Assembly: GCA_017399695.1 (NCBI GenBank)
Contig: JAFQBK010000012.1
Location: 248,001 to 312,000 of the forward strand
DNA from: Clostridia bacterium
Lineage (GTDB): Bacteria > Bacillota > Clostridia > UBA1381 > UBA9506
Length of the DNA: 64,000 nt
Reading direction: 5' to 3'
Position 1 is the first letter of the stretch; each line of letters starts with the position of its first letter. Shown here in pieces: positions 1-64,000 of the stretch. The notes below the pieces were generated by a model. That model saw only the letters and a list, made by a program, of their open reading frames with translations, had not been told where the DNA came from and did not search any database. A program made the position numbers and the translations under genes.

Positions 1-243
1 GCAATCGGCACCGGCAAAACCGCTACCACCGCTCAGGCAGAAGAAGTTTGTAAAGCAATCCGTGACTGCGTAAGAGAAGTGTATGGCGAAGCAGTTGCAG
101 ATTCCATCACCGTTCAGTACGGCGGCAGCGTAAAAGCATCCAATGCTGCAGAGCTGTTTGCAGAAGCTGACATCGACGGTGGTCTGGTCGGCGGTGCAAG
201 CTTGAAGGCTGACGAGTTTAAGAGCATTGTAATCTACAAATAA
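1..243 (+). CDS. tpiA: Triosephosphate isomerase, C-terminal part (cut by window edge)
   Basis: The last 80 codons of an open frame that enters from the left edge and ends at TAA 241-243. The translation carries the TIM phosphate-binding end: AIGTGKTAT, then [12 protein letters not shown] and [10 protein letters not shown], with the usual closing residues after it. The enzyme interconverts glyceraldehyde-3-phosphate and dihydroxyacetone phosphate in glycolysis. gpmI starts 14 bases downstream and eno follows, so this is the end of a glycolytic operon. The start and the catalytic Lys, His and Glu lie outside the window. Confidence 0.96.
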
Positions 244-257
244 TTGGAGTTTTGAAG

Positions 258-1784
258 ATGAAAAAACCTTTATTGTTATGCATTATGGACGGATTCGGCT
301 TGAATCCGTCCGATAAAGGAAATGCGGTCTTCGAGGCAAAAACGCCGAACCTTGACCGCATTTTTGAAAAGTTTCCGAACACGAGTTTAGATGCCAGCGG
401 CCTTGCGGTCGGTCTTCCGGACGGACAGATGGGCAACTCAGAGGTTGGTCACACCAACATCGGCGCAGGCAGAATTGTGTATCAGGAGCTGACCCGTATC
501 ACAAAATCCATCGCTGACGGTGATTTCTTTGAAAATGAAGAGCTGCTTTCGGCGATTGAAAACTGCAAAGCACATGGCTCTGCCCTGCATATCATGGGCC
601 TGTTATCTGACGGCGGTGTGCACAGCCACAATGAGCACATCTACGGCATCGTAGAGCTGGCAAAAAGAAAAGGTCTTAACAAAGTATTTCTGCATTGCTT
701 CTTAGACGGTCGAGATGTTCCCCCGTCTTCGGGTAAGGATTTTGTCGTCGCTTTGGAAGATAAGCTTTCTGAAATCGGTGTTGGTAAAATCGCAACGGTG
801 ATGGGCCGCTATTATGCAATGGACCGCGACAACCGTTGGGACCGCGTGGAAAAAGCATATACTGCAATGACCCGCGGCATCGGTGAGCAGACCGAATCTG
901 CTGCCGAAGCAGTATCCGCATCGTATGAAAAAGAAATTACGGATGAATTCGTTGTTCCGTCTGTTGTTACGGAAAACGGTGCACCCGTCGGCATGATTGC
1001 AGAAAATGACAGTATCGTTTTTGCAAACTTCCGTCCGGACCGTGCGCGCGAAATCACCCGCACCTTTGCAGACCCGGCTTTCGACGGTTTTAACCGTGAA
1101 TACACGCCTGTCTACTTCGTTTGTATGACACAGTATGATAAGAGTATGCCGAATGTCCATGTGGCTTTTAAACCGCAGACACTTAATAATACCTTTGGTG
1201 AATACATCAGCAAAAACGGTCTTTCCCAGCTCCGCATCGCAGAGACGGAAAAATATGCCCATGTCACCTTCTTCTTTAATGGTGGCGTCGAGGCAGTTTC
1301 CGAGGGTGAGGACCGCGCACTCATTAACTCCCCCAAGGTTGCAACCTATGACCTGCAGCCGGAGATGAGTGCATACGAGGTAACTGATGAGCTTTTGGCG
1401 CGCTTAGACAGCGGCAAGTATGATGTCATCATCTTAAACTTTGCCAACTGCGATATGGTTGGTCACACCGGCATCATTCCGGCAGCCATCAAGGCGGTTG
1501 AAACCGTGGATGAATGTGTCGGCAAGGTTGCAGATAAAGTCATGGAAATGGGCGGCGTAATGCTCATTACCGCTGACCACGGCAACGCTGACCAGATGAT
1601 TGACCCCAAAGACGGCGAGCCGTTTACCGCACATACCACTTTCCCCGTTCCGTTCATCGTAATGGGCGCAGGAAATGTCAATCTTCGTGAGGGCGGATGT
1701 TTAGCTGACATCGCTCCGACGATGCTGGCTCTGTTAGACCTTCCCCAGCCGGAAGAAATGACGGGCAAAAGCATTCTTTTATAA
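258..1784 (+). CDS. gpmI: 2,3-bisphosphoglycerate-independent phosphoglycerate mutase
   Basis: A 508-residue cofactor-independent mutase, the usual size for the family; it converts 3- to 2-phosphoglycerate in the cytosol. It belongs to the alkaline phosphatase superfamily with two metal ions. Visible motifs are the N-terminal metal site IMDGFG (Asp11), the catalytic serine in MGNSEVGH (Ser61) and the C-terminal metal site ADHGNAD. An in-frame TTG at 252 is only two bases from the GGAG at 246-249, while ATG 258 has eight, so I place the start at 258. It lies between tpiA and eno, so three consecutive lower-glycolysis enzymes are co-oriented. Confidence 0.97.
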   Translation: MKKPLLLCIMDGFGLNPSDKGNAVFEAKTPNLDRIFEKFPNTSLDASGLAVGLPDGQMGNSEVGHTNIGAGRIVYQELTRITKSIADGDFFENEELLSAIENCKAHGSALHIMGLLSDGGVHSHNEHIYGIVELAKRKGLNKVFLHCFLDGRDVPPSSGKDFVVALEDKLSEIGVGKIATVMGRYYAMDRDNRWDRVEKAYTAMTRGIGEQTESAAEAVSASYEKEITDEFVVPSVVTENGAPVGMIAENDSIVFANFRPDRAREITRTFADPAFDGFNREYTPVYFVCMTQYDKSMPNVHVAFKPQTLNNTFGEYISKNGLSQLRIAETEKYAHVTFFFNGGVEAVSEGEDRALINSPKVATYDLQPEMSAYEVTDELLARLDSGKYDVIILNFANCDMVGHTGIIPAAIKAVETVDECVGKVADKVMEMGGVMLITADHGNADQMIDPKDGEPFTAHTTFPVPFIVMGAGNVNLREGGCLADIAPTMLALLDLPQPEEMTGKSILL

Positions 1785-1813
1785 GTTTAGTTTTTACATT
1801 TTTAATAACATAA

Positions 1814-3148
<1,335 letters not shown>

Positions 3149-3219
3149 GTCGGGATGTAAAAAATGCGCGGACCGCAAAAAGGAAAATGTAATATAAAAT
3201 ATTATTAGCGCAAACATAG

Positions 3220-3260
3220 CAGGGTGAGATATTTCGGTTGAAAAATCTCACCCTGTTCGA
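3220..3260 (+). terminator. Hairpin terminator after eno
   Basis: The arm CAGGGTGAGAT (3220-3230) is repeated inverted at 3245-3255. The stem extends inward after one mismatch (TTT with AAA), around a CGGTTG loop. The following bases are only moderately T-rich (TTCGATTTT), so termination may be partial. It lies about 70 bases after the enolase stop codon. Confidence 0.6.
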
Positions 3261-3291
3261 TTTTCCTTTGAATGGATTCCTTTTTGCTATA

Positions 3292-3375
3292 AACAAACTT
3301 CACCTCTCGACGTACCCGTGTACGCCTTCGGGTAACCCAACAAAGTCGCAAGCGACTTTGTTGGCTCAGTTTGTT
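3292..3375. other. Three-armed structured element of unknown class
   Basis: Between the eno terminator and the convergent ABC gene there are three nested or adjacent inverted repeats: an outer pair AACAAACT (3292-3299) with AGTTTGTT (3368-3375); an inner 6-bp stem TACCCG (3313-3318) with CGGGTA (3329-3334); and a perfect 13-bp stem CCAACAAAGTCGC (3337-3349) with its inverse (3352-3364) across a two-base AA loop. Together they could fold as a three-way junction in RNA or as a cruciform-like repeat in DNA. I do not recognise a riboswitch or a named repeat family. Confidence 0.5.
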
Positions 3376-3405
3376 CATTCCGCATCATTTTTTCCTATCC
3401 CTCAT

Positions 3406-3442
3406 AAAAAAGAACCCGTAAAATTTTTACGGGTTCTTTTTT
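3406..3442. terminator. Bidirectional terminator, mainly for the ABC exporter operon
   Basis: A perfect 12-bp stem AGAACCCGTAAA (3411-3422) pairs with TTTACGGGTTCT (3426-3437). It is flanked by an A run on the left and a T run on the right, so it can stop transcription from both sides. The stop codon of the minus-strand ABC gene is directly adjacent. Confidence 0.9.
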
Positions 3443-5213
3443 ATGATTCAGAGTTTTCTTGATACAACCGATACAATTCATAATATGTGCCTTTTTTCTC
3501 CATTAGCTCTTTGTGCGTTCCCTGCTCGACGATTCCTTCTTTGGTAAGGACCAAGATGCGTGAAGCATTGCGAATCGTGGTTAAGCGGTGTGCAATCGTA
3601 AAGGTCGTTCTTCCGCGCGTCAGCTTTTCGAGTGACTCCTGCACCAGGCGTTCACTTTCATTGTCGAGTGCCGAGGTTGCCTCGTCCAGAATCAGAATCG
3701 GCGGGTTCTTTAAGAACACTCTTGCAATACTGATTCTCTGCTTTTGTCCGCCCGAAAGCTTGACTCCACGCTCGCCGACATAGGTGTCATAGCCGTTTTC
3801 CAGCTCCATAATAAACTCATGTGCCCCTGCGGCTTTGGCAGCCTCGATGATTTCCTCTTTCGATGCGCCCGGTCTGCCGTACTCGATATTTTCATATACC
3901 GTACCCGAGAACAGATAGACCTCCTGCTGGACGACACCGATTTGGTTGCGCAAGGACTCGAGCGTCAGATGTGTAATGTCCTCTCCGTCAATCAAAATGC
4001 GTCCCTCCGTCAGATTATAAAAACGGGGAATCAGGCTGCAAAACGTCGTCTTTCCGCCGCCCGACGGTCCGACCAAAGCGATATTTGCGCCCTGGGGAAC
4101 CTCTAAATCAATACCACACAAGACATCCGAAAGCTCCTCGGAATAACGGAAGCGGACATGGTCAAAGCGGATATTTCCTTTCACGTCCACAAGTTCTTTG
4201 GCGTCGGGCAGGTCGCAAACATCAATCGGCTCATCCATAATTTCAACAAATCGCTCAATACCCGTCATACCTCTTTGGAACTGCTCGGTAAACTCAACAA
4301 TCCGACGAATCGAGGTGAGTAGCGTTGAAACAAACAGAAGATATGCCGTAAAATCTGCCGGAGAAATGGCTCCGTCAATCATAAACAAGGCGCCCGCCAC
4401 TACCACGGTAATGTACATAATACTGTCAAAAATACGGGTCGTGCTGTGGAAGCCTGCCATATAGTGATAGGTGATTTTTTTAATATCCAAAAAGCGGAGA
4501 TTCCCCTTTTTGAACTTTTCTTTTTCTATCGGCTCATTGGCAAAGGATTTGACCACACGAACGCCCAAGAGGCTGTCCTCCACCTGCGAATTGATTTCGC
4601 CGATTTGCTGGCGCGATTCCTTAAACGCGCGTCGCATCCGCTTTTGAAAAAATCGGGAGCAGACAAGCATCAAAGGAAGAATCGAAAAGATAATCAAAGT
4701 GAGCCATAGATTCATCCCTGCTAAAATGGCAAACGCCGCCGTAATTTTGATGCCCGCAATGAAAAACTCCTCGGGGCAATGGTGCGCAAACTCTGTCACA
4801 TCAAACAAATCACTGGTGATGCGCGTCATAATCTGTCCGATTTTTGTATTATCGAAATAGGAAAACGATAATTTCTGAAGATGCGAAAACAAATCCTTTC
4901 GCATATCCGTTTCGATCCGCGAGCCCATAATATGACCAATAGATTGCATATAGTAGTTCGCCACTGTGTCTATCACTCGAAGAATCAGATAAAACACACC
5001 AAGGCGCAACACCAAAGAAACGGTTAAAGATGCATCCCCCTTAATTCCTGCATCGGTGATATAGCGTACAATGAGCGGCAAATACAGCTCACAAAGCGTG
5101 GTGAGTGCCGCGCAGAAAAGGTCTAAAACCACAATCCACCGATACTTCTTAAAATACGGCAGAAACCGCAATAAAAGACCCTTTTTGCTTTTTTTCTTCT
5201 CGTTTTGTTTCAC
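3441..5213 (-). CDS. ABC exporter, fused membrane and ATPase domains
   Basis: A 590-residue half-transporter of the MsbA/LmrA/MdlB type with an N-terminal six-helix exporter domain and a C-terminal nucleotide-binding domain. Visible are Walker A GPSGGGKTT at 382, the Q-loop region VVQQE, signature LSGGQKQR at 486, Walker B ILILDEATSALD near 506 and the switch histidine in IAHRL near 542. It should work as a homodimer in the plasma membrane, powered by ATP; the substrate (lipid, drug or peptide) cannot be read from the sequence. AAGGAG precedes the ATG, which lies 15 bases after the CDF gene, so it is the last gene of the operon that starts at the AraC gene. Confidence 0.93.
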   Translation of the reverse strand: MKQNEKKKSKKGLLLRFLPYFKKYRWIVVLDLFCAALTTLCELYLPLIVRYITDAGIKGDASLTVSLVLRLGVFYLILRVIDTVANYYMQSIGHIMGSRIETDMRKDLFSHLQKLSFSYFDNTKIGQIMTRITSDLFDVTEFAHHCPEEFFIAGIKITAAFAILAGMNLWLTLIIFSILPLMLVCSRFFQKRMRRAFKESRQQIGEINSQVEDSLLGVRVVKSFANEPIEKEKFKKGNLRFLDIKKITYHYMAGFHSTTRIFDSIMYITVVVAGALFMIDGAISPADFTAYLLFVSTLLTSIRRIVEFTEQFQRGMTGIERFVEIMDEPIDVCDLPDAKELVDVKGNIRFDHVRFRYSEELSDVLCGIDLEVPQGANIALVGPSGGGKTTFCSLIPRFYNLTEGRILIDGEDITHLTLESLRNQIGVVQQEVYLFSGTVYENIEYGRPGASKEEIIEAAKAAGAHEFIMELENGYDTYVGERGVKLSGGQKQRISIARVFLKNPPILILDEATSALDNESERLVQESLEKLTRGRTTFTIAHRLTTIRNASRILVLTKEGIVEQGTHKELMEKKGTYYELYRLYQENSES

Positions 5214-5228
5214 GGTTTTCTCTCCTTA

Positions 5229-6413
5229 TCACCGAAAAATATCGTCTACCTGAATGACCGCCTGAAGCTTTTCATCGTGCTCTGACAGTCTCCTTTTAAT
5301 TTCACTGACCAGCTCTTCTTTCTGTTTCCCGCTTTTTCCGCAGGGAATCTCCAAATCAAAAATCAAATTGATATGATCCTCGCCGTCTGTCATACGGAAA
5401 TCGTGAATACCAAAACTTTCGTCGATACTTTTCACTGTTGCCAACACCAGTTGGCGAAAAGCATCTGTTCGCTCACAATTTACAGTAATTGGGTCCATAT
5501 GAATCACGATATGAACATCGAGTTCTTTCGAAATCTCTTTCTCTACACGGTCAATACTCTCGTGGATTTTAACCACATCGGCAGTGTCCGGCACTTCGGC
5601 GTGCACAGACGCCATCACTCTGCCGGGGCCATAATCGTGCACAATTAAGTCGTGCGTTCCGACGATTTCTTCTTCCGCTAAAATACGTTCTTCGAGTGCG
5701 CGCACCAGCACAGGGTCTGGCATTGTGCCCAAAAGCACGCTCACCGTATCCTTGGCAATGGAAAAACCGGAATACAAAACGATGAGCGAAACCAAAGTAC
5801 CCATAATTCCGTCCAAGGGAAAATCAACAAACGCACCAAAGACAGCAGAAATAATTACCACACCCGTTGATAGCACATCATTGATAGAGTCTCTTGCCGT
5901 TGCTAAAATAACTGATGAATTGATTTTCTTTCCGATGTATCGGTTATAAAAATACATCCACACCTTGACCAAAACGGAAAGTGCCAGAATTCCAAGTAAG
6001 ATGGGACTGAACTCTGGTTTTTGGGGATGCCATATTTTATCTGCCGAGGTTTTTAATAGCTCCCAGCCAATCAGCATAATGATAAAAGCAACAATTAAAG
6101 CCGCGATATACTCCATTCGTCCGTGACCAAACGGGTGCTCCTTATCAGCACGCTGGTTGCTCAACTTAACACCGACAGCAGATACCACCGAAGAACCCAT
6201 ATCGGACAGGTTGTTAAAAGCATCTGACATAATTGCCACTGAGTTCATTAAAAAACCGATGACGAGCTTTACAATAAACAAAAACAAATTGCAAATGACA
6301 CCCAAAGTAGCTGCCAATATGCCATAGCGTTCCCGAACCTTTTTGTCGGACAGTGCCTTATCTTTTGTCACAAATCGACGTTCTAAAAACCGTATCATTT
6401 CCTCTTTCTCCAT
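5229..6413 (-). CDS. Cation diffusion facilitator (CDF) family transporter
   Basis: A 394-residue CDF antiporter with about six membrane helices and a C-terminal cytoplasmic domain (DFRMTDGEDHINLIFDLEIP), longer than the common 300 residues. The helix-2 metal site reads Asn67-x3-Asp71 (in SDAFNNLSD) and the helix-5 site Asp175-x3-Asp179 (in ARDSINDVL). Zinc-type CDFs usually carry His in one or both sites, so the Asn/Asp set argues against a classical zinc exporter and fits better with manganese, magnesium or other hard cations; this is inference. The start overlaps the end of mutY by 19 bases, showing translational coupling in the operon. Confidence 0.9.
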   Translation of the reverse strand: MEKEEMIRFLERRFVTKDKALSDKKVRERYGILAATLGVICNLFLFIVKLVIGFLMNSVAIMSDAFNNLSDMGSSVVSAVGVKLSNQRADKEHPFGHGRMEYIAALIVAFIIMLIGWELLKTSADKIWHPQKPEFSPILLGILALSVLVKVWMYFYNRYIGKKINSSVILATARDSINDVLSTGVVIISAVFGAFVDFPLDGIMGTLVSLIVLYSGFSIAKDTVSVLLGTMPDPVLVRALEERILAEEEIVGTHDLIVHDYGPGRVMASVHAEVPDTADVVKIHESIDRVEKEISKELDVHIVIHMDPITVNCERTDAFRQLVLATVKSIDESFGIHDFRMTDGEDHINLIFDLEIPCGKSGKQKEELVSEIKRRLSEHDEKLQAVIQVDDIFR

Positions 6414-7462
6414 TCCGCTTTCAGTTGACGAACAAACGCAGAAAATGCTGCCGGCACCGTCAACTGCTCTTTCAGTTCTTTCTCATCCGCCCAGACAAAC
6501 GGAGCATCCTTTGTGCCTTGCGCGTGCACAAAATAGGCACTCATATGCCACTCTCTATGAGTAAAGATATGCACGGCGCCCTCTAATTTTGACATTTCGC
6601 CCGAAATTCCCCAAGATGCAAGCTTTTCTTTTGCCTGTTTCTCGTCAAGTGCACCCACGCAGTTGGGAAACTCCCACATTCCCGCAAGCAAGCCTTTCTC
6701 CTCTCTCTTGCGAAGTGCCGCGCGTCCGTCTTTTTCTATCACAAATACTGTTTTTTGCTCTATGGTTCTTTCTTTTTTCTGTGTTTTATTCGGAAGTTGT
6801 TCCGCTATGCCCTGTCGTCTACCCTCGCAGAGTTCTGCCAAAGGACATTTCTCACACAGAGGCGCACCGTTTGGCAGACAAACAAGCGCACCAAGCTCCA
6901 TCAACGACTGATTAAAGTCTCCGGCACGCGCCGGAATAATCCCGCGCACGATTTCCTCCACCTCGGTTTTGACCGAATCCTTGGACACATTTTCGTCGCA
7001 AGCGAGTATTCGCATAATCACGCGCAACACATTTCCGTCTACTGCCGGCTCCTGACTGTCATACGCAATCGAGCTGACTGCCCCTGCCGTATAACGACCG
7101 ATACCCGGTAGCTTTAACAGTTCTTTTGCTGTTTTTGGAAATATGCCGTTATAATCACTGACCACCATTTGAGCCGCTTTTTGCAAATTCCTTGCGCGGC
7201 TGTAATAGCCGAGACCCTCCCAGGCTTTTAAGACCTGCTCGGTCGGTGCCTCTGCTAAAGCCTCTACCGTCGGAAACAGCTTTAAGAAACGGTTATAATA
7301 ATCAATTACTGCCTCTACTCTCGTTTGCTGAAGCATAATTTCTGAGACCCAAACACGATAAGGGTCTTTGTTTTGCCGCCACGGAAGCACCCGTTTTTCG
7401 CGGTCATACCATGAAAGCAGGGGCATCGGTATCTGTTTTAGTAAACCTGCATTTATAATCAT
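6395..7462 (-). CDS. mutY: A/G-specific adenine glycosylase
   Basis: A 355-residue base-excision repair enzyme that removes adenine mispaired with 8-oxoguanine. Catalytic Glu41 lies in SEIMLQQTRVE, the helix-hairpin-helix in LPGIGRYTAGAV (about 118-129) and catalytic Asp142 in VDGNVLR. Four iron-sulfur cysteines are at 195, 203, 206 and 212. The first interval has seven residues rather than the six of E. coli MutY. The C-terminal 120 residues match the NUDIX-like domain that reads 8-oxoguanine (EKGLLAGMWEFPN). It follows the GDSL gene by 20 bases and overlaps the CDF gene. Confidence 0.95.
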   Translation of the reverse strand: MIINAGLLKQIPMPLLSWYDREKRVLPWRQNKDPYRVWVSEIMLQQTRVEAVIDYYNRFLKLFPTVEALAEAPTEQVLKAWEGLGYYSRARNLQKAAQMVVSDYNGIFPKTAKELLKLPGIGRYTAGAVSSIAYDSQEPAVDGNVLRVIMRILACDENVSKDSVKTEVEEIVRGIIPARAGDFNQSLMELGALVCLPNGAPLCEKCPLAELCEGRRQGIAEQLPNKTQKKERTIEQKTVFVIEKDGRAALRKREEKGLLAGMWEFPNCVGALDEKQAKEKLASWGISGEMSKLEGAVHIFTHREWHMSAYFVHAQGTKDAPFVWADEKELKEQLTVPAAFSAFVRQLKAEWRKRK

Positions 7463-7482
7463 GAAATCCCTTTCTGCGCCCT

Positions 7483-8160
7483 TTAAAGTGCGTGCAAAAA
7501 CTTTTCCAGCTTATCCGCAATCAAAGCGTGACCTGCATCGTTTGGATGCAGACCGTCCGGCGCATACATCTCGCGCAGAACCGTCACCTCAGGTTGAATC
7601 CCGCTTTCTTTATACAAATCAAGCACAGGAAGCGAATAGTATTCTGCTACCTCACGAATCGCGTTTACATAGTCGCGAAGCACAACATTTTTAGGCAATC
7701 CCTCGCGGTTTCTGATGTTTTCCTCCGCGCGGTGCAAGGGCGTCATAATGACAATCGGCTTACCCGGATACATTTCAATCAACTTACGGAACAGCACGTG
7801 GCAGGCACCGTAAAACGTCCACTCGGTTCGGTCATCAAAGGTTCCGAAAAGCGCATCGCCGTGGCCATAATCATTCGTTCCGCCGAATACGACAACAGCA
7901 TCGGCATCAAGCTCCATATCGTCCGCACGGCGGCAGAAATCCCATTCCTGCGACGAAATAGCCTCTAAATTATTTAAAAGCTCTTCCGTTACGCTACTCT
8001 GACGTGCAATTCTTGTTCCGCTTATACCATAGTTTCTAGCCTCGGCAAGTCCTGCACGTGCTTTAAGCACCTGATGATAGATATGAGTTTCATCGCTTGC
8101 GCCTATTCCCTGCGTAATACTATCTCCTAAAAAATTGATTTTCTTGCCTTTGAGTTCCAT
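7483..8160 (-). CDS. SGNH/GDSL-family esterase
   Basis: A 225-residue SGNH hydrolase. Block I is NFLGDSITQG with nucleophile Ser14, block III is GGTND with Asn96, and block V is DGLHP with Asp202 and His205, so the catalytic set looks intact. There is no signal peptide, so it is probably cytoplasmic. Substrates in this family range from acylated sugars to lipids; the neighbouring AraC sensor and the sugar genes across the divergent promoter make a carbohydrate ester plausible, but this is inference. It lies 15 bases after the AraC gene. Confidence 0.9.
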   Translation of the reverse strand: MELKGKKINFLGDSITQGIGASDETHIYHQVLKARAGLAEARNYGISGTRIARQSSVTEELLNNLEAISSQEWDFCRRADDMELDADAVVVFGGTNDYGHGDALFGTFDDRTEWTFYGACHVLFRKLIEMYPGKPIVIMTPLHRAEENIRNREGLPKNVVLRDYVNAIREVAEYYSLPVLDLYKESGIQPEVTVLREMYAPDGLHPNDAGHALIADKLEKFLHAL

Positions 8161-8175
8161 ATTTGTATTCGCTCC

Positions 8176-9048
8176 TTACAGTTTTCTATTTTCTTTTAAA
8201 AACTCGCGCGGCGATTTCCCTTCATAACGGCGAAACACCCGCGAAAAATAATACTGATTTTCAAACCCGGTCTGCTCCGATGCTTCCCGCACGGAACAGC
8301 CACGACGCAGCAGTAAATCCTTTGCATACTCGATGCGCAGACGGCTGTGATATTCCATAATACCCATTCCCATCGTCCGACGGAAGGTGCTGCATAAAAG
8401 CGTTTTACTGTAATGGAATTTATCGCAGATTTCGCCCAGCGTAATGTGCTCGGAAAGGCGTGCAGACAAATACTCCGTCATTTCATTAGCAAGCTGCTCC
8501 TCCCACGCATCCTTGGAGGTAAAGACCGTCCGCTCCGACTCACGCAGAAGCGTAATCAAAAGCATTTCCAGATGCAGTTTTACCATCTGCGGACCGCCCG
8601 GCGGACTGTCGGGTGCCTGCGAAAGCCCCTTGATATGCGGGTCATACTCCGGAAGCAGAAAGCTTTCCTTTGCCTCAACGATGAAACGACTGATCATCGG
8701 CAGAACGGCTCTCGGCAAACGAGTATGCATTCCCCGGAACACTGCCATCGCCGGCGAACGGCAGACAAAGGTCACGATAAACAGGCGGGGCGAAACCGAG
8801 CCGTTACAGAAATGTCTGTGAAACTCATTTGGTTTATGGAAGATAATTTCACCCTCGTAAAGCTTTAACTCCTTATTCTTTGTTTGCAGGTTAACCTCCC
8901 CGCGCTCCACATACAAAAGCTCCCAGAAATCGTGGCTTTCGCCCGGATAGTCAAAATCCTTATCAAAATCAGAGTAGTGAATCGTGACAATTTTATTTAC
9001 ATTAATTAAACTGCTGATGGTTTGACGGATATAAATATCTTTCGCCAA
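8176..9048 (-). CDS. AraC-family transcriptional regulator with N-terminal cupin-like domain
   Basis: A 290-residue regulator. The N-terminal half looks like a sugar-sensing cupin (LYVERGEVNLQTKNKELKLYEGEIIFHKPNEFH). The last 100 residues form the double helix-turn-helix of AraC proteins (LGEICDKFHYSKTLLCSTFRR and the ending GFENQYYFSRVFRRYEGKSPREF). The in-frame GTG at 9057 overlaps the ribosome binding site GAGGTG, while TTG 9048 has six bases of spacing, so I choose the TTG. It heads an operon of five genes on minus and diverges from the PIG-L deacetylase gene, which it may control. Confidence 0.9.
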   Translation of the reverse strand: MAKDIYIRQTISSLINVNKIVTIHYSDFDKDFDYPGESHDFWELLYVERGEVNLQTKNKELKLYEGEIIFHKPNEFHRHFCNGSVSPRLFIVTFVCRSPAMAVFRGMHTRLPRAVLPMISRFIVEAKESFLLPEYDPHIKGLSQAPDSPPGGPQMVKLHLEMLLITLLRESERTVFTSKDAWEEQLANEMTEYLSARLSEHITLGEICDKFHYSKTLLCSTFRRTMGMGIMEYHSRLRIEYAKDLLLRRGCSVREASEQTGFENQYYFSRVFRRYEGKSPREFLKENRKL

Positions 9049-9124
9049 ATATAACACCTCAACTTTTTTCTTCTGAACAAAAATGTATCTTTTTTGTGTT
9101 ATCGTGCATTTTCAAATTTACCTA

Positions 9125-9130
9125 TATAAT
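9125..9130 (+). promoter_or_regulatory. Possible -10 element for the deacetylase gene
   Basis: A perfect TATAAT lies 41 bases before the ATG at 9171, in the gap between divergent genes. No good -35 hexamer is seen 16-18 bases upstream (TCGTGC at best), which would fit an activator-dependent promoter under the adjacent AraC regulator. The dependence is inferred. Confidence 0.4.
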
Positions 9131-9170
9131 ATATCATAAAAATAACAATTTGTAAATGGAGGCTTTCAAA

Positions 9171-9881
9171 ATGAATGTTTTAGCAATCGGCTGCCATCCG
9201 GACGATATTGAGATTGCTTGTGCCGGAACTTTGGCAAAATACGTAAAACAAGGACATAATGTCACGGTTTGCCATGTAGCAAACGGAAATCTCGGTCACG
9301 TTGAGATTATGCCGGACGAGCTGCGCGAAATGCGCAGAGAAGAGGCAAAAAAGGCCGGCTCACTGGCCGGCATCAAGGTCGTTACCTGCGACATCGGTGA
9401 CCTTTTGGTGTATTCCGACAGCCGCGAGCAACGTGACAAGGTAGTAAAGGTCATTCGCGAGGCACAGCCGGACGTTATCTTTACGCACAGCCCGGAGGAC
9501 TATATGCCGGACCACACCGCTGTATCAAAGCTCGTGTTTGATGCGTCTTTTGCTGCAACCGTTCCGCATTACATCGTAGAAGGTTGCGATGCGCCCATTT
9601 CGAGAAATGTGCCGATTTACTATATGGATACGCTCGCAGGCGTTGGTTTTCTGCCGACAGAGTACGTGGATGTATCGGATGAAATCGACTTAAAGCTTGA
9701 AATGCTGGAGTGCCACGTTAGCCAGATGAAATGGATGCGCGAGCACGACCACATTGACTTCTCTGAGTTTGTAAAGACCATGGCGCGTTTCCGTGGTTTG
9801 CAGTGTGGCACGCAGTATGCCGAGGCATTTACGATGTGTCAGATGTACGGAAAGGTCGTACCGCAAAGACTTCTTCCGTAA
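9171..9881 (+). CDS. PIG-L (LmbE-like) deacetylase
   Basis: A 236-residue zinc-dependent N-acetylglucosaminyl deacetylase-like protein. The family motif is near the start: CHPDD with His9, Asp11 and catalytic Asp12; the third zinc ligand is His115 in MPDHTAVS. Known members deacetylate GlcNAc-inositol, GlcNAc-malate (BshB) or diacetylchitobiose. GGAGG at 9158-9162 with eight bases of spacing fixes the start at 9171; the earlier in-frame ATG at 9156 overlaps that site. It is followed after 42 bases by a NagB-like gene, so the pair may handle an N-acetylated amino sugar, removing the acetyl group first. Confidence 0.92.
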   Translation: MNVLAIGCHPDDIEIACAGTLAKYVKQGHNVTVCHVANGNLGHVEIMPDELREMRREEAKKAGSLAGIKVVTCDIGDLLVYSDSREQRDKVVKVIREAQPDVIFTHSPEDYMPDHTAVSKLVFDASFAATVPHYIVEGCDAPISRNVPIYYMDTLAGVGFLPTEYVDVSDEIDLKLEMLECHVSQMKWMREHDHIDFSEFVKTMARFRGLQCGTQYAEAFTMCQMYGKVVPQRLLP

Positions 9882-9923
9882 TGAGTCAAGGAAATTAAAT
9901 TTTATCATAAAGGAGCGAATAAA

Positions 9924-10874
9924 ATGAATTTTATGGATACCGTAAAAGGTTCTCTTTTGGAAGGATTCTATCCGGCAGGATGGGATATGGCAAAAATCGA
10001 CAAGTGCATCGCTGATAAGCCGGAGGATATCTTCGTTCGTCAGCCGCACTGGAACAAGGACTTTACACCGATTATGTGTAACTCTGTAGAGGAATTTGAT
10101 ACGCTGATGGGTCACGAAATTGCTCTGCAGATTAAAAAAGCAAAGGACAACGGCGAGAAGCTTGCAATGATTCTGCCGGTTGGTCCGATGGGTATGTATA
10201 AGTGGGCAGTATTCTTCTTAAAAGAATGGAATATTTCCTGTGACCACGTCACCTGCTTTAACATGGATGAATGGTCTGACGGCGAGGGTAACACTCTGCC
10301 TTCTGACGACCCGGCTGCATTTCAGAATGCTATGCAGGAAGCTTTTTATAAGCCGCTCGGTGAGCTGACGGTTCCGGAAAGCCAAAGAAACTTTGCAACC
10401 AAAGAAAATCTGCCGACCTACGCAGAAAAAATTAAGAAATTAAAAGACGAGGGTGCAAAGCTCGCCCTGGTTTTCGGTGTTGGACGTATGTGCCACATCG
10501 CATTCTGCGAGCCGCACTTCGGTGCTGAATATGCTTCCGATGAGGAATGGATGAAACACACCCATCGCATCGGTGCAATGCTTCATCCGCTCACCATTGA
10601 GCAGAACGCAATCACCAGCTTTAAGTCCCGCACTACCTTAGTTCCGTGTCGCGCAAACACCATTGGACCCGGTCTGTTCATGCAAGCTGATGTTATCATC
10701 GGCGGTTGTGACGGTGCTCTTTCCCGCGGTATGCAGTGGCAGGGCATGAGCCTTTGGATGACTCTGCGCCACGAGCCGACCCGCTGGATTCCGTCCAGTT
10801 ATATGCCGACACTCCCGGGCAAGCTGTTCTTCTTAAAAGAACTGGCTGGACCGCTCACCGCTGAGTGCAACTAA
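9924..10874 (+). CDS. NagB-like (glucosamine-6-phosphate isomerase family) protein with altered active site
   Basis: A 316-residue protein of the glucosamine-6-phosphate isomerase/6-phosphogluconolactonase fold, longer than E. coli NagB (266). FNMDEW (Asp115) matches FNMDEY of NagB. The key motif reads [13 protein letters not shown] where E. coli NagB has GVGNDGHIAFNEP: the histidine (191) and glutamate (196) are kept, but the position of catalytic Asp141 is Met189 and the following Gly is Cys190. Standard deamination is therefore doubtful. It could be an isomerase with another mechanism or substrate. It is co-oriented with the PIG-L gene and followed by a strong terminator. Confidence 0.8.
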
Positions 10875-10887
10875 TCAAATCAAAACC

Positions 10888-10919
10888 AAGGGGCTGCAAA
10901 AATTTGCAGCCCCTTTTTT
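10888..10919 (+). terminator. Intrinsic terminator after the NagB-like gene
   Basis: GGGGCTGCAAA (10890-10900) pairs perfectly with TTTGCAGCCCC (10903-10913) and is followed by TTTTTT. It closes the two-gene deacetylase and NagB-like unit. Confidence 0.95.
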
Positions 10920-10923
10920 ACGC

Positions 10924-10952
10924 TTGACATTTGGTCTGTTTCATACTATAAT
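10924..10952 (+). promoter_or_regulatory. Perfect consensus sigma-A promoter of the MATE gene
   Basis: TTGACA (10924-10929), a 17-base spacer and TATAAT (10947-10952). It starts five bases after the preceding T run, and an AAGGAGG site and the ATG at 10982 follow. Expression should be strong and constitutive unless a repressor is involved. Confidence 0.93.
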
Positions 10953-10981
10953 CTCATTGAAATACACCCAAGGAGGTCGCC

Positions 10982-12310
10982 ATGCGAATTCGTTTATCCG
11001 ACCATTTTACATATAAAAAATTACTGCTTTTCACCCTGCCATCCATTATGATGATGATTTTCACTTCGATTTATGGTGTGGTAGACGGCTTTTTTGTGTC
11101 TAATTTTGCGGGAAAAAATGCCTTTGCGGCGGTCAATTTTATTATACCTTTTTTATCCATCTGGGGTGGACTGGGATTTATGTTTGGCGCCGGCGGCAGT
11201 GCTCTCATTGGAAAAACCTTAGGAGAGGGAGACCACGAAAAAGCAAACCGTATCTTTTCCCTCATTACTTATGTGAGCCTGATTTTAGGCGGTATACTCG
11301 CGGTCTTTTGCTTTATTTTCTTAGAGCCGATTGCGGTTTCTATTGGTGCGACTCCTGAAATCCTGGAGGATTGTCTGCTCTATGGACGGATTATAGCGCT
11401 TACCCTGCCCGCCTATATCCTGCAAAACGAATTTCAGGCTTTCAGTATTGCGGCAGAAAAGCCCCAGTTCGGACTGATTGTATCTCTTATCACCGGATGT
11501 GGAAACATCCTGTTAGACGCCTTGTGTGTCGGTATTTTGGGTTGGGGAATCGCCGGAGCTGCCATTGCCACTGCCATCAGCCAATTTGCCGGCGGCATTG
11601 TCTTTTTGATTTACTTTTTCCGTCCGAACGATAGCTTGCTCCATCTGTCAAAAACAACAATGGACAATAAGGCACTCATAAAGACGGTAAGTAACGGCGT
11701 ATCGGAGCTTGTCAACAATGTTTCTATGTGTGTGGTCAGTATGCTCTATAACCTACAGCTGATTCGATACGCCGGTGAAGACGGTGTAGCGGCATACGGG
11801 GTTTTAATGTATGTCAGTTTCATTTTTTATGCGATATTCATTGGTTTTACTGCCGGTTCATCCCCGATTATCAGCTATCATTTTGGTGCGCAAAATCACA
11901 CAGAACTGAAGAATCTCCGCAAAAAAATCATCCGCCTAATCGCCATCTTTTCTGTACTAATGCTCTTTGGCGGCGAACTGCTCGCCCAACCGTTTTCATA
12001 CTTGTATGTCGGATATGATGCCGACCTTTTTACTCTTACCTGCCGCGGATTTTACATTTTTTCCTTTTCTTTTCTGTTCGGTGGTATGGCAGTATTGGGT
12101 TCGGCATTCTTTACGGCACTAAATGATGGCATGACTTCGGCAATTATTTCCTTTTTGCGCACGATGGTCTTCCAGATTGGAGCCGTTTTACTTCTGCCGC
12201 TATGGTTCGGCATCGACGGCATCTGGTTTTCTCTGGTTTTAGCAGAAATCGCGGCGTTTTTCCTTACCATTTTCTATATTGTAATCAAGCGAAAAAAATA
12301 TCATTATTAA
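10982..12310 (+). CDS. MATE-family multidrug/Na+ antiporter
   Basis: A 442-residue membrane protein with about twelve hydrophobic segments in two pseudo-repeats. Typical MATE patterns are present in both halves: VVDGFFVSNFAGKNAFAAVN and, in the second half, AAYGVLMYVSFIFYAIFIGFTAG with SPIISYHFGAQN. It should export cationic compounds in exchange for Na+ or H+. It has its own consensus promoter and a 14-bp terminator, so it is monocistronic. It is one of three MATE genes in this window (also 16895 and 24840), and the three are clearly different sequences. Confidence 0.93.
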   Translation: MRIRLSDHFTYKKLLLFTLPSIMMMIFTSIYGVVDGFFVSNFAGKNAFAAVNFIIPFLSIWGGLGFMFGAGGSALIGKTLGEGDHEKANRIFSLITYVSLILGGILAVFCFIFLEPIAVSIGATPEILEDCLLYGRIIALTLPAYILQNEFQAFSIAAEKPQFGLIVSLITGCGNILLDALCVGILGWGIAGAAIATAISQFAGGIVFLIYFFRPNDSLLHLSKTTMDNKALIKTVSNGVSELVNNVSMCVVSMLYNLQLIRYAGEDGVAAYGVLMYVSFIFYAIFIGFTAGSSPIISYHFGAQNHTELKNLRKKIIRLIAIFSVLMLFGGELLAQPFSYLYVGYDADLFTLTCRGFYIFSFSFLFGGMAVLGSAFFTALNDGMTSAIISFLRTMVFQIGAVLLLPLWFGIDGIWFSLVLAEIAAFFLTIFYIVIKRKKYHY

Positions 12311-12320
12311 AGAAAGTCGA

Positions 12321-12355
12321 AAAGGCACAGATTCGCTAGAATCTGTGCCTTTTTT
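12321..12355 (+). terminator. Intrinsic terminator after the MATE gene
   Basis: A perfect 14-bp stem, AAAGGCACAGATTC (12321-12334) with GAATCTGTGCCTTT (12339-12352), loop GCTA, then a T run. Confidence 0.95.
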
Positions 12356-12426
12356 GTAATTTCTCTCCTAATTTTGTAAAAATTATACGAATTTTGGATA
12401 TTTTTTACTTTTTTTGAAAAAAATTG

Positions 12427-12455
12427 TTGACAAAATTTCCACTTTATGGTATATT
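12427..12455 (+). promoter_or_regulatory. Sigma-A promoter of the AbrB-type gene
   Basis: TTGACA (12427-12432), a 17-base spacer and TATATT (12450-12455) in a very A+T-rich stretch, with a strong GAGGAGG (12488-12494) before the ATG. AbrB-type regulators often repress their own promoter; the A-rich tract upstream of -35 would suit that, but no specific operator is visible. Confidence 0.85.
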
Positions 12456-12502
12456 TACCTTAATTCTACTAATTTTATTTTATATTTGAGGAGGAAATTC
12501 AT

Positions 12503-12742
12503 ATGAAATCTACCGGTATTGTAAGAAAAGTGGACGAGCTTGGTCGTGTGGTATTGCCAATTGAGCTGAGAAGAACTTTGGACATTTCTGAAAAAGATGC
12601 GCTGGAAATTTATGTGGACGGAAGCTCTATTATCCTCAAAAAATATGAGCCATCCTGTATCTTCTGTGGAAATGCAAAAGATGTACTTATTTTTAAGGGC
12701 AAGAATATTTGTCCTGACTGCTTAGGCGAACTGAAAAAATAA
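12503..12742 (+). CDS. AbrB/SpoVT-like transition-state regulator with zinc-ribbon tail
   Basis: A 79-residue DNA-binding protein. Residues 1-50 are the swapped-hairpin AbrB domain (STGIVRKVDELGRVVLPIELRR). The tail has Cys52, Cys55, Cys70 and Cys73 in CIFC and CPDC, which may bind a metal and is common in clostridial AbrB proteins. These dimers or tetramers act as global regulators of stationary phase and sporulation genes in related bacteria. The gene has its own promoter and terminator. Confidence 0.94.
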   Translation: MKSTGIVRKVDELGRVVLPIELRRTLDISEKDALEIYVDGSSIILKKYEPSCIFCGNAKDVLIFKGKNICPDCLGELKK

Positions 12743-12754
12743 AATGTAATTCTT

Positions 12755-12783
12755 CGGCGAGCGATTCCGCTCGCCGTTTTTTT
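12755..12783 (+). terminator. Intrinsic terminator after the AbrB-type gene
   Basis: CGGCGAGCG (12755-12763) pairs with CGCTCGCCG (12768-12776) across an ATTC loop, followed by seven T. Confidence 0.95.
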
Positions 12784-12790
12784 ATTTCTC

Positions 12791-12819
12791 TTGCACCATA
12801 CTGAAATTTATGGTACAAT
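12791..12819 (+). promoter_or_regulatory. Sigma-A promoter of the acyltransferase gene
   Basis: TTGCAC (12791-12796), a 17-base spacer and TACAAT (12814-12819). The spacer contains a short inverted repeat, ACCATA with TATGGT, which could be an operator overlapping the promoter. GGGAGG lies before the ATG at 12853. Confidence 0.75.
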
Positions 12820-12852
12820 ACCACTGAATCTTTCAAAAAGGGAGGGAACCTG

Positions 12853-13857
12853 ATGTCAGCGGAGCAAAAGACAGTTATGCGCAAAGATGAAATCCGTCTG
12901 CAAAATGTACTGTTTTGTATTTTTGTCGTCCTCATTCATCTGTTTCCGCAGGAAATACTGGTGCACGAAGCGGCTTTTTTGATTCAACGTCCCTTGTTTT
13001 GTGCTATTTTCGGATTTATGTTCCTTTCCGGCTTAAAGGGCGGTCTTGCACCGTATCGCGGCGAGTGGCTTTCATATTACTGCCGTCGCTTTACAAAAAT
13101 TCTAATTCCGTATGTTATTTCGGTCGTAATCTATTGGCTCTTACACGGACTTTTAGGCAAGCACAATTTTGATATTATAAGACTCCTTTGGGCTTTTGTG
13201 ACCGGCAAGGAGGAAGCTCATTTTTATTTTGTTATTGCACTTTCGGAGCTTTATTTGCTGTTTCCGCTACTCCGTCGCCTGACCGACCGCGTCAGTGGGG
13301 GAATTGTACTGCCGATTGCTTTTGTACTGACACTTTTGTCCTCGGTTTTTCTTTGCGGATATGACTTTTATCCCGGATTGTTTCTGCGCTATCTGTTTTG
13401 CTATTTGCTTGGCTTATACGCCGGAAAGCATTATGAGGCTTTTTGCAAAAAACTGAAAAATTGGACTTTTTTCTTGTTCATTCTTTACGCTCTGTTTCTT
13501 GGTGCAGAGCTTGCTGCAGCGAATTTGTGGCATTTTTACGATATCGCTTTCCCGCTTCAGCAGGAAATTACGCTCTTTTATATGCCGATTGCGGTGCTTT
13601 CCTTTTACCGCATCAGCTTATTCTTAGTAGAGCATACTCGTCTTTCGCATCAAGCATGGGTGCTTGCGATTGACCGCAATTCCTATTATATTTACCTGAT
13701 TCATATTTTAATTATTACACTGGCAGGATGGCTGCTTTCGTTCGGTGGGATAAAAGAGTCTGTACTATATGCCACTTTGCGTACGGTAATTACCTTATGC
13801 GCTCTTAGCGTTTGGCTGGCTTTAGATGCCGTGATTTTAAGACTGAAAAAAAGATAA
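12853..13857 (+). CDS. Acyltransferase-3-like integral membrane protein
   Basis: A 334-residue protein with about ten membrane segments and the size and layout of the acyltransferase-3 family (O-acetylation of surface sugars). Recognisable pieces are an early membrane histidine (VVLIHLF), FGFMFLSG, YCRRFTKILIPYVISVVIYW and the C-terminal NSYYIYLIHILIITLAGWLL. The family-typical Arg residues of the first loops are less clear here, so the exact activity is uncertain. It likely acts in the plasma membrane on a cell-wall or exported glycan. It is monocistronic, with its own promoter and a terminator shared with the convergent small gene. Confidence 0.8.
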   Translation: MSAEQKTVMRKDEIRLQNVLFCIFVVLIHLFPQEILVHEAAFLIQRPLFCAIFGFMFLSGLKGGLAPYRGEWLSYYCRRFTKILIPYVISVVIYWLLHGLLGKHNFDIIRLLWAFVTGKEEAHFYFVIALSELYLLFPLLRRLTDRVSGGIVLPIAFVLTLLSSVFLCGYDFYPGLFLRYLFCYLLGLYAGKHYEAFCKKLKNWTFFLFILYALFLGAELAAANLWHFYDIAFPLQQEITLFYMPIAVLSFYRISLFLVEHTRLSHQAWVLAIDRNSYYIYLIHILIITLAGWLLSFGGIKESVLYATLRTVITLCALSVWLALDAVILRLKKR

Positions 13858-13863
13858 TAAAAC

Positions 13864-13895
13864 AAAAAAGACTGCACGTGTGCAGTCCTTTTTCT
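13864..13895. terminator. Bidirectional terminator between acyltransferase and small Asn/Gln-rich gene
   Basis: GACTGCAC (13870-13877) pairs with GTGCAGTC (13880-13887). An A run precedes it and a T-rich run follows, so it serves the plus-strand acyltransferase (stop at 13857) and the minus-strand small gene (stop at 13907). Confidence 0.88.
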
Positions 13896-13906
13896 TTTAC
13901 AAAAAG

Positions 13907-14035
13907 TTATCTTTCCTGCTCTTTGTTATTTTTCATTTCATTCTGATTGTTTTTCTGATTCTGATTGTTCTGATTGTTCTGGTTGTTAAAGTTGTTCTGA
14001 TTATTCTGGTTATTCAAGTTCTTCTTGTTTTCCAT
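13907..14035 (-). CDS. Small Asn/Gln-rich protein, 42 residues
   Basis: I do not recognise this gene. It encodes 42 residues of which about two thirds are Asn or Gln, in imperfect NNQ repeats (NNQNNQNNF, NNQNNQNNQNQ), with charged ends MENKK and KEQER and no cysteine or hydrophobic segment. It starts at ATG 14035 and ends at TAA 13907-13909. The support for a real gene is a near-perfect Shine-Dalgarno AGGAGGT (complement of 14042-14048) six bases before the ATG, and terminators on both sides. Low-complexity Asn-rich small proteins occur among clostridial spore or stationary-phase products, but that link is only a guess. No clear promoter was found in the 60 bases upstream. Confidence 0.7.
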   Translation of the reverse strand: MENKKNLNNQNNQNNFNNQNNQNNQNQKNNQNEMKNNKEQER

Positions 14036-14095
14036 GATATCACCTCCTCTGTTGTTTACATCTATATTTTTTCTCTTTCTGCTAAAAATATACGT

Positions 14096-14127
14096 AAAAA
14101 AAGCAGAGCTCTGCTCTGCTTTTTATT
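14096..14127 (-). terminator. Intrinsic terminator of the M20 peptidase gene
   Basis: AGCAGAGC (14102-14109) pairs with GCTCTGCT (14113-14120) across TCT, with an A run on the left that is the T run for minus-strand transcripts. It follows the peptidase stop codon directly. Confidence 0.9.
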
Positions 14128-14128
14128 T

Positions 14129-15253
14129 TTATTTTCTATCTGCTAAATCTTTGATTAGTGTCATGGATAATTCATACGATGGCAGGACGGAATCAATATG
14201 TAAAAACTCATCCGCTGAGTGGTCATCATCCCCTGCCGGACCTAAAGCATCAATACAAATAGCTCCGTACTGCGCGATGATATTAGCATCGGACACACCG
14301 CCACGCAGGCGATGTTTGTACGCAATTCCGTGACTCTTTAATAGCTCCTCAATGTGTCGCACATATTCCTTTCCTGCCTCTGTCAGCACCAGTGCCGGAC
14401 GAGTATGACGCTCTGTGATGGTAACCTCTATTCCGCGCCCTCTTGCCTCCTCAGTTAGCGTTTCGAGCATCGCATCCAGCCGTGCAAGCTCTTCCGGTAC
14501 AGGAAAACGGACATCTACCTCGATGCTCGCCTGATCGGCAACAACATTGTTTTTGATGCCGCCCTGTGCCACGCCGACATTGACCGTCACATTGCGTTCC
14601 TCGCTTTGCAGGCTGTCAAGCGCCACAATCCAGCGCCCCATCTCACTGACCGCCGAACGTGCACCCGAGGTAAAGACATAGCCGCAATGCCCCGCTTTTC
14701 CCCGGAAATTCACCGTAAAATAGCTACGTCCTTTTCGTTCATTCGAGCGCGCGCCATCATTCGATGCTCCCTCATAAATGTAGGCATAATCCGAAATTTC
14801 GGCGTATTTTTGATATACCTCTTTGGAGTACTCACTCCCGATTTCTTCATCCGGATTAAACACAGCCACGATATTCAGCTTGTCATTCACTTCTTTTGGG
14901 ATTTCTTTTAAGATATGATACATTAAAAGGCTTCCCTGCTTCATATCGAGCACGCCCGGACCATAGGCTTTATCTCCCTCCATGCGAAACGGACGCTCCT
15001 TTGCCGTACCCGCCGGAAACACTGTATCCAGATGCCCAATCAGCATCAAATCATAGTGCTCTGCCTCACGGTTTTTGCACACCAGGCAAACGCCCGTTTC
15101 GGGTGCCAAATCGTGCCACTCTGTCTGCCAACCCATCTCCGCAAAGCGCTTTCGAAAGAATTCTGCCATTTCCGCAAGACCTGCTAAGCACCCGGGACCG
15201 CTATCGATGTTTACCAAGGATTCGAGTTCTGATAAATACTGATTAAGTTCCAT
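14129..15253 (-). CDS. M20-family metallopeptidase (carboxypeptidase G2-like)
   Basis: A 374-residue M20 peptidase with the di-zinc site: His74 and Asp76 in GHLDTVFP, bridging Asp103 in GVLDMKQG and the Glu pair 136-137 in NPDEEIGS. A dimerisation domain is inserted in the middle, beginning with the conserved GKAGHCGY. It most resembles glutamate carboxypeptidase/carboxypeptidase G2, which removes C-terminal glutamate or similar residues; the real substrate may be another N-acyl amino acid or dipeptide. There is no signal peptide. It lies 11 bases after the alanine-dehydrogenase-like gene, so the two are probably one operon for amino acid breakdown. Confidence 0.92.
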   Translation of the reverse strand: MELNQYLSELESLVNIDSGPGCLAGLAEMAEFFRKRFAEMGWQTEWHDLAPETGVCLVCKNREAEHYDLMLIGHLDTVFPAGTAKERPFRMEGDKAYGPGVLDMKQGSLLMYHILKEIPKEVNDKLNIVAVFNPDEEIGSEYSKEVYQKYAEISDYAYIYEGASNDGARSNERKGRSYFTVNFRGKAGHCGYVFTSGARSAVSEMGRWIVALDSLQSEERNVTVNVGVAQGGIKNNVVADQASIEVDVRFPVPEELARLDAMLETLTEEARGRGIEVTITERHTRPALVLTEAGKEYVRHIEELLKSHGIAYKHRLRGGVSDANIIAQYGAICIDALGPAGDDDHSADEFLHIDSVLPSYELSMTLIKDLADRK

Positions 15254-15264
15254 CCGCTTGCTCC

Positions 15265-16431
15265 TTACTTCTTGTAATAGTTTTCCGAACGGGTCGTGGT
15301 TGCCGGCGGTGCCGGATCAAGTTTTCTGTCTCCGATTCCTAAAATTTCTTCGGGGCGAATCCAGGGTTTTCCCTGAATCGCACTGGTTTCCTCGTGGGTC
15401 AGGTAGCCCTTATAGACCGTAAGACTACGGCGATAGTAGCCGTCCTTTATGCAGCATTCTCCCACACCGTCATTTAGGATACTGAGTATCATCGGGAGCA
15501 TTTCTGCTGCATAGGCAACAGAAGTTGTATTTGCCACAGCGCCCGGAATATTCGACACGCAGTAATGTACCACGCCATTTACCACATAACGGGGATTGTC
15601 GTGATGCGTTTCGTGGCTCGACTCAATCGCGCCGGGGTCATCGTTTGAAATATCAACCAAAACAGAGCCGGGCTCCATCAATTTCAGCATTTCTTTATCA
15701 ATCAAAAAGTCCTTGCGCTCTTTCGGCCACTTCACACAGTTTAAAACCATATCCGTCTGAGGAAGTACCGAAGCAATCGTTTCTTTATTGCAATACATCG
15801 TACTGATTTGGCTTTTGTATTCGGAAAGGACACTGCGCAGAATGCCAACATTGATATCCATTACCGTGCAGTTCGCACCTAAGGCATGAAGAACGGAAAG
15901 TGCGCTGCGACCAACCACGCCGCAGCCCAAAATCAGCACATTCATCCTCGGTGCGCCGGCAAAACCTCCGACATATTTCCCCTTGCCGCCGTTGATGGTA
16001 AGCATCGACTCAAGACCAAACAGCGCGCCCTGCTTTCCTGCTGCCTCGCAGTTCGGCGAACCAAAGCGGTGTGCATCTTCTGCCGTAAATGCAATGCATT
16101 TGCTTTTAAGAAGTGCGTCCACCTCTTCGGGATGACCTGCCGGATGAATACAACCGAGCAGAATCTGATTTTCGCGCATCAGAGGATATTCTTTTGGCGT
16201 GAACTCCTTAACCTTTGCCACCATATCACAGCCGGCAAAAATTTCTTCCATTGTATCAACAATTTTGGCGCCCGCTTTTTCGTATGCCTCATTTGAAAAA
16301 CCTGCCATTTTCCCGCAGTCCGCCTGCGCCCACACCTCGTGACCTGCCGCCACGATACTTTTTACCTCACTCGGCGTAGAAATCACACGATATTCGCCCT
16401 CTTTGATATCTTTTAAAATTCCGTATCTCAT
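15265..16431 (-). CDS. Alanine dehydrogenase/PNT-family NAD-dependent enzyme
   Basis: A 388-residue protein of the alanine dehydrogenase/pyridine nucleotide transhydrogenase family. Residues seen: RVISTPSEVKSIVAAGHEVW at the N-terminus, the substrate lysine in VKEFTPKEY, a catalytic-type histidine in GCIHPAGHP, the dinucleotide loop GCGVVGRS and VSNIPGAVANTTS, equivalent to ANMPGAVPRTST of alanine dehydrogenase. Several pocket positions differ from classical Ald, so the amino acid oxidised may not be alanine. ATG 16431 is preceded by GGAAGGTG; the long in-frame extension to 16635 and the ATG at 16446, which overlaps this site, were rejected. A promoter lies at 16472-16501. The M20 peptidase follows. 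Confidence 0.85.
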   Translation of the reverse strand: MRYGILKDIKEGEYRVISTPSEVKSIVAAGHEVWAQADCGKMAGFSNEAYEKAGAKIVDTMEEIFAGCDMVAKVKEFTPKEYPLMRENQILLGCIHPAGHPEEVDALLKSKCIAFTAEDAHRFGSPNCEAAGKQGALFGLESMLTINGGKGKYVGGFAGAPRMNVLILGCGVVGRSALSVLHALGANCTVMDINVGILRSVLSEYKSQISTMYCNKETIASVLPQTDMVLNCVKWPKERKDFLIDKEMLKLMEPGSVLVDISNDDPGAIESSHETHHDNPRYVVNGVVHYCVSNIPGAVANTTSVAYAAEMLPMILSILNDGVGECCIKDGYYRRSLTVYKGYLTHEETSAIQGKPWIRPEEILGIGDRKLDPAPPATTTRSENYYKK

Positions 16432-16471
16432 TTTTTCACCTTCCATATTTACCTTTGACAAAATCGCATTT

Positions 16472-16501
16472 ATTATACTATGTTCCCTTTTTGCTTGTAA
16501 A
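16472..16501 (-). promoter_or_regulatory. Sigma-A promoter of the alanine-dehydrogenase-like operon
   Basis: On the minus strand TTTACA (16501-16496), an 18-base spacer and TATAAT (16477-16472), about 40 bases before the ATG at 16431. Confidence 0.8.
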
Positions 16502-16543
16502 TGTGCGCAGCAAAAAATGGCATAATTTATGTGAATTTTGTCA

Positions 16544-16577
16544 ACAAAAGGACGATAGAAAACTATCGCCCTTTTGT
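16544..16577. terminator. Terminator after the SWEET-like gene
   Basis: ACAAAAGGACGATAG (16544-16558) pairs with CTATCGCCCTTTTGT (16563-16577) with one mismatch across an AAAA loop. It follows the minus-strand stop codon at 16580 and isolates the next promoter. Confidence 0.85.
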
Positions 16578-16579
16578 TT

Positions 16580-16882
16580 CTATTTATTTTTTTCTGCCAG
16601 TTTATCCAATCTCTTATTTCTGAAGTACAGCACAAAATCTGCCGTAACCATCACAAGATTCAATACATAGAAAAACAAAACATACCAACGCTCGGAAATA
16701 TGTAGCATATACTCTGCATTTAAGAATTTGGAGATGATTCCCGCAACATAGCCGAACATAATCAGCAGCAAAAAGGACAGGCTTTTTCCCTTGGTCGTTC
16801 TTGCTCTATAAGAGCGAACCACGTTAAAAGGCCAGGAAAACCCAAAGCTTACAATCATAATTACCTCAAAAATTTCTGCCAT
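16580..16882 (-). CDS. Small SWEET/PQ-loop-like membrane protein
   Basis: A 100-residue protein with three predicted membrane helices. The first segment ends in SWPFNVVRSYRARTTKGKSL, which resembles the PQ-loop pattern of bacterial SemiSWEET sugar transporters, where a proline in helix 1 and a following K/R-rich loop with T-x-G-x-S-L are typical. The canonical PQ is PF here. SemiSWEETs dimerise to pass small sugars; that function is inferred only. It starts 12 bases after the MATE stop codon and is probably co-transcribed with it. Confidence 0.65.
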   Translation of the reverse strand: MAEIFEVIMIVSFGFSWPFNVVRSYRARTTKGKSLSFLLLIMFGYVAGIISKFLNAEYMLHISERWYVLFFYVLNLVMVTADFVLYFRNKRLDKLAEKNK

Positions 16883-16894
16883 CTCATTCTCTCC

Positions 16895-18328
16895 TTATTG
16901 TTTAATCGCTTTATCTTTCCACTTGCCCCGTGCATAGAAAATTAACGTTAATACTGCGCCAAAAATCCATGAGGCAAGCAGTGAAATCTGAATACATTCA
17001 CAAATTCCGTTCGGAAGCTCGGGCGTGCGCGTCATATAGGAAATGCCATACGCCAGCGGCACACGCATCACAACGGTGGTAATCAAGGAAATCCACATCG
17101 GCGTCATTGTATCACCCGCACCGCGCATAATACCCGATAAGCTCTGCGTAACCGCAACGCCGATATAGCCGGCTGCTAAAATCATCATCAGGTAATAACT
17201 CATATCGACAAGCTCCTGCGTCGAGGTAAAGATACTCATTAGACCTTTACCAAACAGGAGAATAATCAAAGTAATAGAGGTAGCACAAATCACCGACATC
17301 CAGGTGCCCTGCTTTGCACCTTGCGTTACGCGGTCATAAAGCCCTGCGCCAACATTCTGGCCTGCATAGGTGGTCAGCGCCATACCAAATGAGAAGTTCG
17401 GCATCATCGCAAATCCGTCAACACGCATAATCACCACATTCGCCGCAATAAACAGTTCGCCAAACTGGTTGGTTAAGGACTGCACGATAATCATCGCAGA
17501 AGAAAAGATTGCCTGCGTAAGCCCCGAGGGAAGTCCTAGCTTTACAATCAGCTTGACATATTCTCCAATCGGTTTTAAGTACTGAAAGCCAAAATCAAAG
17601 TATTCCTGCATTCTGGCAAGCTTAATGAGGCAAAGGAGCGAAGAAACCGCCTGGGCAATCACCGTTGCCAGTGCAACACCGCCAACCCCCATATTAAGAC
17701 CTGCCACAAAGTAAATATCCAAAAAGATATTAGTTATGGTTGCAACCAAAAGATAAATGAGCGCCGAAACCGAATCGCCCAGTCCGCGGATAATTCCGCT
17801 TAAAATATTATAAAATGCCATGCCGGCAATACCAACCAAAGAAATGGTAAGATAGTCCACGCACCAGTCAAGCGTCGATGCCGGTGTATTCAGCATAACG
17901 AGCAAAGGCCGGATAAATGGCGTCATTGCCACAACCAACACCACGCAGCAAATCAGCGTTACCGTAATACTGTTGCCGATGGTATAAGAAAGGCTTTCGC
18001 GGTTTCTTGCGCCGTAATACTGCGAAACCATAATGGTCGCGCCGGCAGAAATACCAATAAAAAGAACCAATAAAAGATTCAGAATCGGCGTACAGCTTCC
18101 AACTGCTGAAAGGGCACGGTCACCCGCTTTGACAAAGTCGGGGTTATTTGCCATCTGCGCGAGTACCTCAGGCGCATCTTTAATATAATGGCTGACCACA
18201 ATACTGTCAACCGTACTGTAAAGCTGTTGTGCGATATTTCCGATAATCATCGGCAGGGTAAAAATTAAAATACTTTGCCACGGTTTTCCCTGTGTCATAT
18301 CCGTAGGTGCAAACAATTTCTTCAACAT
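16895..18328 (-). CDS. MATE-family efflux transporter
   Basis: A 477-residue antiporter with about twelve membrane segments. The N-terminal pattern QGKPWQSILIFTLPMIIGNIAQQLYSTVDSIVVSHY and the second-half motif YAGQNVGAG are typical of the clostridial NorM/DinF group. It should export organic cations or other small molecules across the plasma membrane. ATG 18328 has GGAGAG upstream. The promoter is at 18400-18427. The short leader between them contains a tRNA-T-arm-like hairpin (18357-18394). A SWEET-like gene follows directly. Confidence 0.92.
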   Translation of the reverse strand: MLKKLFAPTDMTQGKPWQSILIFTLPMIIGNIAQQLYSTVDSIVVSHYIKDAPEVLAQMANNPDFVKAGDRALSAVGSCTPILNLLLVLFIGISAGATIMVSQYYGARNRESLSYTIGNSITVTLICCVVLVVAMTPFIRPLLVMLNTPASTLDWCVDYLTISLVGIAGMAFYNILSGIIRGLGDSVSALIYLLVATITNIFLDIYFVAGLNMGVGGVALATVIAQAVSSLLCLIKLARMQEYFDFGFQYLKPIGEYVKLIVKLGLPSGLTQAIFSSAMIIVQSLTNQFGELFIAANVVIMRVDGFAMMPNFSFGMALTTYAGQNVGAGLYDRVTQGAKQGTWMSVICATSITLIILLFGKGLMSIFTSTQELVDMSYYLMMILAAGYIGVAVTQSLSGIMRGAGDTMTPMWISLITTVVMRVPLAYGISYMTRTPELPNGICECIQISLLASWIFGAVLTLIFYARGKWKDKAIKQ

Positions 18329-18356
18329 CTTTCTCTCTCCGTGTTTGATTGTCTTT

Positions 18357-18394
18357 CAGCTGAGGGGAATCGAACCCCACGTCTTGAGCATACC
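18357..18394 (-). other. tRNA/tmRNA 3'-end-like fragment in the MATE leader
   Basis: On the minus strand the leader reads TCAAGACGTGGGG, then TTCGATT, then CCCCTCAGCTG. This has the form of a T-arm (GGGG stem, TTCGATT loop, CCCC) followed by an acceptor-like AGCT, and it resembles tmRNA or tRNA 3' ends. No 5' half, D-arm, anticodon or CCA lies beside it, so it is not a working tRNA. It may be the scar of an integration site that once used a tRNA or tmRNA gene, or just a leader hairpin. Confidence 0.5.
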
Positions 18395-18399
18395 TATTT

Positions 18400-18427
18400 A
18401 TTATAACACAATAAAAAATAAACGCAA
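18400..18427 (-). promoter_or_regulatory. Sigma-A promoter of the MATE/SWEET-like operon
   Basis: On the minus strand TTGCGT (18427-18422), a 16-base spacer and TATAAT (18405-18400). Transcription should start just before the tRNA-like fragment, so that fragment is in the transcript leader. Confidence 0.75.
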
Positions 18428-18433
18428 GACTTT

Positions 18434-19657
18434 TTAGAAAGGTAATTTTTTTCCTTCCTTCTGCCACTCACGAAATTCTGCCGTTGCACAAAACAGTACA
18501 TCGCCCGCGGAATTGAGCGCCGTCTCTAAGGAATCCTGAACTACACCGATGATAAAGCCAACGGCAACCACCTGCATCGCGATTTCCTGACCGATGCCTA
18601 AAAGCGAGCAAGCCATCGGAATCAGAAGAAGCGAGCCGCCGGCAACACCTGATGCGCCGCACGCGCTCAGGGCTGCAACAAAGCTTAAAAGAATTGCAAT
18701 CAAAATATTGACCTCTATCCCTTGCGAAAATGCTGCGGCAAGGGACATCACCGTAATCGTAATTGCCGCGCCGTCCATATTAATGGTTGCGCCCAGAGGA
18801 ATTGCCACACTGTAGTATTCTCTGTCGAGACCCAAACGCTCACAAAGGCTCATATTCACTGGGATATTTGCTGCTGAGCTTCGGGTAAAAAATGCCGTAA
18901 TTCCTGATTCCTTAAGGCATCGGAATACCAAAGGATACGGATTCCGCTTTAAGCTGACTCCCACAATCAGAGGGTTCACAATCAGCGCAACGGCAAGCAT
19001 ACAACCGACTAAAACTAACAACAGCTTTCCGTAATCCACAAAAATATCAAGACCATATTCTGAAACAGAACCATAAACCAAGCCCAAAATACCGAATGGC
19101 GCAAGCTGGATAATCCAAGAAACCGTTTTTGAAACCGCATCGGAAATATCAGAAAGCACCTCTTTGGTTTTATCGCTTGCTCCGATGCGAAGGGCTAATC
19201 CCAAAACGACAGACCAGGTCAGGATGCCGACGTAGTTCGCACTTAAAATCGCCTGCAAGGGATTCATGACCATATTGGAAAGCAGCGCGCCGAACACCTC
19301 GCCCAAGCCGGACGGTGCCGCCTGCGTTGCCGTCTCGGAAAGTGGAATGGTGACCGGAAACAAAAAGCTCGCCAACACGGCAACCACAGCCGCAATAAAT
19401 GTACTCACCATATAAAACAGAATCACCACACGAAAACGGCTGCCAATTCCTTTTCCCGCACTCGCCAAAGACGAAATGACCAAAACCAGAACCAAAATAG
19501 GTGCGATTGCTTTTAATGCACCGACAAACACATCACCAAGCATCGTTAAAATCCCTGCCTGCGGTACCCAAAGACCAAGGCAAAGTCCAATCACAAGACC
19601 AATGGCAATCCGCAAAATCAGCGGAGCTTTTGCATAAGCACTTACTACTCTTTTCAT
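18434..19657 (-). CDS. sstT: Serine/threonine:sodium symporter
   Basis: A 407-residue dicarboxylate/amino acid:cation symporter most like SstT, which imports serine and threonine with Na+. Visible are the start KAPLILRIAIGLVIGLCLGL, the serine-rich re-entrant loop FFTRSSAANIPVNMSLCERLG, the sodium-site region GATINMDGAAITITVM, and ASGVAGGSLLLIPMACSLLG. GGAGG precedes ATG 19657. It is third in the run hydrolase - DMT - SstT (18-base gap after the DMT gene). Confidence 0.93.
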   Translation of the reverse strand: MKRVVSAYAKAPLILRIAIGLVIGLCLGLWVPQAGILTMLGDVFVGALKAIAPILVLVLVISSLASAGKGIGSRFRVVILFYMVSTFIAAVVAVLASFLFPVTIPLSETATQAAPSGLGEVFGALLSNMVMNPLQAILSANYVGILTWSVVLGLALRIGASDKTKEVLSDISDAVSKTVSWIIQLAPFGILGLVYGSVSEYGLDIFVDYGKLLLVLVGCMLAVALIVNPLIVGVSLKRNPYPLVFRCLKESGITAFFTRSSAANIPVNMSLCERLGLDREYYSVAIPLGATINMDGAAITITVMSLAAAFSQGIEVNILIAILLSFVAALSACGASGVAGGSLLLIPMACSLLGIGQEIAMQVVAVGFIIGVVQDSLETALNSAGDVLFCATAEFREWQKEGKKLPF

Positions 19658-19675
19658 TCATTCCTCCAAATATTT

Positions 19676-20557
19676 TTATAAACAGCCGCTAATGACAATG
19701 GCACATAAACCCATTACAATGCCGAAAATCTGAATGCCCGACAGACGCTCTCCAAACGCAAACCGTCCGACTACGGTACATAAAATAACATTGGATCCGC
19801 TGGTAACAGGGAAGAAAAGAGCACTCGGAAGAACTGCCGAAAGCATCACATTCAGGCGTATAAACACACAAGTAAGGATGCCCGATAAAATCATCAATAT
19901 CAGGATTTTGTTCCTTGCAAAAACAACTTCTTTTGTATTATTTTTGATTGCCTCGCCCTTGGCAAATATCAGATACAAAACCGTTGCCACAATCGCTGCA
20001 ACAATGAGCATTGCATCATAGTCATTTCCGCTACTGGCACTTCCAAACATCTTGTAAATGATACCAATACCGCTATTGGCAGCAAAAAAACCAAGTGCGT
20101 AAAGAAACCATTGTTTCGTCAGCTTTTCACCGCTGAATCTTGGGTTCACGCAAAGAATCAAGGCGAAAAGCATCAACACCATTCCGGTAATCTGTGCGGG
20201 CGTAATCGCCTCTTTACAGTAGAGAACGCCAAACAGCGTGGCAACAATAAAGCAAGAAGCGGAAATCATCATCGTTAAAGACACCGGTCCGGTCGTCATC
20301 GCCTTACAGTTGAAAAACAAATATAAAAACAAGGTAGCGCCGTAAACAAAACCATAAACGACCGCCGTCTGCGTCCAAACCGCGCCGGGCATGCTCCAAA
20401 ACACCACAGCCAAAATCGGAAGCCACAGCACCGTACCAACGGCGTTGTAAATATAGACGCTGACCCCATTATTTTTGTTCATGTTCGAATAAACGCGAAA
20501 CAGCACCGAGCTGGTCACGGAACAAAGAACGCTTACCATCATCAACAAATATTCCAT
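19676..20557 (-). CDS. EamA/DMT-superfamily transporter
   Basis: A 293-residue protein with about ten membrane segments and an internal duplication, as in the drug/metabolite transporter superfamily. The ends of the two halves show the common E-x-(I/L)-x2-x-Q-I-x-G pattern: KEAITPAQITGMVLMLFALILCV and GERLSGIQIFGIVMGLCAIVIS. Substrate unknown. It starts four bases after the stop of the GH20-like gene, so it may move the sugar or product connected with that hydrolase; this is inference from spacing only. Confidence 0.85.
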   Translation of the reverse strand: MEYLLMMVSVLCSVTSSVLFRVYSNMNKNNGVSVYIYNAVGTVLWLPILAVVFWSMPGAVWTQTAVVYGFVYGATLFLYLFFNCKAMTTGPVSLTMMISASCFIVATLFGVLYCKEAITPAQITGMVLMLFALILCVNPRFSGEKLTKQWFLYALGFFAANSGIGIIYKMFGSASSGNDYDAMLIVAAIVATVLYLIFAKGEAIKNNTKEVVFARNKILILMILSGILTCVFIRLNVMLSAVLPSALFFPVTSGSNVILCTVVGRFAFGERLSGIQIFGIVMGLCAIVISGCL

Positions 20558-20561
20558 CGTG

Positions 20562-22784
20562 TTACCACCATACCCCTTCTGTCAATATTTCTCTGTCATC
20601 CGGGATTCTCTTACTCGTTAAGATACTTTTTTTCATCAAATTCAGGTTATAGTCCAAAAGCTGATACATTTCCTCCGCCTTACAAAGTGTACCCTTCATC
20701 GGCTCTACCGATTCAAAGCCCTGCGCATGATACCATTCTTTGAGCTTTGCCGTTTCTGCGATGCACTCATCGATGAATAAAAGCAGGGATTCGTCCGGCT
20801 CCTTTTCGTCACGAAATGCCGAATCCAGTGCCGCGTAAATCGTAAGATACTGATGCCAAAGTGCAACGACAGGTGCACTGACAGAGAGCATTTTTCGGTA
20901 GGAAATGATATCATAATTATCCGTCTTTTCCGCATCCAAAAGCTCTTTTGCTTCCTTCGTCAGGCGTGCCATCTCGGCAAAAGACGGAATCAGCTTTTCG
21001 ATTTCCTCTGCTTTTAGGTCGCCATCCCAACGATACGGGAGAAGCGTACGGCTTCCGTTGGTCTGAATTTCATAATTGCAAAGATATGGAATCGGGCACT
21101 CATAGTTTTTACCGCAAAGCCGAAACATATTTGCCATTGTTTTACCCGATGCGCCATAGAGCTTTTCACAAATCACATCCAGCATTCCGCCGTCTGCGTA
21201 AATTTCTTCCGGACGGAATTCGGTTCTCTGACATTCGAAATATAGTTTCAAGAAAGACTCATAGTCTTTCGGTCTGTCTTTTAAGTTATAAAAAGCACTG
21301 TTTTCACAATTCCACAGATACTCCGCATTGAATACCGCCAAAGGTTCCTGCAAAAAGTGCCCGTTACAGGTGAGAATCGCCTGCGAACCGCGGAACATAT
21401 AATTAAATATGGAGGATATAAAGAACAGCTTATCGGAATGATACCCGTCACTGCCATTAAAATTAACAATCGCAAAATCCATATCGTCCCGCCATTGTTT
21501 CGCCAAAACATCAGGAATTCTCTCTTGATTGTTGTCCATATTATGATAAAGCTCACGGAACGTCGGAAGCACATTTTCGCGCACCTCCATAAAATCCGTA
21601 ACCTTACGCCAGAACTTTACGGCTTTATCTACCAACTCGTCCGGAACATAATACCACAAATAACCCGGCGAAATATTCATAAGAAGCAAATCACGCGAAG
21701 AATCATAATCGTCAAACGAAATTCCTTTCAGTGCGCCATTGATTCGATCAAAGAAATAGGCAAATGCCCCTGCCATACCGTCTTTTGCAAAAATATCATC
21801 ATTCGGCCAATGCTTTTTACAATTTTCGCATCTGGACTGCCACAAAACCTCATGCACCAAAAAGGAGTCCATATTATGCATATACAGTCCGCCGATACCC
21901 GTTTCCTTAATATAGTTTACGATTTCGGCAATCTTCCTATCCGTCATCTCCTCATTGGAGATACAAGTGCCGTGCTCGCGCGCAATGACATACGGTTCGC
22001 CCTGATAGTTATTCGGCCAGACAAAAGTGCCGAGACAATCGTACGTTTCCCCATCCGGATAGGAGGTGCGATTTTGATATGCGTTTCCGTAATGCTTTCC
22101 AAACGAAAAGCCGGCCAGACCATAACCCATCGTATAGCCGCCATTGATTAAATAGATTCCCCTTGCACGCGCTTCTTTTGTGCAAAACTTCATAAATTCG
22201 TTATAGCCGTCAAAGCGGTCAGTGCCAAAGCCGTAGCCATCAAAATCCAGCATATTGATTTTATATTTTAAGCAAAGGTCTAAGCCGCGTAACACACGCG
22301 CTTTCATTGCTTCCATTCCGTCCCCGAAATCGTAGCTTAAAATTGCCGTTTCCGCCCAGATGAGCCACTTATTTCCGCGATAACGGAAATCAGGGTAGTC
22401 CTTAATTTCAAACTCGTTTTCAATTGCAGGGATTTGCACAAAGGTCGCAAGCGCATACAAAATGCCGATACGGCTTTTGGCATAGAGCACAATTTTCCCA
22501 TCCGAAAAACCGCGGATGATATATCCCTGTTCTTTCGCATTTTTATGCTCAAACCACAGCTCGTCCGGGGTAAAAAACTCTTCTGCGGTTTCCTCCCGAC
22601 AGGTTACAACCAGTTCCGCCTCATTTTTTTCACAGAATCGGAACTCCTCTAAAAGCGCAAAGCCTGCTTCGCAAGACTGTTCGAGTTCACTATCTGCATA
22701 TATGTTTCGGATGCGCGCGCTCGGCGCCACTCCGTCTTTATGACAGACATATTTTGTGTATTGCGGCGTAGGAATAATCTTCAT
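20562..22784 (-). CDS. Glycoside-hydrolase-like protein with GH20-type N-terminal domain
   Basis: A 740-residue cytoplasmic protein (no signal peptide). The first 130 residues match the alpha/beta domain found before GH20 hexosaminidase barrels (KIIPTPQYTKY, then GYIIRGFSDGKIVLYAKSRIGILYALATFVQI). A barrel-like region follows (KDYPDFRYRGNKW, KYKINMLDFDGYGFG, GIGGLYMHNMD). The HxGGDE motif of classical GH20 enzymes is not visible; an NMD motif and a CENCKKHWP pair are in that region instead. So I would expect a glycosidase acting on an N-acetylhexosamine or related sugar, with another catalytic arrangement. It heads the operon with a DMT transporter and SstT, from a near-consensus promoter at 22835-22863. 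Confidence 0.72.
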   Translation of the reverse strand: MKIIPTPQYTKYVCHKDGVAPSARIRNIYADSELEQSCEAGFALLEEFRFCEKNEAELVVTCREETAEEFFTPDELWFEHKNAKEQGYIIRGFSDGKIVLYAKSRIGILYALATFVQIPAIENEFEIKDYPDFRYRGNKWLIWAETAILSYDFGDGMEAMKARVLRGLDLCLKYKINMLDFDGYGFGTDRFDGYNEFMKFCTKEARARGIYLINGGYTMGYGLAGFSFGKHYGNAYQNRTSYPDGETYDCLGTFVWPNNYQGEPYVIAREHGTCISNEEMTDRKIAEIVNYIKETGIGGLYMHNMDSFLVHEVLWQSRCENCKKHWPNDDIFAKDGMAGAFAYFFDRINGALKGISFDDYDSSRDLLLMNISPGYLWYYVPDELVDKAVKFWRKVTDFMEVRENVLPTFRELYHNMDNNQERIPDVLAKQWRDDMDFAIVNFNGSDGYHSDKLFFISSIFNYMFRGSQAILTCNGHFLQEPLAVFNAEYLWNCENSAFYNLKDRPKDYESFLKLYFECQRTEFRPEEIYADGGMLDVICEKLYGASGKTMANMFRLCGKNYECPIPYLCNYEIQTNGSRTLLPYRWDGDLKAEEIEKLIPSFAEMARLTKEAKELLDAEKTDNYDIISYRKMLSVSAPVVALWHQYLTIYAALDSAFRDEKEPDESLLLFIDECIAETAKLKEWYHAQGFESVEPMKGTLCKAEEMYQLLDYNLNLMKKSILTSKRIPDDREILTEGVWW

Positions 22785-22834
22785 TTTTCCTTCCTCCTCA
22801 AAATAAAATTAAATCCCTGTTTGATCCGACAAAC

Positions 22835-22863
22835 ATTGTATCACAGCCCCATTTTGATGTCAA
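22835..22863 (-). promoter_or_regulatory. Sigma-A promoter of the hydrolase - DMT - sstT operon
   Basis: On the minus strand TTGACA (22863-22858), a 17-base spacer and TACAAT (22840-22835), then GAGGAGGAAGG before the ATG at 22784. Confidence 0.9.
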
Positions 22864-22889
22864 CGATATCCAGCCGTTTTTCGCTATAA

Positions 22890-22930
22890 AACAAAAAGAT
22901 TGCGCCCCGAAAATGAGCCGCAATCTTTAT
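22890..22930 (-). terminator. Terminator after the DUF2752 gene
   Basis: AAAGATTGCG (22895-22904) pairs with CGCAATCTTT (22919-22928). For minus-strand transcripts the T run is the complement of the A run at 22893-22897. It lies a few bases after the stop codon at 22933. Confidence 0.85.
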
Positions 22931-22932
22931 CA

Positions 22933-23316
22933 TTACATCAAATTTCTGAATACTCCGAAAGCAACATAAAAAAGTACCAGAGAGTATAAAACTTTTCGGT
23001 TTGCCATTCGCTTTAATCCCTTTTGCGCAAAGGGTTTATGAAACACATAACCAAGGTTTAACAAAACCACAAGCACCAAAAGGTAGCAAAGCGTTAAAAA
23101 AATCATCGGATTGTACGAAAACGCAGCGCAAAAATCAAATCGGGAAAGGCTTTCTACCACCCGTGTTCCCCCGCAGGCAGGACATAAAATCCCCATACGG
23201 AAAAACAGACATTCCGGAAGATAGAAAAGCATCCATCGAGAAAGAAGTCCCGACAGAAAAAAGCCGACCAAAAGCACTGCATCCAGGCACAAAACTAAAT
23301 TTCTTTGTTTTCGCAC
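22933..23316 (-). CDS. DUF2752-family small membrane protein
   Basis: A 127-residue protein with about three membrane segments and the family hallmark CPACGGTR (Cys45, Cys48) after the first one. The function of DUF2752 proteins is unknown. It starts 10 bases after the stop of the DUF4190-like gene, a pairing that suggests one transcript and perhaps one membrane complex. Confidence 0.85.
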   Translation of the reverse strand: MRKQRNLVLCLDAVLLVGFFLSGLLSRWMLFYLPECLFFRMGILCPACGGTRVVESLSRFDFCAAFSYNPMIFLTLCYLLVLVVLLNLGYVFHKPFAQKGLKRMANRKVLYSLVLFYVAFGVFRNLM

Positions 23317-23326
23317 CTTACTTCAA

Positions 23327-23803
23327 TTAACGAAGAGAATAGAAGAAATCTTCAAACGCTTCTTCCATCATACCGCCTGCCATACCGCCGGCAGCAGACA
23401 TTACGATAGCAATCCAGATGAACCAGATGACTAAAACAGCCAGAGAAATGCAAGAGCACACCAGACCTGCAACAGCCATTGCGTTCTTAACGCCCTGTAC
23501 CTTTGCCTTATTCATAGCAACAACACCTAAAATGAGACCAATAATTGCACACGGAATGGACAGCCATACAACACAGAAAAATACCAAGGAAACAATACCT
23601 AACACCATTGCGGCAATACCCATGCCATAACCTTCCGGCTTCGCCTGAGGTGCCTTGTATGCCGGCGCCTGATAAACCGGAGCCTGATTTACCTGCAAAT
23701 CCGGAATCGTAGCCGGAGCTGCCTCTTCCTGCAGCTGTGCGCCACACTGTGCGCAATGTACTGCCGTATCTTCATTCATACTTCCACATTTTGGACAAAA
23801 CAT
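23327..23803 (-). CDS. Zinc-ribbon plus DUF4190-like membrane protein
   Basis: A 158-residue protein with an N-terminal zinc ribbon (Cys3, Cys6, Cys17, Cys20: CPKC and CAQC), a Pro/Ala/Gln linker with repeats of the type APVYQAPAYKAP, and two hydrophobic hairpins (GMGIAAMVLGIVSLVFFCVVW and following) as in DUF4190 proteins. Function unknown. A near-consensus promoter lies at 23840-23868. The start is preceded by AAGGGGGA. Confidence 0.85.
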   Translation of the reverse strand: MFCPKCGSMNEDTAVHCAQCGAQLQEEAAPATIPDLQVNQAPVYQAPAYKAPQAKPEGYGMGIAAMVLGIVSLVFFCVVWLSIPCAIIGLILGVVAMNKAKVQGVKNAMAVAGLVCSCISLAVLVIWFIWIAIVMSAAGGMAGGMMEEAFEDFFYSLR

Positions 23804-23839
23804 GATAAAATCCCCCTTAAAAATATTTTTTACGCATTT

Positions 23840-23868
23840 ATTGTACCATATCCACCTTTTTCTGTCAA
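23840..23868 (-). promoter_or_regulatory. Sigma-A promoter of the DUF4190/DUF2752 pair
   Basis: On the minus strand TTGACA (23868-23863), a 17-base spacer and TACAAT (23845-23840), 37 bases before the ATG at 23803. Confidence 0.9.
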
Positions 23869-23897
23869 GAAAAAACCATCACGTCGCAACCAACCTG

Positions 23898-24725
23898 CTA
23901 CTCTATCTTTTTTTCTTTGAGATACTGCCTTGGCGTCATTTTATATTCCGCACGAAAGGCGCGGTAAAAACTGCGCATCGAGTTAAATCCGCTTTCAATC
24001 GCACAGTAGGTGATGCTGTTTTCCCTGTTTTCCAAAAGACGAAGCGCATAATCAAGCCGCAAATGGTTGACATAGCGATTGAAATTGATGCAAAAGCAAT
24101 TTTTGAAATAATGCGAAATATAGTTATAACTGTAGCCCAAATGACGGGATAAGGTATAAAGACTGATTTGTTCTTTAAAATTTTCTTGCAAATAAAACAA
24201 GATTTTTCGGGATAAGTCCGTAGAAAATTCCTCCGTCTCCCGAAAGGAAACAGCCGAAAGGACGACGTCCATAATCAAATACAAAAGTCCCTTTTTCGCA
24301 AGTTCCGATGCATCTAGTCGGTTGTAGCTGTCAATCAACTTTTCCAGCTTTCGGACCGTGGGCTCATCCTTGATAAACGGATATTCGCAGCGCTGTTTCT
24401 CTGTGATTTCTTCTATTTCGGGCAAAAGACGCACGGGGATAATAAATACCTTGGAACGCGAATATTCAGGTGTATGATAAAGATGCGTATCAAAAGAAAA
24501 GGATACCCCCACCTGCTGTTTTACCAAACGCTCGGTCTGACCGTTGATTGTGATATCCATTGCGCCATCGGTAATAAAATAAAGCTCGATGTGTGAATGA
24601 AAATGCCCGTAGCAATAGTCATTCTGATACTCCCTGTAAAACGGATTGCGATTGTTTTCGCGCGATACCGCAAACTGAATACTCACAAAATCCCTCCATT
24701 TTTCAAGCACCTTAATTTTTGTCAT
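23898..24725 (-). CDS. AraC-family transcriptional regulator
   Basis: A 275-residue regulator with an N-terminal cupin-like sensing domain (YGHFHSHIELYFITDGAMDITINGQTERL) and a C-terminal double helix-turn-helix (ISLYTLSRHLGYSYNYISHYFK, ending ESGFNSMRSFYRAFRAEYKMTPRQYLKE). It diverges from the MATE gene at 24840, the most likely target. The ribosome binding site is weak (AAGG), and TATAAT abuts the start codon. The gene is not related closely to the AraC at 8176. Confidence 0.88.
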   Translation of the reverse strand: MTKIKVLEKWRDFVSIQFAVSRENNRNPFYREYQNDYCYGHFHSHIELYFITDGAMDITINGQTERLVKQQVGVSFSFDTHLYHTPEYSRSKVFIIPVRLLPEIEEITEKQRCEYPFIKDEPTVRKLEKLIDSYNRLDASELAKKGLLYLIMDVVLSAVSFRETEEFSTDLSRKILFYLQENFKEQISLYTLSRHLGYSYNYISHYFKNCFCINFNRYVNHLRLDYALRLLENRENSITYCAIESGFNSMRSFYRAFRAEYKMTPRQYLKEKKIE

Positions 24726-24839
24726 AAATTATACCTTACTTTGGCACGAAAAAATTTGAAATATCGCTAAAATTGATTATATGGTGTATTTTATATTTTG
24801 TCAATACATTAAAATTTGTCATAATCGCAGGTGACCTGT

Positions 24840-26249
24840 ATGCGCAGTATTTTATTTCCTGACCGCAGTTTTTGGAAAGATGTTTTTTTCCTGACTTTCC
24901 CTATCGCCATTCAGAATATGTCTGCCTCTTTGCTCGCCCTTTTAGATGTATCCATCATCAAATCGTTGGGCGACGAAACGGTAGGGGCGGTTTCGCTTGC
25001 AAATCAGTTCAGTTTCGTTACGAACAATATGACCTTTGGCATCACCAGCGGTGCCTCTATCTTTTTGGCACGCTATTTCGGCGAAAAAAATCCCGATAAG
25101 GTAAAAGAAACCTTCTCACTCTCTTTGTTTTTCAGCCTTTCCTTAAACCTTGTCGTATCGCTTGTTTGTATGCTTTTTCCCGGTTGCGCAATGACTGTTT
25201 TCACAGACAAAGCCGCGTTGATTTCCTTGGGCAGTGACTATTTAAGAATCGTTGGTTTCAGTTATGTTTTAATGGCAGCCAACACTTGTATGACGGCATT
25301 GTTCCGCTCCGCAAACAAGGCCCTTTATGTCTTGATTCCAACCTTTTTGTCCCTGTCTTTTAAAACGATCCTAAACTACATCTTCATTTACGGTGCCTTT
25401 GGAGTCGCCCCGCTTGGCATCCGCGGCGCAGCCCTCTCCACCTTAATAGCCCGAACGGTAGAGTTTCTTTTATATCTCATCCTGTATCATTACTGCGTCC
25501 CAAAAGATTACCGCCTTTCTTTTGTCAAGAGGGGAAGGCTCACGTTCGAAAAATGCAAAAACTTTTTGAGGAGCACCTATGCAGTCATCTTAAACGAAAG
25601 CCTCTGGGCCATCGGGCTCGGTCTGTTCAGCGTCATTTTCGGCAGAATGCAAGTCGAAGAAATCTCCGCCTTAAATATCGCCAAAACACTCGAGGAACTG
25701 TTTAACTCCCTGTTCTACGGCGTGGGAATCGGCGCAGTGGTTGTCATCGGCAGAAATATTGGCGCGCAGGATTTTGAAAAGGCAAAACTCAGCGCAAAAC
25801 GCTATATCGTCTTAGGCGCAGAAATCGGACTTTTGATTTTGGTCTTAATGGCAGGCTCAAGAAACATCATCGTCGATTCTTTCTTTAGCGGCTTATCTGT
25901 CAAAACGATGGAGATTGCCAAAATTTTAATCCTGGAATTTGCTCTTTTGATGCCGTTTCGTTCCACCGCAAGTGCAATCATTATGGGACTGATGCGCGCA
26001 GGCGGAACAACGCAAAAGGCAATGCTTTATGATACTCTCCCCATCTACCTTTATTCCCTGCCCGTCGGCATCCTGTTGGGTCTTGTCTTAAAGCTTCCGA
26101 TTGTGGTGGTACTACCCGCGATGTATGCAAAGCGCATCATCAAAGCCGTACTTTCACTTGTTACCGCTCTGCGCGGAAAATGGTATCAGAAAGAGCTGAT
26201 GAGAGAACAAATTAAACAACGAAACAATCAAAGCATCGGTGCTATATAA
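24840..26249 (+). CDS. MATE-family efflux transporter
   Basis: A 469-residue antiporter with about twelve membrane segments, starting RSILFPDRSFWKDVFFLTFP and having the first-half pattern GAVSLANQFSFVTNNMTFGI. A GTG at 24831 lies inside the AGGTGA ribosome binding site, so ATG 24840 (six bases of spacing) is preferred. It is divergent from an AraC-type regulator and followed by a strong terminator, so a locally regulated efflux unit is likely. The exported compound is unknown. Confidence 0.9.
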   Translation: MRSILFPDRSFWKDVFFLTFPIAIQNMSASLLALLDVSIIKSLGDETVGAVSLANQFSFVTNNMTFGITSGASIFLARYFGEKNPDKVKETFSLSLFFSLSLNLVVSLVCMLFPGCAMTVFTDKAALISLGSDYLRIVGFSYVLMAANTCMTALFRSANKALYVLIPTFLSLSFKTILNYIFIYGAFGVAPLGIRGAALSTLIARTVEFLLYLILYHYCVPKDYRLSFVKRGRLTFEKCKNFLRSTYAVILNESLWAIGLGLFSVIFGRMQVEEISALNIAKTLEELFNSLFYGVGIGAVVVIGRNIGAQDFEKAKLSAKRYIVLGAEIGLLILVLMAGSRNIIVDSFFSGLSVKTMEIAKILILEFALLMPFRSTASAIIMGLMRAGGTTQKAMLYDTLPIYLYSLPVGILLGLVLKLPIVVVLPAMYAKRIIKAVLSLVTALRGKWYQKELMREQIKQRNNQSIGAI

Positions 26250-26250
26250 A

Positions 26251-26280
26251 AAACTCCCTCAAGATTTGAGGGAGTTTTTG
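26251..26280 (+). terminator. Intrinsic terminator after the MATE gene
   Basis: AAACTCCCTCAA (26251-26262) pairs perfectly with TTGAGGGAGTTT (26266-26277), then T residues. Confidence 0.95.
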
Positions 26281-26292
26281 TTTGACGGGCGG

Positions 26293-26321
26293 TTGCGCAC
26301 AGACAAAATCTATGCTAAAAT
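26293..26321 (+). promoter_or_regulatory. Sigma-A promoter of mtaB
   Basis: TTGCGC (26293-26298), a 17-base spacer and TAAAAT (26316-26321), 35 bases before the ATG at 26357, which has AAAGGAG upstream. Confidence 0.7.
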
Positions 26322-26356
26322 AAACATAGTATGTTTCTTGGGAAAGGAGCCAAACT

Positions 26357-27670
26357 ATGGCAAAGACCGTTGCCGCCTATACCTTAGGCTGTAAAGTAAA
26401 TCAATATGAAACCGAAGCGGTTTTGGAGCAGTTTGCCTGTGCAGGCTTTTTGGTCGTGCCCGAAGGCTCCCCTGCCGATGTGTATATCATAAACACCTGT
26501 ACCGTAACCTCGTTGGGCGACCGTAAATCACGGCAGATGATTCGCCGCGCAAAGCACGAAAACCCCAACGCCGTCATCGTGGTCATGGGGTGTTATGCAC
26601 AAACCGCCGCCGATGAGGTAGCGGCACTCCCTGAGGTCGATTTGGTCATCGGCGCAGACAGTCGCTCGCAAATTTTTGCGTTGACGGAAGAATTTATCAA
26701 AAATAAAGAACGACAAATCGTCGTACACGATATTTCAAAGCTATCCGAATTTGAGGATTTGTCAATTACACACTACGAAAATCGTACCCGTGCCATTATG
26801 AAGGTGCAGGAGGGCTGCAATCAATTCTGCTCCTACTGCATCATCCCTTACGCGCGCGGTCGGATTCGGTCCCGCTCCATAGAAAGTGCCGTAAGGGAGG
26901 CTCGCCGTCTTGCTGAGAGTGGTTTTTCCGAGATAGTATTGGTAGGTATCCATCTTGCCTCTTATGGAAAAGATACCAAAAGTGCTGACCTTTTAGATTT
27001 GATTCAGGCGATAAGCGAAATCGACGGCATCCGCCGCATCCGTCTGGGCTCTTTAGAGCCGACGCTCTTTACAGAGGAATTTACCAAGGCTGCAGCCGCG
27101 ATCCCTAAGCTCTGCCATCATTTTCATTTGTCACTGCAAAGCGGCTGTGATGAGACCCTTGCCCGTATGAACCGAAAATATACCACGGCTGAATATAAAG
27201 AAGTGTTAGACCGCATCCGAACAGCGATGCCAGATAGTGCGATTGCTACGGATATTATGGTCGGTTTCCCACAGGAAACAGATGAAGAATTTGAAGCCAC
27301 CTGCCGTTTTGCTGAAGAAATCCGCCTTGCCGATGCACATATCTTTAAATATTCCATCCGCAAAGGCACCCGCGCAGCGAAGATGGACGGACAGATTTCG
27401 CCCCAGGTAAAAGATGCGCGCGCAAAAAAACTTTCTTCCATCACACGCCGGACGCAACAGGAATTTTTAGAACGCTTTATCGGTACCGAAGTCGAGGTTT
27501 TATTTGAACAGTACCATCAGAAGAAAAAGGGATTCTATGAAGGAAAGACCGGAAATTATATGACCGTCTGCGTTCCCGGTGATGACTCACTGGAGGGAAC
27601 CTTCTGCCGTGTTCGTCTTTTGGAAGAAAAAGGCGGCGTGCTCTATGGAGAAATTGTAGGAGAGGATTGA
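26357..27670 (+). CDS. mtaB: tRNA (N6-threonylcarbamoyladenosine-37) methylthiotransferase
   Basis: A 437-residue radical-SAM methylthiotransferase of the MtaB type, which turns t6A37 into ms2t6A in ANN-decoding tRNAs. The N-terminal domain binds one iron-sulfur cluster through Cys12 (LGCKVN), Cys48 (NTCTVTS) and Cys79 (MGCYAQ). The radical-SAM cluster uses Cys154, Cys158 and Cys161 (CNQFCSYC). A TRAM-like tail follows. The t6A it works on is made by TsaC and TsaD, both encoded at the right end of this window. It overlaps nothing and is followed after four bases by an unknown membrane-anchored protein. Confidence 0.94.
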   Translation: MAKTVAAYTLGCKVNQYETEAVLEQFACAGFLVVPEGSPADVYIINTCTVTSLGDRKSRQMIRRAKHENPNAVIVVMGCYAQTAADEVAALPEVDLVIGADSRSQIFALTEEFIKNKERQIVVHDISKLSEFEDLSITHYENRTRAIMKVQEGCNQFCSYCIIPYARGRIRSRSIESAVREARRLAESGFSEIVLVGIHLASYGKDTKSADLLDLIQAISEIDGIRRIRLGSLEPTLFTEEFTKAAAAIPKLCHHFHLSLQSGCDETLARMNRKYTTAEYKEVLDRIRTAMPDSAIATDIMVGFPQETDEEFEATCRFAEEIRLADAHIFKYSIRKGTRAAKMDGQISPQVKDARAKKLSSITRRTQQEFLERFIGTEVEVLFEQYHQKKKGFYEGKTGNYMTVCVPGDDSLEGTFCRVRLLEEKGGVLYGEIVGED

Positions 27671-27674
27671 GACT

Positions 27675-28937
27675 ATGGCTGATATCGTGCAAAAAAAGCC
27701 GCTTTGGAAGCGCCCCCTCGGTTATATAATATTGGGGGTTATTCTTCTTGTGTGTTTTGCCGCCATAGGCTTATTTCGCACATCTCCCCTTGCCGGCTCG
27801 AAAAAGCTTGACCTTGCCGGATACAGCTTTTTGCTCCCTAGCCAATGGGATGTCCGTCTGGAAAAGGAAGTAGCGGTCTTTTATGCTGATGACGAAAGCG
27901 GTGCTCCCGTCGGGATGGCGCGGCTGGTAAATCAAGAACTTTCAACGTCGGAGTTTGGAAAAATATTTTCCTTTGAAACCGTGGCAAGTGAAGAACAAAC
28001 TCTTAGCAGCTACCCTGCCTCTCTTTTTATGCAACGCTATGATGAGGATGACAGCGCAAAGATTCTCTATGTTTTTTCTGAACTTCCCAACCCTGCACCC
28101 TATTATGTTGCCGTTTATTTTGAAGAAAGCAGTGTCAGTCAAGAGCAAAGAGAGCGCATCTTAAAAAGCTTTGATGTCCCCGATGTCGGCAGTCGTCCAC
28201 CGGCGAAAAATATTCCTGCCCCACCGGAGGAGACCGCACAAAAAGATTCCTTTTATACGGTGGAGAAAAACGGAGAAATTGCGGTATTCTATCCCGAACG
28301 GCTGGAAACTGCCATAACGCAAATTCAAGCAGGCCAGCCGACCTCACTTCGAATGCTTTCCTATCACATCGAGGGAAACACATGGATTTTAGAAGACTGG
28401 AAACACGTTGATTTTGACGGAGATAAAACAAGGCTCTATCGCTACTATCAGATGCAGGACGGCTTGTATGGTTATAATAATAACCCTGCTGAGCTTACGG
28501 ATATTAAGCTCACCAAAGATGAAGAAGCAAAAACGGTTTTGTTTACTGCTACAGATGCAAAAAAAGGAAAGCTTACCGAACCGATTGTAAGCTATCCTAT
28601 GGATTCACTAAAAGAAAATGCCGGTGGTTCTTTTAGCGGCATTTCATCCTCGGAGGATGTGGCAGGAAACGTTGTGTTTTCCTCCTCGGTCACCATCCAT
28701 TCGGGACAAAAGGTCACCCATCCGCGCACAGGGGAAAAGGTCGTTGTTGACCCGTACGCCAAACGGTACGGATACGCACAGTTTCTGGATAAACCTATCA
28801 GCTGTAAAATTTATCGAACAAAAACCGGCTACCGCGCTGTTGCATCCTGCGGCGGAACGGTACTACTCGAGCAATATTTAAGAACGGAACGGGATAAGGA
28901 TTACGCCATTAGCGTTATTAAAGCTTATGGAGGTTAA
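27675..28937 (+). CDS. Membrane-anchored protein of unknown function
   Basis: I do not recognise this 420-residue protein. It has a short basic N-terminus, one membrane helix (about 13-34, GYIILGVILLVCFAAIGLF) and a large outside part. The first outside segment (about 45-165) looks like a beta-rich PsbP/DUF4367-type fold (YSFLLPSQWDV). A Pro/Ala-rich linker (about 175-190, RPPAKNIPAPPEET) leads to a second beta-rich part. The end has a run with YRAVASCGGTVLLEQYL. There is no lipobox. It starts four bases after mtaB and so is co-transcribed, but a functional link to tRNA modification is not evident. Confidence 0.75.
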   Translation: MADIVQKKPLWKRPLGYIILGVILLVCFAAIGLFRTSPLAGSKKLDLAGYSFLLPSQWDVRLEKEVAVFYADDESGAPVGMARLVNQELSTSEFGKIFSFETVASEEQTLSSYPASLFMQRYDEDDSAKILYVFSELPNPAPYYVAVYFEESSVSQEQRERILKSFDVPDVGSRPPAKNIPAPPEETAQKDSFYTVEKNGEIAVFYPERLETAITQIQAGQPTSLRMLSYHIEGNTWILEDWKHVDFDGDKTRLYRYYQMQDGLYGYNNNPAELTDIKLTKDEEAKTVLFTATDAKKGKLTEPIVSYPMDSLKENAGGSFSGISSSEDVAGNVVFSSSVTIHSGQKVTHPRTGEKVVVDPYAKRYGYAQFLDKPISCKIYRTKTGYRAVASCGGTVLLEQYLRTERDKDYAISVIKAYGG

Positions 28938-28967
28938 AAAAGAGGGTCTATATAGACCCTCTTTTTT
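28936..28967. terminator. Perfect palindromic bidirectional terminator
   Basis: AAAAAAGAGGGTCTA continues directly into its own inverse TAGACCCTCTTTTTT across TA. It ends the plus-strand mtaB operon and, on the minus strand, the whole phage-derived cluster (holin stop at 28966), so it is the right-hand functional border of that cluster. Confidence 0.95.
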
Positions 28968-29373
28968 ATATTTCCTGCTCTTCTCCCTGTTCTTTTAAGC
29001 AGTCCAACACCTGTATCAATTTGCTCGGCAGCGGCACACCGATATTCCCCGCATTTTCCAAAATGGAAATGCCCTCATTGGCAATATAAAAACCAATCAC
29101 AAAAGAACGAATCTCAGGTGCTCCTACCGTTTGTCCGACGAGATGTGCCACAGCGATAACAGCTAATATCATCACCTTTTTTAATAGCCCGTGAAACCCG
29201 ACACGGCTGGACACGGTCTTTTTTAATACCGCAGACCAAACACCGCTTAAGTAATCTAACAGCATCAATATCAAAAGCACCGAAAGCACGGTGTCAAGCC
29301 CACCGAACAAAGCCGTCAGCATTGCGCAAATTGCACCTCCTGCCATTTTTACCCATATCATCAGCGTATCCAT
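28966..29373 (-). CDS. Phage holin family protein
   Basis: A 135-residue protein with three hydrophobic segments, including LFGGLDTVLSVLLILMLLDYLSGVWSAVLKK, the pattern of the toxin-secretion/phage-lysis holin family, and a charged tail (KLIQVLDCLKEQGEEQEI). It should open the membrane so that the amidase encoded just upstream reaches the wall. It is the last gene of the phage-derived cluster. An intact lysis pair fits a particle that is released by lysis. Confidence 0.9.
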   Translation of the reverse strand: MDTLMIWVKMAGGAICAMLTALFGGLDTVLSVLLILMLLDYLSGVWSAVLKKTVSSRVGFHGLLKKVMILAVIAVAHLVGQTVGAPEIRSFVIGFYIANEGISILENAGNIGVPLPSKLIQVLDCLKEQGEEQEI

Positions 29374-29384
29374 CTCTTTACTCC

Positions 29385-30095
29385 TTATGCATTTCTTTCT
29401 CTAATATACTGAAGAGTTTTGCGCGCCAGCCAATAGAGTCTCCCGTTTGGGTTTTTGCGCATTTCCTCTTCCATACCCTCGGAGTCAGTCACTAAGCCTC
29501 GGTGCGCATATTCCCATACAATATCGTGGATTTCAGATAACTCTTCCGTTTTTTTCGGCTTTACTCCTGTCATTCCCTCGAAAATTGCATCGGCAAATTT
29601 CTCCGGCTCTGTCTTTAACAGCCAGGCATCATTTTCATCATCAATGAAAGCCGTTTCCACCAAAAATGCATCACATTTGGTCAGGCGCAGAACGCCCAAA
29701 TCCGGGCGTTTCTTTACCCCTCGGGAGACGAGACCAAGATTTTTAACCAGCGCATTTTGCACCTTGTTTGCCATCTCTGACGCGCCCCCCAGCTTTGAAT
29801 ACACCAGAGTCTCTGCCCCTTTTCCTCCGCCGGCATTACAATGAATGGAGACAAACAAATCTGCACCCCACTCATTTGCCATTTTTGCCCGCAGGTTGAT
29901 GCTTTCTCTCGATGTCTTTCCTACATTGTCCTCCAGTTTCTCGCGACTCATTTTGACCGTATGACCCGCATCTTTCAAAAGAGCACACAAACGGGAAGCA
30001 ATCGCAAAGCTCACCATTTCTTCCCTGAGGCCAAACCCGCTTGCGCCTGTGCCCAAGCCGGAATAGTTATGTCCCGCATCAAGAAATATTTTCAT
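29385..30095 (-). CDS. N-acetylmuramoyl-L-alanine amidase (endolysin)
   Basis: A 236-residue amidase-3 family zinc enzyme cutting the bond between MurNAc and L-Ala. Zinc ligands His9 (DAGHN), Glu25 (LREEM) and His85 (SIHCNAGGG) and catalytic Glu147 (VETAF) are all present. The last 60 residues (IHDIVWEYAHRGLVTDSEG and LYWLARKTLQYI) look like a small wall-binding or linker domain. It has no signal peptide, so it depends on the adjacent holin. Its start overlaps the XkdX-like gene by 17 bases. Confidence 0.93.
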   Translation of the reverse strand: MKIFLDAGHNYSGLGTGASGFGLREEMVSFAIASRLCALLKDAGHTVKMSREKLEDNVGKTSRESINLRAKMANEWGADLFVSIHCNAGGGKGAETLVYSKLGGASEMANKVQNALVKNLGLVSRGVKKRPDLGVLRLTKCDAFLVETAFIDDENDAWLLKTEPEKFADAIFEGMTGVKPKKTEELSEIHDIVWEYAHRGLVTDSEGMEEEMRKNPNGRLYWLARKTLQYIRERNA

Positions 30096-30276
30096 TTTCC
30101 GTCTCCTCTTTCTCCTCCGGCTCGATGGCGGTCAAGCCGTCGATGACCGCCAAATCCTCGACGGTCAGCACCTCTTTTTCAAACCAGCCGAGAGCGTAGC
30201 GATTGACCTTGTACGCCGCTTCATTTTTCGCCATTTCCTTTAAGGTTTTCATTACAAAAGCTTTTAAGTCAAACAT
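30079..30276 (-). CDS. Small XkdX-like tail-region protein
   Basis: A 65-residue protein (FDLKAFVMKTLKEMAKNEAAYKVNRYALGWFEKEVLTVEDL) located between the BppU-like and amidase genes, overlapping both. The position, size and the pattern of a short basic/aromatic middle and acidic end resemble XkdX-type small proteins of PBSX-like prophages. A function is not known. Confidence 0.6.
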   Translation of the reverse strand: MFDLKAFVMKTLKEMAKNEAAYKVNRYALGWFEKEVLTVEDLAVIDGLTAIEPEEKEETENENIS

Positions 30277-31685
30277 CAGATTGTACCTCCCATCGCAATC
30301 ATTGCATTTTTCAGTTCTTCATACGCGCTTTTAATATTTCGATGATACCGCATCCCTACAGGCGAATTTTCATTGGTTTTTACCGTCATATTCCCATTTG
30401 CTGAAAGCGCAAGCAAGAGTTTTCCCGCATCGGTATCGGTAATGTCAATTGTCTTTGGATGCCCTGTTTTAAAATACATCGTGAACGGAACGTCGCTTCC
30501 TACATTGTAATTTGTGACCCAATTCTTAAATGCTGCTACTCTCTCACCCTCTGTCGAACTTGATGTTACACCAAGTACATCATTGGAAATTTTACACAAA
30601 ATATGTCCTATATAACCACCAGCATACCCGAGCGCAATATCCGCCGGATATCCGTATGCATCAATTCCTGTCATTAGTTGCAGCGAACAAACCGCGCAGC
30701 GTGCAACGTTATAGCCGCCAGTCGTGCCATACGCCGAAAGCGCCCCATTTTCATTCGTTGGAGCAAGTCTTATTTCAGTATCTGATTGCCCCATCGTCCC
30801 TGCAGAGATATGTCGCATATCGCTCGTTATCTTTAGTTTGACAATGTTTTGAACCAGCTTAACTTTGCCGTCCTCCACCCTGATCTCATCTCTTGCCAGC
30901 CACTCGCCCGTTTCGGGATGACGGATGCCGTATAAGGGTGCGTCTAGCGGAATTTCAATCGTTGTTTCGCCACTCTCTCCATCCGTCACCATTACGGTCA
31001 CCGAACCGCTTTCACCGACACCCGCAATCGTTGCCGGATTCTCAATACTTTTCTCCGTTACCCCCGCGGGCAAGGTTTCTGTACAAGCACCGTAAATGCT
31101 CAAAGCAAGGGGCGTATCCTTTACTGCATCTGCAACCACAAGTTCGGTATCACTTTCAGTTTCATCGATAAGCGCAGGAGCATATAAGGAGTTAAAAGTC
31201 GCACGCTCTTTTTCAAAAAGCTCTGCGTGTGCGCCCGCATCTGTTTTGTGTGCAGAAACTGCCGCCTGCGCCAATAGACTCTGCGCCGAAAGTTTTGCTA
31301 AAATCGGCTCATTGTTAGAAGATGCTAAGCCTTTTTCTCCAAAGCCCTCACGGACGGAGGCGAAAATGACGCAGATGGTTACAAAAGTGCCGTCCGTTTT
31401 CGAAAGCGCAACCTCAAGCTCTAAGCTACCACCCACGCTATAGGCATTATCCGCCGCAACCCAGTAACACTCCTCGCCGCGAATCACGCCCGAATCAATC
31501 ACAACCGCACCGTCTGCGCGTTTTGCCTTGACACTAAGTGCACATCCCTCGGTCGAAATTTTCTCTTTCCCATTATAAAAAGAGAAATCCAAACGGTACC
31601 CACGCGCGTCGCCCGCAGTAAATACGATATTGCTATAAAGCTCTCGTTCGCCCGTAACATCAATTTTCAATGTGTATCGTATCAT
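30276..31685 (-). CDS. Baseplate protein with BppU-like N-terminal domain
   Basis: A 469-residue structural protein. The first 115 residues match the N-terminal beta domain of BppU-type baseplate upper proteins (AGDARGYRLDFSFYNGKE, VKAKRADGAVVIDSG, GSLELEVALSKTDG). A helical linker follows (LAKLSAQSLLAQAAVSAHKT), then a less recognised C-terminal part that could contact the host surface. It probably sits at the tail tip and helps choose the recipient or prey cell. It abuts the 31696 gene. Confidence 0.75.
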   Translation of the reverse strand: MIRYTLKIDVTGERELYSNIVFTAGDARGYRLDFSFYNGKEKISTEGCALSVKAKRADGAVVIDSGVIRGEECYWVAADNAYSVGGSLELEVALSKTDGTFVTICVIFASVREGFGEKGLASSNNEPILAKLSAQSLLAQAAVSAHKTDAGAHAELFEKERATFNSLYAPALIDETESDTELVVADAVKDTPLALSIYGACTETLPAGVTEKSIENPATIAGVGESGSVTVMVTDGESGETTIEIPLDAPLYGIRHPETGEWLARDEIRVEDGKVKLVQNIVKLKITSDMRHISAGTMGQSDTEIRLAPTNENGALSAYGTTGGYNVARCAVCSLQLMTGIDAYGYPADIALGYAGGYIGHILCKISNDVLGVTSSSTEGERVAAFKNWVTNYNVGSDVPFTMYFKTGHPKTIDITDTDAGKLLLALSANGNMTVKTNENSPVGMRYHRNIKSAYEELKNAMIAMGGTI

Positions 31686-31695
31686 ATCTTCCCTC

Positions 31696-32559
31696 CTAGC
31701 AAATGACTAACTGAAACGGAAATCGTTCCGGCAGATAGTCTTTCATGATGTTCCAGGAAAGATGTCCGATGAGTTGTGTTCCGTTTTGGGTAAAGGTGAG
31801 CTTTGCCCAATACGAATGATAGTCTCCGCCGATGCTTAAGCAATCGATATTTGCCTCATAGAACGCACGATAGCCCACATTATAGGTGCAGAAATAACTG
31901 CCGTCTTCCAGGGAGTAAACACCTATATGACCGTACCGTTCCTGAAGCGGACCGTTCACGCTGAACACACGGCTGTAATTGTTGTTTCCCAGTTCAATCG
32001 TAAACTCCCTTTCGCCGCTGGTCTCCTCTTCTCCCACACGAAAGTCGTAATCGAGTACCAGCGTTCTTCCGACGTTGCTTTGATACCCAGGTACCTTTCC
32101 CGTCGCATAAACGCGCTTATCAACAACTGTACCGTCTGCTTCAATTTCTGCCAAAAGGACAAAATCTCCCGTCGGCGCACTCGTGGTGCAGGCAGGATAC
32201 GAACTGTTCTGCTCATTTAAGTCCTGCTTTAAGTACACATAATTCTTTTCACCAGCCACATACGAAAGCAGTTCCGCCTCCGTGATGCGGATTCTGCTGC
32301 CATCAGCAAAAAACGCGCCGCCCGGTGCGATGGCAATAATGCCCTCCTCCTGCTTGGTAACACGCAGTGTTTCCACCGTCTCCGGCACGACACCGCCCGT
32401 ATAAAGCGTATTGACAATGCCGTTTAGTGCGCTCGCGTTATATGCAATGCCGTCAGAAAACACATCCTCGACCCCGCTGCTTACAAGACTCTTTACAAGA
32501 CTGTTTAAGTCCTCTGCCCCGTAAACGCCATTATCGCAAAAGCTATATTCGTAACTCAT
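31696..32559 (-). CDS. Tail/baseplate protein of unknown fold
   Basis: A 287-residue protein in the tail-tip region. Its first part (DLNSLVKSLVSSGVEDVF, then LNGIVNTLYTGGVVP) and a middle beta-rich stretch (GIIAIAPGGAFFADGSRIRITEAE) resemble proteins located after the Tal gene in clostridial siphophages. The C-terminal half is likely a beta-sandwich. The name is given by position only. It overlaps the start of the tail-tip gene by 17 bases. Confidence 0.55.
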   Translation of the reverse strand: MSYEYSFCDNGVYGAEDLNSLVKSLVSSGVEDVFSDGIAYNASALNGIVNTLYTGGVVPETVETLRVTKQEEGIIAIAPGGAFFADGSRIRITEAELLSYVAGEKNYVYLKQDLNEQNSSYPACTTSAPTGDFVLLAEIEADGTVVDKRVYATGKVPGYQSNVGRTLVLDYDFRVGEEETSGEREFTIELGNNNYSRVFSVNGPLQERYGHIGVYSLEDGSYFCTYNVGYRAFYEANIDCLSIGGDYHSYWAKLTFTQNGTQLIGHLSWNIMKDYLPERFPFQLVIC

Positions 32560-33499
32560 CTTCTACCTCCTCCATCATTGGTTGTTCGCCGCATAAGCCT
32601 TCCTCATACCATAAATGAATCCCTATAATCCTCATTTTCGCTGTTTCTAATAAGGCACCTTTGGCAATCTTTACCGTTACCACATCACCCAATTCATAGT
32701 CGCTTCGATACTGAAGTCCGCTCATTTTCGCCGTTAGTCCGACGCCTTTTTCGCTTTTTGAAAGCTCGGAAAGCGCCTCCTCATCCGTTTGAGCGTTAAG
32801 TATCGATTCCCAGCGATAAATCCCCGTCTTTTCCCCATTATCGACGAACCTCCACTCCGATTCTCCGTTTACTTTCTCCTCAAACCAGCCGGAATTAGAT
32901 AAGTCCAAGAAATCAAAGCTCGCACTTGTATCATAGGCGTTATGTTCATCCTCGGATACCGTAAGCAAGCGCTCTTTTCCTTTTTTGGTTTGGTATCTCC
33001 AGCATTTGCCCAAGACATCAAATATCAAATCATGTCCCAAATGAACGCCCGATAGTGCATTCGTCAAAACCTCGGAAAGCGGCTTGTAGATATCCTGTGA
33101 AATCGTAATTTCCTCCGCTATCTCACCAGACTCTTCACACACGAAATTTTCCACATCAGAAAACGCTGTCTGCACCCAGCCTCTGGCAAGCTCTTCTGCC
33201 TTGCCCGTACAGCTTTCAAAGGGGGCAACGAGCCGCTTTTGAAGTAGCCAGTTGACTGTGCGCCCAAAGACCGCAAAATTTTTACCGGCGCAAAATCCGG
33301 TAATCAGCGCTTGGCGCTCGCCCTGCACCACAACCAAATAGGGTTCACTGGTAAGCAAGGCTACCACATCAGAATCATAAGAAAAATAAGCTTCAAACTG
33401 CCCGATGCCGTTATAGTACATCTGCCAGTTGACGCTTTCCGCCAAAGGCTCAATATGCCTTAAGTTGAACTCATAATCATAAAATCTCAAATCCTCCAT
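32543..33499 (-). CDS. Tail-tip protein, Gp37-like (siphovirus tail-associated)
   Basis: A 318-residue protein. The N-terminus (MEDLRFYDYEFNLRHIEPLAESVNW) and the sequence KPLSEVLTNALS with a later YELGDVVTVKI match tail-tip (Tal/gp37-like) proteins that form the baseplate hub of siphophages. ATG 33499 overlaps the TGA of the distal tail gene, with AGAGGCGG upstream; the longer frame to 33538 is not used. No peptidase or glycosidase domain is visible at the C-terminus, so it is a short hub form. Confidence 0.75.
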   Translation of the reverse strand: MEDLRFYDYEFNLRHIEPLAESVNWQMYYNGIGQFEAYFSYDSDVVALLTSEPYLVVVQGERQALITGFCAGKNFAVFGRTVNWLLQKRLVAPFESCTGKAEELARGWVQTAFSDVENFVCEESGEIAEEITISQDIYKPLSEVLTNALSGVHLGHDLIFDVLGKCWRYQTKKGKERLLTVSEDEHNAYDTSASFDFLDLSNSGWFEEKVNGESEWRFVDNGEKTGIYRWESILNAQTDEEALSELSKSEKGVGLTAKMSGLQYRSDYELGDVVTVKIAKGALLETAKMRIIGIHLWYEEGLCGEQPMMEEVEDELRI

Positions 33500-34329
33500 C
33501 AGCACACCGCCTCTAAGTACCGGTTTACAAAACGGCAAAGCACGTTGATTCCGTCCGCTTTTTGCGAGGTAACGGAAATGAAGTTAGCGCCCCTTTGTAG
33601 GTGAAAGCGACTGAGAAAACTGTCCGGCGACAAAACAGACAACAAATTTTCGCCCTTTTGGTTGTAAATCTTCCGTTTTGCCACGTCAATCGTCACGCAG
33701 TCCCCGGCATCTGCCGGAATGGATAGCGCAAGTTTTTCCCCCGTCTGTTCATTTTGGATGGTAACTTCCCAAAGTTCTTCCTCATCGCCCATAAAATAAA
33801 TTTCAAATACAGGCTCCGCTTCTACATCCCCACGGTTTATGACCGTAGCGGATGACGTGCGTGAGGAAAATCGACAAGGTAAAACAAAGGGTGTTTTGAG
33901 TTCATTGGTGCGTAGAAACAGCGCAACTTTACTCTCATCTTTTTCCTCAAAATACGGTGAATCGCAAGAAAACTGCAAGGCAAAACGGTAATACTGACCA
34001 TACCGTTTTCCCTGCTCAAAGCTGATGCAGCGCGCATAAACCTTTCTGGTCTTCCCATCTCCGTAAATCATAAGCCAGCCCGGTGCATCAAGAATACGAA
34101 TGGTTTTGGCAAGCATTCCCTTCCCGCAAATATCTCCGGCAACGGTAATCACTCTTGCCTCGCGTGTCTCGCTGAGCGTTTTCTGTCCTGGAGTCTCCAC
34201 ATAGACAGCTGTCTCAAAGCTTTTGGGTGGCATCGCAAGACCTGAAATCTCGGTGATACAAAGCAACTCTTTTCCGCCACCTGAAAAACAGAGTTTTCCT
34301 CGCTCATTTTGAAATATCATCTGCGTCAT
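33499..34329 (-). CDS. Distal tail protein (Dit-like)
   Basis: A 276-residue protein in the classical place between tape measure and tail-tip genes. The N-terminal part (LCITEISGLAMPPKSFETAVY and the later REARVITVAGDICG) and the middle FALQFSCDSPYFEE are typical of phage distal tail proteins that form a hexamer at the end of the tail tube. It starts in an ATGA overlap with the preceding gene. Confidence 0.8.
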   Translation of the reverse strand: MTQMIFQNERGKLCFSGGGKELLCITEISGLAMPPKSFETAVYVETPGQKTLSETREARVITVAGDICGKGMLAKTIRILDAPGWLMIYGDGKTRKVYARCISFEQGKRYGQYYRFALQFSCDSPYFEEKDESKVALFLRTNELKTPFVLPCRFSSRTSSATVINRGDVEAEPVFEIYFMGDEEELWEVTIQNEQTGEKLALSIPADAGDCVTIDVAKRKIYNQKGENLLSVLSPDSFLSRFHLQRGANFISVTSQKADGINVLCRFVNRYLEAVC

Positions 34330-35540
34330 CCGTTCCTCATCCTTTCCAGCTCGCTGTGATTGCGTGCACTCTCCAGCTGACGCGCAACTGTTTCTGCACT
34401 GCTTTTGATAATATAAGTAATGGCTGAATGATTCGATACCACCTGCGGCTCGCCCCCCGATTCAGACGCCTGTGAGGGCTCAAACGAGAAACTGTAAGAT
34501 GCCATGAGTTCCCGCACCTTGTCCATCTGCCGCTCAAGCTCTAAAACAAACGCCGAGCCAAAATTTTGTGCCGACACACTGCCGCTGACAAAAAAGCCCT
34601 CCGGAATAGAAAGTCCGGCTTCTCTAAGTTTTTCCTCCATATATTGCTTGGTTTTATCAACACTGTCCGAAAACTGGTCTAAGTACAGCTTCGAAGAAAT
34701 TTCTCCGGCAAGCGCCTGCTTTTGGTTCCATTTCCCAAGATAGTCCAAAAATTTATCCGTTCCCGCAGTTGCCAAAAGCTCTGCCAGCTTTGTCCCGTCC
34801 TCCACCGACAAATCGGCCAGTTCCGAAAAGAACGCATAGACATTATCACTGGAAAATCCATTTTCAAACATTCGGGTTTTCACCGCAGACAAAAGCTCGG
34901 AATACCTCTTAAGCTCATTGATTTGCTGACCTAAATCCGCCAAATCCTGATATACGACATTTTTGCCGTTCGGTCCCATTCCGACAAAGGTGATGTTTTT
35001 GGCAAGCACCCCGAAGTCCTTGAGCTTTTCTTCCATTTTGTCCTGCGCACGCACAGTGCTTCCAATGGAATCATCGGCATACTCTGCAATATCACGATAA
35101 ATATCACGAATATCACTTTTCAGCGATTCTAATATTTCTTTTTCCTTTTCAGCCGCCTGTTTTAAGGAATCAAGGTACTCCTCATCCGATAGCTTTTTCA
35201 GCCGGAGTGCTTCTTTCTGCCTGATAAGCTGCGCATTGGTCGCATTTTTTGCCGAAGCAAGTCTTTTTTGATATTCCTTCCGTCTGTTTGCCTCTTCTCG
35301 TTGCGCATTTTCCGCATCCAGTCGCTGTTTTTCCTGCAAATACAGTGCCTGCGCACCGAGCATTCCCTCATAAAATGAATCAATGTCGCCACTTGCTTTT
35401 TGATGGGCAGACGACAACTTGTCCACCAATTCTTCGGCTATTTTTGATATACTTTCTTCCTGTTTTTTGACATGGCCAGCGAAATTATCAATACTCTCTT
35501 TTGACCATATTTCCTTTCCCTCGACCGAAGAACGCCCCAT
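34326..35540 (-). CDS. Short tape-measure candidate
   Basis: A 404-residue, strongly helical and charged protein. About residues 70-150 form a coiled-coil run rich in Lys, Glu, Arg and Gln (QEKQRLDAENAQREEANRRK). The gene lies between the Gp15-type gene and the distal tail gene, where the tape measure always is. Most siphophage tape measures are 600-2000 residues; this one is short and lacks an obvious hydrophobic segment. If about 1.5 angstrom per residue applies, the tail would be near 60 nm. This function is inferred from position. Confidence 0.65.
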   Translation of the reverse strand: MGRSSVEGKEIWSKESIDNFAGHVKKQEESISKIAEELVDKLSSAHQKASGDIDSFYEGMLGAQALYLQEKQRLDAENAQREEANRRKEYQKRLASAKNATNAQLIRQKEALRLKKLSDEEYLDSLKQAAEKEKEILESLKSDIRDIYRDIAEYADDSIGSTVRAQDKMEEKLKDFGVLAKNITFVGMGPNGKNVVYQDLADLGQQINELKRYSELLSAVKTRMFENGFSSDNVYAFFSELADLSVEDGTKLAELLATAGTDKFLDYLGKWNQKQALAGEISSKLYLDQFSDSVDKTKQYMEEKLREAGLSIPEGFFVSGSVSAQNFGSAFVLELERQMDKVRELMASYSFSFEPSQASESGGEPQVVSNHSAITYIIKSSAETVARQLESARNHSELERMRNG

Positions 35541-35555
35541 AGGCCCCCTCCTTTC

Positions 35556-36116
35556 CTATATCAGTCCGTCCAACACCATCGCCGGCTGGACAGCTTCTTC
35601 CATTTCATCCTGCGGCAGGCGATACAGCCACTTCATGCGCCGATAATAGTTTTTCTCGCTTCCGCTTACGCGACTTAAATCAAGCGCACGAATCCGTATC
35701 ACCTGCATCAGTTTGGACTTTGCGGAAAGAGAGTGGAAAAGCGCTAAAAACTTCCACCAATGAAGATTTTCTGTCGTAAGGTCAATATGATATTGCGCAA
35801 GAAACGCCGCATATATCATATCCGCATCCTCTGTAAAATCGTAAATCCGCTTCCTTACTTTTTCTTCCGTCGGCAGCGACTTGCGTTTTGGATGCCCCGC
35901 ATAAAAATCAAGTAAAAGAGCTAGCGCAGATTCTAAACTGTCCGGCAGCGTTTCTGCATAACAAAGAACAAGCATCCGAACCGCCTTCTCCTGCCAGGGA
36001 AGAGCCGAAAACAAAATCTGTTCAAACTCCATCCACACACGAAAATCCGTACGAATCGGATACTCTTTCCCGTCACACTCCACCGCCTCCGGCACATCTT
36101 GCACAAGACTTAACAT
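35556..36116 (-). CDS. Phage Gp15-family protein (tail assembly)
   Basis: A 186-residue protein with the features of the Bacteriophage Gp15 family: an N-terminal IRTDFRVWMEFEQIL and a middle TTENLHWWKFLALFHSLSAKSKLMQVIRIRALDL. These proteins are located before the tape measure and are thought to be tail assembly chaperones. No frameshift site leading into a second frame is visible here. The stop is 15 bases before the tape-measure start. Confidence 0.82.
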   Translation of the reverse strand: MLSLVQDVPEAVECDGKEYPIRTDFRVWMEFEQILFSALPWQEKAVRMLVLCYAETLPDSLESALALLLDFYAGHPKRKSLPTEEKVRKRIYDFTEDADMIYAAFLAQYHIDLTTENLHWWKFLALFHSLSAKSKLMQVIRIRALDLSRVSGSEKNYYRRMKWLYRLPQDEMEEAVQPAMVLDGLI

Positions 36117-36140
36117 TTCCTCTCTCTTTCCTTTCCGCTA

Positions 36141-36623
36141 TTACTCCGTAAATGTCAGGGTATGCCAGTTGTCCTCTGTGCTCGCATAGCCGGACACCTT
36201 ATCCCCCGAGGTCTTAAAGCTTCCGTTGTAGATATACGCCTCGGCACCTGCGCCCTCGCTGTCCGGAATGACCGCAAAATCGCGCTTTACGGCAGAGAAT
36301 TTACCGTCTGCCTCCTCGGTTAAATCGACCAGTACAATCGAGCGCACGGCTTCCGTTCCGGTGAGCTCACCGTCGGTAATGCCCACCAGGTCCTGATGCA
36401 CGGGGTTGCCGCTGAATCGGTCAAACGCATAAGAAATGGAGGGGCTGTAACCCACAATATCATTTCTTTCATGTTCTTCATCAATATACTGACGCTTGTA
36501 TTCTTTCGGGTTTGCCGTTTTGGAGAATTCCGTAAAACCACTCATGCGGTGGTAGCTTACGCCATCTTCTGTCGGCACGCCGTAAAATGCCAGTTTCTGA
36601 CATCTTTTTACTAACTGCTCCAT
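36141..36623 (-). CDS. Major tail tube protein
   Basis: A 160-residue protein with typical tail-tube features: KLAFYGVPTEDGVSYHRMSGFTEFSKTANPKEYKRQYIDE at the N-terminus and IVGYSPSISYAFDRF, as in tail tube proteins of Listeria A118-like and clostridial siphophages. It should polymerise into the inner tube. There is no sheath gene beside it, which supports a non-contractile tail. Confidence 0.82.
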   Translation of the reverse strand: MEQLVKRCQKLAFYGVPTEDGVSYHRMSGFTEFSKTANPKEYKRQYIDEEHERNDIVGYSPSISYAFDRFSGNPVHQDLVGITDGELTGTEAVRSIVLVDLTEEADGKFSAVKRDFAVIPDSEGAGAEAYIYNGSFKTSGDKVSGYASTEDNWHTLTFTE

Positions 36624-36626
36624 CTG

Positions 36627-37046
36627 TTATTCCTCCTTCAAATAAATCAAGCTGCATTCCATCTGATATTTTGCCGTATCCCCGGCGTGGTCTTTCTTTC
36701 TACCTGCCGAAATCGCGCGAATGCTTTGGGGTGATAAGCCCGCCTCTAGCTTTGGCAATTCTCCCTTCGCGGTTTTTTCCTCGAGCCATAGGGCAAGCTT
36801 TTCATAAAACTCTGCGATAGCGAGCTGTTCATCCACGCTTTTTGCAATCCACTCACGCGACGCAAATACAAAGTCAAACCGCATGAGTTTTCCGCCATCA
36901 GCGTAGCTGTGAACCAGCTCCTCGCCTCCGGTTCTTATGATTGCATACTCCCGAGGCTCGGAACCTAAATAATCCACATTCAGACGCCCGCTGGATAGAA
37001 GTGGGCAGGAACACATAAACTCCCTGATTGCTTCTGTGATACTCAT
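36627..37046 (-). CDS. Minor capsid/tail terminator-like protein
   Basis: A 139-residue protein located between head closure and tail tube genes, the usual place of the tail terminator. The sequence (SITEAIREFMCSCPLLSSGRLNVDYLG, and DFVFASREWIAKSVDEQLAIAEFYEKLALWLEE) resembles the minor capsid proteins of A118-like phages. ATG 37046 has GGAGGTG seven bases upstream, so the longer frame to 37088 that overlaps the previous gene is not used. Confidence 0.68.
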   Translation of the reverse strand: MSITEAIREFMCSCPLLSSGRLNVDYLGSEPREYAIIRTGGEELVHSYADGGKLMRFDFVFASREWIAKSVDEQLAIAEFYEKLALWLEEKTAKGELPKLEAGLSPQSIRAISAGRKKDHAGDTAKYQMECSLIYLKEE

Positions 37047-37060
37047 ACTGCCACACCTCC

Positions 37061-37393
37061 CTACCTGCAAATAATTTTGTAATGCCACATCCTCTTGCTA
37101 CCTCTCCTGTTGTCCGAAAACCCGTTGACGATTAAGCTATCCACCGACGGTACAGGCTCGTCCGTCAGCCCGAGTACCACACGGTCCCCAATCGCAAGCA
37201 CCAGAGCCTCACTTTGCGGCACACGAATGATACATTCCCGGGACCGCCACGGCCCATCCTGGCTGTGGCGGCGTTCCTCTTCATAGGTCTTATAAATAGA
37301 AACATTTTTGATGATTTGCCGCTTGAAAACTTCCTTTCGGGTCTCGGCATCAATTTCTGCATGATACACCGTAATATCGCCGTTCGTTATCAT
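37061..37393 (-). CDS. Head-closure/minor capsid protein
   Basis: A 110-residue protein (TVYHAEIDAETRKEVFKRQI, ALVLAIGDRVVLGL and VNGFSDNRRGSKRMWHYKI) in the connector region, with size and beta-rich character of head-closure or minor capsid proteins of A118-like phages. ATG overlaps the end of the preceding connector gene by four bases (ATGA type). Confidence 0.68.
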   Translation of the reverse strand: MITNGDITVYHAEIDAETRKEVFKRQIIKNVSIYKTYEEERRHSQDGPWRSRECIIRVPQSEALVLAIGDRVVLGLTDEPVPSVDSLIVNGFSDNRRGSKRMWHYKIICR

Positions 37394-37728
37394 ACGCCAA
37401 TCCCCCTGTAGACCAAAGAGGACGGGAGATACCGAACCGCGATGCGGTACATCTCTGCCTCGCTCGGTTCGAGATAATCCACGCGGTAGCCGTCATTGGT
37501 TTCTGAGCGAATCCCCTGCCTTGCGGCCTGGTCCCAGTAGAGCTCGCTGACGGCACATTCTGCGTGCTTTACCTCGTCTGTCAATTCAGATAGGGTCTCA
37601 ATTTTTCCATTGGTCAGCCAATCCAGATAGCATTTTGCCTTGATGGCCGCCGATTGATAATCCTCCCGGGTAGGAATCAGCCTGCCGCAAAACTCATCCT
37701 GATAATAATTAAAATCTGTATACGGCAT
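37390..37728 (-). CDS. Head-tail connector protein
   Basis: A 112-residue helical protein directly after the major capsid gene, as for Gp6-like head-tail adaptors: AIKAKCYLDWLTNGKIETLSELTDEVKHAECAVSELYW. The ATG at 37728 is preceded by GGGAGGAG with five bases of spacing; an in-frame ATG at 37743 lies upstream of this site and is not used. Confidence 0.72.
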   Translation of the reverse strand: MPYTDFNYYQDEFCGRLIPTREDYQSAAIKAKCYLDWLTNGKIETLSELTDEVKHAECAVSELYWDQAARQGIRSETNDGYRVDYLEPSEAEMYRIAVRYLPSSLVYRGIGV

Positions 37729-37742
37729 AAAAACTCCTCCCA

Positions 37743-38615
37743 TTATGCCTTGGTACTTACATAAATACCTTTGTTCTTATTTTCAAATACACGGTTTAAG
37801 CCGTAAATACGATAACCAAACTTATAAGCATCTGCATCCGGATTTGCATCCGGCAGAATAACCTTCGGTGCCTGATGCTTGGTAATCTGAAGTACGCTCG
37901 GCTTGTGAACAATCATAAAATTAATGTCCTCGGCATCTGCAGATTTTGCAAAGCCGCCGGCAATGTCCTCTGCGGTTTTGCCGGTAAGCAGGTCAACAGA
38001 GGTAACAAATCTTGCCTGCGGTACGGTAATAATCGCTGCAAAACGCTTTAAGATTTCCTTCGACTTTGTCATATCAACGCCGTCAATTAAGTCTAAAAGC
38101 GTTGGAGTGATAAACAGATAGCGTTCTTCCTCGCCGACCTCCGCCTCGTCCATCACGGCTTTTGCCTGACGCAGCGCCTCTAAAACTTCAGTGCCGTCCG
38201 TAAAGGTTTCTGCTTCATCGCTGCCAATGCCTGCTTCGGATGCATACTGTGCAAAACGAACAGCATCCAGCTCCGGAACCACTTTCGTACGGATAAATTC
38301 ACCGGAGAGCTTGCCGAATGCTACGCCTGCAGTCTCTTCATTATCCATCGCATCAACAGAGAACATTCTGCCACGCTCATAGTTAAACTGAACCGTTTCG
38401 TGCGTCAGCTTCACATCGCCGGTGGCATAGCCGCTGTTGCGGTCATATTCGCCCAGACCGGAAAGCTCCATTTTCGGAATAATCAGCTCATTGGCATTTG
38501 CGCCCTGCTGGACCAAAAGACCGTCACTTTCCAAAACTGCAGATTTTGCAGACTGCTGATAAACCTCGTCTAAAAGAGTCGTATAATTTTTAAATAACTG
38601 AATGGAATTTGCCAT
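37743..38615 (-). CDS. Major capsid protein
   Basis: A 290-residue HK97-fold-type coat protein. Typical runs are the helical N-terminus (QLFKNYTTLLDEVYQQSAKSAVL), the early hairpin (LIIPKMELSGLGEYDRNSGY), the spine helix region around EFIRTKVVPELDAVRFAQYA and the closing RIYGLNRVFENKNKGIYV. There is no delta domain or protease site at the N-terminus, consistent with the absence of a protease gene. It follows the scaffold gene by 27 bases. Confidence 0.85.
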   Translation of the reverse strand: MANSIQLFKNYTTLLDEVYQQSAKSAVLESDGLLVQQGANANELIIPKMELSGLGEYDRNSGYATGDVKLTHETVQFNYERGRMFSVDAMDNEETAGVAFGKLSGEFIRTKVVPELDAVRFAQYASEAGIGSDEAETFTDGTEVLEALRQAKAVMDEAEVGEEERYLFITPTLLDLIDGVDMTKSKEILKRFAAIITVPQARFVTSVDLLTGKTAEDIAGGFAKSADAEDINFMIVHKPSVLQITKHQAPKVILPDANPDADAYKFGYRIYGLNRVFENKNKGIYVSTKA

Positions 38616-38642
38616 TACCTCTCACCTTTTCCCTTTCTCACA

Positions 38643-39176
38643 TTAAATTCCCATTGCCTGACGAATCGCACCGGATTCGTCCGTCTTCTGCATACCGCTG
38701 ACACTTTGCGAAAAACTCGGCGCCGGCGTTTCCGCCTGAAACAGATAGCCGTACTTTTCCTTTAAGCCAAAGAGCTGTTCTTTCGCCCCCATGACCTCGC
38801 CCTCGGAAATAGTTACCTTTTCCCAATCCATCAAAGCATCCAAAAGTTCAGCGTTTTTGACCCCGTTTTCACGGTAAAGACGCTCGGTTTCCTTTTGAAT
38901 CAGGGATTGATTCTCTTGTCTTTGAAACTCCGCTTCCGCCTGTTCCGCCTTTTCTTTCCATGCCGAAAGCTCATTTTTCAAGCCCTCAATATCCAGTGCC
39001 TCATATGCAGAAAGCATTTCCTCTTTTTGTTTGATTTCCCCTCTTAACCGTTCAAGCTCCAGCCGTTCATTCTGATTTGCGCTTTTCGTTCGCTCAATAT
39101 CTCTGCCGTTCATGGCAAGTATTCTGTCTGCCTGCTCCCGGTTAAGCCCCAGTTGCATCAATTCTTCTGTCTTCAT
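38643..39176 (-). CDS. Scaffold protein (phage GP20-like)
   Basis: A 177-residue, coiled-coil protein before the capsid gene, as expected for a scaffold. The N-terminus KTEELMQLGLNREQADRIL and the helical middle (LELERLRGEIKQKEEML) are like phage minor structural GP20 proteins. ATG 39176 has GGGAGGAG eight bases upstream, so the longer frame from 39245 is not used. Scaffolds of this type leave the shell without proteolysis in some phages. Confidence 0.8.
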   Translation of the reverse strand: MKTEELMQLGLNREQADRILAMNGRDIERTKSANQNERLELERLRGEIKQKEEMLSAYEALDIEGLKNELSAWKEKAEQAEAEFQRQENQSLIQKETERLYRENGVKNAELLDALMDWEKVTISEGEVMGAKEQLFGLKEKYGYLFQAETPAPSFSQSVSGMQKTDESGAIRQAMGI

Positions 39177-39287
39177 TCGATACACTCCTCCCATAACTTG
39201 CGCGAAATACGCGCTGTGACTACGCTTTTTAGGTGGTCGCATCACCTATCCCCTGCTGATTAGGCCCGCAGACCGGCCCATATAGAA

Positions 39288-40673
39288 TCAGTCAGCCGCC
39301 GAACCCTCACCGATGCGAAAGACACGCTCGGAAAGGGCTGCTTTTGCCTGTTCCTCACTTTCACCGAAATACCACATCCGAAATTCCCACGGCAGCATAA
39401 TCCCGTCGGATACCAACTGCTTTTTCTCTTCAAATTCCGCTTTGCGGTCCGCAATCATGCTGTCGTCAAACTCAAACGAAATATCGTACTCGCCCTCCGG
39501 CGCAAGACCATAGAGACTGCACAGAGTATCCATCGCGGAAACAAGCTCGGAAAGCGCAATCCAAAGCGCTTTCTGCACATCGCAAATCATCGAATAGCTT
39601 CTCTGCTTGGACGCCCTGACCTCTTCTGCCGTCTTGTCCACATTGTCCACATCCGATAGTGTGCCATAAGCAAGCCCGCAGTTGAACTCAATCTTGCGTA
39701 AGATTGAGTTCAGTCCGCGCAAAATATGCTCCTCACGAAGCGTCGGTGTCCAGTCAGAGAATAAGTCGTCTCCACCCTGCTCAATACCGAGCAAACGGTA
39801 AAGACGCTTGTCAGGAATCACCGCCTGCCCGTTTTTATCGAGACGAAATGCCATATCCGAAACATATAGCGCACGCTCCCCACTTTCAAATTCCCATAAA
39901 AGGCGCGAGTACTGCTTGTCCGCCTCGCAAATCAACTCACCGGCTCTGGAATAAACCGAAACCCCGAGGGGCGAGCTATCATCAACTGTGTTTGCATACG
40001 GCACCTTGAAATATCCGATGAGTAGTGTGGATACATTTTCAATCAATACCTGCGGAGATAAATGAGCCCAGGAGGAAACCTCAGAAAGCGGAATCTCCAT
40101 CCCCAAAACGCCCTCTGTGTGACTTACAAACGCGCGGTTGGTGATATGATATCCCTCGGCATCAATGAGATGTTTCTCGAGTCGCGTATAAATCTTGTCA
40201 CCGGACTTTTCCTGTGCCACAAAAATTGCGCCCGTCATCTTTCCCGAGCCGTCGAACGCCGTGGGGAAAAAGCAATCCGCCTGCACCATATCGACAGAAA
40301 TCCTCTTACCATCGACGTACGGCTTAAATACGAGCCCGCCTTTCGCGCATCCGTATTCAATGTATCTGCGAAGCTTATCCAATACCGGCTGATACATCTT
40401 ATGCAAGAATTCCGCCCTCGCACTACCTGTGATTTCAGAACGCATTTCCACCGTCGTGAGCCTCGCCACCTCCGCCGCAATCGACGCCGGAAGATTCAGC
40501 GTTTTGACACGCTCGCTCTTCCACGGCGGCACATCATCATACATATCCGCCCACAACTTCTGCGCCTGTCGCATTTTGGAAGATACCACTCCCTGCTCCC
40601 CCAGTGTCTGTAATGCGTTTTTCCCTTTGCTCATTTGCACCATCCTTTTCATCCATTTTCTGAATTCAAACAT
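39288..40673 (-). CDS. Portal protein
   Basis: A 461-residue portal of the SPP1/A118-like type: the N-terminus has MYDDVPPWKSERVKTLNLPASIAAEVARL, the wing and stem region carries DSSPLGVSVYSRAGELICEADKQYSRLLWEFESGERALYV, and the C-terminal part has the clip/crown-like helices (KTAEEVRASKQRSYSMICDVQKAL). It makes the dodecameric DNA entry ring at one vertex. It follows the terminase gene by 29 bases. No Mu-F/SPP1-gp7-like minor capsid gene follows it, unlike in most relatives. Confidence 0.85.
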   Translation of the reverse strand: MFEFRKWMKRMVQMSKGKNALQTLGEQGVVSSKMRQAQKLWADMYDDVPPWKSERVKTLNLPASIAAEVARLTTVEMRSEITGSARAEFLHKMYQPVLDKLRRYIEYGCAKGGLVFKPYVDGKRISVDMVQADCFFPTAFDGSGKMTGAIFVAQEKSGDKIYTRLEKHLIDAEGYHITNRAFVSHTEGVLGMEIPLSEVSSWAHLSPQVLIENVSTLLIGYFKVPYANTVDDSSPLGVSVYSRAGELICEADKQYSRLLWEFESGERALYVSDMAFRLDKNGQAVIPDKRLYRLLGIEQGGDDLFSDWTPTLREEHILRGLNSILRKIEFNCGLAYGTLSDVDNVDKTAEEVRASKQRSYSMICDVQKALWIALSELVSAMDTLCSLYGLAPEGEYDISFEFDDSMIADRKAEFEEKKQLVSDGIMLPWEFRMWYFGESEEQAKAALSERVFRIGEGSAAD

Positions 40674-40702
40674 CTCTTCACCCCTTATGAAACTTTCTGC
40701 AC

Positions 40703-41899
40703 TCAGCGAAACCGCCGCCGCAGAATGGTATTACAAAAATAACGAACATCATCCATCGCGTGGTCATTGGCTTTCACCACGGTATCGTCCTCCGCTTCCT
40801 CATCCCACACATAAGAACGGAATTCTGATATGCATCCCCGGCAAGTATCGGAAAATAAGAGCTTGCCTTGCGCAAGATAAGAAAAAACCAAGCGAATCCC
40901 GTCTAAAACCTTGTTGTCTGCTTTTTTCACCGCAAAACGCCCTGCTCGTTTAATGCAGGCAATAAAGCTTGCAGCTGAAGGGTCAATGATGACCTGACGA
41001 ATCGGTAAATCTCCGGCGAGCCTTTCTAGCGCATCGTAATATTCCTCATCGGTCATCTGTCGTCGTTCTCTTCGTCCGTCATAATAAAACTCCCGAAGCC
41101 GTACCGCACGTTCCTTTTCCCAATCCACCTGCCATAAGCCCATCGAGCATGGATTTAATGTTCCATAATCGATGGAAATGTAGTAATCCCCACCGTCAGG
41201 CGGAAATTCGCTGATAATGTGCCGACTCGGTTCGAAATTCGGATATACCAAGCCTTCTGCATTTACCCATGCACCACAGATGAATCGCTCATAAAAAACG
41301 CCGGTATATTCCTTTTTGAGATTCTCAACAAAATCAGGAGACAAAAAGGAGTTGTCATCAATCAAGAATTTCTCCACCCGCAAATCGAGTTCATCTTTTC
41401 GGTCCAGATACTTTTTCTTCAACCAATGCTCCGGCGAGTCGGGGTTCGTCGTACCAATGAGCTTCGCCCCACGCTTAGATAGCCTCGATAAGAGCATTGC
41501 AAAAAAGCCTTGCGGAAAGAGCGTAATCTCATCGCAGTATGCGCCGAAAAGCGTCATGCCCCTGATTTTCTCCTCCGACCGCACATCAGATGCACCCTCC
41601 AAATAAATCTTTCTGCCAAAAAGTCGCGCCTCTTTGCTTGATAAGCTATATGTAAAATACTTAGAACCAGCCAGTGCCTCCAGTAAGGATAAACAATTTC
41701 GCTTTAAAGATTCCATTGTTTTTCCGCACATCATATACTGCCCGTCCCGCGGCATCTGTGAAATCCAAAGCGCCCAAAGAACTAAACTAATGAAGGTTTT
41801 CCCCGACCGTACTGAGCCCTCTAAAATGTTGAGTCGCCCCATCCCTCCGCAAAGCGAGGAAAGCAAAAAGCGACACTGCTTTTCTGAAAGCCATTGCAT
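40703..41899 (-). CDS. Terminase large subunit, PBSX type
   Basis: A 398-residue packaging motor. Walker A is GSVRSGKT (28-35), Walker B ends in YCDEIT (Asp123, Glu124), and the coupling segment is LIGTTNPDSPEHWL. The C-terminal RNase-H-like nuclease shows Asp244 (SIDYG), Asp306 (IIDPSA) and Asp383/384 (HAMDDVRYF). The N-terminal sequence NILEGSVRSGKT is like the PBSX family, and PBSX itself packages random host DNA. The active sites look intact. It starts directly after the TerS-like gene. Confidence 0.92.
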   Translation of the reverse strand: MQWLSEKQCRFLLSSLCGGMGRLNILEGSVRSGKTFISLVLWALWISQMPRDGQYMMCGKTMESLKRNCLSLLEALAGSKYFTYSLSSKEARLFGRKIYLEGASDVRSEEKIRGMTLFGAYCDEITLFPQGFFAMLLSRLSKRGAKLIGTTNPDSPEHWLKKKYLDRKDELDLRVEKFLIDDNSFLSPDFVENLKKEYTGVFYERFICGAWVNAEGLVYPNFEPSRHIISEFPPDGGDYYISIDYGTLNPCSMGLWQVDWEKERAVRLREFYYDGRRERRQMTDEEYYDALERLAGDLPIRQVIIDPSAASFIACIKRAGRFAVKKADNKVLDGIRLVFSYLAQGKLLFSDTCRGCISEFRSYVWDEEAEDDTVVKANDHAMDDVRYFCNTILRRRFR

Positions 41900-42400
41900 T
41901 CACTCCGGTTCCAAGGGAATTTCACTCTCTAAATGAGCCTCATCCCCCACAACGTAAGTATTTCTATTGCTAAATATGTTATTATCCAGGCTTTCGTCTC
42001 TATTTTCATTTACCTTTCCTCCACATATCCATATTTTTTCTTTTTCATTTATTTTACAGAGCGCTTTCACCATTTCCTCCAAAGGAATCTGCGGTTCACC
42101 ACTCTCTTCTTCCAGCAAGGCTTTGACCTCTTTAAAAGCGGCAACATCCCCTTTTTCAATTGCTTTATCTAGGACCGACTGCGCCAGAAGAAGCGCGTGA
42201 TTAACGTCTTTTCCCTGATACCCGTTTGCTAACAATTCCTCTTTCTTTGCATCCTCTGCCGGCATTTTCAAAAGCTCAGCCATGTAGTCCCCCAAAGAGC
42301 GTTCATTTTTCTTTATATTTCTTTTCTTCTTCACCACTTTAGTTTTAGTTTCGAATTTATTTTTCACTTCTTTCACCACTTTTGAGTTTTTTGCCGCCAT
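41900..42400 (-). CDS. Terminase small subunit-like protein
   Basis: A 166-residue protein in the place of TerS. It begins with a very basic stretch (about 1-32), then has a helical part with the pattern NHALLLAQSVLDKAIEKGDVAAFKEVKALL, which resembles small terminase-like proteins of clostridial phages (KAL-x-GD-x-KAFE type). The acidic end (EAHLESEIPLEPE) is likely disordered. DNA recognition of a pac site is not assured. It is the first intact gene behind the SOS-type promoter, with GAGGTG before its ATG. Confidence 0.68.
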   Translation of the reverse strand: MAAKNSKVVKEVKNKFETKTKVVKKKRNIKKNERSLGDYMAELLKMPAEDAKKEELLANGYQGKDVNHALLLAQSVLDKAIEKGDVAAFKEVKALLEEESGEPQIPLEEMVKALCKINEKEKIWICGGKVNENRDESLDNNIFSNRNTYVVGDEAHLESEIPLEPE

Positions 42401-42409
42401 TTTTTCACC

Positions 42410-42532
42410 TCACTCTGCGTTTTTACAAAATTCCTGCTTATTGCAACGCAACTTGTCATTTGCGTAATAACGCGTAATACCACGCTACCCTAGCGCCACC
42501 AAATCGCACCCGGAACAATCACACATCGTCAT
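42410..42532 (-). pseudogene. Broken small Cys-rich reading frame before the TerS-like gene
   Basis: From ATG 42532 the frame reads MTMCDCSGCDLVALG, then an in-frame TAG, then RGITRYYANDKLRCNKQEFC and KNAE up to TGA 42410-42412. The cysteine spacing (C-x-C-x2-C, then C-x5-C) looks like a small zinc-finger protein. The last codons overlap the TerS ribosome binding site, as in a translationally coupled gene. A separate frame just upstream (42575-42519, MMEDSERDVGWTSINDDV) could be joined to it by a one-base shift. I read it as a decayed small gene. Readthrough of the TAG is possible but unsupported. Confidence 0.4.
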
Positions 42533-42609
42533 TGATGCTTGTCCATCCTACATCACGTTCTGAATCCTCCATCATATCAATACCATAGCATCGGTTTCAC
42601 AACTTCAAG

Positions 42610-42636
42610 GTCACAGAATACGTCACATATGTCACA
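42610..42636. repeat. Triple GTCACA repeat in the leader
   Basis: Plus-strand GTCACA occurs at 42610-42615, 42622-42627 and 42631-42636. The last overlaps the near-palindrome at 42634-42647. It may be part of a regulator binding region. Confidence 0.45.
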
Positions 42637-42647
42637 CGTATCGTGTG
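42634..42647. promoter_or_regulatory. Operator-like near-palindrome, leader copy
   Basis: ACACGTATCGTGTG on plus (ACACG, TAT, CGTGT form an inverted repeat). The same 14-mer, with one change, lies inverted in the promoter spacer at 42727-42740, 93 bases away centre to centre. A pair of such sites could be bound by a repressor dimer with DNA looping. No repressor gene is present in the cluster. Confidence 0.55.
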
Positions 42648-42694
42648 CTATATGATTAAAAAAATTAAACATATTACATTTACCCGCCATAAAC

Positions 42695-42708
42695 AGAACA
42701 TATGTTCT
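42695..42708. promoter_or_regulatory. LexA (SOS) box
   Basis: A perfect palindrome AGAACATATGTTCT, containing the gram-positive LexA consensus GAAC-N4-GTTC. It lies about 6-19 bases downstream of the expected start of transcription from the promoter at 42720-42748, where bound LexA would block the polymerase. Cleavage of LexA after DNA damage should then switch on the phage-derived cluster. Confidence 0.88.
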
Positions 42709-42719
42709 ATTGTGTTTGT

Positions 42720-42748
42720 ATTATACCACACAATACGTGTTTTGTCAA
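42720..42748 (-). promoter_or_regulatory. Perfect sigma-A promoter of the phage-derived cluster
   Basis: On the minus strand TTGACA (42748-42743), a 17-base spacer and TATAAT (42725-42720), both hexamers perfect. It faces the TerS-like gene. A LexA box overlaps the early transcribed region. It is the only strong promoter seen before the 13.4-kb run of closely spaced or overlapping genes, which suggests one transcript. Confidence 0.92.
42727..42740. promoter_or_regulatory. Operator-like near-palindrome, promoter-spacer copy
   Basis: CACACAATACGTGT on plus lies wholly within the 17-base spacer between -10 and -35. It is the inverse of the leader copy at 42634-42647 with 13 of 14 bases the same. 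A protein bound here would directly cover the promoter. Confidence 0.55.
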
Positions 42749-42857
42749 GCATTATTTTAATTTTTTGCAATTATCTTTCGCCAACATCCTTTACCACCAA
42801 ATATCCGCACTCCTAAAACTCATCGCAAACCATCCTTGTGCCCGCAAATACACACAC
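42749..42857. other. Gap with no recognised feature
   Basis: This A+T-rich stretch between the cluster promoter and the ribosomal operon terminator holds no gene, repeat or site I can support. No tRNA, att-like sequence or integrase remnant is seen at this border. Confidence 0.6.
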
Positions 42858-42896
42858 AAAAAAAGAACAGCGGCACGAATGCCTCTGCTCTTTTTT
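42858..42896 (-). terminator. Terminator at the end of the ribosomal operon
   Basis: AAAAAAGAACAGCGGCA and TGCCTCTGCTCTTTTTT form a 17-bp stem with two mismatches across CGAA. For minus-strand transcripts it follows the rplQ stop codon by 15 bases and has a T run. It is symmetrical enough to work both ways. Confidence 0.88.
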
Positions 42897-42911
42897 GTAT
42901 CTACTCTTAAA

Positions 42912-43256
42912 TTATACCAATTCAATAATAGCCGTTTCCGCAGCATCACCGCGTCTCGGGCCTGCTTTGATAATTCTGGTATAGCCGCCCTGGCGCTCTG
43001 CATACTTCGGAGCGATCTCTTCAAACAATTTATAGACTACTTCTTTGTCTGTAATATAAGAAAGAGCTTGGCGTCTTGAATGTAGTGTATTGGTTTTACC
43101 AAGAGTAATCATTTTGTCTGCCATGCATCTGACTTCCTTTGCACGAGCAAGCGTGGTAACGATCTTGCCGTTTTCCAAAAGGGAAGTAACCAGATTGCGA
43201 AGCATAGCAATTCTCTGGTCGGTAGGACGACCCAATTTTCTAGTTCCTGGCATCAA
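42912..43256 (-). CDS. rplQ: 50S ribosomal protein L17
   Basis: 114 residues, typical length. The N-terminal [40 protein letters not shown] is the L17 signature, and the protein ends [22 protein letters not shown]. It binds 23S rRNA. It is the last gene of the ribosomal superoperon, 40 bases after rpoA, and is followed by the terminator at 42858-42896. Confidence 0.98.
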
Positions 43257-43296
43257 AAACTACCTCCTTCTTCATGAATTCCACAGGAAATCCTGT

Positions 43297-44247
43297 TTAG
43301 TCCTCTCTTTTTGCGAACGTCTGACCCAGTGCGTGGAGTTTTCCAACAACCTCTTCTAAGGACTTACGGCCGAGGTTTCTAACCTTAACCATATCGTCTT
43401 CGGTGCGGTTGGTCAAATCTTCCACTGTGTTAATGCCGGCACGCTTTAAGCAGTTGTAAGAACGAACAGAAAGGTCGAGCTCTTCGATGGTCATCTCCAA
43501 AACTTTTTCCTTCTTGCCTTCTTCCTTCTCGATCATGATTTCGGCATTCTTCGCTTCGAGCGAAAGGTCAATAAACTGCATCAAATGCTCATTAATGATT
43601 TTAGCCGCTAAACTCACAGCATCATCCGGTGAGATGGAACCGTCGGTCCAAACTTCCAAAGTCAGCTTGTCGTAGTCAGTAATCTGACCAACACGAGTAT
43701 TTTCTACAAAGTAGTTTACTCTGTGAACCGGCGTGTAGATGGAGTCAACCGGAATCACACCGATGATGTTCTGATTGATCTGCTTGTTACGCTCAGCGGA
43801 AACATAGCCGCGACCTTTCGAGAACGTAATCTCCATATACAACTTCGCATCTTTGTTAAGCGTTGCGATGTGAAGGTCCGGGTTAAAGATTTCGATGTCG
43901 GAGTCAAGCTTAATGTCTCCGGCTTTAATTTCGCCCTCGCCCTCTGCTTCAATGTATACAACCTTCGGCGTATCACAGTGGAGCTTACAAGCAATCTGCT
44001 TAATATTCAAGATAATTTCGGTTACATCTTCTTTCACACCGGGGATGGTAGAAAACTCATGCAGCACACCGTCAATTTTAACGGAAGTAGCTGCCGCACC
44101 CGGCAGTGAGGAAAGCAGCATTCTGCGAAGGGAGTTGCCCAGCGTGGTACCGTAGCCACGCTCCAGCGGTTCTGCAACGTATTTACCATACTTTCCGCTT
44201 TCGTCAATCTCTACGCACTCTACCTTTGGTTTTTCGATTTCTAACAA
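43297..44247 (-). CDS. rpoA: RNA polymerase alpha subunit
   Basis: 316 residues. The N-terminal domain for assembly has [27 protein letters not shown]. The C-terminal domain for UP-element and activator contact has [23 protein letters not shown] and [12 protein letters not shown]. It lies between rpsD and rplQ in the alpha operon, as in other Firmicutes. Confidence 0.98.
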
Positions 44248-44364
44248 TGTAAACCCTCCCTCTTATTCAAGTTCTTTCATGCACACAGGAAAAATTCCTT
44301 GTGCAAATCATAGGTTATGAGGGGTCTCCGTTTAGTAAAGCCTTCGTCCGTTATGCCCCAAGGA

Positions 44365-44994
44365 TTAGTTCTTGGAGTACAACTCGACGATAAGATGCTC
44401 TTCGAGCTCCAGATCAATATCATCTCTCTGCGGAGCTGCGATAACTTTACCCTCTGCGGCATCATGATTCACATCCAGCCATTTCGGGATGATTTTGCCG
44501 CTGGTTGCCTCTAAGATTGCCTTGATCTTTTCAGAACTTCTGCTCTTTTCGCGGATAGTGATCACATCGCCTACCGAAACCAAATAGGACGGGATATCTA
44601 CTTTCTTACCGTTTACTTCAAAATGACCATGCATAACAAGCTGTCTAGCTTCCGGACGGGACATACCAAAGCCCATGCGGTAAACAACGTTGTCTAATCT
44701 GCTTTCCAGAATAGTGAGCAGGTTTTCACCTGTGATACCCTGTTTCTTTTCTGCCATTTCGAAATATTTCGCAAACTGAGATTCCAAAACGCCGTAATAT
44801 CTTCTTGCTTTCTGTTTTTCTCTCAGCTGCAAGCCGTACTCAGACAGCTTCTTTCTGCTCTGACCATGCATGCCCGGAGCATATTTTCTTCTGTTAATTG
44901 CACATTTATCAGAATAGCATCTTTCGCCCTTTAAGAACAGTTTCTGTCCTTCTCTACGGCAAAGTCTGCACACTGCACCTGTATAACGAGCCAT
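44365..44994 (-). CDS. rpsD: 30S ribosomal protein S4
   Basis: 209 residues with the S4 RNA-binding domain ([32 protein letters not shown]). The N-terminus keeps the zinc-type cysteines (CRLCRR, then GERCYSDKC), the metal-binding form. S4 starts 30S assembly and in gram-positives often represses its own mRNA. The 117-base gap to rpoA holds no gene. Confidence 0.98.
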
Positions 44995-45053
44995 CTCGAA
45001 ATTACACCTCCTTAATTAATAAAAACAAATCGAATTGCCGAAACCGGCATAAA

Positions 45054-45446
45054 TCATACTCTTCTTCTTTTCGGCGGTCTGCAGCCGTTGTGCGGGATCG
45101 GGGTAACATCTTTAATCATGCTAACCTCTAAGCCTGCTGCCTGCAGCGCACGAATAGCAGCCTCACGACCTGCACCGGGGCCCTTAACGAAAACCTCAAC
45201 GGTCTTTAAGCCATGCTCCATTGCAGCTTTTGCTGCAGTTTCTGCTGCCATCTGAGCAGCAAACGGAGTGCTCTTTCTGGAACCTCTGAAGCCCAGTCCG
45301 CCGGAGCTTGCCCAGCTGATTGCGTTACCTTCAACGTCGGTAATCGTAACCATCGTATTATTAAAAGTAGAACTAATATGAACTGCACCACGCTCAATGT
45401 TCTTCTTAACTTTTCTGCGAGTGCTTCTTTTAGCAACCTTTGCCAT
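45054..45446 (-). CDS. rpsK: 30S ribosomal protein S11
   Basis: 130 residues with [36 protein letters not shown] and the conserved end [18 protein letters not shown]. It binds the platform of the small subunit. The gene is between rpsM and rpsD. Confidence 0.98.
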
Positions 45447-45504
45447 GGATAATTTCCTCCTTTCGCAAATACTACTGACTCAAAATGTCCTTACTCTGCT
45501 AACC

Positions 45505-45873
45505 TTATTTCTTCTTGTTAGCAATCGTACGAGCCGGACCTTTTCTCGTTCTGGCATTTGTCTTGGTTCTCTGCCCTCTGACCGGCAGGCCCTTTCTATG
45601 TCTGATTCCACGGTAGCAGCCGATTTCCATCAAACGCTTGATGTCAAGAGCAACATTACGTCTCAAATCGCCTTCTACGGTGTAGTCTCTATCGATAATT
45701 TCTCTTAACTTCTGAACTTCGTCCTCGGTCAGGTCCTTAACACGGGTATCCGGATTAATTCCTGCCTCGTTCAGAATTTTCTGAGAGCTGGCAAGACCGA
45801 TACCATAAACGTAGGTCAAACCGATTTCTACTCTCTTTTCTCTTGGTAAGTCAACACCTGAAATTCTGGCCAT
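45505..45873 (-). CDS. rpsM: 30S ribosomal protein S13
   Basis: 122 residues. The start [25 protein letters not shown] and the basic end [23 protein letters not shown] are typical. ATG 45873 has AGGAGGTG eleven bases upstream; the in-frame extension to 45939 has no homology. S13 contacts the P-site tRNA and the large subunit. Confidence 0.98.
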
Positions 45874-45919
45874 TTCCTTGTAGCACCTCCTGTTTTGAAC
45901 ATGATAAAGCAAATAATAT

Positions 45920-45963
45920 TGAAACCCGACAGGTCGCACTCAGAGTGCGCAGCCGCCCTGTCC
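45920..45963. repeat. Intergenic hairpin between rpmJ and rpsM
   Basis: GACAGG is paired with CCTGTC around an inner GCACTC-AGA-GTGC hairpin. No T run follows, so it looks like an RNA processing or regulatory fold rather than a terminator. Confidence 0.45.
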
Positions 45964-45982
45964 GGATCTACGCAGTTTGGGA

Positions 45983-46144
<162 letters not shown>

Positions 46145-46218
46145 TTATTTAACAAAGCGGGAAAAACCCGCATACAAGCAAATCGGAACAGAAAAAATTC
46201 TGTCAGCGAAACAATCGC

Positions 46219-46437
46219 TTATTTTGCTCTCCAAGTGATTCTACCCTTGGTCAGGTCATACGGTGAAAGCTCAATCGTAACCTTATCCCCCGGGAGAATA
46301 CGAATGAAATTCATTCTAAGTTTTCCGGAAATATGTGCTAAAACCTGATGACCGTTTTCCAGCTCTACCTGAAACATTGCGTTCGGCAGTGCCTCAAGCA
46401 CGGTACCTTCCAGTTCTAATACGCCATCTTTCGCCAT
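46219..46437 (-). CDS. infA: Translation initiation factor IF-1
   Basis: 72 residues, an S1/OB-fold protein: [45 protein letters not shown], ending [11 protein letters not shown]. It fills the ribosomal A site during initiation. GGAGG precedes the ATG. It lies between the KOW-protein gene and rpmJ. Confidence 0.98.
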
Positions 46438-46449
46438 ATAAAAGCCTCC

Positions 46450-46719
46450 TTATACATTTTCATCCATCTGGCAAAGAGCACGCCTGACGAGTGGATTTGT
46501 GACAGCTTCGCCCGCCGCCAGCTTTTCACCTATCAGCGTTGCGGTCTTACCGGTCTCGGTAAGATGCTTTCTCTTTTTCCTCTTTGGTTTGTCCACTTTG
46601 CGTCGTTTGCCGTCACAGATGAGCATATACTCATCGGATTCTGCAAATACGACCACAAAATACTTCCCTTTGTCCCTGCCTGCCTTTGAATATACAATAT
46701 CACCGGCACGAAGTTCCAA
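46450..46719 (-). CDS. KOW-domain RNA-binding protein (L14e-like)
   Basis: An 89-residue protein with a KOW motif at the start (ELRAGDIVYSKAGRDKGKYFVVV) and a basic centre (KRRKVDKPKRKKRKHL), similar to archaeal/eukaryotic L14e. Such a gene is common between map and infA in Clostridia. The exact role in ribosomes is not established. It starts 24 bases after map and ends 12 bases before infA. Confidence 0.9.
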   Translation of the reverse strand: MELRAGDIVYSKAGRDKGKYFVVVFAESDEYMLICDGKRRKVDKPKRKKRKHLTETGKTATLIGEKLAAGEAVTNPLVRRALCQMDENV

Positions 46720-46743
46720 AATAACATCACCTCAAAAGAACGA

Positions 46744-47493
46744 TTAACACTTGGTAAGAATCTCCGGCCCATTGCCGGTCACCACTACGGAATTTTCGTA
46801 ATGGGCAGATAGCTTACCATCCGCCGTTACCACCGTCCATCCATCGGAGAGGGTGTTAACATGATACGTACCCATATTGACCATAGGCTCTATTGCGATT
46901 GTCATGCCCGAAACTAACCTTACGCCGCGCCCCGGACTTCCGAAATTTGGAACCTCGGGAGCTTCGTGCAGTTCTGCACCAACGCCGTGTCCGATTAGTG
47001 CACGCACAACCGAAAAACCATTAGATTCAACATACGACTGTATGCTGTGGCCGACATCACCGATGCGGTTTCCCGGCATCACCTGAGTCAGTCCTTCAAA
47101 AAAGCTCTGCTTTGTTACATCAATCAGCTTTTGCGCTTCCGGCGAAACCACACCGACTGCAAATGTCCTTGCTGCATCCCCATGGTATCCTTCGTAGCAC
47201 GCGCCGATATCGACGCTTAAAATATCGCCGTCTTTTAAGACGACCTTGCCATTCGGAATCCCGTGTACTACCTGGCTGTTTACCGAAGTACAGATGCTGG
47301 CAGGATAGCCATTATAATCGTAAAACGAACAAGTCGCTTTGTTTTTTAAGATGAACTCCCTTGCGATGCTGTCAAGCTCTTTCGTGGTCACTCCGGGCTT
47401 AATTAGCTCGGCTAAAACCTCAAAGGTTTCTGCCACAATCCTGCCTGCAACACGCATTTTCTGGATTTCATTCTCTGATTTGATTCTGATCAT
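46744..47493 (-). CDS. map: Methionine aminopeptidase, type I
   Basis: 249 residues. It removes the initiator methionine from new proteins. The di-metal site is complete: Asp in SVDIGACYEGYHGD (both), His in GHGVGAELHEAP, Glu in IAIEPMVN and Glu in SAHYENSVVV. The start overlaps the stop of adk by four bases (ATGA). Confidence 0.97.
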   Translation of the reverse strand: MIRIKSENEIQKMRVAGRIVAETFEVLAELIKPGVTTKELDSIAREFILKNKATCSFYDYNGYPASICTSVNSQVVHGIPNGKVVLKDGDILSVDIGACYEGYHGDAARTFAVGVVSPEAQKLIDVTKQSFFEGLTQVMPGNRIGDVGHSIQSYVESNGFSVVRALIGHGVGAELHEAPEVPNFGSPGRGVRLVSGMTIAIEPMVNMGTYHVNTLSDGWTVVTADGKLSAHYENSVVVTGNGPEILTKC

Positions 47494-48137
47494 AACGCCG
47501 CCTCTGCTTTTTCAATCGCTTCGACAACGTGACGGGTTGTCTCCGCCACCACATCCTGACCGTATACGGTCATTAATTTATTCTGCTTACGATAATAATC
47601 CTTTAACGACTCCGTCATTTCGTGATAAACTGAAAGACGTTTGCGAATCACTTCCGGAACATCATCGCTTCTTGTAATCAGCTCTCCACCGCAACTATCA
47701 CAAACACCGTCGACCTTCGGTCTGTTGTGTGCAATGTGATATGCTGCGCCGCATTTCTTGCACTCGCGCCTTCCGGACAAGCGCTCAACCAGCACTTCGT
47801 CTTCGACTTCCAGATTTAGGACGACATCAACACCGATTCCGGTTTCATCCATAATCTGCGCCTGCGCAAGAGTTCTCGGAAAACCGTCTAGAATATAGCC
47901 GTTTTCGCAATCTCTTTCTGCAAGCCTTGCGCGTACAAGCTCAACCACGACATCATCCGGCACCAGCTCGCCACGGGCGATATATCCTTCTGCAAGCTTT
48001 CCGGTTTCGGTCTGCTCACGGATCGCTGTACGGATAATGTGTCCGGTCGAAATTGCGGGAATCTGATACTTTTCCTGAAGGGTAGCCGCCTGTGTGCCTT
48101 TCCCGGCACCAGGCGGTCCCAAAAGAACCAGTTTCAT
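47490..48137 (-). CDS. adk: Adenylate kinase
   Basis: 215 residues; makes two ADP from ATP and AMP. P-loop GPPGAGKGT (7-15), AMP-binding DGFPRTLAQA and the LID with four cysteines (CKKC ... CDSC), so it is the zinc-type long form found in gram-positives. It is encoded between secY and map. Confidence 0.98.
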   Translation of the reverse strand: MKLVLLGPPGAGKGTQAATLQEKYQIPAISTGHIIRTAIREQTETGKLAEGYIARGELVPDDVVVELVRARLAERDCENGYILDGFPRTLAQAQIMDETGIGVDVVLNLEVEDEVLVERLSGRRECKKCGAAYHIAHNRPKVDGVCDSCGGELITRSDDVPEVIRKRLSVYHEMTESLKDYYRKQNKLMTVYGQDVVAETTRHVVEAIEKAEAAL

Positions 48138-48168
48138 AAAATAACACCTCGAAGATTTGAGACTTTAC

Positions 48169-49464
48169 TTATTCCAAAAATCCTTTGTATTGTCTCGTAA
48201 GCAACTGGGATTCGATCTGCTTTACAGTCTCGAGTGCAACACCAACGACGATGAGGAGCGATGTGCCTCCCAAAGATACGCCGGCGAGGTTCGGAACGAA
48301 TGCGAGCAGAATCGGGAAAATTGCTACAATCGCGAGGAAGAATGCACCAAACAGCGTAATCTTCGACAGGATTCTTGCAATGTAATCCGAAGTCGGCTTA
48401 CCCGGGCGAATACCCGGAACAAATCCACCGTTCTTCTTCATATTGTTAGCAATTTCAATCGGATTGAACTGAATTGCAGTGTAGAAATATGTGAAGAACA
48501 GAATCAGCAGGAAGTACAGAACGATATATACCGGATGCGTCTGCTGGAATACCGACAGAATCGCAGCCCAAAACGGGCTTTCAGGCATTGCCTGACCGTT
48601 GATAAACATATTAATCGTCTGCGGGAAGGACATAATCGAAATTGCGAAGATGATCGGGATAACACCCGCCATAGAAATCTTCAGCGGAATATGCGTGCTC
48701 TGTCCACCGTACATTTTTCTTCCTACTACGCGTTTTGCATACTGAACCGGAATTCTGCGCTCTGCATCATTCATCAGTACAACAAATGCAATTGAAATTA
48801 CGGAAATTGCCAGGATTGCAATCAAGGTCATGATCGAGGAGAACTCGATGGTACCGCTGGAAAACAGCATTGCGCGCAAGGACTGAATCATTGCGCCTGC
48901 CTGCGAAACAATACCTGCAAAAATCAGCATCGAAATACCGTTGCCGACACCCTTTTCCGTAATCTGTTCACCGAGCCACATCAGGAAGGCAGTACCTGCC
49001 GTCAGGGTCAGGGTAATTACAATAAAGTTCATCGGGTTGTTACCGCCCTCTAAAGCACTAGCCATACCGAAGTATAAACCAACGGCCTGAATAAAGCCTA
49101 AGATAACGGTTACATAACGGGTAATGGAAGCAATCTTCTTCTTACCCTCTTCGCCTTCTTTCGACATTCTCTCCAAAGCAGGAATTGCAACTGTCAAAAG
49201 CTGCATAATAATGCTTGAATTGATGTACGGCGAAATACCCATTGCGAAAATAGAAGCTCTCTCCAGTGCGCCACCGGAGAAGTTGTTTAAGAGGCCCTGC
49301 ATACCGCCGCCAAAGCCACCTAAGAATTCACTGACTGCTGCTTCCGACAGACCCGGAACCGGAACATAGGAACCCAATCTGAAAATGAAAAGCATCAGGA
49401 GTGTAAACAACAGCTTCTTTCTTAAGTCAGGAGTCTTCCAAGCGCTTCTAAGTGTTTGTAACAT
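48169..49464 (-). CDS. secY: Protein translocase subunit SecY
   Basis: 431 residues with ten membrane helices. N-terminal FRLGSYVPVPG, plug region around LLNNFSGGALERASIFAMGISPYI, the cytoplasmic loop AERRIPVQYAKR and the C-terminal GFVPGIRPGKPTSDYI with QIESQLLTRQYKGFL are typical. It is the pore of the Sec system. It overlaps no gene and lies one base after rplO. Confidence 0.98.
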   Translation of the reverse strand: MLQTLRSAWKTPDLRKKLLFTLLMLFIFRLGSYVPVPGLSEAAVSEFLGGFGGGMQGLLNNFSGGALERASIFAMGISPYINSSIIMQLLTVAIPALERMSKEGEEGKKKIASITRYVTVILGFIQAVGLYFGMASALEGGNNPMNFIVITLTLTAGTAFLMWLGEQITEKGVGNGISMLIFAGIVSQAGAMIQSLRAMLFSSGTIEFSSIMTLIAILAISVISIAFVVLMNDAERRIPVQYAKRVVGRKMYGGQSTHIPLKISMAGVIPIIFAISIMSFPQTINMFINGQAMPESPFWAAILSVFQQTHPVYIVLYFLLILFFTYFYTAIQFNPIEIANNMKKNGGFVPGIRPGKPTSDYIARILSKITLFGAFFLAIVAIFPILLAFVPNLAGVSLGGTSLLIVVGVALETVKQIESQLLTRQYKGFLE

Positions 49465-49465
49465 C

Positions 49466-49909
49466 TTAGATCACCTCCGCCTTTCCGCCGGCTCCTGCGA
49501 TCTTTTCCTCGGCCGTTTTGGAGAATCTTGCAGCCTTTACTGTTAAGTTCTGTGCTGTCAGTTCGCCGCGGCCCAACACGACGATACCATCGTTTACTTT
49601 CTTAATAATACCTGCCGCTTTGAGCGCTTCAGCAGTTACTTCTGCACCGTTTTCAAAACGATTCAGGTCAGAAACGTTAATCTCCGTGTAAACCTTTGCA
49701 AATATATTCGTAAAACCTCTTTTCGGCAAACGTCTGTAAAGAGGCATCTGGCCGCCTTCAAAACCGGGACGTACTCCGCCGCCCGAACGTGCCTTCTGAC
49801 CTTTATGTCCTTTGCCTGCGGTTTTTCCGTTTCCTGAACCATGTCCGCGACCTACTCTGAACGCATCTTTTTTAGAGCCTTCAGCCGGTCTCAGTTCGTT
49901 AAGTTTCAT
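49466..49909 (-). CDS. rplO: 50S ribosomal protein L15
   Basis: 147 residues with the glycine-rich start ([19 protein letters not shown]), [18 protein letters not shown] and a C-terminal [20 protein letters not shown]. It joins late in 50S assembly. In the spc operon between rpmD and secY. Confidence 0.98.
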
Positions 49910-49929
49910 CTAGCGCACCTCCTTTAGTA

Positions 49930-50112
49930 TTAGATTTCTTCTACATTTACCATATAATCAATTTTCTTTACCATACCTCTGATACCCGGATTGTCGTCAT
50001 GCTCTTTGACATCTCTGATTTTTTTGAGGCCCAGAGCGTGCGCCGTAGCGATATGGTCTTTTTTTCTGCCGATCGTACTCTTTGTGAGAGTTACCTTCAG
50101 CTTTCCTGCCAT
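49930..50112 (-). CDS. rpmD: 50S ribosomal protein L30
   Basis: 60 residues: [46 protein letters not shown] 50112 has GGAGGGTG seven bases upstream; an earlier in-frame start at 50121 overlaps this site. Between rpsE and rplO. Confidence 0.97.
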
Positions 50113-50125
50113 AACGTTCACCCTC

Positions 50126-50629
50126 CTAACCTAATAAATCTTCAACCGTTTTACCTCTTAACTTTGCAACTTCCTCTGCATCTTTCAGGGAAGCGAGGCC
50201 GGCAATCGTAGCTTTTACTACGTTGCGGGGGTTGTTGGAACGAAGAGACTTCGTTCTGATGTCGCGAATACCGGCAAGCTCTAATACCGCACGAGCAGGA
50301 CCGCCGGCGATCACACCGGTACCTTCTGCAGCCGGCTTTAAGAGCACACGGCCTGCGCCATACTCACCGATCGTTTCATGCGGGATAGAAGTTCCTACCA
50401 TGTTTACATGAACCAGATTCTTTTTCGCATCTTCAATACCCTTGCGGATTGCATCCGGGATTTCAGCTGCTTTACCGGTTCCGCAGCCAACATAGCCGTT
50501 CTCGTCGCCAACAACGACCAATGCGCTGAAACGGAAGGTTCTACCGCCCTTAACAACTTTAGCAACACGGTTTAAGCTTACTACTCTTTCTTTTATATCC
50601 AAGACACTTGCATCAATCAACTGAGCCAA
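50126..50629 (-). CDS. rpsE: 30S ribosomal protein S5
   Basis: 167 residues with the double-stranded-RNA-binding domain ([34 protein letters not shown]-like N-terminal part, given in pieces) and [19 protein letters not shown]. Contributes to decoding accuracy. In the spc operon, 18 bases after rplR. Confidence 0.98.
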
Positions 50630-50647
50630 ACTGTTCTCCTCCTTCTC

Positions 50648-51010
50648 TTAGAATTCCAAGCCGCCTTCTCTTGCACCTTCAGCAAGCTCTTTGACGCGAC
50701 CGTGGTAAATGTAACCGCCTCTGTCAAATACGACAGCTTTGATTCCGGCTTTAAGAGCCTTCTCAGCGACCAGTTTACCAACCTGGCGAGCAGCATCTTT
50801 GTTGCCGCCGTTAATGTCTTTCAAGCTTGCTTCGAGCGTGGAAGCGGAAACCAACGTTACACCCTTATCATCGTCGATGATCTGAGCATATATGTTTTTC
50901 AGACTTCTGTAAACATTCAGTCTCGGACGGCTAGCTGTACCGCTGATCGTCTTACGAACTCTTTTATGTCTTCTCAGTCTGGCTACATTACTGTTTTGCT
51001 TCTTAATCAA
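50648..51010 (-). CDS. rplR: 50S ribosomal protein L18 (TTG start)
   Basis: 120 residues beginning at TTG 51010 ([20 protein letters not shown]), preceded by AAAGGAGTG (complement of 51018-51026) with seven bases of spacing. An in-frame ATG at 51034 lies upstream of that site and would add eight residues not found in L18. The protein ends [17 protein letters not shown]. It binds 5S rRNA. Confidence 0.95.
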
Positions 51011-51099
51011 GACTTTCACTCCTTTATTGTTCATGTGTACGGAGCATGGATTTTGCCATGACCCCTGACATTAAGTGAATGATCCACACGATGGCAGGA

Positions 51100-51645
51100 T
51101 TATTTCTTACCGCCGGTTTTTCCTTCCTTACGTCTGATGTGCTCATAAGAGTATTTGATACCTTTGCCCTTATACGGCTCCGGCAGTCTCTTTTCTCTTA
51201 CTTTTGCTGCGAACTCACCAACAACCTGCTTGTCAATTCCCTTAACGATGATGGTGTTCGGGTTCGGTACCTCAATCGTGATACCTTCTGCCGGCTCCAT
51301 CTCAACCGGATGGGAATAACCGAGGTTCATGAGCAGGTTTTTGCCCTGCAGCTGCGCTCTGTAACCAACGCCGTTAACTTCCAGCGTTTTTTCATAGCCT
51401 TCTGTAACACCAACAATCATATTGTTCAACAGTGTTCTGGTAAGACCGTGAAGCGCTTTGTGTGCTTTTATTTCAGAAGGACGAGTAACGTTAATCTCGC
51501 TGCCCTCCTGTTTAATTACCATATCAGGATGTAATTCCTTTGTAAGTGTACCTTTCGGTCCTTTTACCGTGATGACATTGCCGTCAGCAATTTTAACATC
51601 AACACCGGCCGGAACCGTAATTGGCATTCTTCCAATTCTGGACAC
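51100..51645 (-). CDS. rplF: 50S ribosomal protein L6 (GTG start)
   Basis: 181 residues from GTG 51645 ([18 protein letters not shown]), with AAGGAGGTG (complement of 51652-51660) six bases upstream. The longer frame from 51654 overlaps this site. The C-terminal [27 protein letters not shown] is typical. It binds near the factor-binding stalk. Confidence 0.96.
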
Positions 51646-51679
51646 TGCTTGCACCTCCTTAAAGTCTCGCTTATTTTAA

Positions 51680-52075
51680 TTACCAAACAAACGCCAGCAC
51701 TTCGCCGCCAACGTTTTCTTTTCTGGCTTTCTTATCGGTCATGATACCCTTAGAAGTAGAGATAATCGCGATACCCAAGCCACGGAGCACCTGCGGAAGC
51801 TCATCTTTACTCTTGTAAATTCTGAGGCCCGGCTTTGACACTCTCTTAATACCGGAAATAACTTTTTCTTTGCCGGCATATTTAAGGGCGATGCGAATAA
51901 CACCCTGTTTGCCATCATCGATGACCTGATAGTTCTTTATATATCCTTCCTCTAATAAGATCTCGGCAATAGCCTTTTTCATATTAGACGCAGGAACGTC
52001 TACAGAAACGTGTTTCGCAGAGTTTGCATTTCTGATTCTAGTAAGCATATCTGCAATAGGATCGGTTGTCTGCAT
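51680..52075 (-). CDS. rpsH: 30S ribosomal protein S8
   Basis: 131 residues: [21 protein letters not shown] at the start and the conserved end [25 protein letters not shown] 52075 is preceded by GGAAGGAGG; the six extra codons up to 52093 overlap that site. S8 binds the central domain of 16S rRNA. Confidence 0.98.
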
Positions 52076-52112
52076 GAAAGTACCTCCTTCCAAAATGTTT
52101 ACGAATCGTATT

Positions 52113-52298
52113 TTACCAGCTAGCCTTTTTCACGCCCGGGATCTGACCTTTGTAAGCCAGTTCACGGAAACAGATACGGCAGATGCCGAACTTTCTGAGG
52201 TAGGCATGAGGTCTACCACAGATTTTACATCTGTTGTATTGTCTGGTGCTGAACTTAGGCGTCTGCTGCTGTTTGTGGACCATAGCTTTCTTAGCCAT
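52113..52298 (-). CDS. rpsZ: 30S ribosomal protein S14 type Z
   Basis: 61 residues with the zinc motif [20 protein letters not shown] (two C-x2-C pairs), so it is the zinc-dependent short S14. A second zinc-free form may exist elsewhere. Between rplE and rpsH. Confidence 0.98.
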
Positions 52299-52314
52299 AA
52301 ATTCTCCTCCTTAA

Positions 52315-52854
52315 TTACTTCGCAAACGGAGCGCCCATCAGGGTCAGAAGCTCTCTTGCTTCCTCATCCGTTTTAGCGGTCGTAACCATAATAATATCCA
52401 TACCTCTGATTTTGTCGATCTTGTCGTAGTCGATTTCCGGGAAAATCAGCTGTTCTTTGACACCAACAGAGTAGTTACCTCTGCCGTCAAAGGAGTTTGC
52501 GCTGATACCACGGAAGTCTCTTACACGCGGCAGAGCCACGTTAAAGAATCTATCCAAGAATTCATACATCTTTTCGCCACGAAGAGTTACTTTGCAGCCA
52601 ATCGGCATACCTTCTCTTAATTTGAAAGCAGCAACACTCTTCTTTGCTTTCGTGATGACCGGTTTCTGACCGGTGATAGCAGCCAAATCGCCTACTGCAC
52701 TTTCCAGTGCCTTTGCGTTTTCTTTGGCTTCACCGCAGCCGATGTTAACGATAATCTTCTCGAGCTTCGGGATCTGCATCACGCTTTTATATCCGAACTT
52801 CTCCATAAGAGCCGGAGCAACTTCTTTGCTATATTTTTCCTGCAATCTAGCCAT
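52315..52854 (-). CDS. rplE: 50S ribosomal protein L5
   Basis: 179 residues with [44 protein letters not shown] and the C-terminal [20 protein letters not shown]. Binds 5S rRNA and the P-site tRNA. Confidence 0.98.
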
Positions 52855-52883
52855 TCGCTTGTACTACCTCCTTCTTGCAAAAA

Positions 52884-53207
52884 TTAGTCGTTATATACTT
52901 CTCCGCACTTTTTGCAGTATCTAACTTTTTCTCCGTTATCCAGTACTTTGCGGGCAATTCTTGTTGCCTTTCCGCATTTAGAGCAGATGTTCATAACATT
53001 GGACGCGTCGATGGCAGCTTCCTGCTTGATGATACCACCGGTCTGTCCCTGCTGTCTCGGCTTCTTGTGCTTGGTTGCTACTGCAACGCCTTCAACAATC
53101 GCCTTTCCGCTCTCCGGCATGACCTGGATGACCTTGCCTTTTTTGCCTTTATCCTTACCGGAAATTACAACTACTTCATCTCCGGATTTAATGTGCATCT
53201 TAGCCAA
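52884..53207 (-). CDS. rplX: 50S ribosomal protein L24 (TTG start)
   Basis: 107 residues from TTG 53207 (AKMHIKSGDEVVVISGKDKGKKG), with AAGGAGGTG (complement of 53214-53222) six bases upstream; the GTG at 53216 is inside this site and ATG 53198 would leave 15 bases. KOW domain at the start. The C-terminus carries four cysteines in two C-x2-C pairs (CSKCG, CKKCG), a possible zinc ribbon. Confidence 0.93.
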   Translation of the reverse strand: MAKMHIKSGDEVVVISGKDKGKKGKVIQVMPESGKAIVEGVAVATKHKKPRQQGQTGGIIKQEAAIDASNVMNICSKCGKATRIARKVLDNGEKVRYCKKCGEVYND

Positions 53208-53255
53208 TTTCGGCACCTCCTTATGGGATGACCCATGTGTTATAGAAGTTAATTC

Positions 53256-53624
53256 TTACAGAACCTCAGGAGCCAAAGAAAGAATCTTCATGTACTCTTT
53301 CTCTCTGAGTTCTCTTGCGACAGGTCCGAAAATACGGGTACCTCTCGGGTTTTTATCATCTCTGATAATAACAGCTGCGTTTTCATCAAACTTGATGTAG
53401 GTACCGTCATTACGTCTAACGCCGGATACCGAACGGACAACGACAGCTTTAACAACGTCGCCTTTTTTTACAACGCCGCCGGGCGTTGCTTTTTTAACTG
53501 AAGCAACGATAACGTCGCCGATTGCCGCATATCTTCTCTTAGAACCGCCTAAGATTCTGATGCACATCAGCTCTTTTGCGCCGGTGTTATCAGCAACCTT
53601 CAAAAGCGTTTGCTGTTGAATCAT
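53256..53624 (-). CDS. rplN: 50S ribosomal protein L14
   Basis: 122 residues: [26 protein letters not shown] and the conserved [31 protein letters not shown]. It lies at the subunit interface. Between rpsQ and rplX. Confidence 0.98.
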
Positions 53625-53647
53625 TTGGTTACCCTCCTATTCAAAAA

Positions 53648-53902
53648 TTACTGCGCTTTTTCAACGATACTAACCAGTCTCCATCTCTTGTCCTTCGACA
53701 GCGGGCGGGTCTCCATAACCAACACTCTGTCGCCGATGTTGCACTCATTTCTCTCGTCATGCGCTTTCAGTTTATACGTTCTCTTTACGATTTTTCCGTA
53801 AAGCGGATGTTTTACATTATACTCAATTGCAACGACGATGGTTTTGTCCATCTTGTTGCTGACAACCTTACCGGTTCTCTGCTTTCTAAAGTTACGCTCC
53901 AA
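53648..53902 (-). CDS. rpsQ: 30S ribosomal protein S17 (TTG start)
   Basis: 84 residues from TTG 53902 ([20 protein letters not shown]), with GAAGGAGTG upstream at seven bases of spacing. OB-fold protein with [23 protein letters not shown] and the end [14 protein letters not shown]. No ATG is near that would give a full protein. Confidence 0.95.
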
Positions 53903-53938
53903 TTCGTTTCACTCCTTCCAAGCATTGTACACTCTTAA

Positions 53939-54142
53939 TTAGTTTGCAGCCTTTTCGAGCTTTCTCTGAACCATTACCGTCTTGATTCTGGCAATCGATT
54001 TCTTTACCTCGGCAATCCTCATCGGATTTTCGAGCTGATTGGTTGCGTTTTGAAATCTGAGGTTAAAGAGCTCTTTTTTCAGGTCAGCAAGAGTGCTTTC
54101 CAATTCAACATCCGTGAAATCACGAATTTCATTCACTTTCAT
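53939..54142 (-). CDS. rpmC: 50S ribosomal protein L29
   Basis: 67 residues: [20 protein letters not shown] and [23 protein letters not shown] 54142 has GGAGGG upstream; the in-frame extension to 54214 lies inside rplP and was rejected. It is near the exit tunnel. Confidence 0.97.
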
Positions 54143-54146
54143 GTGC

Positions 54147-54572
54147 TTAACCCTCCATTTCTTCGGCCTCACGGGATACAAACTTACATTTAACCGGAAG
54201 TTTGTGGCTAGCAAGACGCATAGCTTCTCTTGCTATTTCCTCTGAAACGCCATCAATTTCGAATAATACTCTTCCCGGCTTAACAACTGCAACCCAGTAC
54301 TCCGGAGAACCTTTACCGGAACCCATACGAGTTTCGGCCGGCTTTTCGGTAACCGGCTTGTCAGGGAAGATCTTAATCCAAACCTGTCCGCCTCTCTTGA
54401 TATAACGAGTCATTGCAATACGGGCAGCCTCAATCTGGTTGCTGGTAATCCAGGACGGCTCTAATGCCTGCAGACCGAACTTACCGTAAGTCAGCGTGTT
54501 ACCGCGAGTTGCGGTACCTTTCATTCTGCCGCGCATAACTCTTCTGTATTTTACTCTTTTAGGCAATAACAT
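54147..54572 (-). CDS. rplP: 50S ribosomal protein L16
   Basis: 141 residues: [23 protein letters not shown] and [28 protein letters not shown] (in pieces). It supports the A-site tRNA. Four bases before rpmC and three after rpsC. Confidence 0.98.
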
Positions 54573-54575
54573 GAC

Positions 54576-55238
54576 TTATTTACCCCCCGTCTTCTGATTC
54601 TTTTTGCTTTCGGGAAGGATTTCACCCTTATAAATCCAAACTTTAACACCAATCTTACCATAGGTGGTGTTTGCTTCCCAGAAACCGTAGTCGATATCTG
54701 CACGCAAAGTCTGGAGCGGAATCGTTCCCTCATGATAATGTTCGCTTCTAGCGATTTCAGCACCGCCCAAACGACCGCTACAGCTGGTTTTGATACCCTT
54801 AGCGCCCAGCTTCATAGCGCGACCCATAACGGACTTCATAGCTTTACGGAAGGAAATTCTTCTTTCCAGCTGAGATGCGATGTTCTCTGCAACGAGCTGT
54901 GCATCAACATCAGGCTGCTTCACTTCCTCAATGTTTAAAGCTACGCTTTTGCCGGTCAGGTCCTCGAGCTGCTTCTTCACCTTATCAATTTCGCTACCGC
55001 CGCGACCGATAATGATACCCGGCTTCGCTGCGAAGATATTAACTCTGATTCTCTTGGCAGTACGTTCAATTTCCACTTTGGAAATACCTGCCGGGAACAG
55101 TAATTTCTTCAGAAATTCTCTGATTTTATAGTCTTCTACCAAAAGGTCGCCAAAGTCCTGGTCATTTGCAAACCATCTGGAATCCCAGTCCTTAATGACA
55201 CCTACTCTTAATCCATGCGGATGTACTTTCTGACCCAA
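54576..55238 (-). CDS. rpsC: 30S ribosomal protein S3
   Basis: 220 residues with [21 protein letters not shown] at the start, the KH motif [15 protein letters not shown] and the C-terminal [15 protein letters not shown]. Part of the mRNA entry helicase of the 30S subunit. Confidence 0.98.
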
Positions 55239-55258
55239 TCTCCTTACCTCCTTCTCTA

Positions 55259-55597
55259 TTAATCTTCTTTTTCCTTAAGCACGATAGTGATGTGGCTGGT
55301 GCGCTTTCTGATACGGAACGCACGACCCTGTGCTCTCGGACGGATGCGCTTTAATGTCGGTCCCTGGTTTGCAAAAACCTCCGAAACATACAGCTTGTTT
55401 ACATCCATGTTGTGATTGTTTTCTGCATTCGCCATAGCGGACTCTAACAGCTTAACCAAAAGTTCACTTGCAGCTTTCGGAGTCTGCTTTAAGATACCCA
55501 TAGCAACAGCTACAGGCTTGTTGCGAATCATATCTATTACGATTTTAACTTTTCTTGAAGAAATACGAGCATAACTTAATTTCGCTCTTGCTTCCAC
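55259..55597 (-). CDS. rplV: 50S ribosomal protein L22
   Basis: 112 residues: [20 protein letters not shown] and the long hairpin [20 protein letters not shown], which lines the exit tunnel and is where macrolide resistance changes occur; the sequence looks wild type. Confidence 0.98.
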
Positions 55598-55629
55598 TTC
55601 TGTTTCCTCCTCTCTAAAAAGGATAATAA

Positions 55630-55905
55630 TTATCTGCCGGAAGTCTTGTTGCCGGCGTGTCCTTTATACGTACGGGTGGGAGCAAACTCACCCAGCTTGT
55701 GTCCTACCATGTCCTCAGTAACAAACACCGGAACGTGTTTTCTACCATCATGGACAGCGATTGTATGACCTACCATTTCAGGGAAGATGGTAGAGCTTCT
55801 GGACCAGGTCTTAACGACTCTTTTTTCATTTGCTTCGTTCATCTTGACAATCTTAGACATCAAGCTTTCTGCAACGAAAGGTCCTTTTTTAACGGATCTG
55901 CTCAT
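55630..55905 (-). CDS. rpsS: 30S ribosomal protein S19
   Basis: 91 residues: [47 protein letters not shown] (in part) and the end [17 protein letters not shown]. In the head of the 30S subunit with S13. Confidence 0.98.
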
Positions 55906-55970
55906 TTTTTAGCCTCCTTTGCGCTAATGTTGTCTCGGGCTTTGCCCGGACATTCCGCATGAAACGCGTA

Positions 55971-56804
55971 TTATTTATCGTTTCTTCTCTTTACAATGAA
56001 CTTGTCATTGACGTTCTTTTTCTTTCTGGTCTTAAGACCTAAAGCAGGCTTACCCCAAGGAGTAACCGGTGTCGGACGTCCGATCGGGGACTTACCTTCA
56101 CCACCACCGTGCGGGTGGTCACACGGGTTCATAACAGAACCTCTGACCGTCGGTCTCCAGCCCATGTGGCGTTTTCTACCGGCTTTACCGATGGAAACAT
56201 TCTCATGGTCTAAGTTACCAATCTGACCGATGGTAGCCATGCAGTTCATACGGATTAAGCGAACTTCGCCGGAAGGAAGTCTTACCTGCGCGTAGTCGCC
56301 TTCTTTAGCCATCAGCTGTGCAGCAGCGCCGGCAGTTCTTACTAACTGACCGCCTTTGCCCGGCATGAGCTCGATGTTGTGAATCAAGGTACCAACCGGG
56401 ATGAACTGAATCTGCATTGCGTTACCCGGCTTAATGTCTGCGCCATTCGGATCAGTAACCAAAACTGCGCCATCGGTTACACCGTTCGGAGCGAGGAAGT
56501 ATCTCTTTTCGCCATCCTCATACTGAACCAGTGCAATGTTTGCGCTGCGGTTCGGGTCGTACTCGATACCGATTACGGTAGCAGCACCAATCTTATTTCT
56601 CTTGAAATCGATGATTCTGTATTTTCTCTTGTTTCCGCCGCCTCTGTGTCTAACGGTGATTCTGCCGTAAGAGTTTCTGCCGGCCGATTTGTTAATCGTC
56701 TCGAGCAAGGAACGCTCAGGTTCATGCTTCGTGATTTCTGAGAAATCAGAAACCGTCATAAATCTTCTGGCAGGAGACGTAGGATTGTATTTTTTCATTG
56801 CCAT
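55971..56804 (-). CDS. rplB: 50S ribosomal protein L2
   Basis: 277 residues with the start [20 protein letters not shown] and the highly conserved [15 protein letters not shown] region with the histidine important for peptidyl transfer. A 65-base gap to rpsS contains a small CGGGC-TTT-GCCCG hairpin. Confidence 0.98.
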
Positions 56805-56884
56805 CCTTATTCACTCCTTAATAATTGTTATCGGACGCACCTATTTTTTCACCGCCGTGCATCCATAGTCATTCGCAAAACCGA

Positions 56885-57178
56885 TTACGCCATTCCTTCA
56901 AAGAATTCGATGGTCTTGCTGTCAGCAGTCAGTTTAACAACAGCCTTTTTCCAGCTTGCTCTTCTGCCTTCGTTGCGGCCCATTCTCTTCATTTTACCAA
57001 GCATATTAGCGGTGGTAACCTTCTCAACCTTAACGCCAAAGATTTCTTCAATCGCTTTTTTGATTTCGATTTTGTTTGCATCTTTCGCTACGCAGAAGGT
57101 GTACTTCTTTTCCGCAATCTGGTCCATGCTCTGCTCGGAAATGATAGGCTTAATGATGATATCATGTGCATAAGTCAT
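56885..57178 (-). CDS. rplW: 50S ribosomal protein L23
   Basis: 97 residues: [42 protein letters not shown]. It forms the docking site for trigger factor and SRP at the tunnel exit. The start overlaps the stop of rplD by one base. Confidence 0.98.
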
Positions 57179-57801
57179 TACGCATACACCTCCACTAATT
57201 TCTCAGCGGCATCTTTGGTGATGATCAGCTTGTCATGCTTTAAGAGTTCGTAAACATTCAGAGCACCAACAAACGAGGTTTCAACACCGGGGATGTTTTT
57301 CGCCGAGCGATAAACTTTTTCATCCTTTTCCGGCAATACGATTAAAGCCTTCGTATCAACCTTTAAGTTTTTAAGCATCTCTGCAATCGTCTTGGTTTTA
57401 ATTTCCTCAACTGCGATGCTATCGAGAACTAAAATTTCATTATCCAGTACTTTAGCGGAAAGAGCAGACTTAAGAGCCAGCTTCTTAACCTTCTTGTTCA
57501 CACTGGTACGGTAGTCTCTCGGCTTCGGTGCAAATACAACACCACCACCGGTCCACTGCGGGCTTCTGATGGAACCCTGACGAGCACGTCCGGTACCCTT
57601 CTGACGCCACGGCTTAATGCCGCCTCCGCGAACTTCTGCACGAGTCAACGCACTCTGTGTGCCCTGTCTCTGATTTGCCAGATAGCTTACAACAACTGTA
57701 TGAATCGCGGTTTTGTTCGGTTCAATACCGAAAACCGCTGCGTTTAATTCATAATTTCCGAGTTCTTTGCCTTCCATATTATATAAAACAGCGTTAGGCA
57801 T
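57178..57801 (-). CDS. rplD: 50S ribosomal protein L4
   Basis: 207 residues with [39 protein letters not shown] (in pieces), the extended tunnel loop. In E. coli L4 also controls the S10 operon; whether it acts on the leader seen here is unknown. Confidence 0.98.
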
Positions 57802-57830
57802 TTAACTTCCTCCTTTCGTCTCTGTTATTC

Positions 57831-58463
57831 TTATTTCGTCTTAACAGAATCCTTAATGATAACCATTCCGCCTTTCGGTCCCGGAACGGCACCCTTAACA
57901 GCGATAATGTTTTTCTCAGCATCCACTTTGATAACCGTGAGGTTCTGGATGGTAACCTTTTCAACACCCAAGTGTCCGGCAAGATGCTTGCCCTTCATAA
58001 CACGGGACGGTGTGGAGCAGGCGCCCATGGAACCGGGGCCTCTGTGATAACCGGAACCGTGGGTCATCGGACCTCTGTGGGTACCCCAGCGCTTGATTGT
58101 GCCGGCGTAACCTTTACCTTTGGTGATACCGGTTACATCAATGATTTCGCCTTCTGCGAATACATCAGCTTTTACTTCGTCGCCAACATTCATGTCAGCA
58201 GCGCCTTCGAGCTTAAATTCCTTTAAGTACTTCATATAAGCAGTACCTGCTTTTTTGAAGTGACCCTGCATCGGCTTCGTGGTATGTTTTTCTTTCTTTT
58301 CGTCAAAGCCCAACTGAACTGCGGTATAGCCGTCGTTTTCGTCGGTCTTCTTCTGCGTTACTCTGCACGGACCTGCTTCAATGACGGTAACGGGAATCAA
58401 AACGCCGTTCTCGTCAAAAAGCTGAGTCATGCCGAGCTTTTTGCCTAAAATTGCTTTTTTCAT
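57831..58463 (-). CDS. rplC: 50S ribosomal protein L3
   Basis: 210 residues: KKAILGKKLGMTQLFDENG, GSGYHRGPGSMGACSTPSRV. ATG 58463 has TAGGAGGTG upstream; the 16-residue frame extension to 58511 has no homology. It starts 50S assembly. A 124-base gap to rpsJ holds a perfect CGTTTCG-TG-CGAAACG hairpin (58548-58563). Confidence 0.98.
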   Translation of the reverse strand: MKKAILGKKLGMTQLFDENGVLIPVTVIEAGPCRVTQKKTDENDGYTAVQLGFDEKKEKHTTKPMQGHFKKAGTAYMKYLKEFKLEGAADMNVGDEVKADVFAEGEIIDVTGITKGKGYAGTIKRWGTHRGPMTHGSGYHRGPGSMGACSTPSRVMKGKHLAGHLGVEKVTIQNLTVIKVDAEKNIIAVKGAVPGPKGGMVIIKDSVKTK

Positions 58464-58587
58464 AAAAGCACCTCCTAAAATGGTTATTGGTTCACTCTTT
58501 CGAATGAACATGACCCCGCCCTATGGGCAGGTGCCCTTGCCAAGCCTCGTTTCGTGCGAAACGAATTCGCCGTCGTCAGCTTGCTGA

Positions 58588-58902
58588 TTAATATTTCATC
58601 TCGATATCAACGCCAGCCGGCAGCTCGATGCGCATGAGTGCATCAACGGTCTTCTGGGTCGGCAGCAAGATGTCAATCAATCTTTTGTGTGTTCTCATCT
58701 CGAACTGCTCTCTGGAATCCTTGTACTTATGAACAGCTCTTAAGATAGTAACAACTTCCTTCTTGGTCGGCAGCGGAATCGGTCCGGAGACCTTTGCTCC
58801 CGTTCTCTTAGCGGTTTCTACGATCTTTTCGGCAGACTGATCGAGAAGTACATGGTCATAAGCTTTCAGTCGAATTCTGATTTTCTGTGTTGCTTGTGCC
58901 AT
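58588..58902 (-). CDS. rpsJ: 30S ribosomal protein S10 (NusE)
   Basis: 104 residues: [44 protein letters not shown] and [20 protein letters not shown]. It also serves in transcription antitermination with NusB. It is the first gene of the ribosomal superoperon. AAGGAGG precedes the ATG. Confidence 0.98.
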
Positions 58903-59243
58903 TTCTTTTCCTCCTTACTGATTTTTAATGTCTGTGATGCATTCCGACTTTTCCGTCGGCTTTCGAACATGAAACGACAGTTAAAATTGCATACACTCTG
59001 CCGGGCGTTTCATAATCGCCCATAAATAAAACCCAAAAATAACAATATTTCTGGGCTAAAAGAGGTACAAATCGCCAATCATAAGCGCACAAAAGGCCAA
59101 AAGCGCATAGTTATCCTATCCGCTGCCAGTTGTGTTCTATATCTTAGCGTGACTCTGTCGCCCGGTTTCAAGAATCGGACATTCTCCATGGAAAAACCCG
59201 CATCTGCGGCAACCTCCCACTTCATCGTATGCCATGTCACAGC
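58903..59243 (-). promoter_or_regulatory. Long leader of the S10 operon
   Basis: About 340 bases lie between the predicted start of transcription (near 59243) and rpsJ without a gene. Hairpins seen in the RNA sense include the terminator-like one at 59024-59055, a GGGCG/CGCCC stem (59003-59021) and a stretch CACAACTGGCAGCGGATAGG near the middle that looks conserved in type. This suggests an autogenous or attenuation control. I do not recognise a named leader family. Confidence 0.6.
59024..59055 (-). terminator. Attenuator-like hairpin in the S10 leader
   Basis: On the minus strand CCCAGAAATA and TATTTTTGGG form a 10-bp stem (one G-U pair) with a TTGT loop, followed by TTTTATTT. It lies within the leader, about 190 bases after the start of transcription, so it could stop transcripts before rpsJ unless an alternative fold wins. 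Confidence 0.6.
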
Positions 59244-59249
59244 CCTTAC

Positions 59250-59278
59250 ATTTTACACTATATTCTTTATAAATGCAA
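59250..59278 (-). promoter_or_regulatory. Promoter of the S10-spc-alpha operon
   Basis: On the minus strand TTGCAT (59278-59273), a 17-base spacer and TAAAAT (59255-59250). Confidence 0.7.
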
Positions 59279-59359
59279 GCTTTTTCGCAAAAAAGGCGCA
59301 AAAAATATTTCACAAACTTTTACGCCGTTTTTCTATGTTTTTTGTGCAATTTGCTCATA

Positions 59360-59388
59360 GTGACATTTCTTCCTGTTTGCGCTATAAT
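59360..59388 (+). promoter_or_regulatory. Promoter of the pseudouridine synthase gene
   Basis: GTGACA (59360-59365), a 17-base spacer and TATAAT (59383-59388), followed by AAAGGGGA before the ATG at 59443. It diverges from the S10 promoter. Confidence 0.75.
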
Positions 59389-59442
59389 ATATTATATATA
59401 AAAGGAAGAAACTCCGACCAAACCACGATAAAGGGGAACGCA

Positions 59443-60396
59443 ATGAGAACAGTAACCGTAAACAAAAATGATGCCGGCCAGCGCATCGATAAGTTTCTTA
59501 CGAAATTTTTGCCCTCAATGCCGCAAAGCCTGATTTATAAGTCTCTGCGCAAAAAGCGGGTGAAAATCAACGGAAAGCGCGCAGGCGAACAGGATATCCT
59601 GTCCGCCGGCGATGTACTTGAGCTTTATATCAACGATGAGTTCTTCGACACTCCCACGCCCGAGGAGGCATTTACTAAAATCCGCACCCCCAAGGTGAAT
59701 GTTGTGTACGAAGACGAAAATATTCTCCTTGCCGATAAGCCGCAGGGAATGGTTGTGCACTCCGACGACAAAGAATCCATCAATACACTGATTGCGCACA
59801 TCCAGGCATACCTCCTGCAAAAAGGAGAATATAACCCGAAAGATGAGCATAGCTTCGCCCCGGCGCTCTGTAACCGCATCGACCGCAATACCCGCGGCAT
59901 CGTCATTGCCGCCAAAAATGCAGAGGCGCTTCGCATCCTGAATGAAAAAATTAAAACCAAAGAGGTGCGAAAGTTCTACCAATGTATCGTCTGCGGCATC
60001 CCGAAACAAAAAAATGATACGCTGACTTCTTATATGAAGAAAGACGCGGCAAATAACCTGGTGAAAGTCTATGACCATCCTGTGCCGGATGCCAAGACCG
60101 CCATTACCAAATACGCGGTGAAAAAGGCCTACCAAAAGCACGCCCTCTTGGAAATCGAGCTGATTACCGGACGGACGCACCAAATCCGTGCGCAAATGTC
60201 CGCCATCGGCCACCCCCTATTGGGCGACGGCAAATACGGCACCTGGGGAAACGCTCCCCTCTTAAAACAACAGGCACTCTGCTCCTACCGCCTGCGTTTT
60301 GAGTTTGCAAGTGACGCAGGGCTACTTAACTACTTAAACGGAAAAGAGTTCTCTATCCGCCCCGTCGACTTTGGCGTACCGACAGAAAAGTTGTAA
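59443..60396 (+). CDS. RluC/RluD-family 23S rRNA pseudouridine synthase
   Basis: 317 residues. An N-terminal S4 RNA-binding domain (AGQRIDKFLTKFLPSMPQSLIYKSLRKKRVKING, in pieces) is followed by the catalytic domain with catalytic Asp147 in CNRIDRNTRG and the motif TGRTHQIRAQMSAIGHPLLGDGKYG. The order of domains and the IDRNTRG variant fit the RluC subgroup (23S positions 955, 2504, 2580 in E. coli), but the target cannot be fixed. ATG 59443 has AAAGGGGA upstream; the frame is open back to 59149 without homology. Confidence 0.92.
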   Translation: MRTVTVNKNDAGQRIDKFLTKFLPSMPQSLIYKSLRKKRVKINGKRAGEQDILSAGDVLELYINDEFFDTPTPEEAFTKIRTPKVNVVYEDENILLADKPQGMVVHSDDKESINTLIAHIQAYLLQKGEYNPKDEHSFAPALCNRIDRNTRGIVIAAKNAEALRILNEKIKTKEVRKFYQCIVCGIPKQKNDTLTSYMKKDAANNLVKVYDHPVPDAKTAITKYAVKKAYQKHALLEIELITGRTHQIRAQMSAIGHPLLGDGKYGTWGNAPLLKQQALCSYRLRFEFASDAGLLNYLNGKEFSIRPVDFGVPTEKL

Positions 60397-60430
60397 AAAG
60401 AGCTGCGATGAAACATCGCAGCTCTTTTTT
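60396..60430. terminator. Bidirectional terminator between rluC-type gene and mltG
   Basis: A perfect 15-bp stem, AAAAGAGCTGCGATG (60396-60410) with its inverse (60414-60428), loop AAA, ending in T on the plus side and an A run on the left for minus transcripts. It serves both convergent genes. Confidence 0.95.
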
Positions 60431-61478
60431 ATTGATTTTTATTCTCTATATGTTCATCAAAAGTCTTCGAAAAATGATGCTTCCCATCCGAACCTAATAC
60501 AAAGAACAAGGCATCCGAATTACTCGGATGAAGTGCCGCCTCCACGGCTTGCACACCGGGAGACGCAATTGGTCCAATCGGCAGTCCCTTGTTTCGATAG
60601 GTATTATAAGGCGATTCAATTTTCGTATCCGCAATCGAAAGCACCGGCTTTCTTTCCTTTAAGATGTACTGTACCGTCGCACACGATTGAAGATACGGGT
60701 ACGAACTGCTGTTTAAGCGATTGTGAAATACTGCAGATACATCTCGCCTGTCTTCATCCCCCAAAGCCTCACGCTCAACGATAGAAGCAAGCGTCACAAT
60801 TTCATCCATGGAATAGCCGAGCTCTTTCGCCCGCTTGATATTCTCCTCCGTATAAACCAACCGGTCAAACTGCGAAAGCATCGCACGAATGATATCCTCT
60901 TCTGTGTTGTCCTTGGAAAACAAATAAGTGTCGGGGAATAAATACCCCTCTAAGCGATTTTCTCTTTTGGGGATGCCCTCGACAAATGCAAAATCAAAGT
61001 CGCCGTTTTCCACCAAATCCATAAACACTGCACGGTCGACAAGCCCCGCCTCTTCCAAACGGTCTGCAATCTGCCGCAGCTCAAAGCCCTCGGGAATAGT
61101 CACCTTAACCGCATCCTGTTTCGCACGACTGCCATCCGTCAGAATAGAAAATACCTCACCGTAGCCGGCATCTTTCGGAACGATAAATGTGCCCTGCTTG
61201 AACTTTCCGTCATGGCCGCCAAAACGCGACATCAAACGAAAGAAGGTCGGATAGGAAATGACCCCCTCCTCTTTTAATTCTTCCGCTATGTTTGCCGTCG
61301 ACGCACCCTCGGTAACTTCAATCTCCACCGTCTCAATAAACGATGTCATTGGGCTGGTTACCGAACCGGTATAATCCGCCAAAAGCGATATACCCATCCA
61401 CACAACGAGCAAAATAGCAACAGCCAAAACACTCGCCAGAATGATTTTCTTTTGTTTCCTTTTATCGATCGGTTCCAA
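60429..61478 (-). CDS. mltG: Endolytic murein transglycosylase MltG (YceG-like)
   Basis: 349 residues. A cytoplasmic N-terminus and one membrane helix (about 12-34) anchor it; a LysM-like region follows (ETVEIEVTEGASTANIAEELKEEGV). The catalytic glutamate is Glu235 in ASIVERE. The C-terminal motif YNTYRNKGLPIGPIASPG is typical. It cuts new glycan strands near the membrane and may set their length. It is the last gene of the tsaC-rimI-tsaD-mltG run, 23 bases after tsaD. Confidence 0.95.
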   Translation of the reverse strand: MEPIDKRKQKKIILASVLAVAILLVVWMGISLLADYTGSVTSPMTSFIETVEIEVTEGASTANIAEELKEEGVISYPTFFRLMSRFGGHDGKFKQGTFIVPKDAGYGEVFSILTDGSRAKQDAVKVTIPEGFELRQIADRLEEAGLVDRAVFMDLVENGDFDFAFVEGIPKRENRLEGYLFPDTYLFSKDNTEEDIIRAMLSQFDRLVYTEENIKRAKELGYSMDEIVTLASIVEREALGDEDRRDVSAVFHNRLNSSSYPYLQSCATVQYILKERKPVLSIADTKIESPYNTYRNKGLPIGPIASPGVQAVEAALHPSNSDALFFVLGSDGKHHFSKTFDEHIENKNQ

Positions 61479-61501
61479 CGGTCATCCCTCCCGTTTTCAA
61501 A

Positions 61502-62509
61502 TCACAATTTCAAATTCGGCACGGCATTTAATGTGCCGTCTGCAAACTCTCCCGTGAGCGACTTATAGTATCCTGCGCAGGCAATCATCGCCGCATTGTC
61601 CGTACAAAGAATTGGTCGGGGATAATAAAGCTCCATTCCATTGGCTTTCGCCGCGCCGTCAAAAGACCTGCGAAGCGCACCATTTGCACTGACACCGCCG
61701 GCAAGCACAACCTTGTTCGTGCCCTTTGCTTTTGCCGCACGGATGGTGTGCTCCGTTAGGACATTTACCACCGCATACTGAAAGCTTGCTGCAATATCCG
61801 CTTTATCGTAGGTTTCCCCACGCTGCTCGAGCTTATGCAAATGATTGATAACTGCCGTCTTTACGCCGCTGAAACTAAAATCAAAACAGTTATCGGAAAA
61901 CTCCACCTGCGGAAAACTAACTGCATCACATCTCCCGGATTCTGAGAGCTTCTCCACCTTCGGACCGCCCGGATACCCAAGTCCTAACACGCGCGCAATT
62001 TTATCAAACGCCTCACCCGCCGCATCATCACGGGTTCTGCCCAAAATTTCGAACTCCATATAATCCTTCACATACACAATATGGCTATGTCCGCCCGACG
62101 CCACCAAACAGACAAACGGCGGAGCAAGGTCCGGGTGTTCAATGTAATTTGCCGCAATGTGCCCATGAATGTGATTGACCGCCACGAGCGGAATCCCTCT
62201 TGCCACGGAAATTGCCTTTGCCGCGGAAACACCAACCAATAGTGCACCAACTAAGCCCGGTCCATAAGTAACCGCAATCGCATCGATATCCGAAAAATCC
62301 TTTCCTGCCTCAGAAAGCGCGCCGCCAATGACCTGTGAAATGTTTAAGATATGGTTTCTCGATGCAATCTCCGGCACCACGCCGCCATACTTTTTATGAA
62401 TATCAATCTGCGATGAAATCACATTGGAAAGCACCGTTCGCCCATTTAATACTACAGATGCCGCTGTTTCATCGCACGAAGATTCGATTCCTAAAATCAG
62501 CTTGTCCAC
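61502..62509 (-). CDS. tsaD: tRNA N6-adenosine threonylcarbamoyltransferase
   Basis: 335 residues of the Kae1/Qri7/TsaD family, which transfers the threonylcarbamoyl group to A37 of ANN-decoding tRNAs with TsaB and TsaE. Iron ligands His113 and His117 are in [13 protein letters not shown]-site motifs [19 protein letters not shown] and [11 protein letters not shown] are present. It is encoded with tsaC and rimI. tsaB and tsaE are not in the window. Confidence 0.97.
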
Positions 62510-62520
62510 TGCTTGCCTCC

Positions 62521-62955
62521 CTACCGAAAATACCGTGTCATTAAGACGGCATCTTCTGTATTGTCATAATATCGGGGTCTGACCCCTACCTTTTCAAAAC
62601 CAAAGCTTTCATACAGGCGAATCGCCGCCTCGTTGCTTTTTCGCACCTCTAAAGTCAGAAAGGCAAGCCCCTCCTCTTTTGCCATCGTAACAAAAGAAGA
62701 AAGCAAAGCATGTGCAATTCCCTTTCTCCGATGCTCCGGCAAAACGGCAATGTTTGTGATGTTTCCCTCGTCCGCAACTCGATAAAAGCCCATATAGCCG
62801 ACCACATCGCCATTCTCTTCTGCCACACGATAGACAGACCGCTCTGCCGAAAGCTCTTCCGAAAGCATTTTCTCTGTCCATGGTACAGAAAAGCACGCCC
62901 GTTCAATCTCTGCGACACGAGAAACGTCCGATGCTTCCATTGTTCGAATTAACAC
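62521..62955 (-). CDS. rimI: Ribosomal-protein-alanine N-acetyltransferase RimI (GTG start)
   Basis: 144-residue GNAT acetyltransferase: [26 protein letters not shown], the acetyl-CoA loop [12 protein letters not shown] and the end [14 protein letters not shown]. RimI acetylates the N-terminus of S18 in E. coli, probably a broader set elsewhere. GTG 62955 gives the typical N-terminus; the ribosome binding site is weak, and the start overlaps the end of tsaC, so translation is coupled. Confidence 0.93.
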
Positions 62956-63974
62956 TTTATCACATTCCCTCCGGCGGCTTTATAAATGCGGTTTTTAATT
63001 GCCGGCTCAATACCATTATCCCCAAAGGGAAGCTCCGCGATAATCAATTCTGCGCCCAAAGCATCAAAACGCCGCAAAAGGTCAAACAGATTCGCCGCAT
63101 ATTCTTTCGCTGTTCTTCCGCCGTCTAATAAAATATCCGCCTTGTATTCCGCATCACCTGAGGTCAGAACACCGACTCGTTTCCCCTCCGCTTTTGCATC
63201 CTCTATCAGTTCTTCAATTCTTGCCTCGCGCCACTCGCCCTCAACAATCACCATCTGTGCTTTCGGTGCGTAGTGCTTGTACTTCATTCCCGGGCTTTTC
63301 GGCGCAACGCCTGTATCGGTCAAGCCTCTGTCATAAGTAACCTCACCCAAAACCGCATCCAAAACATCTTTTCCTATGCCGCCCGGGCGCAAAATTTGGG
63401 CAGGAGTTACAGTTGTATCAAGCACAGTCGATTCCAAACCGACACTTGCAGCCCCGCCATCAATAATATAATCCACTTTCCCCATCAAATCTTCTATAAC
63501 GTGTTCTGCTCTCGTCGGGCTCGGCTTGCCTGAAGTGTTTGCTGACGGTGCTGCCACGGGTACGCCGGAAAGCTCTAATAATTTTCTTGCAATCGGATGA
63601 GACGGGAGGCGAACCGCCACCGTATCAAGCCCTGCGGTTACCGCATCCGGAACGGTATCTTTTCGTGGCATTACGAGCGTAATTGGTCCCGGCCAGAAAT
63701 GCTCCATTACAAGACCTGCCGCCGCAGGAATCTCCGAAACAACCGCTTTTGCTTGTTCTTTTTTCGCAATATGTACAATCAGCGGATTATCCGACGGTCT
63801 GCCCTTTGCCTCGAAAATCGCCTTGACGCTTTCTTCCATCAACGCATTTGCACCAAGACCATAAACCGTCTCCGTTGGAAATACGACAAGACCGCCCTCT
63901 GCCAGACAGCGCGCCGGCTCACAAAGGAGGTCGAAATCCTTTTCCGAACAAATTTTTATAATTTTCGTTTTCAT
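62949..63974 (-). CDS. tsaC: Threonylcarbamoyl-AMP synthase, Sua5 type
   Basis: 341 residues, the long two-domain Sua5/YwlC form. The YrdC domain (about 1-205) makes threonylcarbamoyl-AMP from threonine, bicarbonate and ATP: FPTETVYGLGANAL, KGRPSDNPLIVHI, and SANTSGKPSPT. A linker with SPGMKYKHYAPKAQMVI leads to the C-terminal Sua5 domain. ATG 63974 has AGGTGA six bases upstream; GTG 63983 is part of that site. Upstream genes are outside the window. Overlaps rimI by seven bases. Confidence 0.96.
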   Translation of the reverse strand: MKTKIIKICSEKDFDLLCEPARCLAEGGLVVFPTETVYGLGANALMEESVKAIFEAKGRPSDNPLIVHIAKKEQAKAVVSEIPAAAGLVMEHFWPGPITLVMPRKDTVPDAVTAGLDTVAVRLPSHPIARKLLELSGVPVAAPSANTSGKPSPTRAEHVIEDLMGKVDYIIDGGAASVGLESTVLDTTVTPAQILRPGGIGKDVLDAVLGEVTYDRGLTDTGVAPKSPGMKYKHYAPKAQMVIVEGEWREARIEELIEDAKAEGKRVGVLTSGDAEYKADILLDGGRTAKEYAANLFDLLRRFDALGAELIIAELPFGDNGIEPAIKNRIYKAAGGNVIKC

Positions 63975-64000
63975 AAAATTCACCTAAAATGTCAAAAATA

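Follow-up and report, generated by a model that had tools for sequence, protein, structure and literature searches.

The window, by which we mean the whole 64,000-nucleotide stretch of Clostridia bacterium DNA analysed here, comes from the genome of a gut bacterium, designated G000, that was compared with those of its congeners, the four species of the genus being G000 to G003. On the minus strand of the window lies a 13.4-kb operon of 17 intact genes that run from 42400 to 28966, nearly abut one another (gaps of at most 42 nt) and share one promoter. The features of the operon and its promoter region are as follows.

42858 to 42900, minus strand: terminator hairpin of the rplQ operon (-19.8 kcal/mol, z -5.8)
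42720 to 42748, minus strand: sigma-A promoter of the particle operon, TTGACA-17-TATAAT, 12/12 match to consensus, with TG before the -10
42728 to 42740, minus strand: predicted second operator, copy 1, ACACGTATTGTGT, in the -35/-10 spacer; same position in G001 and G002
42695 to 42708, minus strand: predicted LexA operator, AGAACATATGTTCT (weight matrix from host SOS boxes, and conservation)
42634 to 42646, minus strand: predicted second operator, copy 2, ACACGATACGTGT, in the leader; kept in all four species
41900 to 42400, minus strand: probable small terminase subunit (position before terL; alignment)
40703 to 41899, minus strand: large terminase subunit (phrog_2, 1.7e-48)
39288 to 40673, minus strand: portal protein (phrog_533, 5.7e-121)
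38643 to 39245, minus strand: head scaffolding protein (phrog_194)
37743 to 38615, minus strand: major capsid protein (phrog_422, 9.8e-73)
36141 to 37743, minus strand: four ORFs for head-tail connectors, tail completion and probable tail tube (phrog_541, 3366, 3266, 3099)
35556 to 36116, minus strand: phage Gp15-like protein (PF06854, 2.8e-40; phrog_706)
34326 to 35540, minus strand: short putative tape measure, 404 aa (position between Gp15 and Dit)
32543 to 34329, minus strand: distal tail and tail-lysin-like proteins (phrog_33, phrog_538)
30079 to 32559, minus strand: tail-tip or receptor-binding candidates of 287, 469 and 65 aa (position)
29385 to 30095, minus strand: endolysin, an amidase (PF01520; phrog_435)
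28966 to 29373, minus strand: holin, the last gene of the operon (PF05105; phrog_199)

None of the 17 genes encodes an integrase, a replication protein, a repressor or an activator, and a minor-head gene is absent from the main operon. The probable small terminase has no Pfam or PHROG match and no HTH or other recognisable DNA-binding domain; its AlphaFold model, with a mean pLDDT of 52, was too poor to use. The putative tape measure likewise lacks a PHROG match, and its orthologues are 403-459 aa long. In G001 the corresponding frame is split into two ORFs (L043:5770-6981), through either an assembly error or a real lesion.

Read on the minus strand from 42748 to 42695, the promoter region is TTGACA-AAACACGTATTGTGTGG-TATAAT-ACAAACACAAT-AGAACATATGTTCT, with the -35 hexamer at 42748-42743, a 17-nt spacer, the -10 hexamer at 42725-42720, and 11 nt between TATAAT and the LexA box. 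Strand, coordinates, promoter and palindrome are all exactly as an earlier note on this DNA had them, and its placing of the box at about +6 to +19 also agrees with ours if transcription starts 7 nt past the -10. The strong hairpin of the rplQ operon stands between this promoter and rplQ. The cluster promoters of G001 and G002 have the same hexamers at the same 17-nt spacing, and the consensus promoter is absent from the G003 cluster.

The bare 12-mer GAACN4GTTC is uninformative. It occurs once in the window against 0.81 expected, and the pattern searches on which all genome-wide motif statements here are based found 13 copies in the genome against 29 of the reversed control. A chance palindrome in an AT-rich leader, for which this expectation of about one 12-mer per 64 kb would speak, is nevertheless hardly credible, because the box gains its significance from the company it keeps and from its conservation. 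The strict 14-mer AGAACN4GTTCT is present in only 2-4 copies per genome (control 0-2, four genomes), and the non-coding copies precede recA (G000 and G003), dinB (G000 to G002) and the particle cluster (G000 to G003); the remaining copies lie within genes. All four species have lexA, the G000 product aligns over its length with solved LexA repressors, and every lexA promoter contains three near-boxes of the LexA type. Occurrence of the 14-mer ahead of the orthologous cluster in 4/4 species refutes the chance reading, and in the alignment of the four cluster promoters (mean column identity 57%) the box is the most conserved element, invariant except for one central base. Scored with a weight matrix built from the recA, dinB and lexA boxes only and applied to the 1.2 kb upstream of terL, the particle-operon box reaches 20.7 bits (p=0.003, the floor set by 300 shuffles).

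The earlier note had proposed that the host SOS response directly controls the cluster, a claim that a missing lexA gene or a box not conserved in relatives would have undone. With lexA present and the box found in 4/4 relatives that have the cluster, direct control of the particle operon by host LexA is well supported by the sequence.

The same matrix was used to ask how far LexA sites accompany packaging genes elsewhere. In this genus 4/4 clusters had a site (p at the 0.003 floor); so did 8/12 related compact clusters that lack a tape measure, 1/9 compact short-tape-measure clusters from other genera, and 3/27 conventional prophages, which equals chance. A Fisher test of 8/12 against 3/27 gives p=0.0009, although the clusters without a tape measure are related to one another, so this value overstates their independence. 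No second, independent sample backs the 8/12 figure, because terminase searches at class and order level yielded for the most part conventional prophages, in which boxes were few. Some clusters carry arrays of up to five boxes, mainly of the GAACN4GTTT type, and SOS operators of C. difficile include this type (PMC4234289). The idea that a LexA box marks short-tail compact clusters in general was rejected on the 1/9 count.

Several individual loci from this survey deserve mention. Seven Clostridia clusters without a tape measure (L075, L080, L086, L089, L092, L104 and L276) have an architecture like that of the Faecalibacterium gene transfer agent (GTA) FpGTA and one to five LexA-like boxes upstream of their terminase genes. 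In a Candidatus Alloruminococcus cluster (L093:4690-5623) a perfect AGAACATATGTTCT comes first, next a small ArpU/sigma-like ORF, and after it the terminase genes. At a shared hisZ-like site, two species of a sister genus (L046 and L047) have a short-tail cluster with no clear LexA box, though lexA is present; this cluster is apparently kept vertically and under different control.

Alignment of the cluster promoters exposed a second inverted repeat, ACACG-N3-YGTGT. Its two copies flank the LexA box, one in the -35/-10 spacer and one in the leader, and their centres are 94 bp apart in G000 and 95 bp apart in both G001 and G002, about nine helical turns. G003 has the leader copy alone. Over the four genomes the motif occurs 16 times and its reversed control is equally frequent. 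Eleven of the 16 copies are in promoters, seven at the cluster, three at the gene for a CI-like repressor and one at a Mu-F gene; of the remaining five, four fall within genes and one in an unassigned stretch. Chance was considered as an explanation for the copies away from the cluster, and was rejected when a search for S24 proteins placed several of them at repressor promoters.

The repressor in question is a protein of about 205 aa with HTH_3 and Peptidase_S24 domains (PF01381 and PF00717; phrog_4), best matched by a phage transcriptional repressor family. In three of the four species (G000, G001 and G003) its gene has the repeat within the 17-nt spacer of its own promoter. The orthologues in these species are 75-79% identical to the G000 protein and share invariant Cys-Ala-Gly (CAG), Gly-Asp-Ser-Met (GDSM) and Val-Val-Lys-Lys (VVKK) motifs. 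Since the Ala-Gly site and the Ser and Lys positions expected of self-cleaving repressors are kept, the protein is probably competent for autocleavage. The gene is unlinked to the operon: in G000, where it occupies C11:123910-124515, some 166 kb separate it from the operon promoter, and in G001 some 37 kb. No copy was found in G002, a fragmentary genome that is 77% complete. At each of the three loci (L365:7853-8518, L366:2377-3043 and L367:466-1126) it stands alone among host genes and not in a prophage. From the shared motif and its autoregulatory position only, we infer that this protein is the partner of the second operator and represses its own gene, which would make ACACGNNNYGTGT DNA a putative target of the CI-like repressor.

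These results bear on the earlier note's statement that no phage repressor is needed. That statement is probably wrong: a conserved pair of further operator sites lies across that promoter, and the CI-like repressor gene, unlinked and autoregulated, has the same operator at its own promoter. Control by LexA alone, with the repeats not acting as operators, would fit the standing of the LexA box as the most conserved promoter element and its retention in G003, where the spacer repeat is missing and the promoter differs. We judge it quite unlikely, as in three species the repeats keep constant positions, and they are found again in the promoter spacers of both the CI-like repressor and a second LexA-boxed phage gene. 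The repeat pair might instead be a pac site recognised by the small terminase, whose gene lies just downstream of it; this is very improbable given that the small terminase lacks a recognisable DNA-binding domain and that the same motif occupies the promoter spacer of the unlinked repressor gene. An RNA hairpin was also considered for the motif and, like the pac site, rejected, one copy being in the untranscribed -35/-10 spacer and the motif recurring at the unlinked repressor promoter.

The second LexA-boxed phage gene is in G002 (contig C237), where a TTGACT-17-TATAAT promoter with the operator in its spacer is followed by CGAACAAATGTTCT, giving spacer operator plus LexA box. This dual promoter stands ahead of a Mu-F gene and a small downstream ORF (L368:3106-4872). 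The Mu-F protein has 469 aa, matches Phage_Mu_F (PF04233; minor head, phrog_115) and has a long C-terminal part that matches no Pfam family. The gene looks like an unlinked, co-regulated part of the particle. It is also possible that it forms, with the small ORF, a pair of Mu-F polymorphic toxin and immunity protein; such toxins have been described in temperate phages (PMC5576092).

The chromosomal setting of the operon differs among the species. It adjoins rplQ in G000, occupies a common site beside comF in G001 and G002, and in G003 lies next to other genes at the edge of a contig. The sites thus differ in G000, in G001/G002 and probably in G003, and the operon has therefore relocated or been acquired on more than one occasion. 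When the close G001/G002 pair is set aside, the terL, portal and capsid genes of the genus are 67-82% identical, comparable to the host genes mtaB and dinB at 69-73%. Tail genes diverge faster than the large terminase, portal and capsid, and the 287-aa tail-tip candidate is the fastest-evolving among the genes compared. Between G001 and G002 all compared cluster genes have dN/dS of 0.03-0.26, and their dS of 0.5-1.7 overlaps in range with that of host genes (0.3-0.8). The cluster in this pair is, on these values, under strong purifying selection and has diverged vertically together with its hosts.

An ordinary defective or cryptic prophage that retains an old LexA site, with no benefit to the host, would account for the absence of integrase and replication genes, for the different chromosomal sites of G000 and G001/G002, and for the split tape-measure frame of G001. 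We regard this as unlikely: every gene is intact in G000 and all four species keep the operon, box and promoter are conserved, and purifying selection is strong at the site shared by G001 and G002. A live phage or phage satellite, using host LexA as its lysogeny repressor and drawing replication and integration functions from elsewhere or from a helper, has a precedent in phage GIL01 and would agree with relocation between species and with the existence of capsid homologues among true phages, for example Eggerthella phage PMBT5 (55.7%). It is improbable in the face of the vertical co-divergence in G001/G002 and of the database comparisons. Capsids within the genus are 81-82% identical, whereas none closer than 62% was found in IMG/VR; the short-tape-measure gene order was seen in 0/80 IMG/VR loci by an automatic scan able to type 41 of them; and neither GenBank phages nor IMG/VR yielded a free phage with the same cluster.

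The reading we prefer, to which we assign a probability of about 0.72, is a conserved GTA-like particle operon under a two-repressor SOS switch formed by LexA and the chromosomal CI-like repressor. In the undamaged cell LexA would sit at about +6 to +19 and block the start region, with the CI-like repressor bound at the -35/-10 spacer and at the site 94 bp downstream, possibly looping the DNA over the LexA site. Upon DNA damage activated RecA would promote self-cleavage of LexA and, probably, of the CI-like repressor as well, the latter because its Ala-Gly site and its Ser and Lys positions are kept. Only when both repressors were lost would the operon be transcribed, and lysis would then release headed particles, which may carry randomly packaged host DNA.

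That such particles would be a domesticated, GTA-like product is the most likely case because integrase, replication and repressor genes are lacking and purifying selection acts at a site shared by two species. The earlier note had reached domestication by another route, holding direct host control to be what one expects of a domesticated system. Such control is not diagnostic: the true phage GIL01 also uses host LexA (PMC6182141), and other compact clusters with the same gene order are mostly without a box (1/9). Domestication rests better on gene content, selection and the one shared site than on the LexA box.

We also put forward, tentatively and as a possibility we consider doubtful in its entirety, a wider proposal: that GTA-like particles of gut Clostridia are governed by a damage-coincidence device in which LexA acts with an unlinked, host-kept, self-cleaving and looping CI-like repressor, and in which the same dual operator recruits the distant Mu-F minor-head and putative toxin gene into the particle, so that the whole would be a scattered, co-regulated, domesticated delivery system.

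If the two-repressor switch is real, particle release would be set off directly by DNA-damaging drugs that are common in medicine and farming, and the second repressor would offer a simple genetic handle on particle production in a cultured relative. The combination of a LexA box and a partner operator beside a compact packaging operon could serve as a signature by which further systems of this kind, and the parts of them encoded elsewhere, might be recognised.

Separately, all of the following are known: phage functions under LexA control, GTAs repressed by LexA-like proteins, a LexA site predicted in silico at a GTA cluster, and GTA-like packaging in gut Clostridia. We found no precedent in the open-licence literature searched for a conserved dual operator on a compact particle operon combined with an unlinked CI-like partner. 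GTAs are defined by the packaging of random host DNA, including at best part of their own genes (PMC9662315), and the available part of the FpGTA report describes GTA-like packaging as common in gut Clostridia (PMC12946183). As presented there, FpGTA resembles the operon described here in being a compact Clostridia system with terminase, portal, scaffold and capsid genes, a small terminase without an obvious DNA-binding domain, lysis and tail-tip genes, and no replication genes. It differs in being podovirus-like and divided between two unlinked operons, whereas here there is one operon with a short tail, and in that particles and roughly 9 kb of packaged DNA were shown, compared with genes alone in our case; the available part of that report (PMC12946183) gives no promoter control or means of switching on.

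For the Rhodobacterales GTAs, the portions of the two reports available to us (PMC6363796, PMC6473078) record that LexA affects GTA production, as we propose here, and an in silico LexA site is reported for the Dinoroseobacter GTA cluster (PMC6473078). In R. capsulatus, unlike the direct control predicted here, the effect of LexA is indirect, via CckA, and these portions (PMC6363796, PMC6473078) describe no CI-like partner operator. RogA of the Caulobacter GTA is, like our candidate, a LexA/CI-like (HTH plus S24) repressor of GTA genes, but it targets the gafYZ activators and lacks the catalytic residues (PMC9632790), whereas our candidate keeps these residues and has its sites alongside a LexA box at the very promoter of the particle operon. 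CTX phage has LexA and a phage repressor at one switch region, but is filamentous, and its LexA activates rstR from a site overlapping the rstR promoter (PMC3121763). In GIL01 of Bacillus thuringiensis the lysogeny repressor is host LexA, whose site lies just downstream of a phage promoter, and a second factor is required at the same promoter (PMC6182141). GIL01, however, is a tectivirus that replicates itself, and the second factor there, gp7, binds LexA and not DNA (PMC6182141), whereas the second factor here is apparently a DNA-binding CI-like repressor encoded elsewhere in the chromosome.
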